Source of the DNA: Thermoguttaceae bacterium
Lineage (GTDB): Bacteria; Planctomycetota; Planctomycetia; Pirellulales; Thermoguttaceae
Direction of reading: 5' to 3'
Length of the DNA: 49,265 nucleotides
Assembly (NCBI GenBank): GCA_029975295.1
Contig: JARKPK010000117.1
Coordinates: forward strand, 1 to 49,265
Shown here: positions 1 through 49,265 of the stretch, piece after piece
How the letters are laid out: every line of letters begins with the position of its first letter
Position numbering within the stretch: the stretch's first letter is position 1
The notes under the pieces: generated by a model
What the model saw: only the letters and a program-made list of their open reading frames with translations
Told to the model about the DNA's origin: nothing
The model's database searches: none
Made by a program: the position numbers and the translations under genes

Positions 1-3000
1 GGGGTTATAGACCAGCGCCGTGGGCGAGATAGCCCCGCCGGGCAACCGCGGATCACTGCCGTCGAGCGTGTAGTAGATCACCCCCGAGCCGGAAAGCGTG
101 AGCGGATAGCCGTACTCCACCTGCCCGCCATGCCGGCTGAAGAGGGCCGGCGAAATACTCGGCGGATAGAGCGGCGCTACCGTGTTGTCGCGCAACTTGG
201 TCACTTTGAGTTGCGCGAGAATTGTGGCCGCCCGGGTTTGAAGATAGTTCTTGTCCTGAGTGGTCGCCGTGATCCAATCATTCTTCGTGTACGGAGTGGC
301 AACCTTCGAATCACCCCAGCGGGCGCTTTCGGCGATGATGGCCAGCGCGATTTCGTCGCAACGTTCTTGGTAGCGGGCCACCGCGGGCCCACCGGTAAGC
401 AGCCCATTGTTGGCGAGCAATGCGTAGGCCCGATCGGCAAAGGCCATGCGGTACTCGGCGTTGTACATCAACTGCTGATGGATCCATTGAGGGTTGCTTT
501 TATTGAATACGTCGCCGGCCGGATAAGGCCCGGTGCGATCTTGCGAAGGACTGACGACCAAGGTGTGTTCGTTGTCGTGCACGAAGAACTTGAATCCGTC
601 GGGATTGACGCGATTGTAGATGCCGTACCAATTGTTGGGCGACTGATTACTGAGAAAGTTCGATATCGGAGCGTCGGCATTGGCCGTGAAGAAAATGATC
701 ATCATGTAGTCGATCAGATTCTTCGCGTCGAGCAGCTTGGGGAAGTACGGGTTGGGCGTGCCGTCGGGGTTCAGTCCTTGAACACGCATGTAGGCGGCGT
801 CGCTGGCCATGGTCGATCGAGCCAGCCCGCCGTTGGCCGAATCGCCCACTAAGCGGAAGACGGAGCTGTTGAAGGCGGAATGCTCTCCTTGCGCGGCGAA
901 CAGTTCGAGTGATGCCCCGCCGGTGTTGTCGAAATAGACCAATCGCAGGTTGTACGAACCGGCCTGGGTGATGTTGAACGTGGCCAGAGTATCTACCGGC
1001 GAGGCGTTCGGCCCGGGATTCGACATCACGAACGTCTGCGAACCGTTGCTCAGTTCCAGGCGGAAGCCGTCGTCGGCATTGACGCCGAAGGTCCACGGAC
1101 CGACTGCGGGAATCTCGATCGTGCCGGTGACGCAGATGACGAAGTTGTCGACGTTGGCGCCGGTGGTTGTGTTCGGGAAAGCGGCGTTGCCGCTGGTGAA
1201 TCGCCCATCGCTGCCTGTATTGAGGTAGTTGATCACGTCGGCCGAGCCAGCCACCGCCGAAAGCTGCTTGGAGGTGTCGGCAATGACGCTGTCGGCCGCG
1301 GCCAGCGAAGTGACCGGCACGTTGGCCATGTAGGTGTAAACAGTGAACTTGCCGCCGGCCTGGTTCCAAAAATCTTGCCAGGCGTTCATGTTGCCGTCGG
1401 TGGCGAAGATCGTGTAGCCGGGATACGGCGGCTGATCGGCCACCTTGATCACGTCGTAGTCGCTGTCGTCGCCGCCTAGGTACGACTCGGCGAAGTTGGA
1501 GTCGGCCCGCTCTTGCGTTTCGTAAAGCCCCCAGTATTGGCCGTTGATATAGAGGTGATAGGCCCGACTGCGGGTGTAGGGATCGCCCATGTCGCCCTGG
1601 GTGTCGCGGGCGAAGACATCGCGGACTACAGCATTGCGCGAATCGCCGCCAAAGCTCCAGGAATAGTTCTGACTGCAACGCAGGTCGATCTTGTCGAAGG
1701 TGTCGACGCCCTCATCGCCGAAAAGGGCGTACACCAGTTTCGAATCGCCGTATTCGTCGCGGAAGAACAGCCGGAAGGCATGCTTGGGGTTGGTGCCCGA
1801 GGTGCTGAAGCCGCCGCGGATGCGAATGCCGGCTTCGACCTGAAAGCCCTGGGCTCCATCGGGATTGATCAACTCAACCGAGGTGACGCGTTCCCAGTTG
1901 GCGCCGGCTTGCTCGGCGTTGCTGTAGATTCCGGTAGCCGGGTCGAACAGATTGCCCAGCGGCAACACCAGCGAGATGGTGGGAATGGCGGTCAGCGCGC
2001 TAATTAACTGCGGTCCCCAGGTCGGATTATTGACGATGTCGGGATCCATCCCGTAGTCGATCACTTGGCTGTTGACCGTTGCGGCGGGCCATTGGCTGAA
2101 GATCACCTCGTCGAAGAAGCCGTTGAGCCATTTGCCGCTGCTGGTGTCGGCATCGCTGAAGTACGCGCCCAAACGCAAGGTGTGCGTGCCGACCGAAAGG
2201 TTGACGTTGAACTTGTAGATTTGCCAGCCGCTATCTTGGTTGCTGCCGCCGGGGCCGTCGCCGGTGATGCGAACCAACGACGTGCCCGTCCCGCCGCCGT
2301 AGCGCACGCCGTCAACGGTGCAGATCAGTTCGCCGTATTCGTCAGTGGCGAACTCGGGGCCCATCACGAGTCGGTATCGGAGCCAAACGCCGTACAATCC
2401 CGCCTGCTCGACGGTGATCGTTTTGCTGAACCCACCCGAGGCGGCGACGGTCGGCCCGGGGCCGAGCACCACCTTCAGCCCGCCGCCGCTCTGTCCTTCG
2501 GTGGCCGAGTACATGCCTTGGGCGGCGTTGGGGTTCGAGGTGCCGAACAGATCGTCGACATAGACGAAGCCGTCGAGGCCCGTGTCGAACTTGGCCGCAA
2601 AACTGACTCCGTCGGGCGGCACGGGCGGCTGGCCGTCGCGCGACTGCACAAGCACATCCGAGAGGAAGATGTAAGTATGGGTGTCGATATTCGTCGATTG
2701 CCAACCGGGCCGGTGGGCCAGGGCGCGGACGGTGGTTGTGCCGGAGATTGTGATCGGTCCGGTGTACACGAACCCGCGCGTTTCGCTGGGCGTTGTGCCG
2801 TCAAGTGTGTAGCGAATCTCGGCCCCGGGCGTGTCGGTGGTGATGACCAACTCGAAGGGCTGATCGTAGAAGCCGCGGTTGTGGCTGAATTTGGTGTCGG
2901 CCACAAAATCGGTGTGCGCCGTCAGGTTGGCCGCTCCGGGCGTCGGCTCGGTGAAGAAGCGTGCCTCGGTCGTCGTTTTGATCCCTACCAATTCCGGCAG

Positions 3001-4566
3001 AATTAGGAACATGCCGTCGGAAGCGGCGTTGTTCAGCGCATGAATGGCCAGCACGTTGCCGCCCGCCTGCAGCAAATGGCGAACCGAGGTGAGGTTGAAC
3101 TCGTTGAATGCCATGCCCAGCGTCGGATCGCGCATGGCCAGGGCCGCGGAGTTGTACGCCAAGGTGGTCGGAGCGTTCGCCCGGGCGACCTCGACACCAT
3201 TGAGGTAGGCGACGAAGCCGTCGTTGTACTTCATCCGCAGGGCGAGCGAATCTAAATCGTCGAGCGTGGTGACCGTAAAGGGAATGCGCATCCACAGCGA
3301 TGAGTTGACGCCCTGCATCGACGACGAGACGTTCGTTTGCACCGCCCCGGCAAATCCGGAAACGGAAAGCCCGCCGTTGGCTGTGTCGCCCACCAAATCG
3401 AACGTTGTCGCATTCCACGAGGTGTACGATCCCGGCGAGGCGAACAACTCGACCTCGGCCCCGCCCCCGCGCTCGAAATAGACCAACCGCAACGAGTACA
3501 GACCGGCCTGCGTGAAATTGAAGGTTTGCAGGGTGTCGGCCGGCCCGCGCGGGTTGGGAAACTCCATGCTGAAGGTGTTCGAACTGTTGTTGAGCACCAG
3601 CCGAAACCCGTCGTCGCTATTGACGCCGAATGTCCACGCGCCGGCCGAGGGAATATAAACGGTAGCGAACGCCTCGATGATGAAATCATCGACGGCCTGG
3701 TTGAGCGTTTGAGTGGGAAAGGGCAGATCGCCGGTGTATCGCCCATAATCGCCGCCGGAGCCGAAGTAGTTGATCGTCGGCGCATAAACGGTGACTTTGG
3801 TGGAATACTTGTTCGGATCGGCGATGATCGCCTCGGCCTGGGCGATGTTGTTCACGGTTCCGGCGACGGCCGTATTGACCTTATAGTAGTTGACGGTGAA
3901 CCCGTTGCCCGAGTCAAAACCCAAGCCCGTCGGACCGGATTGCCAGGCCGAATCGTTGAACCCGACCGCCGTCCAATTCAATCCGGCATGGCTGGCGTTG
4001 GGCACCAGATATTTCGCCGTCGCCCCGCTGCCGACGAAAACGGTCGCCTCCTGAACCAAACCGTAAGACACATCAGTCCACTGCGACGGGAACCCAGGCG
4101 AGTATTCATGGGCAATCGCGCCGCCGGGCATCACCAGAGCCAGATATTCGCCATCGCCGCTGAGCTTGAAGTTGGTGTGCAGTTCGCCGGCAGGATCGGT
4201 GAGGTTGCGATCACTGGCGAAAATAACTAGATAGTCGCCGGCCTCGATGGTGACGTTGGGTAAGGCCCACTTCGTGAGATTTGAAGCATTATCCGTAAGA
4301 TACCAACCGGACAAGTTGATGGCGGTGTCTGTCGGATTGTGCAGTTCGATCCAGTCGGAAGCCTCGTTGAACGAATCGCGCAGCCCGTCGCGGTTCAGCG
4401 CCACGAACTCGCTGATGACCGGATAACTGCTCAGAAGCCGCCGGTCTTCGAGTTGCTCGAACGCCATGCGCCGGTTTCGCCCCAGGGACGTCTTGCGGCG
4501 ACCATCACCCTTGCCCGATCGCAGCAGGGGCGATCCGTGTTTCGCTGTCTTCCTGAGATGAACCAC
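1..4566 (-). CDS. CotH-kinase / lamin-tail-domain surface protein with inserted beta-sandwich modules (partial, no C-terminus)
   Basis: The frame is open for 1522 codons and leaves the window at base 1, so the C-terminus is missing. I chose the GTG at 4566 because GGGAG lies 6 bases upstream; an ATG at 4467 is the alternative. Residues 36-45 carry FEQLEDRRLL, the planctomycete LEPR-xLL-type N-terminal motif of surface proteins. Then come a lamin-tail domain (about 50-140), a galactose-binding-like region containing a PA14-like module (223-401), a chitobiase C-terminal-like domain (about 550-633), another beta-sandwich (654-825), the CotH kinase region (from about 839; HLYINGQYWGLYE and RADSNF stretches) with a second PA14-like module inside it (1074-1248), and a further chitobiase-like domain at the edge. 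CotH proteins are secreted or surface protein kinases. The nearby VTC/DUF4956 genes are typical CotH neighbours as I remember them. Substrate unknown. Confidence 0.9.
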   Translation of the reverse strand, partial: MVHLRKTAKHGSPLLRSGKGDGRRKTSLGRNRRMAFEQLEDRRLLSSYPVISEFVALNRDGLRDSFNEASDWIELHNPTDTAINLSGWYLTDNASNLTKWALPNVTIEAGDYLVIFASDRNLTDPAGELHTNFKLSGDGEYLALVMPGGAIAHEYSPGFPSQWTDVSYGLVQEATVFVGSGATAKYLVPNASHAGLNWTAVGFNDSAWQSGPTGLGFDSGNGFTVNYYKVNTAVAGTVNNIAQAEAIIADPNKYSTKVTVYAPTINYFGSGGDYGRYTGDLPFPTQTLNQAVDDFIIEAFATVYIPSAGAWTFGVNSDDGFRLVLNNSSNTFSMEFPNPRGPADTLQTFNFTQAGLYSLRLVYFERGGGAEVELFASPGSYTSWNATTFDLVGDTANGGLSVSGFAGAVQTNVSSSMQGVNSSLWMRIPFTVTTLDDLDSLALRMKYNDGFVAYLNGVEVARANAPTTLAYNSAALAMRDPTLGMAFNEFNLTSVRHLLQAGGNVLAIHALNNAASDGMFLILPELVGIKTTTEARFFTEPTPGAANLTAHTDFVADTKFSHNRGFYDQPFELVITTDTPGAEIRYTLDGTTPSETRGFVYTGPITISGTTTVRALAHRPGWQSTNIDTHTYIFLSDVLVQSRDGQPPVPPDGVSFAAKFDTGLDGFVYVDDLFGTSNPNAAQGMYSATEGQSGGGLKVVLGPGPTVAASGGFSKTITVEQAGLYGVWLRYRLVMGPEFATDEYGELICTVDGVRYGGGTGTSLVRITGDGPGGSNQDSGWQIYKFNVNLSVGTHTLRLGAYFSDADTSSGKWLNGFFDEVIFSQWPAATVNSQVIDYGMDPDIVNNPTWGPQLISALTAIPTISLVLPLGNLFDPATGIYSNAEQAGANWERVTSVELINPDGAQGFQVEAGIRIRGGFSTSGTNPKHAFRLFFRDEYGDSKLVYALFGDEGVDTFDKIDLRCSQNYSWSFGGDSRNAVVRDVFARDTQGDMGDPYTRSRAYHLYINGQYWGLYETQERADSNFAESYLGGDDSDYDVIKVADQPPYPGYTIFATDGNMNAWQDFWNQAGGKFTVYTYMANVPVTSLAAADSVIADTSKQLSAVAGSADVINYLNTGSDGRFTSGNAAFPNTTTGANVDNFVICVTGTIEIPAVGPWTFGVNADDGFRLELSNGSQTFVMSNPGPNASPVDTLATFNITQAGSYNLRLVYFDNTGGASLELFAAQGEHSAFNSSVFRLVGDSANGGLARSTMASDAAYMRVQGLNPDGTPNPYFPKLLDAKNLIDYMMIIFFTANADAPISNFLSNQSPNNWYGIYNRVNPDGFKFFVHDNEHTLVVSPSQDRTGPYPAGDVFNKSNPQWIHQQLMYNAEYRMAFADRAYALLANNGLLTGGPAVARYQERCDEIALAIIAESARWGDSKVATPYTKNDWITATTQDKNYLQTRAATILAQLKVTKLRDNTVAPLYPPSISPALFSRHGGQVEYGYPLTLSGSGVIYYTLDGSDPRLPGGAISPTALVYNP
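823..1347 (-). repeat. PA14-like module, copy 2, inside the CotH kinase domain
   Basis: About 175 residues, beginning FTVYTY and ending ANGGL, homologous to copy 1 over its full length. It separates MNAWQDFWNQAGGK from RSTMASDAAYMRVQG, two segments that are adjacent in ordinary CotH kinase domains from memory. Confidence 0.75.
2092..2607 (-). other. Inserted beta-sandwich (carbohydrate-binding-like) module in the CotH protein
   Basis: About 172 residues, from VSFAAKFDTG to VIFSQ. It contains an adhesive jelly-roll style sequence (LDGFVYVDD, GLYGVWLRYR, SVGTHTLRLGAYFSD). Removing it joins PPVPPDG to WPAATVNSQV, which resembles the unbroken linker before the DYGMDPDIV segment in other CotH proteins as I recall them. 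Not clearly homologous to the PA14-like pair. Confidence 0.55.
3364..3900 (-). repeat. PA14-like module, copy 1, inside the CotH protein
   Basis: About 179 residues, beginning FTVNYY and ending ANGGLS. It shares with copy 2 (823-1347) the anchors FTV, IIAD, WTFGVN.DDGFRL, DTL.TFN.TQAG and LVGD.ANGGL. The flanking sequence (GLGFDSGNG before, SGFAGAVQTNV after) reads as one continuous host domain once the module is removed. Confidence 0.75.
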
Positions 4567-5133
4567 GATCTGCTCCCGGGGCACTCGAATATCCGGCTTC
4601 ACCTTGAAACGGCAACCGCCCCCGTCTTTGCCCGAAGGGCGCACACATCGGGGACTTGGCAAGCGGACTTGCCCTTTGCGAAGTCGATTCGTTCTGGGGG
4701 TTGAAAACTCACAGCGCACAGCGGACGGCCCATCGGCGACTCGCCGACTCGATCCGTTCGCCTATCGAAGAACTCTCGCCCAACTGCCGACGAAATCGTC
4801 GGTCTGGCCGACAACCAAGCCGTCGAACTTGCCGCTTATTCGCAACGGCGGGACTCGACTTGTCCGTTCACAACACTCCGCCGGGCGAGTCACTTTGCGC
4901 ACCCCCGCGCCTGCGCTGCTGCCGGGCACAAACCAGCAGCGGCCGCCCAACCCGTCAATACTACTAATGCACGAAACGAGCCCTTCCAGCCGCGCTCGAC
5001 GGGCCCTTGCCGATGAACGAAGAGCCGCAATAGACCGACCGACGACCGGCACGGGCTATAGCGCCTCTGCTCCACGCAATTGATTGCGAGCGGTTCCGAA
5101 AAGACTGCGTCCGGTTGGGCCGAGCGATCACCG

Positions 5134-5169
5134 CCCTAACCGAACTCTAATATGATGAAATGGTTAGGG
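5134..5169. repeat. Inverted repeat CCCTAACC/GGTTAGGG at the promoter
   Basis: Perfect 8-base arms at 5134-5141 and 5162-5169 with a 20-base A+T-rich centre. One arm lies in the -35/-10 spacer of the leftward promoter and the other at its predicted start, the layout expected of a repressor operator; as RNA it could also be a hairpin. Confidence 0.45.
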
Positions 5170-5180
5170 TTAAGTGTCAA
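5152..5180 (-). promoter_or_regulatory. Candidate sigma70-type promoter toward the CotH gene
   Basis: On the minus strand, a perfect -35 TTGACA (5180-5175), a 17-base spacer and a -10 CATCAT (4 of 6 matches, 5157-5152). Predicted start near 5145, about 580 bases before the CotH start codon. It overlaps the inverted repeat at 5134-5169. Confidence 0.45.
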
Positions 5181-5543
5181 GCAAAATGCGACGGATTCGC
5201 TAAATCCCTAGGGAGGAAGGGCAACTGCCTCGCAAGCAGGCCTTCGGCAGTGAAAACGCGCCCCAGAACAACTCGAACGCCTGGCCGCTAGTCAGCCGGT
5301 CGCGAACCGTGCCCGTACGGCCGTGAACACCGCAACCAGCCGGGAAGGGTCGAATGATGGCTCGTCCGCCCGACCGCACGCGGGATTCCCACCATGCCGC
5401 CCCGGTTTGATGTTGAGCCGCCGGCACGCGGCCCGCGGGCGTGTGCCGGAGTCCCTGCCTGCCGCATCGCTGAGCACTCGCTTCCGGCTGCGGCAGAATA
5501 GGCAGTTTGGGACAAATCAGTTACGAACCACGATGAATTGAGC

Positions 5544-5571
5544 TTGACCCTTCCTAGCGCCCTAATATAAT
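5544..5571 (+). promoter_or_regulatory. Candidate sigma70-type promoter for the OEP gene
   Basis: TTGACC (5544-5549), a 16-base spacer and a perfect TATAAT (5566-5571). It points at the OEP gene starting at 5844 and is one of the best consensus promoters in the window. Confidence 0.6.
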
Positions 5572-5843
5572 GCCGCCTCGCTAAGCTGTGGTTTTTCAGC
5601 GCAAGACCGATCGCTGCTCCCAATCACAATGCAATGAGGCCGATCAACGGGTGGCTGCCGCCTCTCGGCCGCCCGCGATTCCGAAGTTGCATTGCTTTTC
5701 TCACGAACAACAACCGAAAGGTGTACGCAGCAGGAAGCGAGAATCGCTTGACTGCGTGCCCGAAACGACCGAGCCGCTGTTGGTTTTCTGCGGCCTTGAT
5801 AAAGCGACGCCCGCCGTACCTCGTCTTCTAAGCAAGTACTGCC

Positions 5844-7340
5844 ATGGCCGACTCGCCCTTCGTCGCGCGATGTGTGTCTGCTTTGGCGTTAGCGGGCTGG
5901 GTCGGGCTTTGCGGCTGCCAAGCAGTCGGGCCGATCGAAAGCGATTGGAGCAGCCCGAACTCCCGCCTTCCCGAAGCGCAGCAAGGGGTGCTCGATCGGC
6001 GGCAAACCGACGGCTCAAACGCGGCAACGCCCGTCGCCCACACCGAAGCCGAATCACCGCCGGGCGCGGCAAGGCCGCCGACGGCCGCAACGGTTGCCGA
6101 ACCGCCCGAGGTGATCGCACTGCCCGATTCTCCGGCCGAACTCGCCGGCCCAAGGCCCGAAGTCGCGGGCCAGTCGCTCACGATCGACCAGCTTTTCGAG
6201 CATGCCATTCGCTATCACCCGCGGCTGTGCGCTTGCAAACACGAGATCGCGGCGGCGGCCGGGCGATTGACCCAGGCGGGCCTGTTGCCGAACCCGAACC
6301 TGGTGATCGATGTCGAGAGCCCGCTGACCGAGAACGATCCGACCACGGTTTCCAGCCGATTGATGTTCAGCTTCCCGCTAACGCGAAAACGGCACTGGCG
6401 TCGGCAGTTGGAGTGCTCGGGTCTGGAGGAGGCTCGGGCGAAACTGAGCGAGGAAACGGAGATCGTCTTCGCCGAGATCGCCGACGCTTCGATCGAGCTT
6501 CTTTTCTATCAGGAACTGGCCCGAAAACAGGCCGAAGCCGCCCAATTGGCCAAACAAGCGGCCGAGGCGCGCCGCCAGCGGGCGGGAGCGTCGTTCGTCG
6601 ACGCCGCCGCGGCCGAAACGGCGGCGATCTCGGCGCAATGGGGCAGCCACGACACCGCCGAGCGTTTGCAGGCGGCGCGCGACCGACTGGCCCGAGCCGC
6701 GGCCTGGCCCGCCGATCAGCCATTGCAGTTGGGCGGCACGTTGTGTTTCGCGCGGACGGAACCGTTAGACCTGTCCGGCGTGTTGGCGGCCGTGCAGTCG
6801 CGACGGCCGCGCCTGGCAGCGGCACAAGCCAATGTTGCCCGCAGCGGACACGCCTACCAGCTTGCCCGAGCCGAGGCCTGGCCCGACCTGGAAATCGGGC
6901 CGCGATTCCAGGGCGACACGGACGGCCCGGAAGACCGATTGGGCGGCCGCTTCGCCATGGACGTTCCGATCTTCGATCGCAACCAGGGGCGGATTGCCGA
7001 AGCCGAGGCGGCTTGGCGGGCCAGTCGCGACCTGCTGGCCGACGCGCGGCGGAACTCGGCGGCCGATGTGGCGGCCGCCTTCCACGCAATCGCGGCGTTG
7101 CAGCAATCACTCGACTATTTCTCGGAGACCGTCGCGCCGACGATGGAAAAACTCCGCTCGCAACTGGCCGATCTCGAAGCGAAAAAGGCGATCGAGGGCT
7201 ATCAGGCGCTCGATCTGCGGCAGCGGTTGCTGCGGATGGAGATGGAGCACTTGGAACGTCTGGCCCGCTACAGCCGGCTTCTGGTGCGGTTGGAGCTTTG
7301 GGTCGGTCGGCCGCTGACCGACGGACCGCTCGTCCTCTAG
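5844..7340 (+). CDS. TolC/CusC-type outer membrane efflux lipoprotein (OEP family)
   Basis: 498 residues. The N-terminus is a lipoprotein signal: a hydrophobic stretch followed by GLCGCQ, so the lipidated Cys would be about residue 27. After a Pro/Ala-rich linker (30-105), the sequence LTIDQLFEHAIRYHPRL begins the first of two OEP repeats; the long Ala/Glu/Gln-rich helices (about 155-275 and 300-470) are the periplasmic barrel helices, and LMFSFPLTRKR and FAMDVPIFDRNQGR are the usual membrane beta-hairpin segments. OEP proteins form trimeric outer-membrane ducts for tripartite pumps. The HlyD-like adaptor lies convergently downstream (7486-8655), but no RND or ABC pump gene is nearby, so the exported substrate is unknown. 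It ends in TAG. Confidence 0.88.
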   Translation: MADSPFVARCVSALALAGWVGLCGCQAVGPIESDWSSPNSRLPEAQQGVLDRRQTDGSNAATPVAHTEAESPPGAARPPTAATVAEPPEVIALPDSPAELAGPRPEVAGQSLTIDQLFEHAIRYHPRLCACKHEIAAAAGRLTQAGLLPNPNLVIDVESPLTENDPTTVSSRLMFSFPLTRKRHWRRQLECSGLEEARAKLSEETEIVFAEIADASIELLFYQELARKQAEAAQLAKQAAEARRQRAGASFVDAAAAETAAISAQWGSHDTAERLQAARDRLARAAAWPADQPLQLGGTLCFARTEPLDLSGVLAAVQSRRPRLAAAQANVARSGHAYQLARAEAWPDLEIGPRFQGDTDGPEDRLGGRFAMDVPIFDRNQGRIAEAEAAWRASRDLLADARRNSAADVAAAFHAIAALQQSLDYFSETVAPTMEKLRSQLADLEAKKAIEGYQALDLRQRLLRMEMEHLERLARYSRLLVRLELWVGRPLTDGPLVL

Positions 7341-7485
7341 GCAGGGCTTCATCGAAACGACTGCCGACGCAGCGAAGCGGCCGATCACCTATTCTGCTTC
7401 TGCCCGCGCGGGCCGACACTGGTTCCGCGGTTCCATTTCGGAAACCGTTTCGCTTGATGCCCGACTACTGCCATTGGGCAGACAC

Positions 7486-8655
7486 TCAGCCGGCCCGATC
7501 GCGCCGCTCGGCGGGCTGGAACCGAACATCGAACAGTTCGCCGGGCACGGCGGGCAGTTCTCGCGGCACCAAAATGCGGATCGGACGCCCCCATTCGAGC
7601 AGTTTCGGATCGCGGCGCTGGTGCTCGGGAATCAACTCGACTTGCGGCCCCACCTTTTCGATCACCGAACGCCAGGCAGAGCTGCCCAGCCGCCGCGGAC
7701 GGATCTCTACGGCCGCGCCAACCTCCGGGTGCAACTGCTGCTCCTGCCGAATGTAGCTGACGATGTAGCGGCTTTCGCCGGCGGCGATCGTTAAGATCGG
7801 CTCCCCCTGCCGCACTGTTTGCCCCGGCCAGCGATGAATCGCGGCAATCACCCCCGCCATCGGCGCGCGAATCTCGAGCCCGGCAATCTGATACTCGATC
7901 TGCTTCACTCGAGCCTCTTGGGCGGCCACAGCCGCTTGCAGCGGGGCCAAGATGGTTTGAATTGGGGCCTCTTCGAGCGGCGGGAATTCGGCCAGTTGTT
8001 CGCGGGCGGCCTCGCGCTGCGACTGGGCCTCGGCCAGCGCCGTGGCGGCGTCGGCCACTTGCTGCTGCAATTTGTCGTGCAGCAGCAACTCGTCGGTGTA
8101 CTGCAATTGGTTCGCCGCGCCCGAGTCGAGCAACGACCGCAGGTATTCCACGCGGGCTTCGCGGCGTTGCAGTTCCACCTTGGCGGTTTCCAGGGCCACC
8201 GCCCGATCAAGCACGTCGAGCCGCCGCGATTCGCTCTCCCAAATGGCGCGCAACAGATCGCCCAGTCGATTGATGCGGCGGTCGTTTTCGGCCAGCAGCG
8301 TTTGAGCGCGCGCCGCTTCGAGCTCTTTGTGCAATCGCTCTACTTCGAGCTTGGCTGCCTCCAGCTCGAATCGCGCCGCCGTGTCGTCGAAGCGGGCGAC
8401 CACCTGCTGCGATTGAACCGCGTCGAAAAGCGTCCACGGCGAGCGAAACGCGATCAGCCGCCCGTCCACCGGCGAGCCGACGTCAACCCGCACCACATCC
8501 GCTTCGCCCACCAAAACCGCCTGCGGCATCTGCCGCTGCCACAGCCAAATCGCGGCCGACAGGCAGACCCCAAAACAGACCATCGGCATCACGCTCTGCC
8601 GCAAGCGTTGCAGTCTCAGTTTCCATGGCGTGGGAATCCGATGATACGGCGTCAT
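7486..8655 (-). CDS. HlyD-family periplasmic adaptor (membrane fusion protein)
   Basis: 389 residues. One transmembrane helix near the N-terminus (about 20-39), then a lipoyl-like half (VRVDVGSPVDGRL), a long alpha-helical coiled-coil hairpin (about 85-240, rich in Glu, Ala, Leu and Arg), the returning lipoyl half (GLEIRAPMAGVIAAIHRWPGQTVRQGEPIL) and a C-terminal beta-barrel region. Such proteins bridge an inner-membrane transporter and an outer-membrane duct. It is the last gene of the operon VTC > DUF4956 > HlyD, three bases after the DUF4956 stop, and faces the OEP gene, its likely partner. No ABC or RND gene is present, so the inner-membrane partner may be the DUF4956 protein or encoded elsewhere. 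Confidence 0.87.
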   Translation of the reverse strand: MTPYHRIPTPWKLRLQRLRQSVMPMVCFGVCLSAAIWLWQRQMPQAVLVGEADVVRVDVGSPVDGRLIAFRSPWTLFDAVQSQQVVARFDDTAARFELEAAKLEVERLHKELEAARAQTLLAENDRRINRLGDLLRAIWESESRRLDVLDRAVALETAKVELQRREARVEYLRSLLDSGAANQLQYTDELLLHDKLQQQVADAATALAEAQSQREAAREQLAEFPPLEEAPIQTILAPLQAAVAAQEARVKQIEYQIAGLEIRAPMAGVIAAIHRWPGQTVRQGEPILTIAAGESRYIVSYIRQEQQLHPEVGAAVEIRPRRLGSSAWRSVIEKVGPQVELIPEHQRRDPKLLEWGRPIRILVPRELPAVPGELFDVRFQPAERRDRAG

Positions 8656-8658
8656 CGC

Positions 8659-9357
8659 TTACACTTCGCCCTCATCGACGCGCAAGTAAAGAGTCACGTC
8701 GTTCATGCCCTGCGTTTGCTCCAACAAGCTCCGCAGTTCCTGGCTGCGGCTCGGGTCGCGGAGCAACACGCGATACGATTGGACGCGCGAGCTCGGGCTG
8801 GTCTGCTGTTCGCTGGTGAGCATCGCCCGGGCGCAGTGCGCTTCGAGGATTCCGCGGAGCGTGGGCTGCAACGACGAAAAATCGCCTTCGAGCTGAAGGC
8901 TGAGAACGGCGTCGAAACGGTGCCGCGATCCGAACGAGGTGATCCGCAGGTAGGCCAGCACCAAGCCCACTCCCATCGCGGCGATCAACGCCGTCGAATA
9001 ACGCATCGTGCCCACGGCCAAGCCTTCCAGAATGGCCCAAAGAATGAACGTCGTGTCGCGAGTGTCTTTCAACACGTTGCGGAACCGCACCACGGCGAAA
9101 ACCGCCAGAAGCCCGAACGCCACGATCACGCTGCCGGCCATCAGCACCATCATCAAGGCGATGATCACCGGCAGGGCCACCAGCGAGGCCACATACGTTT
9201 GCGAGTAGGACAGCCCGGTATGGGTCCACATGTACACCCATCCGACGAACTGACCGATCACAAAGGCGAACAAGAGAATCAGCAGCGCCGTCTCTGCGCT
9301 GGCCGCGCCGGAAACGACGTCGCCCTCGACCAGCAATCGCCACCAATCACCGTTCAT
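8659..9357 (-). CDS. DUF4956-family integral membrane protein
   Basis: 232 residues. Four to five hydrophobic helices occupy roughly residues 20-150 (ALLILLFAFVIGQFVGW, VALPVIIALMMVLMAG, VIVAFGLLAVFAVV, ALIAAMGVGLVLAYL), with the conserved-looking loop VRFRNVLKDTRDTTFI. The C-terminal 80 residues are soluble and ferredoxin-like (RVQSYRVLLRDPS, MNDVTLYLRVDEGEV). Biochemical function is unknown. In many bacteria, from memory, DUF4956 genes sit directly after a VTC-domain gene and near cotH. Here its ATG overlaps the VTC stop by one base (TGATG), so the two are translationally coupled. Confidence 0.88.
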   Translation of the reverse strand: MNGDWWRLLVEGDVVSGAASAETALLILLFAFVIGQFVGWVYMWTHTGLSYSQTYVASLVALPVIIALMMVLMAGSVIVAFGLLAVFAVVRFRNVLKDTRDTTFILWAILEGLAVGTMRYSTALIAAMGVGLVLAYLRITSFGSRHRFDAVLSLQLEGDFSSLQPTLRGILEAHCARAMLTSEQQTSPSSRVQSYRVLLRDPSRSQELRSLLEQTQGMNDVTLYLRVDEGEV

Positions 9358-10133
9358 CAGGCCACCTCATGAAAAAACTGCCCCTCCACCGGGCGGCCGG
9401 CGCAAAGGGCGTCGAGGCAGCAGCAGTACTTGGCGAAAGAAATCCGGTGCAGATTCATCGCCGCGGCCAACGGCGCCATCCATTGCGGATAGCGGTCGGT
9501 GAACTTCAGCTCCAGCAGCACGCGGGGCAAATCGGCCTGTCGCTGCCGAGTGGGAACATGGAGGCAGCGAGCCGGTTCGTAAATCCCGGCCATCAAAGCC
9601 CGGTCGAACGTCACGCGAACGTCGTTCGACGTCGGATGCACATACGCCTCGCGCGTGTAGCTGACATAAACGGCCGGCCGCGCCGAAAGCGTTTGGTAAA
9701 GATTCCAGAACTCCTGAAGCGCGGCGAACTGGCGCTGGTCGGGCGCTTCACTCATCACGTCCGCGGGAGTCGCGCCGCCGTACAGCAGTCGCCGCGCCGT
9801 GGGCTTGGGCAACATGCAGCGGCTCTTGATGATCACCCCGCTGACGCGGCGCTTGATCTCGAAAAAGGCCGGATGCCCCGGCTCGTCGTCGTAAAAACGC
9901 ACGCGAAGCTTGAAACGGTTCTTCAGGCCGTGCTGGGTCGACCAGTACAACGACAACGCCGAAGAATCGCAGTAAAGGCTATGGACAAAATAGCGGCAGT
10001 CCGCTGCTCGGCGGGCGTAAGGATCGGGTACAAGCACGCGCCTAATATAAGCGCGGATCGCGTGGGCCTGCGCCTCATCGATCAAGTACTTGTACTCGAA
10101 ACGATTCGTCTGAAGACGATCCCGAAACGGCAT
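9357..10133 (-). CDS. VTC-domain protein (polyphosphate polymerase-like)
   Basis: 258 residues, an almost bare VTC (triphosphate-tunnel) domain. The charged tunnel residues are visible: E13 and K15 in RFEYKYLI, K75/R77/R79 in KLRVRF, E92 and K94 in FEIKRR, R173 in VRVTFD, E208 and K210 in LELKF, and a late Lys (K235). In yeast Vtc4 this fold makes polyphosphate from ATP; bacterial homologues are only presumed to do so. No SPX or transmembrane domain is fused, so membrane attachment would come from the coupled DUF4956 protein. First gene of the three-gene minus-strand operon. Confidence 0.88.
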   Translation of the reverse strand: MPFRDRLQTNRFEYKYLIDEAQAHAIRAYIRRVLVPDPYARRAADCRYFVHSLYCDSSALSLYWSTQHGLKNRFKLRVRFYDDEPGHPAFFEIKRRVSGVIIKSRCMLPKPTARRLLYGGATPADVMSEAPDQRQFAALQEFWNLYQTLSARPAVYVSYTREAYVHPTSNDVRVTFDRALMAGIYEPARCLHVPTRQRQADLPRVLLELKFTDRYPQWMAPLAAAMNLHRISFAKYCCCLDALCAGRPVEGQFFHEVA

Positions 10134-10325
10134 AGCCGCCTACCTCTGTTCCCAAGGCGTGCGAAGGCGACAGGCGCGATATGCGACATCGATACACAAC
10201 CGCAAACGACCAAACACACTTCAAACACAGCAGCCACCCACTCAGGCAACCAGCCGAAACGGCCGCCGCTCAACCGACGTGCCAGGTTTCCTCAGCGCGC
10301 AAACCGAAACCTGCGCCACGAACAG

Positions 10326-10342
10326 TTGATGCGAAGCATCAA
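10326..10342. repeat. 17-bp palindrome upstream of the VTC operon
   Basis: Perfect 7-base arms TTGATGC and GCATCAA around GAA, 184 bases upstream of the VTC start. Size and symmetry fit a dimeric repressor operator; a small RNA hairpin is the alternative. Confidence 0.4.
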
Positions 10343-10619
10343 GTTCAGACCACTATCCTGCCACATCGCGGATGGAAGCTGGATTAAACCAACCTTCCGC
10401 CGCAACGGCTGCCTGCGATGTTCCGTCTGTCAAAAGAGTTGCGCCCAATCGCTAACAAAATCGTAACCAAACTTGGGGCGTATTGCAACAATTCTTCGCG
10501 GCGTTTTCGGCCTTCTCGCGAGCCGGGCGATCGAAGTCGCGTTCGCCGCATACGCGGCGTAAGTGCCGAACGCTGAGCCCCAAGCGGCGGGGGAGACTGC
10601 CGGGAAACAGAACGGCCCG

Positions 10620-10647
10620 AAAAAAACCGGTTTGCCGCCGAAACCGG
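10620..10647 (-). terminator. Intrinsic terminator of the sulfatase gene
   Basis: On the minus strand, a perfect 7-bp stem CCGGTTT/AAACCGG with a 7-base loop, followed directly by seven T. It starts 56 bases after the sulfatase stop codon. Confidence 0.85.
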
Positions 10648-10703
10648 CCGAGGCCTGCCTCCGGGAGGGACTCCCCGTTGGGTGCGATTCCGCCTAGCAA
10701 CGC

Positions 10704-12140
10704 CTATTCACTCGTGTCTTTGGCCCGTTGGAGATACGGTTTGTACTCCCATCGCTGAATCCACTGGTCCAAGAAGGGCCGATATTGCGGCGTTCGATAC
10801 CAATCGACCGGCTTGGGATCGGGCGGCGCAACCCGGCCTTCGGGATAGTCCTTTCCGTCGAAGCTGGCTTCGACCCCGGCATCCCATCGCAGCAGCTCGC
10901 GTTTCATTCGTTCGGCGATCTCCGGGAGTTCGCCGCTCACATCCCGAGACTCTTGGGGATCGGCGGTCAGATCGTACAGCTCGAATTGCCCCGCGGCGAG
11001 TTTGCGCGTGAGGAGCTTGTAACGGTCGCCGACGAGCGCCCGCTGCGTTTGATATCGGAAACCGATCGGCGTGCCGCGCTGCGGCAATTCCTTCTCGAAT
11101 AGCGGAACCAGACTGACTCCATCGATCGGTTTGATCATCGCGTTGTCGGGCAGCCTGACGATTTCGGCGATTGTCGGGAAAAGGTCCATCACGCAAGCCG
11201 GGAAGTTGGTGACTCGCGGTTTGATGGCTGCGGGCCATTCGATGATTCCCGGCACGCGAATCCCGCCTTCGAACACGCTGCCCTTGAACCCGCGCAAGCC
11301 GCCGACCGTGTCGGGGCGAATGTTCGGCAGCCCGCCGTTGTCGCTGCAAAACACAACCATCGTGTTTTCGGCGAGCCCCATTTCGCCCAGCGCCTTTCGC
11401 AGCGTGCCGACGCTGCGGTCCATCGCCGCCAACTCGCCGTAGTGATGGGCCGAGGCCTCGGCGAGGTCGGCAAACGGTTCTTTGTCGCCCGGCAACGCCT
11501 TGAACGGACTATGCGGCGTGCCGTACCAAATCACCGCGAACATCGGCTTGCCGCCCGCTCGATGCTTCTTGAGAAAGGCGATCGCTTCGTTCACGACAAT
11601 CTCCGAGGAGTCGCCTTGGAACGATTCAAACTTCCCGCCTCGGCTCATCAACGGATCGAGGTCGAAGAAATTCGACACCGACACCCATTCGTCAAACCCG
11701 AACACCCCGGGGCTGTGCGGATCGTCGCCGAAGATCGGCACGCCCGGCCCGCGATGACCGTTCAAATGCCATTTGCCGAAATGGCCCGTTACGTACCCTG
11801 CCTGGCGCAGGGCTTGCGCGATGGTCTTCTCTTGGAGCCGGAGCGCATATCCGTGACTAAGCACCCCGCAACGGTCGTGGGTGCGCCCGGTGAGCACCGC
11901 CGCCCGCGTCGGCGAGCAGACGGGCCCCCCGGCGTAGAAACGCTCGAAGCGGAGGCCGTGAGCCGCCATGGCATCGAGGTTCGGCGTTTTCAAGACCGGA
12001 TGGTTGCGATATCCGGTTTGGCCCCATCCCATATCGTCGGCCATGACGAAGATGATGTTCGGACGCCGAGGTTCGGCCGCCGCGGCCGCAGCGCCCACCG
12101 CACACAGCGACAGCACGAAGAACGAAGCGAACGTTCTCAC
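10704..12140 (-). CDS. Secreted type I sulfatase (arylsulfatase A-like)
   Basis: 478 residues, GTG start preceded by an AGGGGG stretch. A Sec signal peptide covers residues 1-22. The sulfatase signature C75-S-P-T-R (CxPxR), whose Cys is oxidised to formylglycine by an anaerobic or FGE-type maturase, is intact; PNIIFVMADDMGWG gives the first metal-binding aspartates, GHFGKWHLN the conserved Lys/His strand and CSDNGG the second metal site. It hydrolyses a sulfate ester, probably from a sulfated polysaccharide, after export to the periplasm or outside. Planctomycetes are rich in such genes. The ADP-ribosylglycohydrolase-like gene lies 321 bases upstream on the same strand and the GH9 gene beyond it. 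It ends in TAG and has its own terminator. Confidence 0.95.
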   Translation of the reverse strand: MRTFASFFVLSLCAVGAAAAAAEPRRPNIIFVMADDMGWGQTGYRNHPVLKTPNLDAMAAHGLRFERFYAGGPVCSPTRAAVLTGRTHDRCGVLSHGYALRLQEKTIAQALRQAGYVTGHFGKWHLNGHRGPGVPIFGDDPHSPGVFGFDEWVSVSNFFDLDPLMSRGGKFESFQGDSSEIVVNEAIAFLKKHRAGGKPMFAVIWYGTPHSPFKALPGDKEPFADLAEASAHHYGELAAMDRSVGTLRKALGEMGLAENTMVVFCSDNGGLPNIRPDTVGGLRGFKGSVFEGGIRVPGIIEWPAAIKPRVTNFPACVMDLFPTIAEIVRLPDNAMIKPIDGVSLVPLFEKELPQRGTPIGFRYQTQRALVGDRYKLLTRKLAAGQFELYDLTADPQESRDVSGELPEIAERMKRELLRWDAGVEASFDGKDYPEGRVAPPDPKPVDWYRTPQYRPFLDQWIQRWEYKPYLQRAKDTSE

Positions 12141-12461
12141 GGCCCACCCCCTGCCTTATTCATCGGAGCGATCTTCGGCCCGCGCCAACCGACATTCCGG
12201 CGTGCCGACTGGTTGCACAATACACCGGGGCCCGCGGTGGGGCAAGCAAGAACCGGCTGAATCGGCCCAACAGCGAGAACCGATGAGAAACACGCCTTGC
12301 CTGATCCCCGGAAGGGCGCAAAGGCCGGTTCAAGCCGTCGCCGATACACGCGCCCTCCACCGCGAGTCGGCCGGCTGTGCAGCCAAACGCTATCTCCAAC
12401 GCGAGTCAGCCGGTTTTTCGGCGTGCCGCCATTCGGTTGCCCCAAAGCGTTGGGCGGCTTG
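12141..12461. other. Spacer upstream of the sulfatase with a short direct repeat
   Basis: No gene seen. A 14-base direct repeat, CGCGAGTC(G/A)GCCGG, occurs at 12361-12374 and 12400-12413, 39 bases apart; it could be regulatory or chance in this GC-rich DNA. Confidence 0.4.
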
Positions 12462-13940
12462 TCATTGGGCCACCGCGGCCGGCCGCCGAGGACGTTCGGG
12501 CAGCGGTTCGAGGTTCTTCGGCTCTTGCCGAGCAATGCGGTAGCCCGGCCGGTTGTCCGCCGTGGCGCGTTCACCCCCGTGGGCCAAGACAACCCGCTCG
12601 GCCAGCCGCAGCAACAGGTCGGCCTGTTCGCTCACCTTGCACTGGCCGGGCAGTTGCGGCCGAGTGGCGTTGACATACCGATCGGGCATTCGGAATTGCG
12701 GCAGCGCGGCAATGCGGCGGAACCCCCAACGCGCCCCGACGACCGCCCCGGCCGTGGCCGCGTTGCAGTCGGCATCGTAGCCGAGGGCCATCGCCAGTTG
12801 CAGCGTGCGGTAGAAGTCGCCGTCGCCGTAGAGCAGCGCCAGGCACACGGCCGCCCCGTTGACCGGCGTCGAGTTGCGATTCCACTTCCACCCTTCGACC
12901 CATTTCCGGTGGATCGCCTGCCGGGCCGCTTTCCAATCGTCGGGGTGTTTGGTGCGGGCGACCAGCGCGTCGGCAACCACTTCGGCCATGGCGCTGCGCC
13001 GATCGGCGGCTGCAACGGCGCGGCGCAACGCGCGATCGATCGGCCCGCGGTCGAACACGCTTTCGCTCACCAGGGCGGTCCAGAACTGCGCCGCTTGCAA
13101 CGGTTCTTCGGAGACAGCGATCCGCGCATAATGCAGGCCGATCTCGGCCGCCGTTTGCGGCATGCCCGGAGCGATCAGCCCATACGCCTCGACACAGAAT
13201 TGGCCCGACAGGTTGTACCAAGCGTGCGGGTTGCGGGCCACGCTGCCGGTTTCCGGCGGCACAACCCCGTCGTTCATCAGTTCGCGGGCTTTCTTGTTGG
13301 CCACCCAGATTCCCTGGTTCATGTTCGCCTTCCAAATGGCGACGACCCGCTCGTAGGGCAGCACGATCGTATTTTCCTTGTCCATGAACCACAGGTGCGT
13401 CCATTCGAAGTCGTTGTCGTCGTCGGATCGCGCCCCGCGGGGCAAGAAGGTGAACTCCGGCAGCGCGTCGCGCGGCTCGTCGATGTACTTGAATTCGTGC
13501 GGCAACCCTTCGAGCCCGCCGATGAGCATTCCCGCCCAGCCGCCATAGAGCCGATCGTACAACTCGTCGCGCGTAACCTCGACCGGTGCGGCCGGTGCTT
13601 TCGCACCATCATTTGCCCCGGCCAATGCGGCGTTCTTCTCCGTCGCATTCTCAACGCCTGCGGCTTCTTCTGCTGCGCACCGTGCCGTCACGCACTGTTC
13701 TGCCAGGCACGGTTGCGGGCCGTGCCCCAAGCGCGTTCGCTTATCGTCAGACTGTTCCGCCGCAGCCGCCAGTTGAACATCTGCCCGCTTCAAGCCGGTT
13801 ATTCGACTGGTGATTTCGTCGGCTTCAGCCTGCCGCGAGAAAAACACCGCAACGAAACACAGCCCGCCGACAAGCATCCCTAGAGCCGCCGTAGTCGTGC
13901 ATGGAACAGCGCGATCGGATGAGAAGAGTTTCGACCCCAT
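12462..13940 (-). CDS. Exported ADP-ribosylglycohydrolase-like protein, copy 1
   Basis: 492 residues, with GAGGAGG seven bases before the ATG. Residues 18-36 are hydrophobic (signal anchor or Sec signal), followed by a low-complexity linker to about 120. The domain begins DRLYGGWAGMLIGG. Metal-site-like acidic clusters are present: SDDDNDFE near 155 and GYDADCNAATAGAVVGA near 380. In classical ADP-ribosylglycohydrolases the second cluster is GGDTDTNA; here it is DxDCN, the same variant as in the second copy at 41645-42901. The family removes ADP-ribose from proteins or small molecules in the cytosol. An exported version beside a sulfatase and a GH9 gene more probably acts on another glycosidic bond, but the substrate is unknown. 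Confidence 0.8.
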   Translation of the reverse strand: MGSKLFSSDRAVPCTTTAALGMLVGGLCFVAVFFSRQAEADEITSRITGLKRADVQLAAAAEQSDDKRTRLGHGPQPCLAEQCVTARCAAEEAAGVENATEKNAALAGANDGAKAPAAPVEVTRDELYDRLYGGWAGMLIGGLEGLPHEFKYIDEPRDALPEFTFLPRGARSDDDNDFEWTHLWFMDKENTIVLPYERVVAIWKANMNQGIWVANKKARELMNDGVVPPETGSVARNPHAWYNLSGQFCVEAYGLIAPGMPQTAAEIGLHYARIAVSEEPLQAAQFWTALVSESVFDRGPIDRALRRAVAAADRRSAMAEVVADALVARTKHPDDWKAARQAIHRKWVEGWKWNRNSTPVNGAAVCLALLYGDGDFYRTLQLAMALGYDADCNAATAGAVVGARWGFRRIAALPQFRMPDRYVNATRPQLPGQCKVSEQADLLLRLAERVVLAHGGERATADNRPGYRIARQEPKNLEPLPERPRRPAAVAQ

Positions 13941-14027
13941 GAATCCACCTCCTCGCCGATGGCAACCTTAGCTTGCCCCGTTCTTGAAGACGCCTAGCAA
14001 CCGCCGACGCGCGGCAACGGCATGTTG

Positions 14028-14056
14028 TTGAACTTTGCCCAAGGGCTTCGTACAGT
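14028..14056 (+). promoter_or_regulatory. Candidate sigma70-type promoter for the GH9 gene
   Basis: TTGAAC (14028-14033), a 17-base spacer and TACAGT (14051-14056), followed by a leader of about 43 nt to the ATG at 14106. Confidence 0.5.
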
Positions 14057-14105
14057 ATAGGGTCTTTCGCTGTGATTCTCGACAAGAGGTTTGGCGGAGT
14101 ATCCG

Positions 14106-17100
14106 ATGTCGTTTGATCGAATGCTTGCGGTCGCGGTTGTGGGGCTTTCTATTCTCGGGCCCGTTTCGGGCGGCCCCGCCGTCGCCGCGACGCCTGCGGA
14201 ACAGTCGTCGGCCCCCGCCGAAAAAGCCGACGAAGCAGTGCTTTGGCGCGGCGAAAAGCCGTTCGTCTTCGGCTTCGCCGAGTGGGAGAAGGCCCCGACG
14301 CTTTTTCCCGTCGAGAAGGAGGGCGTTCGCATCAAGGCCGCCAACGGTCGCGGCGGGGCGGGCGTTACCGGCCTGCAAGCGGCCACGCGCCAGCGCGGCC
14401 CGTGGTCGCCCGTGCTCACGCTCACCGTCGGCCCTGAAAATCAAGCTGCACAGATCAACCTGCACCTGACCGACGGCGACGGCACCGAACACGCCTATAC
14501 GTTCGAGTTGGCCGGCCTTGCCCGCACTCAACGGCCAACGCTGACGCCGAAATTCGGCGCATCTCTCGACGAGCCGAACAAATCGGTCAAGCCGGGCGAT
14601 GCGCCGGGGCTGGGCGATGTGAAGCTGCTGCTGATCATCGGCGACTGGACCGACAAACGAGTGGATGTGGCGATTTCGGCCGTCGGCCTGACGCCGCCCA
14701 ACGAAAAGCTGCTCGCCCAGCGGGCCGAGCTTCGGGCCATCAAGGCCCGCGAAGAGGAACAAGCCCGGCGCGAGGCCGAAGCCCGCGAACAAGCCCGCCG
14801 CGCGCTGCTCGAACGCGGCGCGCCGCATCCGGCCGACGGGCCGAGTGTGGAGCACCTCTGCGCCGTGGCGCCCGACGTGCTGGCCGTTGTCATTCAGGCC
14901 GGCCGACACGTGAACAATCAGTTGGCGCCTTACGAAAAACAGGCCGACGACCAGCTCGTCGCCGAACCGCGGGCGAAGCCGCGGCTGGAGGTGATCGACG
15001 GCAAGGTGGTCGAATTGCCCCTCCTGGCCGTGGTTCGCAAGTCGAACGGCAAGGCCGAAAAGCTCGGCCTGTTGGCCGCCGACGGCAAGCACCTGTTCAT
15101 CGAGGGCAAAAGCGAAGGCCAACCGCTGGACGAAACCGTGGCCGACGTTCCGGCCGCCTACCAAATCACCTCTGCCGACGACCCGGCCTACGCCCAACCG
15201 CAGCCACCCACGGCCGTCTATCGCAAAGGCAAGCCCAAAGGCCACAGCCAACCGTTGCCGTTCCGCTACGTCATTTCGCTCAAGCTCCCCTCGCCGCTCC
15301 GCGAGAATGCGCGCTACACCGTTCGTTTTCACGGGATCAACACGGCGAGCGAAACGGTGGAGTACCGCCACGAGCCGCGCCGGGTGCGAAGCGAAGCGGT
15401 TCACGCCATTCAAACCGGCTATCGGCCCGACGACCCCTACAAACGCGCTTATGTATCGTTTTGGATGGGCGTCGATCTCAACGGCAAGCACGGCAGTTGC
15501 ACGCCGGAAGTTGCGGATTTTGAACTAATCGACGCCGCCGGCGCCACGGCCTACCGCGGCAAGGCCGAGCTGGCCAAGCCCGACGGCCGAGAGGAACGGA
15601 TCAGCATCCACGAAGCGGTGGATTACTCGAAGGCGGCCGTCTATCGCCTCGATTTCAGCGACTTTCGCCGCCCGGGCGAATATCGCGTGTTCGTCCCCGG
15701 CGTGGGAGTCAGCGGGCCGTTCCGAATTGCGGATGATGTTTGGGAGAAGCCTTTCTTGGCGGCGATGCGTGCCGTGCTTGTGCAGCGGCAGGCGATCGAA
15801 TTGGGTCCGCCGATGTGCGGCTATCGCCGCGGCCGGCCGTTCCATCCCGACGACGGCGTGCAGTTCTACCAGTTGAGCATTCCGGTTCAGGCCGGACAGG
15901 AAGGCACTCGCGGCGACAACCTCGTCGAGTTGGCCCGCTCCGGCTCGCTGCAAAGGGTTGAAGGCATTTGGGGCGCCTATCAAGACGCCGGCGATTGGGA
16001 CACGCTGGGCCATCACCTTAGCGCCACTCTCGACCTGTTGGGCCTGTACGATCTGAATCCGGAGGCCTTTCGCAAGGTGCGGCTGTCGCTGCCGGCCGAC
16101 GAGATGAACGACCGCCTGCCCGACATCCTCAACGAGGCGCTGTGGCAAATGCCCTGCTGGCGGCGACTGCAATTGCCCGACGGCGCGGTCCGCGGCGGTT
16201 ACGGCTATGGCTGGGGATGCCCGCCGGCGACAACCAGCTCGATGCTCCGCAGTGCGGGCGTTTACGCCCCCGACCATGTTACTACCTTGCACTACGCGGC
16301 CACGGCTGCCCGAGCGGCGCGCGTGCTCAAGGCGTTCGATCCGGTTCAGGCCGAGGAGTACCTGGCCTCGGCGCGCAAGGCATGGGCGTGGGCGGAAAAG
16401 CACGGCAGCCCGACCGATCCCGAATATCAACGCGTGGCGAAGTTCGACCGCGACTTCGCCCGGCATCTGCGGAACCATCGGGCGCTGGCGGCCGTCGAGT
16501 TGCTGGCCACCACCGGCCAGCCTGCCTTCGACGAGGCCTTCCGCCAATCCAGCGAATTGGCCGACCGATCGGCCCTGTATATGGACCAACTCCCGACGAA
16601 CTTCGCCTACGCGCGGCTGCCCGACGCGCTGGGCGACGCCCAATGGAAACGCGCCGCCGTCGAACGGATCGTCAAGTATGCCGATCATGCCATCGCCTTC
16701 GGCCGCAACAACGCCTTCGACATCATCACGGGCCATCGCACCGATATGCCGATGATCTTCGTCAGCCGCTACTTCAGCACGCCCGGGGCGGCGCGCATGG
16801 CGCTGATCTACGCTTATGAACTGACGGGCAAGCCCGAGTACCTGCGAGCGGCCGTGCAAGGCTCGAACTACTGCCTGGGGGCGAATCCCGACAATCTCTC
16901 GTACTGCACCGGTGTGGGCGACAACGCCCAGCGTTACAATTTCATCGTCGACGCCCAGATCACCGGCCAAATGCCCGACAGCATCGTCGGCCATATTCCC
17001 TACGGTCAGGGGAATGAAGGCAACAGCATGAGTCGCTCGGCCAACTCTTGGGTGCAGCAATGGCTGTTGAACTTCGGCCCCGCCAAAAAGATGACGCCGA

Positions 17101-17243
17101 GCTGGTACGATTGGCCGGTGTACGAGCAATACATCGATTTCGCCCGCTACCCGTTGCACAACGAAAACTGCTTCAATCAAACGAGCGTGCCCGCGGCGTG
17201 CTACTGGTTCTACCTGAACTTTCGGCCGGACAAGGCGCGTTAA
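14106..17243 (+). CDS. Secreted GH9-family glycoside hydrolase with large N-terminal extension
   Basis: 1045 residues from the ATG at 14106, which has GGCGGAG at good spacing; an upstream TTG at 14091 is less likely. A signal peptide ends near residue 28. Residues 40-200 look like a beta-sandwich, 200-240 are a charged Glu/Arg/Ala coiled coil, and 250-430 a further beta-rich region. Then comes the Ig-like domain found before GH9 catalytic domains (about 435-570). The (alpha/alpha)6 catalytic domain holds D627-A-G-D630, the usual nucleophile/base pair, and a late HNE1020N that could supply the acid. GH9 enzymes cleave beta-glucans such as cellulose; the exact substrate is not readable here. 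The beta-helix gene follows on the same strand after 399 bases. Confidence 0.88.
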   Translation: MSFDRMLAVAVVGLSILGPVSGGPAVAATPAEQSSAPAEKADEAVLWRGEKPFVFGFAEWEKAPTLFPVEKEGVRIKAANGRGGAGVTGLQAATRQRGPWSPVLTLTVGPENQAAQINLHLTDGDGTEHAYTFELAGLARTQRPTLTPKFGASLDEPNKSVKPGDAPGLGDVKLLLIIGDWTDKRVDVAISAVGLTPPNEKLLAQRAELRAIKAREEEQARREAEAREQARRALLERGAPHPADGPSVEHLCAVAPDVLAVVIQAGRHVNNQLAPYEKQADDQLVAEPRAKPRLEVIDGKVVELPLLAVVRKSNGKAEKLGLLAADGKHLFIEGKSEGQPLDETVADVPAAYQITSADDPAYAQPQPPTAVYRKGKPKGHSQPLPFRYVISLKLPSPLRENARYTVRFHGINTASETVEYRHEPRRVRSEAVHAIQTGYRPDDPYKRAYVSFWMGVDLNGKHGSCTPEVADFELIDAAGATAYRGKAELAKPDGREERISIHEAVDYSKAAVYRLDFSDFRRPGEYRVFVPGVGVSGPFRIADDVWEKPFLAAMRAVLVQRQAIELGPPMCGYRRGRPFHPDDGVQFYQLSIPVQAGQEGTRGDNLVELARSGSLQRVEGIWGAYQDAGDWDTLGHHLSATLDLLGLYDLNPEAFRKVRLSLPADEMNDRLPDILNEALWQMPCWRRLQLPDGAVRGGYGYGWGCPPATTSSMLRSAGVYAPDHVTTLHYAATAARAARVLKAFDPVQAEEYLASARKAWAWAEKHGSPTDPEYQRVAKFDRDFARHLRNHRALAAVELLATTGQPAFDEAFRQSSELADRSALYMDQLPTNFAYARLPDALGDAQWKRAAVERIVKYADHAIAFGRNNAFDIITGHRTDMPMIFVSRYFSTPGAARMALIYAYELTGKPEYLRAAVQGSNYCLGANPDNLSYCTGVGDNAQRYNFIVDAQITGQMPDSIVGHIPYGQGNEGNSMSRSANSWVQQWLLNFGPAKKMTPSWYDWPVYEQYIDFARYPLHNENCFNQTSVPAACYWFYLNFRPDKAR

Positions 17244-17642
17244 GCCGGGCCAATCGCAACCAGCGGCGATCGACGCGGCAACGCCCGGTTGTACGCCAAC
17301 AAGCTGCCAAGCGGCAAATAGCCTGCCGCGGGGCACCAGCCTGCCAAGCGATTTCAGCCTGCCGCGCGGTGATGGGCTGCCGCGCAGTGATGATTGCCTC
17401 GGCAATGGTTTATGCAATGGCGCTGGATTATGGAATGGTAACGGCCTGCCGCCCAGCGACGGAAAAGCGGGCTGCGCTTGCACCCGCCGCTTCAGCGATG
17501 GGGAGGAATACGACAACACCGTTTTTTGCAACGCTTCGGTCATCGTCGTACGTGAAGTTTGGATAGGAGGCGAACGGCCCACACGACGCTCGGAAACGGC
17601 GCTGGGCCGCTTGCCGCACAACGCAATAGGGAGAACCACACG
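17244..17642. other. Spacer between GH9 and beta-helix genes
   Basis: 399 bases with the tandem repeat described at 17302-17394 and no gene that I can support. Confidence 0.5.
17302..17394. repeat. 18-bp tandem repeat in the GH9/beta-helix spacer
   Basis: Five degenerate units start at 17302, 17320, 17338, 17356 and 17374, exactly 18 bases apart, each beginning like AGCCTGCCGCG. The last two units match at 14 of 18 positions. One frame reads as six-residue units (SLPRGT, SLPSDF, SLPRGD, GLPRSD) without a start codon, so this may be a minisatellite or a coding relic. Confidence 0.6.
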
Positions 17643-19730
17643 ATGCAATCATCGGAATCATCTCTGAGGCAGTCGGCCGCTGGGACGATCAACCTCGGCC
17701 GCGGGATTGTTATGGCGATCTTTTTCGGCGCGGCAGCCATTGGGCTTGCACGCGCAGCGGCCGGGGCCGACTTCTTCGTCGCCCCGGGCGGCAACGACGC
17801 CCAGCCCGGCACGCGCGAACAGCCGTTCGCCACGGTGGAAAAGGCCCTTTCGGCCGCCGCCGGCGCCGGGCCGTGCACCATTTGGCTCGCCCCCGGCGAG
17901 TATTGCGTGGAAAACGGATTGAGGCTCGATGGGCGGCACTCGGGCGCTGCCGATCGGCCGTTCGAAATCCGCGGCATCGAGCCGCGCAAGGCCCATCTGA
18001 GCGGCGCGCGGATCGTCTCGGGCTTTCGCCCGATTTCGCCGGAGGAAGCCAAGCCGCTTATCTCCGCCGAGGCCCGCGAAAAGGTCGTCGTCGCCGACTT
18101 GAAGGCCTTAGGGTTTCCACCCCTGGCGGACCTGCCCGACGCCCACCGCGACCACGGCCGCGAAGAGGTGATCTTCGGCGACGAACCGATGCAATCTGCC
18201 CGTTGGCCCAACGAAGGATTTGTCGAGTTCGATGAGGTGACCGACTCGGGCGCCTCGGGCGTCACCCATTGGGTCGAGCGCGAAGTCTATCGGCCCGGGG
18301 CGTTCCGCTTTCCCGGCGATCGGCCGAAAAACTGGGACTTTTCGCGCGGCGTGTGGTTGCACGGCTTTTGGTGCTACGAGTGGAGTGATGAAGTGCTCAA
18401 GGCCGCCTCGTACGATGCTGCCTCGGGCGAACTGCGTTTGGCGGCCAAGCATCGCTACGGGGTTGGCTCGCCTACAAACAAGAAAGCGAAGCATCCCTTC
18501 TACGCCCTTCATGTTTTCGAAGAACTCGATCGGCCCGGCGAATACTATCTCGACCGTAAGAACAACCGTCTCTACTTCTGGCCGCCGCGCGACCTTTCGG
18601 CCGCGACTGTCCGGCTCACCCTCTGCCGCCGTCCGTTGATCCGCGCCGATGGAGTTAAGCACCTCGTTCTCCGCGACCTGGTGATCGAGAACGGCTGCGA
18701 TGCCGGGATCGTTATCACCAACGGCCACGGCTGCCGCGTGGAAAACTGCTTGGTGCGCAACACAGGCCGGCAGGGAATGACGCTGGCCGGGACGGAAATG
18801 GTCGCCTCGCGCTGCGAAGTGACGGCCACCGGCGGGCTGGGGATCACCATCTCCGGCGGCGACCGCAAGACGCTCACACCCGGCAAGTGCGTGATCGAAC
18901 ACTGCCATGTGCATCACGTGGGCCGATGGAACTGGGAAGGCGGCCGATGCGCCACGATGTACGGCTGCGGCAACCGGATGGCCAACAACCTATTTCATCA
19001 TGCGCCCACCGGGGCCGTTTCCTACGGCGGCAACGAGCACCTGCTCGAACTGAATTCCGTGCACGACGTGTGCATCCACTATGCCGACGTGGGCGTGTTC
19101 TACACCGGTCGCGATTGGGCCAGCCGCGGCAACGTGGTTCGATGGAACTTCGTTCGCGGCGTGGCGCCCAAGGGCGGCTTTGGCGCGCAGGCGTTCTACC
19201 TCGACGACTGCGACAGCGGCGATTTCGTCATCGGCAACATCGTATTCCGCTGCGGCAATCGGGCGGTAGTGATCGGCGGCGGCCGCGACAACGTGATCCG
19301 CGGCAACATTTTCATCGATCAGCCGATCGGCGTGCATGTCGATGCCCGCGGACCGCGGGGGATCGTCTTCGATCGGCCCGACTCGTGGAACCTGCTGGCC
19401 AAATGCCAGCAGCTCGAGTATCAATCGCCGCTGTGGCGCCAGCGGTATCCCGCGTTGGCCCGAGTAATGGACGAGAGCCCTGTCATGCCCCTGGGCAACG
19501 TGATTCGCAGCAACATCATGATCGGCGTGCGTCTGCCCTTCGATCTGAAGAAGGGCGTCGATCCGGCCTGGCTCGATCAGGCCGACAACGTCGAACGCCC
19601 CTTGAGCGATTATCCCGGTTTGATCAACGACGCACTGCCGACGAAGCTCGACCTCAAGCAGTTGCCCAAGCTCTGGGCCGACGTGCCCGGCTTCGAGCCA
19701 ATCCCCATCGATCGGATCGGCCCGAAATGA
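17643..19730 (+). CDS. Secreted right-handed parallel beta-helix protein
   Basis: 695 residues from the ATG at 17643, preceded by GGGAG; an in-frame extension to 17559 lacks a ribosome site. A signal peptide runs to about residue 40 (IFFGAAAIGLARAAAGADFF). The stretch DFFVAPGGNDAQPGTREQPFATVEKAL is the standard opening of beta-helix surface proteins of the pectate-lyase-like (DUF1565/PbH1) type. Helix coils with the repeated pattern of Val/Ile/Asn turns run from about 340 to 600 (LVIENGCDAGIVITNGHGCRVENC, GNIVFRCGNRAVVIGGG, RDNVIRGNIFID). Members bind or cleave polysaccharides, often as lyases or glycosidases. No catalytic residue can be assigned. It follows the GH9 gene in the same direction. 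Confidence 0.85.
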   Translation: MQSSESSLRQSAAGTINLGRGIVMAIFFGAAAIGLARAAAGADFFVAPGGNDAQPGTREQPFATVEKALSAAAGAGPCTIWLAPGEYCVENGLRLDGRHSGAADRPFEIRGIEPRKAHLSGARIVSGFRPISPEEAKPLISAEAREKVVVADLKALGFPPLADLPDAHRDHGREEVIFGDEPMQSARWPNEGFVEFDEVTDSGASGVTHWVEREVYRPGAFRFPGDRPKNWDFSRGVWLHGFWCYEWSDEVLKAASYDAASGELRLAAKHRYGVGSPTNKKAKHPFYALHVFEELDRPGEYYLDRKNNRLYFWPPRDLSAATVRLTLCRRPLIRADGVKHLVLRDLVIENGCDAGIVITNGHGCRVENCLVRNTGRQGMTLAGTEMVASRCEVTATGGLGITISGGDRKTLTPGKCVIEHCHVHHVGRWNWEGGRCATMYGCGNRMANNLFHHAPTGAVSYGGNEHLLELNSVHDVCIHYADVGVFYTGRDWASRGNVVRWNFVRGVAPKGGFGAQAFYLDDCDSGDFVIGNIVFRCGNRAVVIGGGRDNVIRGNIFIDQPIGVHVDARGPRGIVFDRPDSWNLLAKCQQLEYQSPLWRQRYPALARVMDESPVMPLGNVIRSNIMIGVRLPFDLKKGVDPAWLDQADNVERPLSDYPGLINDALPTKLDLKQLPKLWADVPGFEPIPIDRIGPK

Positions 19731-20091
19731 CAATTCGACGACTGCCGCAGGTCCGCCGGCAGAGCAATAACAACCAGAACGACCCGGGCCGTGCCGGCGG
19801 CCCGCAGGGCCTTCGCCAATATGCCGGGCCGAAAAGGCTGCTAAGCCGGCTTCGTACAGACCGAAGCCGTCGCCTGCTCGCATTATCGCCCCTGCGAGAA
19901 GATATGATCGGACGATGCGGCCGCCTTCGCCTTGATCGTTGCCATCTCGACAGGCGCACAAGTCTGCCGTCGATGCCGGGCCGACGCAATTCCGTGATGG
20001 GACGTTAAAGTGAGCCGGCGCGGCAAGGTCGAGCCTCGCCGCGCCGGTTGGTCATCATGTCGATGGGCGAGTGACCCGATCGTTCGCGCGA
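19731..20091. other. Spacer between convergent genes, with terminator hairpin
   Basis: No gene seen in 361 bases; the only clear structure is the hairpin at 20015-20047. Confidence 0.55.
20015..20047. terminator. Likely bidirectional terminator hairpin
   Basis: Perfect 10-bp arms CCGGCGCGGC and GCCGCGCCGG, with inner AGG/CCT pairing around TCGAG. It lies between the convergent beta-helix and prenyltransferase-repeat genes. There is no long T run, so efficiency is uncertain. Confidence 0.6.
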
Positions 20092-21792
20092 TTACAGCGG
20101 GAAGTTCTCGTCCACGCTCTGCGAGCGATAGATCGGCAAGTGGCGGTAATACACCTCAAGAATCATCGTGCCCATGGCGGTGCAATAGAGTCGGCCGCCC
20201 GACTCGTTCGCGTGGCCGCTCTCTTCATACCAACTGCCGGTTTCGTGGCCTTTTTGCGCCTGGGTGTTGATCAGTTGATCGCGCATCACGTTGTTCCACT
20301 TCACCCACTCCTCGCCTTCCCAGTGCCGGAGCACTTGCGTGGCGTAGTAGTTGTAGTAGAAGTCGTTCTTCGAAGGCCCGCGGTTGCTCAGCCATTTCAC
20401 GCCGCGTTGCAAGGCGGGGTTGTCCTTCTTCCAACCCAAGTACATCCGGCAGAGCAAACCGATCGCGGTTGTCGCCGGCCCCTCACCCGGCCCGGTGTAG
20501 CCGTAATTCGCCCCGCTGTTGCTTTGCACGGCATCGAGAAAGTCGAAAGCCTTCTTCACCGTAACCGGCGGCACGCGCAAGTAGGCCATGTGTCCGCTTT
20601 TCAGCGCCATGATTTGCCAACCGACCACCGATGTGTCGCCCGGCTGACGAATCTGATAGCGCCAGCCGCCGCCGACGGGATCTTGGGCGTAGGCGATGAA
20701 ATTGATGGCCGCCTGCGCCGGGTTCTGAAGGGCCCGATCTTGCGTCATCGCATAGGCCTCGCACAGGGCAATCGAACAGATGCCGTGCGAGTACATATTG
20801 CCCTGGTTCTCGTGCATCGACCCGCCCTGCGGGCTGAGCTTCATGTTGCTGACGATGTAGTACAGCCCGCGTTGGACGGTTTGCTGATAGCGGCCGGTCT
20901 TCTGCGTGTGGCCCGCGCCCAAAAACGGAAGAAGCGCCAAGCCCGTGGCCGCCAGACGGGCCTTATCCGACTTGCCCGAATGCCGGCATTGGCCGCGGCA
21001 CTGCGGCACCGCCGTCAGATCGATCGACCACCCGCCGTCGGGCATTTGGTGATCGGCCAGCCACTTCAGCGCCAACGCCACCGCCCGCTCGCTGCGTTCG
21101 TTGCCGCCGGCGCGGGCGACAAGCCCTGCCTTGCCCGATCCGCGGCCGTCAACGCCGCTGCCCGAATAGGCCCCGACGGTCGCCATCAAATCGTTGCGCG
21201 GCGCCTTCTCGAGCCCGAAATCGGTTAGATCCACCGCCACGGCCGCCGCATCCAAATCGGTGGCGGGCGAAATGTCCATTTCGCTGTCAACCGGAGCCTC
21301 GTTGGTGATCTCCGTTACGGTTACGTCCATCGGATCCATCAACGGCTCGTCCATCGGCTCGTCGAGTTGATCGAGCTCTTCCTCCTCAGTGATGGCCGTT
21401 ACCACTTCAATGCGCTTCTGAGCGGCAGCGCCGTCGTTGAACCAAAGCGCCAACACAAGGAACCCGACCATGTGAACGACCATGCTGGCCAACCAACTGG
21501 GCAGCATCAGCATCAGGGTTTTCGAGAAGCTCTCGTCTTCTTCACCGGTGTCGGCTTCTTCTTCGGGTTCGGCCTGTTTCGCCGCTGCCTGCTTGATGGG
21601 CTTCTCCGCCGCCTTCGCCGGCTTGCCGGCCGGAGCGGCCGCCGCCGGCGCTGCTTTCTTCAGCGGCTTGGCCGCAGGCTTGGCAGGGGTCTTCGCCTCG
21701 GCCTTGGCCCCGTTTTCCGCAACCGCATCGCCGGCCACTTCCACGGCGTCTACGGCTTCCTCTTCCGGTTTGTTCAGATTTTCGTCCGCCAT
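20092..21792 (-). CDS. Membrane-anchored prenyltransferase/squalene-oxidase-repeat protein
   Basis: 566 residues. Residues 1-95 are a Lys/Ala/Pro/Glu-rich cytoplasmic tail with KPAAKP-type repeats; one transmembrane helix follows (about 100-125, LASMVVHMVGFLVLALWF), then an acidic linker (140-200). From about 235 the sequence has the alpha/alpha-barrel repeats of the squalene-hopene cyclase/prenyltransferase superfamily (ALKWLADHQMPDGGWS, FIAYAQDPVGGGWRY, SNSGANYGYTGPGEG). The DxDD cyclase motif is not visible, so it is not a terpene cyclase; planctomycetes have many such repeat proteins of unknown role. TolA/TonB-like layout (charged tail, one helix, exported domain) suggests envelope work. 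Confidence 0.85.
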   Translation of the reverse strand: MADENLNKPEEEAVDAVEVAGDAVAENGAKAEAKTPAKPAAKPLKKAAPAAAAPAGKPAKAAEKPIKQAAAKQAEPEEEADTGEEDESFSKTLMLMLPSWLASMVVHMVGFLVLALWFNDGAAAQKRIEVVTAITEEEELDQLDEPMDEPLMDPMDVTVTEITNEAPVDSEMDISPATDLDAAAVAVDLTDFGLEKAPRNDLMATVGAYSGSGVDGRGSGKAGLVARAGGNERSERAVALALKWLADHQMPDGGWSIDLTAVPQCRGQCRHSGKSDKARLAATGLALLPFLGAGHTQKTGRYQQTVQRGLYYIVSNMKLSPQGGSMHENQGNMYSHGICSIALCEAYAMTQDRALQNPAQAAINFIAYAQDPVGGGWRYQIRQPGDTSVVGWQIMALKSGHMAYLRVPPVTVKKAFDFLDAVQSNSGANYGYTGPGEGPATTAIGLLCRMYLGWKKDNPALQRGVKWLSNRGPSKNDFYYNYYATQVLRHWEGEEWVKWNNVMRDQLINTQAQKGHETGSWYEESGHANESGGRLYCTAMGTMILEVYYRHLPIYRSQSVDENFPL

Positions 21793-22807
21793 GGTCCTCT
21801 ACTCCATTGCTCTGGTCGCACCGAACATCCGGCACGAGCGCAACGCGATTCCCCAAATTCGGGCGATTGCGCCCTGATCCGATTCTGCCGCGGGATCAGA
21901 GCTGCCGCCTTATCCCTGCCGAAAAGACACACCGCACCAACACCGCCGACCGCCGGGCCCTCAACCGCACCCAGACGAGCGACCACACCGCGGCCTGGCA
22001 ACAACACATCCCCTCGCCGGGAAAAATGACTTCCCGCCGTTGCGTTCCTTCACATCAAATCAGTGAACCCGCCTCACCCATCCAGAGTACAAGCTGCCGC
22101 AGCGAAAAACAAGCACCGCGACCGGGCGAACGGCCCCGCTGACCCCCACACCACCGGACGGCTAAGCTGGCCGAATCGCCACCCGATCCGCCGTCCCGCT
22201 GCCGCACGCCCCGCCCGGCCGGTTGCGGCCAACCGATGCCTCGGCTCGACCCCAGCCCAGGGGGCCGACCACCGCACAGCCCGCCAACCTACCAGCCGTG
22301 ACGGGCTGTGCATGCGGCCTGCCTTAGTAGAGTTCGGGCGAGGCTCCCAATACTATTCCCCTTCGTTCGTGCAGCGCACCGGTCGGCCTGGGCCAAACAC
22401 TCAGCCACTGGCCCGCGCGAACAGCCAAGTGTTCATCCATTCACCATTTACCAAGGGGGCCATCAAGCGGCCGCCAGCCGGCCAGTTGGTTTGTCGCGTT
22501 GCACCTGGCGGCAGTCTGCCTTTGCGCCAAGAGCGTTTCCCCGTATATTATGGGGTTTACACAAGGGAGGCCCGGCCGGCGGGTTAACTCCCCTTGCGAT
22601 GCCGCGAATCGCAAACGGGCAAAACAACCGCCGGGAAACCGATTTCGCAAACGGCAGGCTTGTTCCGCGGTTGCGTTGCTTCTCTGAGGGTCGAATAGGT
22701 TCCGGTGAGTCGGCCGCGGCAGTCCAGCCGTCGTTTTCGACGTGGCGATCGACAGTTGCGATGGCACGCCGGTTGACGTTCCATTTCGTGTTACGGAGAG
22801 GGCCCTA
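21793..22807. other. Gene-poor 1-kb spacer
   Basis: No coding frame with recognisable domains. An isolated A+T-rich patch (TATATTAT) lies near 22543-22551, possibly a -10 element, but I find no convincing -35. Probably upstream regulatory DNA of the gene at 21792 and of the small gene at 22808. Confidence 0.45.
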
Positions 22808-22906
22808 ATGGCGAAACCCACTCGAAACCACAAGAAGGCCAACCACGGCAAACGCCCGGCCAACCCCAAGGCGCGTCGCGCCAAGCGATGGGTCGTGAAG
22901 ACCTGA
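22808..22906 (+). CDS. Very small, highly basic protein (32 residues)
   Basis: ATG at 22808 with GGAGAG eight bases upstream, and TGA at 22904-22906. The peptide begins MAKPTRNHKKANHGKRP and has 13 Lys/Arg and 2 His among 32 residues, with no acidic residue. This composition is like small ribosome-associated proteins such as bTHX, but I cannot show homology. A clean ribosome site, a very biased composition and an otherwise empty neighbourhood argue for a real gene. Alternative: a chance open frame. Confidence 0.6.
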   Translation: MAKPTRNHKKANHGKRPANPKARRAKRWVVKT

Positions 22907-23261
22907 GTCGATACGACCGAACGCCTGACGGCGGACGGCCGAACGTGTTCGGCATTGCTTTCGGGATGCGCGTGCCGCATGGAGTTGCGGCCGGAAAAAT
23001 CGCCGTCGCAGCCGATCGGCGCCAACGCCGGATCGGTTCGTACAATTAGGCGTTTTACCGGTCCAAAGCGTGCGGAGCCGCCAAATCCAAGGCACTTTTC
23101 GCGGCGCGGCTTCGCACAGCGCCGTGTTTGGGAACTCGGACGTTGTCAAATTGCGTTGTCGAGGCCCACAATCAGAGTGCAACAGGCCGGTGGCGGGATT
23201 CTGTCTCTAGAGAGCTGCCGCGGAGTTGAATGGGTTTTCTGAGGAGCAGAAGGAGCCGGGT
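22907..23261. other. Spacer before the FabZ-like gene
   Basis: 355 bases; no gene, hairpin terminator or convincing promoter seen. Confidence 0.4.
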
Positions 23262-23777
23262 GTGCCCAAGAAACCGCTGTTGATCGATCCGAACCAAATC
23301 GACTTGACGCATGTGGTTGCCGACCTCGAAGAGATCCGGCGGCACAATCGCCAACGCTTCGAGATGGAACAACTGACGGCCATCTGCCTGGAAGACACCC
23401 AGAACTTCCTTTGCGTGGGCTACAAAGACATCGGCCCGGACGATTTCTGGACCCGCGGCCATTTCCCCGGAATGCCGCTGATGCCCGGGGTGATTATGTG
23501 CGAAGCCGCCGCGCAGTTGGCAAGCTACTTCAGCAAACGCCATCAATTGATGGAAGGAATCATCGGATTCGGCGGCCTGGAAGATGTCCGCTTCCGCGGG
23601 GTCGTTCGTCCCGGCGACCGCTTCGTCATCGCCTGCAAAATGCTGAAAGTGCGGCGGACGATCATGACCTGCGAGTTCCAATGCTTTGTTCGCGGCGATC
23701 TGGTGTGCGAGGGCATCATCAAGGGCGTGGCCCTGCCGGTCGAAGAGCTGAGCACCGGCACGGGCGGCGCGGCCTGA
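23262..23777 (+). CDS. fabZ: FabZ-like 3-hydroxyacyl-ACP dehydratase
   Basis: 171 residues from the GTG at 23262, chosen because AGGAG lies six bases upstream; an in-frame TTG at 23226 has no such site. The hot-dog fold motif is complete: GH67FPGMPLMPGV with catalytic His67 and Glu81 in CEAAAQ. FabZ removes water from 3-hydroxyacyl-ACP in fatty-acid elongation in the cytosol. At 171 residues it is slightly longer than typical FabZ (about 145) because of an N-terminal extension (MPKKPLLIDPNQIDL). Planctomycetes carry several paralogues, so this copy could serve a specialised lipid pathway. trmB follows after 208 bases. Confidence 0.85.
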   Translation: MPKKPLLIDPNQIDLTHVVADLEEIRRHNRQRFEMEQLTAICLEDTQNFLCVGYKDIGPDDFWTRGHFPGMPLMPGVIMCEAAAQLASYFSKRHQLMEGIIGFGGLEDVRFRGVVRPGDRFVIACKMLKVRRTIMTCEFQCFVRGDLVCEGIIKGVALPVEELSTGTGGAA

Positions 23778-23985
23778 CCCTCGGTTTTCAAAGCCCGCGG
23801 CATCGGCCAATCGCCGGCGTTGGCGCGGTCCGCCGCCGGCTCGCGCCGCCGTGGGGGCGCCGCCCGTGAGGTTTTCTGCGGGCCCTGTCGCCGTAATGAT
23901 GCCGCCCGGGAGGTTGCGCAACGCTCAGCCGCTTGTTCGAGCACCGCTGCGATCTCGCGGCCGACTGTCTGCAATGGAATGAATC

Positions 23986-24651
23986 ATGGGCCGACGCTCG
24001 GTGCCGAAGATCGATCCGAACCTTGACCTCAGCCGGCATCTGTTCGCGCTCGAACAGATCGATCAGCCGTTCGATCCACGGGCGGTCTTCGGCCGGCCCG
24101 GGGCGCTGCAAATCGAGGTGGGATCGGGCAAAGGGCTCTTTCTGCGCAATGCAGCCGCTGCCGATCCCGAAGGGCTCTTCCTCGGAATCGAATTGGCGCA
24201 CAAGTATGCCCGCTACGCGGCCGCGCAACTGGCCAAGCGCGGGCTTGCCAACGCCGCGCTGATCGACGGCGACGCCTTGGCCTTCTTCTCGCGCTGGCTC
24301 GCCGACCGTTCGGCACAGGCCGTTCATGTCTATTTTCCCGATCCTTGGTGGAAGAAGCGGCATCGCAAACGCCGAGTGATGAACGAAGGCTTTCTGGCCG
24401 ACGTCGAGCGAACGCTTCAGCCGGGCGGCACACTCCACTTCTGGACCGACGTGGAAGAGTATTTTCAATCAACTTGCGAGCTGATCGCTCGCAGCACTTC
24501 GCTCTTGGGCCCGTTTCCCGTAGCCGAATCGCCGGCCGACCACGACCTCGACTATCGGACGCACTTCGAACGCCGCATGCGGCAGCACAACGAGGCCGTT
24601 TTTCGGGCCGAATACCGCAAAGGGCCGGTCGGCGACACGGCCTCGCCCTGA
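23986..24651 (+). CDS. trmB: tRNA (guanine-N7-)-methyltransferase
   Basis: 221 residues. The SAM-binding loop is LQIEVGSGKGLFL (about 41-53), the second acidic position is in FLGIELA, and the TrmB signature YFPDPWWKKRHRKRR is intact near 116-130, with the C-terminal THFERR segment also present. The enzyme makes m7G46 in the variable loop of tRNA using S-adenosylmethionine. Length matches the bacterial family. It is convergent with the Dabb gene. Confidence 0.95.
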   Translation: MGRRSVPKIDPNLDLSRHLFALEQIDQPFDPRAVFGRPGALQIEVGSGKGLFLRNAAAADPEGLFLGIELAHKYARYAAAQLAKRGLANAALIDGDALAFFSRWLADRSAQAVHVYFPDPWWKKRHRKRRVMNEGFLADVERTLQPGGTLHFWTDVEEYFQSTCELIARSTSLLGPFPVAESPADHDLDYRTHFERRMRQHNEAVFRAEYRKGPVGDTASP

Positions 24652-24757
24652 CTCGACCGGCAAACTCGCGGCAGCGCGCGGCGCCGGCCAAGGCCTCCGC
24701 GGGCCAAGGCGTTTTTGCACCAACGGGCCGCTTTCTGTGGGCAAGCCGCCCCGCCGG

Positions 24758-25162
24758 TCAGCGGGCCGCTGCGTAATCGACCACCAGCACCTTGTCGAGA
24801 TGCGGCTTGAGGACATCGACGAACGCTTTGTGCGCCGGATGCGGAAGATAGGCGTCGCGGGCTTTCGCGTCTTTGAACGTCACCAAGAAGCAATGCGTGA
24901 ATCCCTGAGCCAGCCCTTCGGGACTGTTGTCGGTTCCCCATTCGAAATCGGCGATTTCCGGAATCTGGTCGGGCAGCTTGGCGAAGGCGTCGGTGATCTT
25001 CTTCACGTCGGCCTCGCTGGTTCCGTCTTTGAACTTGAAGAGAACCACGTGCCGAATCATTCCCAACGCCGGGTTATCGAGCCGGCGGCGCACGGTTTCG
25101 CCCAAGGCCGTCAGCGATGCGCACACTCCCACGATGGTCAACATCACGGCGAGCTTCTTCAT
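24758..25162 (-). CDS. Exported Dabb (stress-responsive A/B barrel) protein
   Basis: 134 residues from the ATG at 25162, with AGGAA upstream; the longer frame to 25456 has no supporting signal. Residues 1-22 form a Sec signal (MKKLAVMLTIVGVCASLTALG). The mature part is a single Dabb ferredoxin-like domain: IRHVVLFKFKDGTSEADVKKI, the middle FEWGTDNSPEGLAQGFTH and the closing HPAHKAFV. Dabb proteins form dimeric barrels; functions vary and none can be assigned. Confidence 0.85.
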   Translation of the reverse strand: MKKLAVMLTIVGVCASLTALGETVRRRLDNPALGMIRHVVLFKFKDGTSEADVKKITDAFAKLPDQIPEIADFEWGTDNSPEGLAQGFTHCFLVTFKDAKARDAYLPHPAHKAFVDVLKPHLDKVLVVDYAAAR

Positions 25163-25278
25163 TTGGAGGTTCCTTATGTTCTCGAAACAAGGGGAAAAAT
25201 CGGTCTTCCAAGGCGAATCGACCGTCGGCGCACAACCGACCACTGAAGCGCCCTCCGCTTCCGAAAAGGCTTTTCGAG

Positions 25279-25770
25279 TCAATCGTCGCCAACCAGATCG
25301 TTCTCTGTCAGCAGGCTGAAGCCCTTTCGGGCCAAGGTCTCTAATCCCAGGTCGGTGTTGTCCACCATCAAGGCCACGGCCGCACGCCCCCGCGGCTGAA
25401 CAAAAAGCGGATAGGCATGCAGAATATTCACCTCGGCCTGCAACAGGGCGGTGCAAACAGCCAACAGGGGCTGGGGCGTTTCGGGCAGTTCGACGCCGAT
25501 CAGGTCGCTTTCAATCAGGGCCAAACCGGCCCGTTCCAAAACCTCGCGGCCTTGCTCGGGATGACTCAACAGAAAACGGACAAAAGCGCATTCGGCCGAA
25601 TCATTGATCGAAACGGCGACGATCCGCACCAGCGTGCCCTCAAAGCGACGGACCACTTCGAGCAGTTGGCCCACCCGGTTCTCCATGAACACGGTGAACT
25701 GACGCAGCGTGGGGTAGTTTCGGCCGCGCAGCGTGCCGGCCTCGCCGCCAGAGGTTCCGTGGACGTTCAT
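25279..25770 (-). CDS. ACT-domain regulatory protein
   Basis: 163 residues from the ATG at 25770, which has AGGAG seven bases upstream. It contains two ACT-like beta-alpha-beta units: FTVFMENRVGQLLEVVRRFEG (about 24-90) and PLLAVCTALLQAEVNILHAYPL (about 98-155). ACT domains bind amino acids and regulate metabolic enzymes; as no catalytic domain is attached, this is a stand-alone sensor, probably cytosolic. It ends 117 bases before the Dabb gene on the same strand and may be cotranscribed with it. Confidence 0.83.
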   Translation of the reverse strand: MNVHGTSGGEAGTLRGRNYPTLRQFTVFMENRVGQLLEVVRRFEGTLVRIVAVSINDSAECAFVRFLLSHPEQGREVLERAGLALIESDLIGVELPETPQPLLAVCTALLQAEVNILHAYPLFVQPRGRAAVALMVDNTDLGLETLARKGFSLLTENDLVGDD

Positions 25771-26426
25771 GCGGTGGCTCCTGCCGCTGGGTGGTTTGGC
25801 CTGTCCGCGGGCGCTGCGGGGCCGACAGCAAAACCGCGGCCGACCGCTGCGCAACGCGTGAGAACCATTATTGTCCCCGAGAACGGGATTGCAATGACGC
25901 CGACTGTCGCGAGGCGTATTTTTCGACAATAGCGCAAGGTCGCTTTGGCGGAGTCTGTCTGATTCTCCAGCTTCGGATCAAGCCGTTTGGCGCGCCCTTT
26001 TCGGCCCAAGATCGCCGACTCCTCCGCAACGCCGTTTGCCGCGCCAAGGGCAATCGCTTGACGATCGCCAGTGGCGAACTTAGGCTGGGTGGCATGTTCG
26101 GCGCCGCAGATCGGCCCTGCCGCTGTATCGGGCCCGAAAAGCGGAGAGCTCGCTGCTGGGAAGAGGCGGCGCAATCTGCTCGGCGGCGCGGCTGCGGCGG
26201 CCGAAAAAATGCCGAGCGATTGCGACACGTTCGCTCGCCCGTCGTTGTATATGCCGGTTTTCGGTGAACACGAAGTGAGTTCTTTGCTGCCGCGCGAAAC
26301 CGGCCCTGCCCGTCAACCGCCTTGCGTTGCCGATCAGAAGCGCGATCGACGCTGATCAACCATTGCGCGCATCGCGGGCGGTGAGTTCGAACAATACATC
26401 GATGCACTCAGTCAAGGAGTCTGCCA
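25771..26426. other. Spacer between divergent ACT and DUF6807 genes
   Basis: 656 bases between divergent genes. I see no coding frame with domains, no repeat and no strong promoter; presumably it holds the promoters of both neighbours. Confidence 0.4.
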
Positions 26427-27761
26427 GTGGGCGCGTTCCGCGATCGTTTCGGAAGAGATAGCGTGCGACCGTTCGGCCAACTCAACGGCGCGCTGCTTCG
26501 GCAGGCGGCCCGCGCCATTGGTCTGGGTTGCACCTTATTGGCTTGGTGCAGTCCGGCGCTCGCCGTCGAGGGCGCAAAGCTTCCATCGCTTTCGATCGAA
26601 GCGCCTGTCCACCCACGCCCGATCGCCGCCACCTGCCCTTTGCCCAAAGACGTGCGGCTGCCCGAGCACGGGGCGCAGTGGGCCGAAAGAGACCAATCGG
26701 GCGCCGACCCGCTGGAGGTCGTTCCGGCCATTGAGTCCGATGGCTTGCCCAGCCCGCAGCGGCAGGATTTGATGCTGGTTGTTCCGCCCGCCCGCCCGGG
26801 CGGCGCGACGGACGACGCGGCGCGCCGTTACCCGGTGGTCGCCAAGGAACAGGCGGCCGAGGCTCTCTTCGCGTTTCACGGATCCGACGCGACGACCGTC
26901 CGCATCGAACAATCGGGCAAGCCGGTGCTGGCCTACAATTTCGGCGCCATCACCAACGAAAAGGTTCCGCTCACCGAGCATCGGCGCAGCCGAGCCTGCT
27001 ATGTCCATCCCGTTTGGGGGCTCAACGGCGAAATCCTTACCGACGACTTCCCCAAAGATCACTATCATCATCACGGCATCTTCTGGACTTGGCCGCACGT
27101 GAAAATCGATGGTCAACAACACGATCTTTGGGCCGGCTCAACAATCGCGCAACGGTTCGATCGCTGGCTGTTCCGACGTGCGGGCCGCGTGGCGGCCGTG
27201 CTGGCGGTGGAAAACGGTTGGTACGTCGGACAGAAGCGCGTGATGCGCGAACGGGTGTGGATTCGGGTGTGGCGAGCAGACGAAACGGCCCGCTGCGTCG
27301 ATTTCGACCTAACGTTCATTCCGGAAGATCGGCCGATCGAACTTTGGGGAGCCGAGGGGAAGAGTTACGGCGGATTCACCATGCGTTTCAAGCCGGGCCC
27401 GCGGAACGAAACCTTGATCACCGTTCCGCAGGGAAAGACCAGCGAGGACTTGCCCGACACCCCGTTGGCCTGGGCCGACTTCACCTCGAAGTTCGAGGGC
27501 GCAACGCAGCGCAGCGGGGCGGCTGTTTTCGTGCCGCCGCACCATCCCGACTTCCCGCCGACTTGGCTGACCCGATACTACGGTCCGCTTTGTGTCGGCT
27601 GGCCGGGAGTGAAGTCGAAGACCTTCTCGCCGGGCGAGCCGATCCGGTTGTCGTACCGGGTTTGGATCCATCGCGCCGCGGTCGAGCCGGAAGACCTGGC
27701 GGCGGCCTACGCCGACTACGAGGCAGCGGCCAAAGTTCGTGCCGTTGCGCCGGCGCCGTAG
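26427..27761 (+). CDS. Secreted DUF6807 (PmoA-like) protein
   Basis: 444 residues, GTG start with AAGGAG seven bases upstream. A signal peptide ends near residue 46 (GCTLLAWCSPALA). Residues 45-130 are a low-complexity/variable region. From about 145 to 430 the beta-sandwich typical of DUF6807 is visible: VLAYNFGAITNEKVP, the metal-like cluster DDFPKDHYHHHGIFWTW near 210 and the closing LSYRVWIH. Planctomycetes annotate this family as 'PmoA' by tradition, but it is not methane monooxygenase. Its role is unknown; carbohydrate-related contexts are common from memory. Stands alone. Confidence 0.85.
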   Translation: MGAFRDRFGRDSVRPFGQLNGALLRQAARAIGLGCTLLAWCSPALAVEGAKLPSLSIEAPVHPRPIAATCPLPKDVRLPEHGAQWAERDQSGADPLEVVPAIESDGLPSPQRQDLMLVVPPARPGGATDDAARRYPVVAKEQAAEALFAFHGSDATTVRIEQSGKPVLAYNFGAITNEKVPLTEHRRSRACYVHPVWGLNGEILTDDFPKDHYHHHGIFWTWPHVKIDGQQHDLWAGSTIAQRFDRWLFRRAGRVAAVLAVENGWYVGQKRVMRERVWIRVWRADETARCVDFDLTFIPEDRPIELWGAEGKSYGGFTMRFKPGPRNETLITVPQGKTSEDLPDTPLAWADFTSKFEGATQRSGAAVFVPPHHPDFPPTWLTRYYGPLCVGWPGVKSKTFSPGEPIRLSYRVWIHRAAVEPEDLAAAYADYEAAAKVRAVAPAP

Positions 27762-27844
27762 CACCGGTGCGCGGCGGCCGCTGTTCGCCCGGGTTGCGCG
27801 GACGCTGTTTGCCGATGGCCGTCGCGCCATCGCGGCGGCAGCAC

Positions 27845-29269
27845 TCATGCCCCGCGGTCCGGCTCGACGTGAATCACCACCCGATCCAATTGCGGCACGT
27901 TTTCGCGCAGGTGCCGTTCCAGACGTTCGCTCAGTTCGTGGGCGGCGGTGATTGAAAGCTCGGCGTCGAGCCGCAGATGGAGCGACACGCCCAGCCGGCC
28001 GTTGATCGTGTTGAGCGAGACGGCATGGGCGGAAACCGATTGATCCGATCGTGCAAGGAATTGGTCGATCGCCTCGCGGACTGCCGGCTCGTCGGTTCGT
28101 TGCGCCGACTGCGGCTCAGGTTCCGCCGCAGGCTCGATGTGAGTGACGATGCGTCGAACGTCGGCAACCGCTTCGCGCAAGGCCGCCTCGAACCGGCTCG
28201 ATTGCAGGTGCGCCTCGTCGAGCGTGAGCCGGCGATCCACTTCGAGGTGCAACTCCACCGCGCGCGCGCCGCGCTGCTGATACACGTGAATCGAATGCGC
28301 CCTGAGGCCCATCCGAGCCGCCAACCATTGAATGGTCGCGGCCAAGTCCTCGGCCGCGTTGGCCTGCGGTTCGATATGTACGACGACATCGGCTCCGGGA
28401 ATCGCCTTCTCTACGGCCTCTTCAATGGCGTCGGTCAGCGAGTGGGCCCGCTCCAGGGTCGCAGTCCGTTCGGCCGAGACCGTCAGATCGACGAAATGCG
28501 ACGGCCCGCTGCGCCGGACGCGGACGCGGGCAACGGCCAGCACCCCGTCCACGGCCGCAGCCGACTGCTCCACGCGATCGCGCAGTTCGGCAGGAACGGC
28601 ATCGACCAGCTCGTCGACGGCTCGCTTTCCCAAACGCAGGCTGACGACAATGACGATCGCAGCCACGGCCAGCGCGGCCGCGGCATCGGCGCGGTGGAGC
28701 CATGCAATGCCGAATCGCTGACCGGCCGCCGCGCAAAACAGTCCCAACAGAACCACCAACGACGACCAGACATCGGTGGAAAAGTGCAAAGCGTCGGCCT
28801 CAAGCGCTTGGCTGCGGTACTTCCGCGCCGCGTGCGCCAAGGCTCGGCTCCGCGAAAGATCAACGACGATCGAAAGCACGATCACGCCGAACGCCCAGAT
28901 GTTCGCATCGACATGGACTTCTTCGACGCCGAAAAGGCGGCTGAACCCTTCGAAGATGATCCAGCCGCAAACAATCCACAAAAGGCCGGTTTGCACCAGA
29001 GCCGAGAGGTTCTCGAACTTCCCGTGCCCGTAATGGTGATCGGCGTCGGCCGGCCGACCGGCGGTGCGCACCGTCCACACGGTAATCGCAGCGGCGGCAA
29101 GATCGAGGGCCGAATGGGCCGCCTCCGAGAGGATTCCCAAGCTGTTCGTCCACACCCCGACGATGATCTTCGTCGCCGTCAGCAGAATCGCGGCAAACAG
29201 CGACGTGAGCGCAACCCGGCGTTTGTCGCGGTGGGCCAGAAGGTCGAACTCGGAGGCATCGGCCGACAT
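27845..29269 (-). CDS. Cation diffusion facilitator (CDF) metal transporter with three C-terminal repeats
   Basis: 474 residues from the ATG at 29269 (AGGAAG upstream). Six transmembrane helices lie in residues 20-215. Metal-site motifs are HSALD in helix II, HHYGHGKFE in the following loop and HFSTD in helix V. CDF proteins export Zn, Fe, Mn or Cd by proton antiport. The C-terminus is unusually long: three successive copies of the ferredoxin-like dimerisation domain (about 215-295, 300-375 and 385-472), each ending in (V)xHIEP or HVEP. Typical members have one. The metal is not determined by sequence. A palindrome lies 263 bases upstream. Confidence 0.9.
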   Translation of the reverse strand: MSADASEFDLLAHRDKRRVALTSLFAAILLTATKIIVGVWTNSLGILSEAAHSALDLAAAAITVWTVRTAGRPADADHHYGHGKFENLSALVQTGLLWIVCGWIIFEGFSRLFGVEEVHVDANIWAFGVIVLSIVVDLSRSRALAHAARKYRSQALEADALHFSTDVWSSLVVLLGLFCAAAGQRFGIAWLHRADAAAALAVAAIVIVVSLRLGKRAVDELVDAVPAELRDRVEQSAAAVDGVLAVARVRVRRSGPSHFVDLTVSAERTATLERAHSLTDAIEEAVEKAIPGADVVVHIEPQANAAEDLAATIQWLAARMGLRAHSIHVYQQRGARAVELHLEVDRRLTLDEAHLQSSRFEAALREAVADVRRIVTHIEPAAEPEPQSAQRTDEPAVREAIDQFLARSDQSVSAHAVSLNTINGRLGVSLHLRLDAELSITAAHELSERLERHLRENVPQLDRVVIHVEPDRGA

Positions 29270-29761
29270 CGAGAAGCTTCCTGAAAAACAGTTCCGCGCC
29301 GTGCAACCGTCCGCGACGGCCATTCACCGTCCTTAGCCGACGATTCCTCGGCTGTCGGCCGAAGCGAGGCCGACGCGCGACAACTCGGACGAATGGGCGC
29401 CGAAAAAGCAGCCCCGTTCCAATAGCGACGCGCGATCGCAACGAAAGCGACTGCGATCGTTGCACCGGCGACGTCCGACGAACGCTGCGATATTTATAGA
29501 GCGGCGCAGCCGCGGGGTAAAGCCCGCCAAATTGAGACTCAATATCCCTCGCGCCTGCGCGCAGCCAAAGGGGCGAAAAGGGCGCCGGCAGAATTACCGA
29601 CCGCCGACGACAAGCCCTTGCGCCAGAGACCGATCGCGGCGATTTGCGATCTTCTCGGGAAAACAAGGAGCGACCTTCACGCGACGGCGGAGCAGACCGG
29701 CGGCGCCTCGTCGCTTCGCAAAGCCCAAATGCCGTCGCGGCGATCTCTCGGCCCGATCGAG
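29270..29761. other. Spacer upstream of the CDF gene
   Basis: 492 bases without a supportable gene; contains the palindrome at 29532-29544. Confidence 0.45.
29532..29544. promoter_or_regulatory. Candidate operator: 13-bp palindrome upstream of the CDF gene
   Basis: ATTGAG-A-CTCAAT, six-base arms around one base, A+T-rich in a GC-rich spacer. The shape recalls metal-dependent repressor sites (Fur/DtxR type), and the downstream gene is a metal exporter, but the match to a known box is not established. Confidence 0.35.
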
Positions 29762-31642
29762 CTACAGCGAGTTCAAATAGGCGATCAGGTCGTCCAGTTC
29801 GGCCGGCGTGAGCTGAGAAGTCCGTCCGTGCCGATCGTCGGGATTGAACTTCGTGAACACCTCGCGAAGCGTTGCCGCGCGGCCGTCGTGCAGATACGGG
29901 GCGGTGCGATAGCATTCCACCAGGCTCGGCGTGTCGTAACGCCCGTCGGGATCTTGCGGAACGCGCGTGCCCACATCGTGCTGTTTGCAATCAGTGAGCC
30001 AGGGCCCGTCGTGGCACACGGCGCAGGCCGCCTTGCCTTCGAAAATCTGTTTGCCGCGCGCGGCGGCTTCGGCGTTTTGCTCGGCCAGCGGGTTCTTCTC
30101 GGGGCGAAGCGAAGCGGCATAGGCGACCAAGTCGTCCACATCGCTCGGTTGCGGGACAAGGAAATGGCTGCCCAACACGCCGGTGCGCATGCACTCGTGA
30201 GGGTTCGGACGGGTGGCGCGCCGATTGTGCGGGGCGGTTTCCATCATGCCGACCAGGCTGATCACATCCTTGCCGTTGCCGATGCCGTCGCGCATGAAAT
30301 CCCAGGTGAGGCCGTCGATCCGCCCGTCGTCCAAATGGCACGAGAAGCAACTGTGCCAGTGCTGGAAACATCGTTTGGCGTCGTGAAAGTAGATTTCGCC
30401 GCGACGGGCCGGCGACAGGGCGGGCTGCTCGCCCACGGCAATGGTCGCCTTGAGGCGTTGCTCGCCCAAGTCGAGCACGCCCAACGCGCCGGAGAAGTAG
30501 TTGCAAACGTAGGCCGTGCGGCCATCGCCGGCCAACGCCAGCCCCCGCGGCCCGAGCCCACCGGAAGGCACGCGGTTGATCACCTCGGCCAAGTGCAGGG
30601 CCGTCAGGTCGTTGGTCAGCAGTTCGCGTTTCGAAGGGTCGCGGGCGATGCGGACCCAGATGTTCTCGGCCGTTCCGTCTTTCAACTGCGCCAAGGCGGG
30701 CGGCAAGTCGCCGGCCAGCAGCCGGTGCAATTGGGCAAGCCGCACCACCGACACCGCATGAATGCCCGCGTGCGAGACCACCAGCGTTTCTCCATCGGGG
30801 CTGACGGCCACATCCCACGGATCGGCCGCGCCGCCGGTAACGTCGTCGAGCAGCACGGTGGCCAAACGGGTGGTGGAGCCAAGGTCGATCATGGTCAGCG
30901 CGTAGGTATGGACCCATCCGCGATCGAGTTGGGTGATCGGCAAAGCAAAGCGACCGACGGCATGCACCACGTAGCCCCAGCGGCCGTCGGGGCTGATGGC
31001 CGCCCCGCTGACGGCAGTGCTGCCCGGCGGGAGAACCACCGTTCCGCTGACAGCCAGTTTCTCAGCGTCGATCACCGCTACTTCGGCGGCCAGCTTGGGG
31101 TTGGTGCCCGAACCCGAAGGCATGTAGTTGGCCACCAGCAGCTTCGACTCGTCGGGCGAAATGGCGATGGCAAACGGATCGCGCGTCGCCCCGATTCGCC
31201 CCGCAACGTTGCCCGAGGCCAAGTCCACCTTCACCACGCTATGGTCGCCGCGGCAGCAGACGAAAAGGGCTTGTCGCTTCGCGGAGAACACCAGCGCCGA
31301 CGGCCAAGGGCCTACGTTCAGCCGTCGCGCAACCCGTCCTGCCGCCGTGTCGATTTCCGCAATGCAATGGCCGGTGCGTTCGGCCACGAACAGGCGGCCG
31401 CCGTCGGCAGCCAGCGCGGCCGCCACAGGTTGGCCTTGCAGGGCGATCTCGGCCGCCGGCTTCTGGGCCGCCACGTCGATCACCACGGCGCGCTCGGCGG
31501 TCCGGTCAATCGCATACAGCCGAGATCCGTCGGGCGAAACGCGCACGGCAATCGGCGAACGAAACCGCGGCTCTTCGGCCGTTGCGCATTGAGAAGCCAG
31601 CAACGTCAGACTGATTGCGATCAGGGTGGTCAGTTGTTTCAT
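29762..31642 (-). CDS. Exported beta-propeller / dihaem cytochrome c protein
   Basis: 626 residues from the ATG at 31642; the longer frame upstream has no support. A signal peptide covers 1-22. Residues 25-410 are YVTN-type beta-propeller blades (ISPDESKLLVANY, VSPDGETLVVSH, GDGRTAYVCNY). The C-terminal third is a cytochrome c peroxidase/MauG-like dihaem region with C432FSCH436 and C540AVCH544. Late residues TPSLVECYRTAPYLHDGRAATLREVF match the usual CcpA-family ending. It should act in the periplasm in electron transfer or peroxide/cofactor oxidation. Planctomycetes have many propeller-cytochrome fusions. No obvious partner gene; it does not overlap its neighbours. Confidence 0.88.
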   Translation of the reverse strand: MKQLTTLIAISLTLLASQCATAEEPRFRSPIAVRVSPDGSRLYAIDRTAERAVVIDVAAQKPAAEIALQGQPVAAALAADGGRLFVAERTGHCIAEIDTAAGRVARRLNVGPWPSALVFSAKRQALFVCCRGDHSVVKVDLASGNVAGRIGATRDPFAIAISPDESKLLVANYMPSGSGTNPKLAAEVAVIDAEKLAVSGTVVLPPGSTAVSGAAISPDGRWGYVVHAVGRFALPITQLDRGWVHTYALTMIDLGSTTRLATVLLDDVTGGAADPWDVAVSPDGETLVVSHAGIHAVSVVRLAQLHRLLAGDLPPALAQLKDGTAENIWVRIARDPSKRELLTNDLTALHLAEVINRVPSGGLGPRGLALAGDGRTAYVCNYFSGALGVLDLGEQRLKATIAVGEQPALSPARRGEIYFHDAKRCFQHWHSCFSCHLDDGRIDGLTWDFMRDGIGNGKDVISLVGMMETAPHNRRATRPNPHECMRTGVLGSHFLVPQPSDVDDLVAYAASLRPEKNPLAEQNAEAAARGKQIFEGKAACAVCHDGPWLTDCKQHDVGTRVPQDPDGRYDTPSLVECYRTAPYLHDGRAATLREVFTKFNPDDRHGRTSQLTPAELDDLIAYLNSL

Positions 31643-32447
31643 CGTAAGGCTCGCGATTCTCTTCGATTGAGATGCGGACAAAAACGGGAGGAGAACCGAG
31701 CGGCCATCTCGCGCGACCGATCGGCAGTCGCCCTCCGGCCTCTTCCGCCGCCGTGCTTCCGCAATCTGGGAACCAACAACAATACCGCAACCCGGCCGAC
31801 CGATTCTCGGCGCGCTGATCGCCAACGGGAACCCGCACCGATTTACGCGCTGTCGCCCGGAAAACCGGTTGGGCCGCTCGACCGTTCCGCTGCCGTGATC
31901 CAGGCCGTCCTCGATCGCCGCTGTGTTGCAACGGTCTGCAACCGCAAAGCAAGGAAGGATGTTCGGGAATGCATTGCTCGCGACCGATGCAAAGGCCCAA
32001 AGCGCCGCTTGGGGCGGCCCGGCCCTTGCAAGTCCACCGCGAGGATCATAGCTAACAGGATAAGAAACGATGCCGAGGTTGTCCAGCAGAAAAGCCCTGC
32101 GAGCCCCGCAAGCACCGCCGCGCCGCAAGCGACGGCCGCATCGCTCAAGGCGTAAAGGGCTCGCAGGGACGGGAATGGACCTACCGCGACAGTCCGACAA
32201 ACAGGCGCGCTGATCCGTGGCCCGTGGTTCGCGCGATGACGCCGGCAAGCAGCTTCTGCTGGCGGAGCGCTGCATCGGAAGGGCGGCTTACCTGTGGGTG
32301 CGAAGACGCAAGGCCCGTCTTCCTGCACAGACCGAACATGGGCCGCGGAACGCGAAGAACGAAGAACAGCGTCGGGCGCGCGAAACAGTCGTTAGGTCTT
32401 ACCCAGCAGAAACCCCGCAAGCCCGACGGCTGCCCCACGGGCAAAGA
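31643..32447. other. Spacer between the cytochrome and bL21 genes
   Basis: 805 bases without a convincing gene. A minus-strand frame near 32030-32150 has one hydrophobic stretch (AAVLAGLAGLFCW) but no start signal or conserved context. rpmA (bL27), the usual neighbour of rplU, is not here. Confidence 0.45.
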
Positions 32448-32765
32448 TCAGCCCGCGACGATCTTGCTGATCTTCACGCGGGTGTAAAGCTGTCGATGGC
32501 CGGTGCGCCGGCGGTAGTTCTTTCGCCGCCGGAACTTCTGAATGACCAACTTCGGCCCTGGGATAACGGAAACGACCTCGGCTTCGACCGAGCCGCCCGA
32601 AACCAACGGCTGCCCAACGACCACCGCATCGTCGGTGCGAACCAACAACACGCGGTCGAAGGTAATCCGATCGCCGACGGCCGCCTCGCGGAGGTCGATG
32701 TCAAGTTCGGCGCCCTCTTCCACACGATACTGCCGACCGCCGTCTTCAATAATAGCGTAGATCAT
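32448..32765 (-). CDS. rplU: 50S ribosomal protein bL21
   Basis: 105 residues from the ATG at 32765. It opens MIYAIIEDGGRQYRVEEG and has the bL21 core FDRVLLV, VVGQPLV and the basic C-terminal stretch FRRRKNYRRRTGHRQLYTRVKI. It binds 23S rRNA in the large subunit. Length is normal. Its usual partner rpmA is not adjacent on either side in this window. A plausible promoter lies at 32916-32944. Confidence 0.95.
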   Translation of the reverse strand: MIYAIIEDGGRQYRVEEGAELDIDLREAAVGDRITFDRVLLVRTDDAVVVGQPLVSGGSVEAEVVSVIPGPKLVIQKFRRRKNYRRRTGHRQLYTRVKISKIVAG

Positions 32766-33069
32766 GATCCGTCGTCGTCCGTAAAAGCACAGTGTCTTTC
32801 GGCCCAAGAGCCGAGATTCGTTCTTTCAGTGGCCGCCGGCGCGCCTCGACAGGTGCAACCAAATCCGCGGTCTGTTCGCCCCTGGCCCGGCGATGCCTCG
32901 GCAGGTAAACCACATAGTTTACTGAACCACCGATTCGGCAACAAGGGGCATCGGGCAACGGCAGGCTTCGATCTCGGGCGCAGCCCGCAAAGTCCCAACG
33001 ACGGTCGGGCCACCAAAGGCGCACAAACGTACAGAAACAAGCCGGTGTCGCTCGGCAGCAAGTCTCCAT
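32766..33069. other. Spacer between rplU and dnaE2 end
   Basis: 304 bases that hold the rplU leader and promoter candidate; no gene seen. Confidence 0.4.
32916..32944 (-). promoter_or_regulatory. Weak candidate promoter for rplU
   Basis: On the minus strand, TTGTTG (32944-32939), a 17-base spacer and TAAACT (32921-32916), giving a leader of about 145 nt. Both hexamers match consensus at only four of six positions. Confidence 0.3.
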
Positions 33070-33492
33070 TCAGCAGAAATCGCGGGAGCGGGCGTCCAGG
33101 TCGGCCATTTGGTGCGAAAGGTCTTCTAAATGATCGGCCAGCAGGTGGATCACCTCTCCCTGCCGCTGCACCCGCCCGGCTGCCAGCAGAATCACGGCAT
33201 TGCGTGCTGCCGCGCGGCACCTCCGCCAAACGTGGGGACGGACAATCAGGTTGGCCGAGCCGGTTTCGTCTTCGAGGGTGAAAAAGGTGATCCCCTTGGC
33301 CGTTCCGGGCCGCTGCCGCACCAGCACAATGCCCGCCACCGCCGCCCGCTGGCCGTTCTCCGCCGCCCCCAGCTCGGCGGCCGAACGTATGCCGCGACGC
33401 AAAAGCGACGGCCGCAGAAACCCCAGCGGGTGCCCCCGAAGCGAAAGCGATTGCGCCCGATAGTCGGCAAGCACCTCGGCCGCGGGCGACAT
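33070..33492 (-). CDS. DnaE2 C-terminal OB-fold part, separated by one in-frame TAG
   Basis: 140 residues if started at the ATG at 33492, which has no visible ribosome site. It is in the same frame as the 1039-residue part; only TAG-CCG-CCG separates them. It contains the expected DnaE2 ending: VLADYRAQSLSLRGHPLGFLR, VAGIVLVRQRPGTAKGITFFTLEDETG (OB fold) and the terminal SRDFC. Possible readings are a nonsense mutation, a sequencing error, amber readthrough or a genuine two-piece polymerase. Confidence 0.8.
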   Translation of the reverse strand: MSPAAEVLADYRAQSLSLRGHPLGFLRPSLLRRGIRSAAELGAAENGQRAAVAGIVLVRQRPGTAKGITFFTLEDETGSANLIVRPHVWRRCRAAARNAVILLAAGRVQRQGEVIHLLADHLEDLSHQMADLDARSRDFC

Positions 33493-33498
33493 CGGCGG

Positions 33499-36400
33499 CT
33501 ACGGCGATGCGTCTGCCGGCGAAGTAGCAACGTGCAACCGGCGTTTCTCGGCCGGCGGAGCTTCGGCCGGCAAATGAGCATCGTGCTTCGGAGCCGCTTG
33601 GGGCAACGAATCTGCGATCGCTTTGGGCGACGGCGCTACGGGCGGCTGCGCGTCGTTCGACGATCGGTTCGAGCATCGGTTGGACGATTGGGTCGAGGAC
33701 GGGGCGCAGTGGGCGAACAGCGGCAGCGGGGCTGCGGCCGGAAGCAGGGCGTCCCACAACGCGCCGCGACGATCGGGCCGCAGCGAGGCGCACACCCCGC
33801 CCTCGGCCAACCGCATCAGCACAGAACGCGAAAGCCCGCTGCGATGGGCCAAATCGTCGAGCGAGCGGAACGGCCCCGTCTTCCTCGCGGCGACAATCGC
33901 CTCGGCGTCTGCGGCCGGCAGGTGCCGAAGAAGCGACAACCCCAGCCGAATCGCCCAACGGCTGCGTTCGAACTCGGCCCCATTGCCCCCGCGCGGTTGT
34001 GCGGCGTCGATCGCCCGTGCGGCCCCATCGTCCGCCCTGCCTGCTTCAAAACCTTCCGTGCCTTTCGTTCCATCCGCTTCTTCTTCCTCTGCGTCTTTCG
34101 TGCCGAGTCGGTCGGCGGCGGTTGTCGGCCTGCGTGCCGCGGTGATGTCGTCGGCCTCGACCGGTTCCAACGTGCAATCCCAATCGCTGAAGTTCACATC
34201 GGCCGGCCGCACCTCGACGCCATGCCGGCGGGCGTCGCGCACCAGTTGAGCGGGCGCGTAGAAACCCATCGGTTGGCTGTTCAACAGCGCGCAGAAGAAG
34301 GCGGCCGGATAATGCCGTTTCAGCCAGGCCGACACATACACCAGCAGCGCGAAGCTGGCCGCATGCGATTCGGGAAAGCCGTAGTCGCCGAACCCGCGAA
34401 TCTGCTCGAACAGCGTGTGTGCGAACTCGGCCGAGTAGCCGCGGGCGGTCATCCCTTCGATCAGTTTCGCGCGGAACTCGTCGATCACGCCCGGGCGGCG
34501 CCAGGCCCCGAACGCGCGGCGCAACCGGTCGGCCTCGCCGGGGGTGAAGCCGGCCGCCACGATCGCCAAACGCATCGCCTGTTCCTGAAAGAGCGGCACG
34601 CCCAGCGTTTTCTCCAGCACGGCGCGAATCGCTTCGTTCGGGTAACTCGGCGTTTCTTCGCCGTTGCGCCGCCGCAGATACGGATGAACCATCTGCCCCT
34701 GGATCGGCCCGGGCCGGACGATCGCCACTTCGATCACCAGGTCGTAGAAGTTGCGCGGACGCAGCCGAGGCAGCATGCTCATCTGCGCGCGGCTTTCGAT
34801 CTGAAACACGCCGATCGTATCGGCGCGGCAGATCATGTCGTAGGTCGGTTGGTCGCCCTCGGGAATATCGGCCGGCGAAAGCCGCACGCCGTCGTGCCGC
34901 TCGATCAGGCGGAAACACGCGCTCAGCGCGCTGAGCATCCCCAACGCCAGGCAATCCACCTTGAGGATGCCCAACTCGTCCAGGTCGTTTTTGTCCCATT
35001 GGATCACGGTGCGGTCCGGCATGGCGGCGTTTTCGATCGGCACAAGCTCGCACAGCGGGCCGCGGGTGATGACCATGCCGCCGGTGTGCTGCGAGAGATG
35101 ACGCGGGAAACCGATCAACTGACGCACCAGCGCAACCAGCCGCCGGCCCAATGGGCCCTCGGGGTCGATGCCCGCCTCGCGGCAGCGGTCGGGCAGGTCG
35201 TCGGCGTGATGGTAGTGTTCGAGCTTGGCGCAAAGGGCGTCCACGCGGTCGAGCGAAAGCCCCAACGCCTTGCCCACGTCGCGCACTGCCGAACGCGGGC
35301 GATAGCAAATCACTTCGGCCGTCATGCCGCTGCGGTCGCGGCCGTACTTTTCGTAGATGTATTGCAGCACTTCTTCGCGGCGGCGATGCTCGAAGTCGAC
35401 GTCGATGTCGGGCGCTTCGGCGCGCTCGCGGCTGATGAATCGCTCGAAAAGCAAATCCATCCGCGAAGGATCGACCGCCGTGATCCCCAGGCAATAGCAC
35501 ACGGCCGAATTGGCCGCCGAGCCGCGGCCTTGGCACAATATCCCCCGGCGGCGCGCGAACTCGACCAAGTCCCACACGGTCAGAAAGTAGGCCTCGTAGC
35601 GCAACTGGCCGATCAGCCGCAGTTCGTGTTCGAGCAAGCTGCGCACCCGCGGGGGCACGCCCTGCGGCCAACGGCGTTGCGCGCCGGCCCAGGTCAATTC
35701 TTCGAGATGTTCCAACGGAGTGCGGCCCGGCGGGGCGAGCTCCTCGGGGTATTCGTAGCGCAGTTCATCGAGCGAGAACCGGCATCGCTCGGCCGCCTCT
35801 GCCGCGGCGGCCAAGGCCTGCGGCGCCGCGGCGAACAGCGCGGCCATCTGCCGCGGCGATTTCAAATGCCGCTCGGCGTTGGGATGCAAGGCCGACCGCG
35901 GATCGCCTACGACAGTTCCGCGGCGGATCGCCCGCAGCACGTCGTGCAACGGTTGCCGCGAAGCCGCGTGATAGCACACCCCGCCGCCGGCCGCCAGCGG
36001 CACACGCTGCCGCCGCGCCAGTTCGGCCCAACGGGCCAGCAGCCGGGGGTCGCGGGGGCCGTGATGCAGTTCGGCCAGCAGGTAGCACCGATCGCCGAAC
36101 GCTTCGCGGTAGCGGGCCAACTCGGCCCCAAAGAGCGTTCGGCTCGAAGGCGGCGGCCCAGGCGCTTGCGTGCGCCGACGATCCGGCGACTTCGCGCCTT
36201 GATGCGATTCCCCTTTCGGATCGGAAAGATCGAACGAAGGATCGGGCGCGGCGAGCACGCAGGCCAACAGGCCTTCCGCGTGCGCGGCCACGTCGTCCCA
36301 ATACAGTTCGCACTCGCCCTTGGGCGCCCGGCGACAGCCGAGGGTAAGCAGCCGCGCCAGCCGTCCGTAGGCGGCCCGATCGGTGGCCAGCAGCACGACG

Positions 36401-36618
36401 GGCCAAGCGTCGCGCGGGCGAATCTCGGCGCCGATCAGCAGTTTCAGCCCGGCCTCTTTCGCCGCGCGATGCGCGCGGACCACGCCGGCCAAGCTGTGCC
36501 GATCGGCAACCGCCAAAGCGGAGTATTTCAACTCGGCGGCCCGCGCAACCAGCTCGTCGGGATGCGACGCCCCCTCGAGAAACGTGAAGTTCGTCAATGC
36601 GTGCAATTCGGCGTACAT
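33499..36618 (-). CDS. dnaE2: Error-prone DNA polymerase III alpha subunit DnaE2/ImuC, main part (ends at in-frame TAG)
   Basis: 1039 residues ending at a TAG (33501-33499). The N-terminal PHP domain begins MYAELHALTNFTFLEGASHP; the polymerase palm has PDIDVDFEHRRREE (catalytic aspartates) and CQGRGSAANSAVCYCLG; fingers, thumb and helix-hairpin-helix region (FRSLDDLAHRSGLS, about 910-930) follow. The last 75 residues before the stop are a low-complexity Ser/Asn/Pro/Ala linker. The family normally continues into an OB-fold domain, and that domain is present in the same frame just beyond the stop (33070-33492). Third gene of the imuA-imuB-dnaE2 mutasome, which performs SOS translesion synthesis. 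The stop sits after all catalytic parts, so some activity may remain. Confidence 0.9.
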   Translation of the reverse strand: MYAELHALTNFTFLEGASHPDELVARAAELKYSALAVADRHSLAGVVRAHRAAKEAGLKLLIGAEIRPRDAWPVVLLATDRAAYGRLARLLTLGCRRAPKGECELYWDDVAAHAEGLLACVLAAPDPSFDLSDPKGESHQGAKSPDRRRTQAPGPPPSSRTLFGAELARYREAFGDRCYLLAELHHGPRDPRLLARWAELARRQRVPLAAGGGVCYHAASRQPLHDVLRAIRRGTVVGDPRSALHPNAERHLKSPRQMAALFAAAPQALAAAAEAAERCRFSLDELRYEYPEELAPPGRTPLEHLEELTWAGAQRRWPQGVPPRVRSLLEHELRLIGQLRYEAYFLTVWDLVEFARRRGILCQGRGSAANSAVCYCLGITAVDPSRMDLLFERFISRERAEAPDIDVDFEHRRREEVLQYIYEKYGRDRSGMTAEVICYRPRSAVRDVGKALGLSLDRVDALCAKLEHYHHADDLPDRCREAGIDPEGPLGRRLVALVRQLIGFPRHLSQHTGGMVITRGPLCELVPIENAAMPDRTVIQWDKNDLDELGILKVDCLALGMLSALSACFRLIERHDGVRLSPADIPEGDQPTYDMICRADTIGVFQIESRAQMSMLPRLRPRNFYDLVIEVAIVRPGPIQGQMVHPYLRRRNGEETPSYPNEAIRAVLEKTLGVPLFQEQAMRLAIVAAGFTPGEADRLRRAFGAWRRPGVIDEFRAKLIEGMTARGYSAEFAHTLFEQIRGFGDYGFPESHAASFALLVYVSAWLKRHYPAAFFCALLNSQPMGFYAPAQLVRDARRHGVEVRPADVNFSDWDCTLEPVEADDITAARRPTTAADRLGTKDAEEEEADGTKGTEGFEAGRADDGAARAIDAAQPRGGNGAEFERSRWAIRLGLSLLRHLPAADAEAIVAARKTGPFRSLDDLAHRSGLSRSVLMRLAEGGVCASLRPDRRGALWDALLPAAAPLPLFAHCAPSSTQSSNRCSNRSSNDAQPPVAPSPKAIADSLPQAAPKHDAHLPAEAPPAEKRRLHVATSPADASP

Positions 36619-36672
36619 CGCGGCATCGGTCGTCCGGCATTCTCTCTCGATGTTCCCGTTGAATCGAAACGC

Positions 36673-38694
36673 TCAATCGAATCGGCCGTGAACGTACCAA
36701 CGCCGGTCGCGCGCCCGAAAGAGCCAGTACCGTCCGCCCGAGGCGGTTTGCACGCGGTAGTAGTCGCGGGCCGCAGCCGGTCCGCGCCACCAGCCGGTTA
36801 CAATGCGTTCCGGCCCGGCGCCGGCGACGATCTGGCGCCATCGGCCGCCGTATTGGAAACGGCGGGGCAAGCCGTCGGGCCCGCACACCACCTGCGCCAC
36901 CGGCTGCGGCGTGCGAAACAGCGAGAGCGGCCGCGGCGGAATCGCCCTTGCCCGCGCCGCCACCCGCACGGCGCGGCCGCCGGCGTCGCCGGCGCCGTCT
37001 TGGCGAAGAGCGGTCAAGGCCGCGGCGCGCCAGGCGTTTTCGGGCAACGGTTCGTTGGTCAATCGCACGCCGAACACCGCCCGGCCGCCCAAACGGCTGC
37101 ACAACCGCTCGATCAGGGCGGCACCGCCGCGCGGTACGTCGCCGATGGTGCGATCACCCCAAAGCAACGCCTGTTGAGAAACCAACGGCGCAGTTAGGGG
37201 AATCGACACTTCGACGCGCGCCACCGGACCGGGCAGCGACAACCGTTCGCATTGCAGCGAGAGCAGCCCGAGCCATTGAGCCGCCGAATCGCCGGGAGCG
37301 AACAACCCCACGGCCAGCGACACCCCCTGCCGAGCCGGCGCGCCCCCGCCGCCCTGCCCTGCCCCGATGCACTCCAACCGGCAAAACACCCGCAGCGCGC
37401 CGCGACCCTGCCGGGAAAGCCGCTCTGCCAACGGACGGAGCAACCGCTCGCAGGCGGCGACGACTTCATCACCAGTGGTCAGCCATCGGTCGTCGGCGTC
37501 CCAGCAGGCGCGGAGAATCTCGGCCGATCGGCAGGCCTCGATCGGCTCGGGCCGTTCGCCCAACGCCTGTTCAAGGCGCAATGCGACCTCGGCCCCCAAG
37601 CGCAGCCCCACCTCGCACCGCGGCAGCGCCGCCAAGGCCCCGATCCGTTCGATTCCCAGTCGCCGCAGCAGCGCCATCGCTTCGTCGGACAATCGCAAGG
37701 TTGAAATGCTTAGCGATTCCACGGCCGTCCGGTCGCCCGGCGGCAAGATCGACAGCGGCAACGGCGACGGCGGAAACGGTTCTCTTTTCTCTCCTCGGCA
37801 CAAGGCAGTGCCGCAGGCCGCGCTGCCGCGTGGGCCGCGACGAGGCGTCGCCCGCGAACGCAACGGCGCCGTTGCACAGGCGCCGCCCGACCTTTGGCGC
37901 ACCTTCGCCCAACGGCCGGCCAGCGCCGCCACGTTGGAATGGGCGAGAACATCACCGGCGACGACATCAGCGACATTCTCAACCGCGCCGGCCGCTGAAC
38001 CTGCGGCCGAGTGCGCCTTGGCTGCCGCCGGAGCCATTGCGGCCGAGTGCGCCGCGGCGAAGGCCGCCCCCACGGTGTCGGCAATCGCCAGCCGGGCGTA
38101 AAGACCGTGGCGACGCAGCCCTTCGGCCAACTGCTCGGCCAACGCCCGTTCGCTGCCGAACAAGTGTTCGAGCCCGGTGATGTCGAGCAGCAGCGATTCG
38201 TCGTCGGGCGAGGCGATGCCTACCAGCGGGCTGAACTGTTCGCACCAGGCCGCCCAGCGAACCAATTCGGCGCGGTCGGCCGACGGGTCGTCGGGAGCGA
38301 CAACCAGCGATGGCGCCATGGCCCGTGCCTCGGCCGACGGCATCCCCGGCCGCACGCCCATCGCCCAAGCGGCTGCCGAACAAAGCCGAACCCGTTCGCG
38401 CCCGCGCGAACGAACAACCACCGCCCGCGGCACGGCGTCGAACCGATCGACGAATCGGACAAGTTCATCTTTATCGCCAGGGCTGCCGCCCGAGACCGGC
38501 ATGTGCGTTGGTTCTTCGCCGGGCGATCGCTGCCGCCGCTGGTTGCGGCATTTCGTTCTGCTGGTTCCCTCGCTGCCGCGAAAGTCGCTATTGTCGCCGG
38601 CTGCGTTAGGGCCGTGATTGCCGCGCGCTCTCTCGGCCAATCGCCATCGTTGGATCGCCCATTGCGGAAACCACACGCAAAGAACCCGCTTCAT
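36673..38694 (-). CDS. imuB: ImuB, Y-family polymerase-like mutasome subunit
   Basis: 673 residues. MKRVLCVWFPQWAIQRWRLA is the typical ImuB opening. Polymerase-like fold segments include RFDAVPRAVVV, GVRPGMPSAEARAM, ESLLLDITGLEHLFG and the finger/thumb helix-hairpin-helix LLRRLGIERIGALAALPR. The C-terminal RPLSLFRTPQPV resembles a beta-clamp-binding motif. ImuB lacks polymerase activity and tethers DnaE2 and ImuA to the clamp. It is long for the family (about 500) because of a Gly/Arg/Ser-rich insert at 25-75 and another low-complexity insert at about 215-310. Its start lies 89 bases inside the end of imuA, and dnaE2 begins 54 bases after its stop. Confidence 0.88.
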   Translation of the reverse strand: MKRVLCVWFPQWAIQRWRLAERARGNHGPNAAGDNSDFRGSEGTSRTKCRNQRRQRSPGEEPTHMPVSGGSPGDKDELVRFVDRFDAVPRAVVVRSRGRERVRLCSAAAWAMGVRPGMPSAEARAMAPSLVVAPDDPSADRAELVRWAAWCEQFSPLVGIASPDDESLLLDITGLEHLFGSERALAEQLAEGLRRHGLYARLAIADTVGAAFAAAHSAAMAPAAAKAHSAAGSAAGAVENVADVVAGDVLAHSNVAALAGRWAKVRQRSGGACATAPLRSRATPRRGPRGSAACGTALCRGEKREPFPPSPLPLSILPPGDRTAVESLSISTLRLSDEAMALLRRLGIERIGALAALPRCEVGLRLGAEVALRLEQALGERPEPIEACRSAEILRACWDADDRWLTTGDEVVAACERLLRPLAERLSRQGRGALRVFCRLECIGAGQGGGGAPARQGVSLAVGLFAPGDSAAQWLGLLSLQCERLSLPGPVARVEVSIPLTAPLVSQQALLWGDRTIGDVPRGGAALIERLCSRLGGRAVFGVRLTNEPLPENAWRAAALTALRQDGAGDAGGRAVRVAARARAIPPRPLSLFRTPQPVAQVVCGPDGLPRRFQYGGRWRQIVAGAGPERIVTGWWRGPAAARDYYRVQTASGGRYWLFRARDRRWYVHGRFD

Positions 38695-39400
38695 CGTCCA
38701 CCTCGATTTCCACCTGTCGGCCGTACAAACGATGACGCGTTCGGAGCACCGCCACGCGCAGGCGTCGGGCCGGCGGCAGCGGCAGCCGATCGCCCTGCCC
38801 CCCTGCCCCGCCGACCGCCCCCCTGCCCGGCAACCCGCCGCCGCCCGCCTCGGCCGCGGCGATCAACAACCGCACCTCGGCCCAGCAGGCCTGCCTCAGC
38901 GCGCCGGCCTCCCGAATCAACAATCCCAACGCCCCGCCCTGCTCGGCCGCCAACTGCAATCGCCGATATGTTCGGCCGTCGAGCCGATCGGGCCACGCCA
39001 GCACCGCCCGCACAGCCGACGACCGTAACGATTGATCCAACGCCCAAAGCTCGTCGGCCCATGTTTCCGGCGAAACGATGATCAACCGCCGCGGATCGAT
39101 CCCCCATCGCACTGCCGCCGGTGGGTAGAACTGCCGCCGTCGATCAACCGCCACGATCAACCCGCCGCCGATGGCCGCCTGTTGGGCCGCCGACAGCACA
39201 GGCGCTTCCGCCCCCAATCCTTCGTCTTCGATCACCCACTCGACCAACGTGCCCGCCCGAAATCCCCCCTCGGGCAACAGGGCGTCTAAGGCGGGCAAGC
39301 CGCTGGAAAACACCGGCCGCTCGATGCCGGGCGCCCGCGCCGCCCGGCCGATCTCCTCCCGCAATTTGCACAAGATTGCACAGCGAACTTTTTCATCCAT
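38606..39400 (-). CDS. imuA: ImuA, RecA-like mutasome protein
   Basis: 264 residues from the ATG at 39400; the longer frame to 39586 runs through the promoter and is rejected. The sequence has the ImuA-type pattern SGLPALDALLPEGGFRAGTLVEW, then GGLIVAVDRRRQFYPPAAVRWGIDPRRLIIV and the QLAAEQGGALGLLI strand. No GKT Walker A loop is visible, as is usual in ImuA. It is thought to assist ImuB and DnaE2 during SOS mutagenesis. First gene of the operon; the 89-base overlap with imuB suggests translational coupling. Confidence 0.82.
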   Translation of the reverse strand: MDEKVRCAILCKLREEIGRAARAPGIERPVFSSGLPALDALLPEGGFRAGTLVEWVIEDEGLGAEAPVLSAAQQAAIGGGLIVAVDRRRQFYPPAAVRWGIDPRRLIIVSPETWADELWALDQSLRSSAVRAVLAWPDRLDGRTYRRLQLAAEQGGALGLLIREAGALRQACWAEVRLLIAAAEAGGGGLPGRGAVGGAGGQGDRLPLPPARRLRVAVLRTRHRLYGRQVEIEVDDEAGSLRVVSAMGDPTMAIGRESARQSRP

Positions 39401-39913
39401 CGCCAGTCGCGATTGACGCCTGCCGCCACCCAGCAAATAAACAAACGTACACATATACAAGAGTACATTACACATCCATCGGCTGTCAAGGCGACGATCA
39501 TGATTTTGTCGGCAGCATCCGCTGCCCAATCTGCTGCCGCAGGCAATGCGCCCCCTGGCGCGACGGCGGAAAAAGCGCCGCCGCAAAGAATTGGCGGAAA
39601 ATAAGATACGGCATCGGGCTCAACCGCGCGTTTTCGTCTTGACGGCCGCGGACAACGACCCTACTCTTTCGCTGCCGAAGTCAGGCCGAAGCCCGTGCCA
39701 AGAACAAAAAGCACTGGCGGATTATCCGCCCGATGGCCTGATGGTTCGCCGACTTCCATCCGACCGGCGAACCTCGCCGCATTGAAAAGTCCCCTGCAAC
39801 TGGCAACGCGCCGCCCCGATGGCAACCCGTTCAACCGCCAAAGCGAGCAGATGATGCCCCCCCAAGTCGCTACCCCATGCCCGAACGTCGCCCGCCCGCG
39901 CGGCTCGGCGTCG
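39401..39913. other. Divergent promoter region between imuA and the DUF1570 gene
   Basis: 513 bases. It holds the imuA promoter (39447-39489) and, rightward, a weak TTGACG (39639-39644) plus 17 bases plus TACTCT (39662-39667) that could serve the DUF1570-type gene. The start codon of that gene is uncertain, so part of this stretch could be coding. Confidence 0.45.
39447..39489 (-). promoter_or_regulatory. Promoter of the imuA operon with repeated GTAC element
   Basis: On the minus strand, a perfect -35 TTGACA (39489-39484), a 16-base spacer and -10 TGTACT (39467-39462), leader about 55 nt. TGTAC occurs twice, 16 bases apart, with GTAC cores at 39463-39466 and 39447-39450, spanning -10 and the start site inside a notably A+T-rich island. 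A LexA-type operator is plausible for an SOS mutasome, but this is not a known LexA box. Confidence 0.5.
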
Positions 39914-40717
39914 ATGGTCGGCCGGGTTCGACGGGCATCATGGGTCCGGCGATGGCTTTGGGGCTTGTGCCTGATTGCCTTTGGCCCCGCTTGGGCAACT
40001 GGCGATGAATGGACCGAGGTGCGCACAGTCGGACCATTCGTCATCCGCGCCGAGTTTCCGCTGGCGCCCTGGCAACGACTGCTCGACGACCTGCGGGGCG
40101 TGCAAGACGACCTGACCCGAGTGCTCGCTGTGCCCGCCGCCAAACAACCGATCGAGGTTTATCTCTTTCAAGGCGAAGCCAGCTACACGGCCTATTTGCG
40201 CCAATACCTGCCGCAGGTGCCTTATCGCCGCGCCCTTTATGTTCGCGGACAAGGCCCGGGCATGGTGTTCGCCTATCAGAGCAAGCGGCTGCCCGAAGAC
40301 CTCCGCCACGAATGCACCCATGCCATGCTCCATGCCGTGCTGCCCGAGGTGCCGCTGTGGCTCGACGAGGGCTTGGCCGAATACTTCGAGCAACCGATCG
40401 AGCAACGCGCCTACGGCTGTCCGCATTTGGCCGCGGTGCGGCGCCGCGCCTGGTGGGGAATGACTCCCGACTTGCCCGATCTTGAACGGCGCACCTTGCC
40501 CGAACAGATGGACAAAGCGCAATACCGCGACGCCTGGGCGCTGGTCCACTTCGCCCTGCATGGCCCGCCCGAAGCCCGGCGCGAACTCCGCGACTACCTG
40601 AGCGACCTCGCATCGGGGGCGACGGCCGCGCCGCTTTCGGCCCGCTGGCAGCGCCACTGGCCTGAATTGAGCCCGGTTCTGCGCCACCATTTCGACCGCT
40701 GGCAGCGACCGAACTAA
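39914..40717 (+). CDS. DUF1570-type exported zinc peptidase-like protein
   Basis: 267 residues from the ATG at 39914, chosen because a clean signal peptide follows (RRWLWGLCLIAFGPAWA); in-frame ATGs at 39851 and 39854 and a longer start at 39695 are possible. The mature part has a gluzincin-type zinc site: H132-E-C-T-H136 in RHECTHAMLH and E152 in WLDEGLAEYFE. Around it are FQGEASYTAYLRQYL and RRALYVRGQGPG. These features suggest a metallopeptidase of the DUF1570 kind common in planctomycetes; the substrate is unknown. Convergent with the phosphatase gene at 40912. Confidence 0.8.
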   Translation: MVGRVRRASWVRRWLWGLCLIAFGPAWATGDEWTEVRTVGPFVIRAEFPLAPWQRLLDDLRGVQDDLTRVLAVPAAKQPIEVYLFQGEASYTAYLRQYLPQVPYRRALYVRGQGPGMVFAYQSKRLPEDLRHECTHAMLHAVLPEVPLWLDEGLAEYFEQPIEQRAYGCPHLAAVRRRAWWGMTPDLPDLERRTLPEQMDKAQYRDAWALVHFALHGPPEARRELRDYLSDLASGATAAPLSARWQRHWPELSPVLRHHFDRWQRPN

Positions 40718-40911
40718 CGGGAACCTGCCCTGCCTGGCCAACCCCGCTTTGCCGCCGGCGAACAGCGCCCACGGGTTCCATGGCCCATGCCTTCTTCGGG
40801 CCGCGCAACGATGCGATGCGGCAGGCAACTACGGCGGCGTTTCGACTGCCGCCGACGCAACATGCGATTGGGAAAACAGCCGCCCCTCGCCGTGCGGCAC
40901 GGCATGGCCGG

Positions 40912-41568
40912 CTACGCCGCCCGTCGCACTCCGGCTTGGTCCACCTGCCACAATTCGCCGCTGGTCAGGTCCAGTGCGGTAAGCGCCCCTCCGCCGTAAA
41001 GATACGTGTCGATGCACTTCAAGTAACCCAAGTCGAGAATGCGGCCGGTCTTCTGCGCCGTGTGCCCGACGATCGCCACCTTGCCCGACTCGTGCGGCCC
41101 GGGCAGCCGATCGCGCAACGACTGCCAAAGCAGCAGCGCCCCGGGCTGCTCGGCGATCGACGTGCGCGCATCGTAGTTGGCGTGGACGAAGAAGTGATGC
41201 TCCGTTTCGAAGTAGCGCGGGCAGCCGGCCAAAAACCGCAGATGGGCGGCCGGAACATCCTCGGGCACGCGGCCGTACGACGCCACGGTTTGCGCTCCGC
41301 CGAAACGCAGCCACTCGTCGCGCAGGTCGAGCCGGCCCGCGCAGATCTCCGCGAACAGATGGTCGTGATTGCCCAACAACGGCACGATCGACAACGACTG
41401 TTGCAGTTCGATCAGCAGATCGATCGCCCCGCGGCTGTCCGGCCCGCGATCCACGTAGTCGCCCAAGAACACCAACGTATCGTCGCGCGTCGGCGCGACC
41501 AGGCCCAACAACGAGCGCAACGCGACCGTATAGCCGTGAACGTCTCCGATGGCGATCAATCGGGCCAT
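40912..41568 (-). CDS. PPP-family serine/threonine phosphatase / metallophosphoesterase
   Basis: 218 residues, ATG with AGGAAG upstream. All PPP motifs are present: GDVHG (8-12), GDYVDRG (about 36-42), GNHD (about 66-69) and late VGHTAQKTG and the metal-binding His in FFVHANY. Small bacterial PPP enzymes (PrpA/B-like or ApaH-like) dephosphorylate proteins or cleave dinucleoside polyphosphates; the sequence does not tell which. No signal peptide, so cytosolic. It is followed downstream by the convergent DUF1570 gene and preceded by the ADP-ribosylglycohydrolase-like gene on the same strand (76-base gap). Confidence 0.9.
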   Translation of the reverse strand: MARLIAIGDVHGYTVALRSLLGLVAPTRDDTLVFLGDYVDRGPDSRGAIDLLIELQQSLSIVPLLGNHDHLFAEICAGRLDLRDEWLRFGGAQTVASYGRVPEDVPAAHLRFLAGCPRYFETEHHFFVHANYDARTSIAEQPGALLLWQSLRDRLPGPHESGKVAIVGHTAQKTGRILDLGYLKCIDTYLYGGGALTALDLTSGELWQVDQAGVRRAA

Positions 41569-41644
41569 GAGGCTTCCTAACTGCGATCATCCGTGAGGCA
41601 CAGCCTCGGCAATTCCTATCCTCGGCAACACCCGCTCCGCAATC

Positions 41645-42901
41645 CTACTGTTTCTCCGGCGGCGGTTGAATCTGCTTCATCTCCTCGGCCGTGAATCGCT
41701 CGTTGCGCGGCGGACCGGGGCTCCAACACTGTTCCAACGGACCGGGCTGCGGCGCTTGCGCCGGAATCACGAACACCTCCGCGCCCGAGGCGTCGCGTTC
41801 CACCTTGCCGCCGGCCCGGACAACGGCCTCGCGGGCCAGCTTTTCGCACACGGCCAGCAGTTCGTCGAAGTTGTAATTGGTGTGGCTGAACTTCACGTTG
41901 CGTTTTAGCGCCTGCGTGAATCGCGGCGGCAGGGTTTTCGCACCCATCGTCGTGAACAACGCGCCGGCGGCGTTGCTGGGGTTGCAGTCGGAATCTTGCC
42001 CGCACCGGCAGGAGATGATAATCGTTTGATCGGGATCGCGTTTCCCGTAGAGCAGGCCGATGACGATGTACGCCCCGTTGATCTTCGCGTCGATGTTGTA
42101 GTCGCCCTTGCTGCACGAAAAGCGGCGGTATTCGGGCCGATGGTATTTCTCCTCGATCACCTGCCAGGCGTGCTGCCAATCGTCGGGCTTGTCGCGGTAG
42201 GCGGCAATCACGTCGCGGATGCACTCGGCATACTGGCTTTCGGCCGGAATGCAACGCAGCCCCGCCTCGACCAACTTCAACGGGTCGCTCTCGAAAAACG
42301 CCTCGGCGTACATGCCGGCCACGAAATTGCCGCCGTACAGGCCGTCGCCGTAATTCATCAGTCGGCCGAACTTCTCGCCCAAGGCGATCGCCGTGTTGGG
42401 CAGCCCGGGGGCGATCAGCCCGGCGAAGTCGGCTTCGATCTGATAGTCGATATCGTCGGCGTGCTTGTTGAAGTGGGGGTGCCCGCTATCAGGCGGCGCG
42501 ATGCCCGCGCGCAGGTTGTCGCGGCCCGCCTTGTTCGCGTGCCACAGCGGGTAGCCGCTATTGGCGAAGTCGATGCCCGCCTGCCGAATCGAGCAATCCC
42601 AGCCATGCTTCTCCAGCGTGCGCAGGAAGGTCATTTCCACGTAGAGGTCGTCTTGATGGTACTGATTGACCATCTCCGGCTTCCAGACGGGCATCGCCTC
42701 GGCCGGAATGATTTTGCGATTCCACTTGAATTCCGTCGGCGCGCCCCAGCCGACGCCGCACATCTGGCCAATCCAGCCGGCGGCCATCTTGTCGCGGTAT
42801 TCTTCCACAGGCAGCCGCCGAACCTCGGCCGCTGCGCCCGGCGCCGACGACCCGGCCAACATCGAAACACCGATCACCATCGCCGATAAGATTCGTTTCA
42901 T
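41645..42901 (-). CDS. Exported ADP-ribosylglycohydrolase-like protein, copy 2
   Basis: 418 residues from the ATG at 42901; the longer frame to 43138 overlaps the phosphoesterase gene and is rejected. A signal peptide is evident (MKRILSAMVIGVSMLAGSSAPGAAA has hydrophobic core 5-16). The domain begins YRDKMAAGWIGQMCG. Acidic clusters are QDDLYVE near 87 and CGQDSDCNPSNAAGAL near 305, that is DxDCN as in copy 1 at 12462-13940. The two proteins are diverged paralogues. Exported members of this family have no assigned substrate; glycoside hydrolysis is the safest guess. Confidence 0.82.
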   Translation of the reverse strand: MKRILSAMVIGVSMLAGSSAPGAAAEVRRLPVEEYRDKMAAGWIGQMCGVGWGAPTEFKWNRKIIPAEAMPVWKPEMVNQYHQDDLYVEMTFLRTLEKHGWDCSIRQAGIDFANSGYPLWHANKAGRDNLRAGIAPPDSGHPHFNKHADDIDYQIEADFAGLIAPGLPNTAIALGEKFGRLMNYGDGLYGGNFVAGMYAEAFFESDPLKLVEAGLRCIPAESQYAECIRDVIAAYRDKPDDWQHAWQVIEEKYHRPEYRRFSCSKGDYNIDAKINGAYIVIGLLYGKRDPDQTIIISCRCGQDSDCNPSNAAGALFTTMGAKTLPPRFTQALKRNVKFSHTNYNFDELLAVCEKLAREAVVRAGGKVERDASGAEVFVIPAQAPQPGPLEQCWSPGPPRNERFTAEEMKQIQPPPEKQ

Positions 42902-42993
42902 GGCGCCCCCACTGGGTAGTTCGTGCGAAAGACTCATCGCGGCATCCGAACGGCCCGCACGATCCCAGATCGTAATCGACGGGGCGCGCCCGA

Positions 42994-44232
42994 TCAACTC
43001 TCGGGCAGCAATTCGATCACCAGCAGTTGCGGGCGGCAGAAGAAGCGGATTTGCGGGGCCTCGCCGCGCTCCATGCCGATGCCGCGCGAAACGATCAAGC
43101 GCCGCCCGCCCTCGAGCATCGTGATGCCCGAGGCCCACGACCGCGGCACCCAGCAGTTGGCAATCAACGGCCCGATGCCGGGAATCTGCACTTGTCCGCC
43201 GTGCGTGTGGCCGGCCAGCAGCAAGTCGCCGTCGTTGCGTCCCCGCGCGAAGTTAGGCACATGGCCGACGATGATGTGATAAGCCGTTGCAGAGAGGTCT
43301 CTCGCTCGCTCGATGTCCGTGGCCGGTTCGGCCGCGGTTGCCGCATCGCCGGCAGGTTCGCCCGACGATGCGTTTTCTCTGTCTGCCGCATCAGCGGCCG
43401 GTGGCCCGTTCGCGCCGGCTGCGCGCCGCATGTCGGCCGGAGCGGCCGCGGGGTGAATAGGGATTTCGCGCCCCAGCAAGTCGCACAACCCGTTGTAGCT
43501 GTCGCCCAGCGAAAGACACGTCAGCCGCACACCGTCGAGTACGAACGCCTGAGTCTGATGCACCACTACGACGTCGGTGCCTTCGAACATCTTCGGCCAT
43601 GTGGGCGAATCGACGTTGCCCGCCACGGCATACGCGCCCAACGGCGGCGAGTACGGGTTCGCTCTTAGAAACTCGTTGATCCTTCGGTACTGCTCGCCGG
43701 CCTGGGGCGATTGCACGTAGTCGCCGGCCCAAAGGATCACATCGGGCCGTTCGGCGAAGGCCAAGCGAAGAACGCCCTGCTCGTATTCGCCGAAATCCTC
43801 GGTCTGCAAGTCGGCGATGACCACGATTCGGATGGGCCGTTCGATCTTCGCCGAGGCGATCTCTACGCGAGTAACCTCCAGCCAAGTCGGCTCGATGATC
43901 CAGATATGGTAGGCGGTGGTCAGCAACCCCGCCGCAAGGACGGCGTTGATACCGGCCCCGAGTCGCCATGAATGGCGAAAAACCCACGCCGCGCCGAGGG
44001 TCAACAGCGTTCCGTGAAAGAACACCGCGGCCGAGAGCAAACGAAACACGGCGAACAGATCGATCCGCTGACGGCCGAACGCCAGCCAAACCGTCGCCGC
44101 CGCCATACAACAGGCTGCCGCGGCAAACGCGACCGCCAGCAACAACCACCGCTTCCATCCGGGCCCGCGGCGCAGCAGGCGAAGCACCGCCCAATCCACC
44201 GCAAGCATTACGAGGTTGTAGAACAAGAGCAT
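42994..44232 (-). CDS. Membrane-bound metallophosphoesterase
   Basis: 412 residues from the ATG at 44232, where the first hydrophobic helix begins; an ATG at 44340 is in frame, and neither has a good ribosome site. Four transmembrane helices fill about 1-135, a YaeI/YkuE-like layout. The phosphoesterase domain has VIADLQTEDFG (usual D-x-H is D-L-Q), WAGDYVQSP, AVAGNVDSP (usual GNHD is GNVD) and GHTHGGQVQIP. A low-complexity Ala-rich insert lies at about 280-320. The replaced histidines in the first and third motifs suggest altered metal use or substrate. Faces outward or periplasmic; may act on lipid or UDP-sugar phosphates, unproven. Confidence 0.8.
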   Translation of the reverse strand: MLLFYNLVMLAVDWAVLRLLRRGPGWKRWLLLAVAFAAAACCMAAATVWLAFGRQRIDLFAVFRLLSAAVFFHGTLLTLGAAWVFRHSWRLGAGINAVLAAGLLTTAYHIWIIEPTWLEVTRVEIASAKIERPIRIVVIADLQTEDFGEYEQGVLRLAFAERPDVILWAGDYVQSPQAGEQYRRINEFLRANPYSPPLGAYAVAGNVDSPTWPKMFEGTDVVVVHQTQAFVLDGVRLTCLSLGDSYNGLCDLLGREIPIHPAAAPADMRRAAGANGPPAADAADRENASSGEPAGDAATAAEPATDIERARDLSATAYHIIVGHVPNFARGRNDGDLLLAGHTHGGQVQIPGIGPLIANCWVPRSWASGITMLEGGRRLIVSRGIGMERGEAPQIRFFCRPQLLVIELLPES

Positions 44233-44733
44233 GACGGCGGCAGTGCAAAGGGTGGTAACAAGTCTGTCGGGCCCGGTTCCAAGCGGCCGGCCGCCCCGAC
44301 AATGGTGATCGATGCAACCCGAGGCGCCCTGATGCAACAACGGCGCCGTCCCGCTCTGTGATCAATTGTTGCATATCGTAGCCGGTTGGCCAGCGGTTTC
44401 GCTGTGCTGTCGGCTCACTAAACCGAGCGAAGTTGCCTCAGGACAGTCGTTCGCCAACCAGGGCGATCGAAAAACAACGTACGCCTTACGCCAGTGCGCC
44501 GCGAGCTCGAAGCTCGAACTGCGCCAATCAGCCCAGCGGTCGTAGGGAGAAAATTTCTTGTCCTGGCCACTTTCAAACCCGTCGCAAACACGAAACAAGC
44601 TCCATACTCCCAACTAACTGTCTGCTAATAAGTTGCGACGGTGGTTTTTGATAGCATGCTAGCATCGTCCGAAAGGGCTGCCCAACGAAACAACTTGACC
44701 CATTTCAACTTAGGAAAAAATCGCTTCGCATGA

Positions 44734-44761
44734 TTGACGCAACGGAAGAAAGGGCTAAGAT
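44734..44761 (+). promoter_or_regulatory. Candidate nrdJ promoter
   Basis: TTGACG (44734-44739), a 16-base spacer and TAAGAT (44756-44761). Predicted start near 44768, immediately before the first NrdR-like box. Confidence 0.5.
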
Positions 44762-44771
44762 GTGTCGATCT

Positions 44772-44787
44772 GGACTGTATGTTGTGT
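44772..44787 (+). promoter_or_regulatory. NrdR-like box 1
   Basis: GGACTGTATGTTGTGT. Against the NrdR consensus ACACwATATATwGTGT the right half matches 7 of 8 and the left half 5 of 8. It lies at the predicted transcription start. Confidence 0.55.
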
Positions 44788-44789
44788 CT

Positions 44790-44915
44790 CCTGCCAGCAC
44801 AACATACAATATATTGTGGCAGGACGGCGCTTTTGGCCGGTCTAAGGAATCTGGGAAGGTAAGGATATCTGGGCTCAGCTCGCGCGGGCTGGCCAAAGGT
44901 TCATCGCATCCTGCC
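44790..44915 (+). ncRNA. Structured nrdJ leader with competing helices
   Basis: Segment B TGGCAGGA (44817-44824) can pair with A CCTGCCA (44790-44796) or with C TCCTGCC (44909-44915), not both. When B pairs C, a nested 7-bp helix TTTGGCC/GGCCAAA (44832-44838 with 44891-44897) and an abutting hairpin AGCTC/GGGCT (44877-44881 with 44886-44890, GCGC loop) also form, enclosing a purine-rich joining segment. Upstream, GTATGTTGTG/CACAACATAC (44777-44786 with 44798-44807) is a further perfect hairpin. The layout is riboswitch- or attenuator-like; no known class is assigned. Confidence 0.5.
44804..44819 (+). promoter_or_regulatory. NrdR-like box 2
   Basis: ATACAATATATTGTGG matches the NrdR consensus at 14 of 16 positions. 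It starts 32 bases after box 1, the three-helical-turn spacing seen between paired NrdR boxes in other bacteria. Confidence 0.7.
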
Positions 44916-45188
44916 CCCTTCGGGCCGCCACATATCGAGCGCCGAAAGGCGAAGTCGAAGCTCGTTGGAATCCTTGCTGCCAACCCCGCAAATCGCCTCG
45001 CTGAAGCCCGCCGTCGAGCGGGCTGGGGTGCCCCGCGGCGTTGACTGACGTTTGGTCCTAACGATCGTTCTCGGCGATTCGGGCCGCCGAAGGAATCGGC
45101 GTCCCACAAGTCGGCCGCAATCGATCGCAGCGATGATCGTCAGGCCGCAGCGTTCCATCGTGCACCTTACCGAAAGGGAGTGTCGGTT

Positions 45189-48176
45189 ATGGATAGCATG
45201 AATTTGCACGTTTCGGAACTCGAATCCTCGACTGCGGAATCCGTGCGGAGCGAGGCCCATCGGCCCGGCCGCGGGCTGCGAGTCGATACGGTCTTCTGCC
45301 CGCCCGAAGTCCGCGACGTCTTCGACACGGTCGAATGGGAGTTGCGCACCGCGGCGATCAAGGGCGAAGGCGACAAGGTTTTCTTCGAGCAGAAGGACGT
45401 TGAGGTTCCGGCCGGCTGGAGCCAATTGGCCACCAATGTCGTCGTCAGCAAGTATTTTTACGGCGAGGTGGGCACAGCGCAGCGCGAGCGGAGCGTCCGG
45501 CAGTTGATCCATCGCGTGTGCCGCACGATTGCCGATTGGGCCGTGGAAGACGGCTACGTGGCCGGGGCCGCTGATGGCGACGCCTTCTACCGCGACTTGG
45601 CGTGGCTTTGCCTGCACCAGCACGCGTCGTTCAATTCGCCGGTATGGTTCAACGTGGGCCTCTATCACCAATACGGCGTGCGCGGCGCCATGTGCAACTG
45701 GCACTGGGACCGCAAGACCGGCACGGTTCGCCAGCCCGAGAACCCCTACGAGTATCCCCAGGCCTCGGCGTGCTTCATCCAGAGCGTGGGCGACAACATG
45801 GAAGACATCATGGAGTTGGCCCGCAGCGAGGCCATGCTCTTCAAGTTCGGCTCGGGCACGGGCACCGACCTTTCTTCGCTGCGATCGTGCCGCGAAAAGC
45901 TCTCCGGCGGCGGCAAGCCCTCGGGCCCGCTGTCGTTCATGCGGGTTTACGACCAGATCGCCGCAGTGGTGAAAAGCGGCGGAAAGACGCGCCGGGCGGC
46001 CAAGATGCAATCGATCAAAGATTGGCATCCGGATGTGATGGAGTTTGTCGAATGCAAGAGCCGCGAGGAGAAGAAGGCGCGGATCTTGGTTGAGCAGGGC
46101 TACGACCCCGTGGAGGCGTACGAATCAGTGCTCTTCCAGAACGCCAACTTGTCGGTTCGGCTCTCCGACGAGTTCATGCGCGCCGTCGAGGCCGACTCGA
46201 CGTGGACGACGCATTGGGTGACCAAGCCCGACCAACCCGGCCCTGCCTATCCGGCCCGCGACATGCTGCGGCGGATGTCGGAATCGGCCTGGCAATGCGG
46301 CGACCCCGGCGTGCAGTACGATTCGACGATCAACCGCTGGCACACCTGCCCCAACTCGGGACGGATCAACGCCAGCAATCCGTGCTCGGAATACATGTTC
46401 CTCGACGATACGGCGTGCAACTTGGCGAGCATCAACCTGATGAAGTTCCGCCGCGACGACGGGACCTTCGACGTGGCCCGCTTCCGCGCCGCCTGCCGAA
46501 TCGTGTTCATCGCCCAAGAGATTCTGGTGGATCACGCCAGCTATCCGACGGCCCGAATCGCCGCGAACAGCCACCGTTACCGTCCGATCGGACTGGGCTA
46601 CTCCAACCTCGGCAGCCTGATCATGGCCGACGGCCTGCCGTACGATTCGCCCGAGGCCCGCGGCCTGTGCGCGGCGATCACCGCCATCATGCACGGCTCG
46701 GCCTACCACACGAGCAGCCTGTTGGCCGAGGCGGTCGGACCGTTCGACGAATACGAGCGCAACCGCGAGCCGATGCTGCGCGTGATGGAAATGCACTGGC
46801 AGAAAGTGGAAGACATCCATGGAGCGCCCGAGTATCTGAAAGAGGCCGCCCGCCACGTTTGGGACGAAGTGCTCACGCACGGCAAGCGGTACGGCTTCCG
46901 CAATTCGCAGGCCACCGTGTTGGCCCCGACCGGCACGATCAGCTTCATGATGGATTGCGACACGACCGGCATCGAACCCGACATCGCCCTGGTGAAGTAC
47001 AAGCAACTGGCCGGGGGCGGCATGTTGAAGATCGTCAATCAAACGGTGCCGCTGGCGCTGCGCACCCTGGGCTACAGCGAGCAGGAGATCGCCTCGATCG
47101 TCGCCTACATCGACAAAGAAGACACGATCGAAGGGGCGGCCGATTTGAAGATCGAGCATCTGCCGGTGTTCGATTGCGCCTTCCAGCCGCGGAACGGCAC
47201 GCGGTCGATCCCGTGGCGCGCTCATGTGTTGATGATGGCGGCCGCCCAGCCGTTCATCTCGGGGGCGATCTCGAAAACGGTGAACATGCCCCGAGACACC
47301 ACGCCGGAAGACATCGCCAACGCCTACGTCGAGGGTTGGAAGCTCGGGCTGAAGGCCCTGGCGGTTTATCGCGACGGTTCGAAGGAGTTGCAGCCCCTCT
47401 CGACGCAGACGAAGTCGTCCAAGGCGGAAAAAGAAGCGTTGCCCGCCCCGCGGCGCGAACGGCTGCCCGACACGCGGCAGTCGGTAACGCACAAATTCAG
47501 CATTTCCGGCCACGAAGGCTATATCACGGTCGGCTTGTATCCCGACGGCCGACCCGGCGAACTGTTCATCACCATGGCCAAAGAGGGCAGCACCATCGGC
47601 GGCCTGATGGATTGTTTCGGCACGGCCGTTTCGATGAGCCTGCAATACGGCGTGCCCTTGGAAGTGTATGTGAACAAGTTCTCGCATACGCGGTTCGAGC
47701 CGCAAGGGTTCACTAAGAACCCCGATATCCGCATTGCCAAGAGCGTGGTGGATTACATCTTCCGCTGGCTGGGGATCACCTTCCTGCCCGGCTATCGCGA
47801 ACGCAACCGCTCTGTGCCCGGCCAGGTGGAGGCGGCCTCGCCGACGGATGGAGAGTCAGAAACAGCTCTTCCGCCCGCCGCCAAGACGGCCGGCGGGCGC
47901 AGCGGGGCGCACGAGGCGGGCCGCTCCAACGGGGTTCACGCGGCCCCCAACGGGCGAGCGGCAACGAAGCCGGACGGCCGACCGGCTTCGGGCAAGTCGT
48001 CGGGCCTGGCCGAAGCCACCGCAGCCCTTTCCGCCGCTCTGGCCGAGCGCGCGGGAAGCCGCGCCGCTGCGTTCGACTACGACGGCCCGCCGTGCGATCA
48101 GTGCGGCAGCCTCACCCGTAGCTGCGGCAACTGCTACCTCTGCGAGAACTGCGGCAGCAGCATGGGTTGCTCGTGA
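45189..48176 (+). CDS. nrdJ: Class II (adenosylcobalamin-dependent) ribonucleoside-diphosphate reductase
   Basis: 995 residues from the ATG at 45189, with GGGAG eight bases upstream; the GTG at 45180 lies inside that ribosome site. The enzyme reduces ribonucleotides to deoxyribonucleotides, making DNA precursors in the cytosol. Active-site Cys195 (SACFIQS) is the first redox cysteine; N397-P-C399-S-E401 holds the thiyl-radical Cys399 and its Asn and Glu partners. FGSGTGTDLSSLR, NLASINLMKF and APTGTISFMMD are other conserved blocks. Residues from about 765 are a TSCPD-type domain, then a Gly/Ala-rich linker and a C-terminal Cys-rich tail (CDQCG, CGNC, CENCG) that could bind zinc and regenerate the active site. 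No N-terminal ATP-cone seen. Upstream control: NrdR-like boxes and a leader RNA. Confidence 0.95.
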   Translation: MDSMNLHVSELESSTAESVRSEAHRPGRGLRVDTVFCPPEVRDVFDTVEWELRTAAIKGEGDKVFFEQKDVEVPAGWSQLATNVVVSKYFYGEVGTAQRERSVRQLIHRVCRTIADWAVEDGYVAGAADGDAFYRDLAWLCLHQHASFNSPVWFNVGLYHQYGVRGAMCNWHWDRKTGTVRQPENPYEYPQASACFIQSVGDNMEDIMELARSEAMLFKFGSGTGTDLSSLRSCREKLSGGGKPSGPLSFMRVYDQIAAVVKSGGKTRRAAKMQSIKDWHPDVMEFVECKSREEKKARILVEQGYDPVEAYESVLFQNANLSVRLSDEFMRAVEADSTWTTHWVTKPDQPGPAYPARDMLRRMSESAWQCGDPGVQYDSTINRWHTCPNSGRINASNPCSEYMFLDDTACNLASINLMKFRRDDGTFDVARFRAACRIVFIAQEILVDHASYPTARIAANSHRYRPIGLGYSNLGSLIMADGLPYDSPEARGLCAAITAIMHGSAYHTSSLLAEAVGPFDEYERNREPMLRVMEMHWQKVEDIHGAPEYLKEAARHVWDEVLTHGKRYGFRNSQATVLAPTGTISFMMDCDTTGIEPDIALVKYKQLAGGGMLKIVNQTVPLALRTLGYSEQEIASIVAYIDKEDTIEGAADLKIEHLPVFDCAFQPRNGTRSIPWRAHVLMMAAAQPFISGAISKTVNMPRDTTPEDIANAYVEGWKLGLKALAVYRDGSKELQPLSTQTKSSKAEKEALPAPRRERLPDTRQSVTHKFSISGHEGYITVGLYPDGRPGELFITMAKEGSTIGGLMDCFGTAVSMSLQYGVPLEVYVNKFSHTRFEPQGFTKNPDIRIAKSVVDYIFRWLGITFLPGYRERNRSVPGQVEAASPTDGESETALPPAAKTAGGRSGAHEAGRSNGVHAAPNGRAATKPDGRPASGKSSGLAEATAALSAALAERAGSRAAAFDYDGPPCDQCGSLTRSCGNCYLCENCGSSMGCS

Positions 48177-48198
48177 TCGGCGACGGTTGAACGAACGC

Positions 48199-48234
48199 CC
48201 GACCGCGTCCCGGCCTCAGGCCGGGCGCGGTCGG
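48199..48234. terminator. Strong bidirectional terminator hairpin after nrdJ
   Basis: Arms CCGACCGCG/CGCGGTCGG (9 bp) and CCCGGCC/GGCCGGG (7 bp) with one bulged T and a TCA loop, followed by CTCATTTCTC. It lies between the convergent nrdJ and flavodoxin genes. Confidence 0.75.
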
Positions 48235-48272
48235 CTCATTTCTCGGCGACTCCGCCGGCCGCCGATTCCATG

Positions 48273-48824
48273 CTATTCCACCGCTCGACGCGGTTTCGAG
48301 CACGGATTCTCCTCGTCGCGGCGATCGATCAACAGCGCCACCCACTCGGCCAAACGGCGGCCCAAGAGTCGGCAGGCCGCCTGCACTTCCTCTTCGCGCG
48401 GTTGCCGCACCGCGATGGCCCCATAGTGGGCCGTGGTCAGCTTGCCGGCGTAGTCCGTCACGCCGAACACCAGAAACCCGAAGTTGATCAGCACCGTCAA
48501 GAGCGACAAACAGGCCATCTCGCTGCCGCCGCCCCAGCCGCCCGACGAGGAGAACGCGCAGGCAATCTTGCCGTCCACCTTCATCCAGTGCGGCCCCATC
48601 GTTTCGTCCCAAAACCGCTTCATCTTCCACGAAAGCACGCCCATGTTCGTCGGGCTGCCCACGGCCAAACCGTCGCACCAATGAACATCGTCGGCGGTTG
48701 CCGCCGCGAGATCGCGCAAACGGAGTTCCGTCCCCGCGATTTCCGACACCCCTTCGGCCACCAGTTCCGCCATCCGCGCCGTGTTTCCCGTGGCAGAATC
48801 GTAGAGAATCAGCACTTTGCCCAT
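48273..48824 (-). CDS. Flavodoxin-fold NAD(P)H:quinone oxidoreductase-like (WrbA-type)
   Basis: 183 residues from the ATG at 48824, which has AGGAGG eight bases upstream; the longer frame to 49130 is unsupported. The FMN phosphate loop is [15 protein letters not shown] (about 8-22). [23 protein letters not shown] and [14 protein letters not shown] are the two isoalloxazine-side loops of the WrbA/flavodoxin family. Such proteins reduce quinones by two electrons or carry electrons. Length fits WrbA (about 200). It is convergent with nrdJ. A role as electron donor to nrdJ is possible but only suggested by position. Confidence 0.85.
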
Positions 48825-49155
48825 TGTCTCGGCCTCCTCGCAGTCTTCCCCGATCAACAACCGCCCGCCCCACCGCCCCGACAGACCGATTCCAAAGAAC
48901 CCACGCCCGCGAGGGTCGAGCCGGAACCAACAGCCGCCGGCCGTCGCCTGCAACAACCAATCCGGAAAATCATCGCCCACCGGCCCGACGCGCGTCAAGG
49001 CGCCGGCCGCGGCAACGGTGCAGAAACCGGAACAGCCCGGCGGTCTCTCCTGCCCGGCGCGCGGCGGCGGATTGCCGGCTCGGTCGAAAACCACTATCTT
49101 GGGCGAACCTTTTCCGACGGTAGCGTTCATTCCCCATGCAGCGACAAGGCCCCCG
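48825..49155. other. Spacer between divergent flavodoxin and rph genes
   Basis: 331 bases; no gene or clear promoter seen. An ATG at 49136 is out of frame with rph. Confidence 0.4.
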
Positions 49156-49265
49156 ATGCGAAACGACTCGCGAGCGTTCGATCAACTCCGTCCGTTGCGG
49201 ATCGAGCGGCACTTCACCCGCGCCGCCGGCAGCGTGCTCATTCAGATGGGACGCACCACGGTGCT
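49156..49265 (+). CDS. rph: Ribonuclease PH (5' end only)
   Basis: Only 36 codons before the window ends. The start [18 protein letters not shown] and then [18 protein letters not shown] match the N-terminus of RNase PH (M-R-x-D-x-R-x-x-D-x-L-R-P, then GSVL). RNase PH trims tRNA 3' ends by phosphorolysis. AAGG lies upstream of the ATG at 49156. Confidence 0.85.

Follow-up and report, generated by a model that had tools for sequence, protein, structure and literature searches.

The question raised by this locus is whether whole beta-sandwich modules have been inserted, precisely and in frame, into other folded domains of a single CotH protein, and by what route they arrived. The window, a 49,265-nucleotide stretch of DNA from a Thermoguttaceae bacterium, is contig 164 (C164) of a 190-contig, 5.0 Mb assembly. 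Positions 1–4719 of its minus strand form a single open frame that extends off the contig end and whose start codon is unsettled. Pfam and our own profiles give the following order of domains, all on the minus strand: a lamin tail domain (LTD; PF00932, profile residues 12–122) at 4090–4422; the first part of a host jelly-roll domain (G1, from a profile) at 3913–4083; PA14 module A at 3367–3900; the second part of the jelly roll (G2, from a profile and a structural match) at 2986–3345; an Fn3_assoc/CHB_HEX_C_1 domain (Pfam and profile) at 2641–2943; a third module at 2092–2607; the first part of the CotH kinase domain (K1; Pfam CotH, profile and structural match) at 1366–2076; PA14 module C at 823–1347; the second part of the kinase (K2; profile, structural and sequence alignment) at 166–798; and a second Fn3_assoc domain. 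Positions 1–141 (minus strand) overlap exactly with contigs C44 and C131 and lead into a 3459-base repeat, which is joined by two contigs at either end. Secretion is suggested by a Planc_extracel match near the N-terminus of the frame, weak and below cut-off (19.3 bits vs 25.5), together with a dockerin encoded on C131, the adjoining contig (37.1 bits, cut-off 22.9); the LTD/jelly-roll/CotH protein is probably extracellular and may be located at the surface. NCBIfam searches returned two matches in the window frame, both far below cut-off, and none on C131. Beside the CotH gene, positions 5844–8655 contain frames that by eye resemble an outer-membrane efflux protein and a membrane-fusion protein.

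The initial annotation described two homologous modules with shared borders. Modules A (178 aa) and C (175 aa) are 50.6% identical (E 2e-49), and both begin with FTV and finish with ANGGL, exactly as had been proposed. The limits given for module C (823–1347, 175 aa) were right, and the limit of 3364 given for module A was off by 3 bases. The two modules score 36.6 and 42.7 bits with Pfam PA14 (PF07691, curated cut-off 24), and predicted models of both adopt the PA14 beta-sandwich fold, matching crystal structures with Z scores of 16.8 (A) and 14.2 (C). Rigden and colleagues are reported to have been the first to describe the PA14 family.

Predicted structures were used to place the modules relative to their hosts. 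In the model of residues 118–500 (59 sequences, pLDDT 93.1), PA14 crystal structures align to model residues 65–253, and the jelly roll of a GH2 beta-glucuronidase (5uj6_B, chain residues 32–184) aligns over 134 residues distributed between model residues 18 and 377 (Z 12.8), a match that spans module A. In the model of residues 600–1440 (44 sequences, pLDDT 76.3), the Bacillus cereus CotH kinase 5jd9 aligns over 329/358 residues to model residues 224–823 (Z 31.9, rmsd 2.4), which gives the segment a predicted CotH kinase fold, and PA14 structures align inside this range, to model residues 427–615. The kinase model is only moderately sure within module C (block pLDDT 37–85, with residues 478–502 and 598–613 below 50) and is also less sure in its residues 1–74. 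According to an ordinary modular architecture, the modules would be consecutive domains and their hosts separate small domains. That description holds for the third module (see below); for modules A and C it is contradicted by flanks that, in the predicted models, align jointly to single solved domains and by relatives in which both flanks are joined, and we regard it as highly improbable as an account of the locus. Consecutive placement of A and C was rejected on these predicted alignments. The models thus support jelly-roll and kinase hosts that are each one predicted fold interrupted by a PA14 module. The jelly-roll host had been annotated as a galactose-binding-like domain, and the proposal that one module sits within it and the other within the CotH kinase is supported by the predicted structures.

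The third module had been grouped with A and C as a nested insertion. It is real and lies in the linker, but structure prediction recovers nesting in only two of the three modules, A and C. Residues 57–189 of the model, a part of low confidence (block pLDDT about 40–80), match the C-terminal sugar-binding domain of EclA (6yf6) over 109 residues with Z 10.1. The third module ends before the kinase fold starts, the kinase aligning from about residue 823, and because it lies upstream of that fold it is a consecutive linker domain; nesting was rejected for it on the strength of the model. A Pfam search returned no match for the third module or for the linker insert of relative L131. The linker site, at the Fn3–kinase junction, is empty in 105 of 123 cases. 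The other 18 junctions comprise 13 from a divergent CotH subfamily and five rows with an insert of ~190 residues, of which one is a duplicate and one holds a different domain. The third module is thus a putative sugar-binding-like beta-sandwich between domains, unrelated to A and C.

Empty sites in relatives provide evidence for insertion that complements the models. A CotH paralogue on contig C44 of the same genome is without all three modules. Loci were fetched for similarity to the module or to the window protein and still include near relatives, so that their occupancy shows variety rather than frequency; of 185 such rows, duplicates included, 78 had an empty jelly-roll site (gap below 60 residues), 83 had PA14 there and 24 some other insert. 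Of 122 rows for the kinase site, again with duplicates, 104 were empty and five (four distinct) held PA14; the remaining 13 proteins (12 loci) belong to a CotH subfamily with a gap of 83–108 residues, partly covered by the first kinase profile, and were dropped. With duplicates and partial rows removed and the genome G269 added, 98 of 103 kinase hosts are empty and five are filled. At the kinase loop, the empty relative L123 reads WNQASAGFATDGAY, and the window protein reads WNQAGGK-module-ARSTMASDAAY. The frame is single and empty-site relatives exist, in agreement with the annotated claim that the host reads through when the module is cut out, and homologues do not all carry modules A and C at the same places. 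Empty sites, predicted structures and the trees described below all support precise, repeated insertion in frame, as had been suggested.

Filled kinase sites were found in few genomes. A query containing both kinase junctions matched over its whole length in G000 and G007 alone among 119 genomes of the family and added G269 among 396 genomes of the order; no further genome was found among 392 of the phylum at the strict cut-off of E 1e-25. The order and phylum searches were samples in which no more than six candidates were scored per genome, and divergent filled sites could be missed. The kinase site holds one module in the window protein, on contig C18 of G007 and in G269, two on contig C26 of G007, and four on contig C180 of the same genome as the window. 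Duplication of host flanks was looked for around the C180 kinase insert, and no clear DNA similarity was found. In this second giant CotH protein (L009), repeats of ~65 residues interrupt PA14 modules and Fn3_assoc at protein residues of about 415–495, 755–930 and 1580–1790; one stretch has a weak E1_FCCH match below cut-off and another has none. In another family of the same order, the PA14 part of the query matches inside frames of ~10,000–12,500 residues (G235, G252, G279, G294, G345, G384 and others).

The main jelly-roll loop also accepts domains other than PA14. Eight jelly-roll inserts were submitted to Pfam, seven from the 24 rows without PA14 and one from a row with it. In these proteins, Lectin_C (beside a PA14 module), Laminin_G_3, F5/8 type C and DUF1349 scored above the Pfam cut-off, and an LTD and an agarase-type domain matched below it. 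LTD-like inserts enter a few residues earlier than the others, the part-1 profile ending at position 47–51 of 57. A second insertion point lies inside jelly-roll part 1 and holds ten modules, including one on contig C76 of the same genome. After the module the part-1 profile resumes at position 30–35 in six of seven recognised cases and at position 16 in L051; three further modules have no part-1 hit after them, two of these at a contig end. A segment resembling KRVLVPS (AKYLVPN in the window) precedes the module in nine of the ten. On C76 (L011) a CBM96 domain (31.3 bits, cut-off 26) in turn splits the PA14 module, giving a three-level nest, CBM96 in PA14 in jelly roll, at protein residues 1256–1628. 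Counting loops 1 and 2 of the jelly roll and the kinase loop, one PA14 module family fills three or more host loops. Judged from profile matches, the main jelly-roll loop is a hot spot for domain insertion.

The relationships among modules and among hosts were then compared. In a 105-module tree, prepared after six duplicate loci had been dropped, the kinase-site modules and the C76 module group amid jelly-roll-site modules (midpoint root, bootstrap not settled), and in a free search on 90 module rows the kinase label needs three changes. For module-clade tests 17 modules were left out, eight at other sites and nine chosen as long-branched. When the nine kinase-site modules were held as one clade the likelihood was better (p 0.795, not rejected). 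A single clade of the five filled kinase hosts was rejected in the 103-host tree (p 6e-5), and a clade of the four filled hosts without C180 was not (p 0.736). The kinase-site modules are possibly one clade but their hosts are not, and the module has therefore probably moved between CotH paralogues. Most simply read, these results would mean that the kinase-site module originated once and was transferred once from one CotH lineage to another. The same pair of results, modules that may form one clade in hosts that do not, would also be expected had the module entered the kinase once in a deep CotH ancestor and been lost from nearly all lineages. We consider such a history unlikely: 98 of the 103 sampled hosts are empty, the Bacillus CotH 5jd9 aligns without a module, the filled genes come from three genomes, and the kinase modules branch among jelly-roll-site modules in the midpoint-rooted tree. 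At the jelly roll, a single clade of loop-1 modules was not rejected (p 0.169), which leaves the number of separate loop-1 events unsure. The jelly-roll host tree, counted after removal of eight duplicate loci (the six above included), each a contig entered twice as judged by its length, contains 104 rows (PA14 70, other 22, empty 12) and needs 12 content changes; its well-supported branches alone force two or three changes per class. The host trees are quick searches.

Two routes by which the modules could have arrived were weighed. A dedicated mobile element that inserts in frame into genes and so spreads the PA14 module would account for the same module borders at three host loops, and a 14-base word present at both module 3' ends occurs just once more in the genome, for a total of three copies; the same word read backward as a control is equally common (3 hits). 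Target-site duplications and terminal repeats were sought at the junctions of the window protein. The repeats there, of 6, 6 and 5 bases, do not exceed chance: 707, 707 and 1534 of 1902 randomly drawn pairs, respectively, do as well or better. The modules also resemble the host in base composition, with GC and GC3 both inside its range. No near-identical recent copies at different sites occur among 107 modules, where the best cross-site identity is 67% (56% for the best pair within this genome), so that no recent jump is seen. An autonomous mobile element was accordingly rejected, and we think its involvement very improbable. The initial annotation had suggested a possibly mobile protein module. 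Only a weak form of this holds: one module family fills three or more host loops, and for kinase-site modules a move between paralogous hosts is probable.

Evidence for ordinary recombination comes from C131 (L012, 3459 bases). At one end this contig overlaps both C44 and C164, and at the other both C160 and C161, in each case by 141 exactly matching bases. Beyond the repeat, identity falls at once, to 0.20–0.68 upstream and 0.15–0.38 downstream (60-base blocks, ungapped). Two CotH paralogues, one with modules and one without, thus appear to be identical over ~3.4 kb of DNA, although a strain mixture could also produce this contig graph. Such identity points to recent recombination or conversion between the paralogues, and we infer that ordinary recombination is the best-supported route.

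The kinase host retains sequence features expected of a CotH kinase. The CotH profile (PF08757) scores 61.6 and 65.2 bits (curated cut-off 23.8), and residues 1261 and 1294 in K2, placed by a weak alignment to 5jd9 (E 0.44), are the equivalents of the catalytic aspartates; the aspartate motifs are identical in all five filled kinases. These residues probably correspond to D228 and D251 in B. subtilis numbering, and PMC7821199 reports that changes at D228 and D251 inactivate the CotH kinase. The modules may display a lectin on an active kinase scaffold.

Modules A and C both contain DD, the two consecutive aspartates of the DcisD Ca2+/sugar motif. In PA14 lectins DcisD acts as a Ca2+ ligand and contributes to sugar binding (PMC8092209). 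Modules A and C may bind carbohydrate. From alignment-based counts, DD is present in 78/80 modules in the jelly-roll loop, 10/10 at the other jelly-roll site and 8/8 elsewhere, or 96/98 outside the kinase, as against 4/9 at the kinase site. The loss at the kinase site (5/9 vs 2/98 elsewhere; Fisher p 2e-5, with rows that are not independent) falls in modules of L059, L114, L181 and L009. The presence of DD in only 4/9 modules speaks against a uniform glycan-binding role at the kinase site, and some kinase-site modules may be under relaxed or changed selection.

PA14 nested in GH3 glycosidases is already known, as is domain insertion generally. Receptor kinases carry kinase-insert domains. In GH3 beta-glucosidases of Kluyveromyces marxianus (PDB 3abz/3ac0) and Streptomyces venezuelae, as described in PMC5104943, PA14 likewise lies within a loop of another domain, and module C aligns to 3abz residues 410–557 (Z 10.2). 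The GH3 host is a glycosidase alpha/beta sandwich, whereas here the hosts are a CotH kinase and a jelly roll, and the modules occupy more than one site and can stand in tandem. GH31 alpha-xylosidases (5jov, 2xvg, 7knc) also show a PA14-fold match inside a larger enzyme chain, in a different host. The Marinomonas primoryensis PA14 lectin (MpPA14) shares the fold (Z 16.8) and the DD Ca2+/sugar motif but is a domain of a 1.5-MDa adhesin. The Bacillus CotH kinase (5jd9/5jda) shares the kinase fold and both catalytic aspartate equivalents but is without the insert; it belongs to the spore coat and is not known to carry LTD or dockerin domains. A survey of domain insertion (PMC13114784) reports that 20% of multidomain proteins contain insertions, in some cases at several levels of nesting, and neither PA14 nor CotH occurs as a word in its main text. 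PMC12484212 names both and treats them apart. A literature search of open-access papers found no paper on PA14 nested in CotH.

Taken together, we consider the following account probable. PA14 lectin-type modules would have entered, whole and without a break in the frame, loops at the surface of other folded domains. Insertion into the jelly-roll loop would be old, and found mostly in Planctomycetota and Verrucomicrobiota; insertion into the kinase loop, by the same module family, would be younger and found in three genomes of one order. The kinase-loop module would then have been multiplied in tandem and probably passed between paralogous CotH genes, the modules' arrival being most likely through ordinary recombination among such genes. 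On their hosts the modules would most likely display a Ca2+-dependent glycan-binding surface, and a still-folded kinase with both catalytic aspartates kept, and perhaps active, may thereby be tethered to glycan-bearing partners.

A wider interpretation can be offered as a speculation, with the odds against it. CotH surface proteins of Planctomycetota and Verrucomicrobiota might be socketed scaffolds in which a few fixed loops in the jelly roll and the kinase take unrelated lectin-type domains, swapped and stacked through recombination between paralogues; this would amount to a slowly working cassette system, diversifying the glycans recognised while the kinase is kept folded, with the lectin possibly gating the kinase. 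One jelly-roll loop region takes five or more Pfam families (PA14, Lectin_C, Laminin_G_3, F5/8 type C and DUF1349), a tolerance that could help engineers to decide where a protein will accept an inserted domain. One kinase site occurs with a single module, with several or with none, in paralogues of a single genome and in related genomes. These forms make the survival of a folded enzyme that carries a whole-domain insert, and the movement of a module between genes, directly testable.
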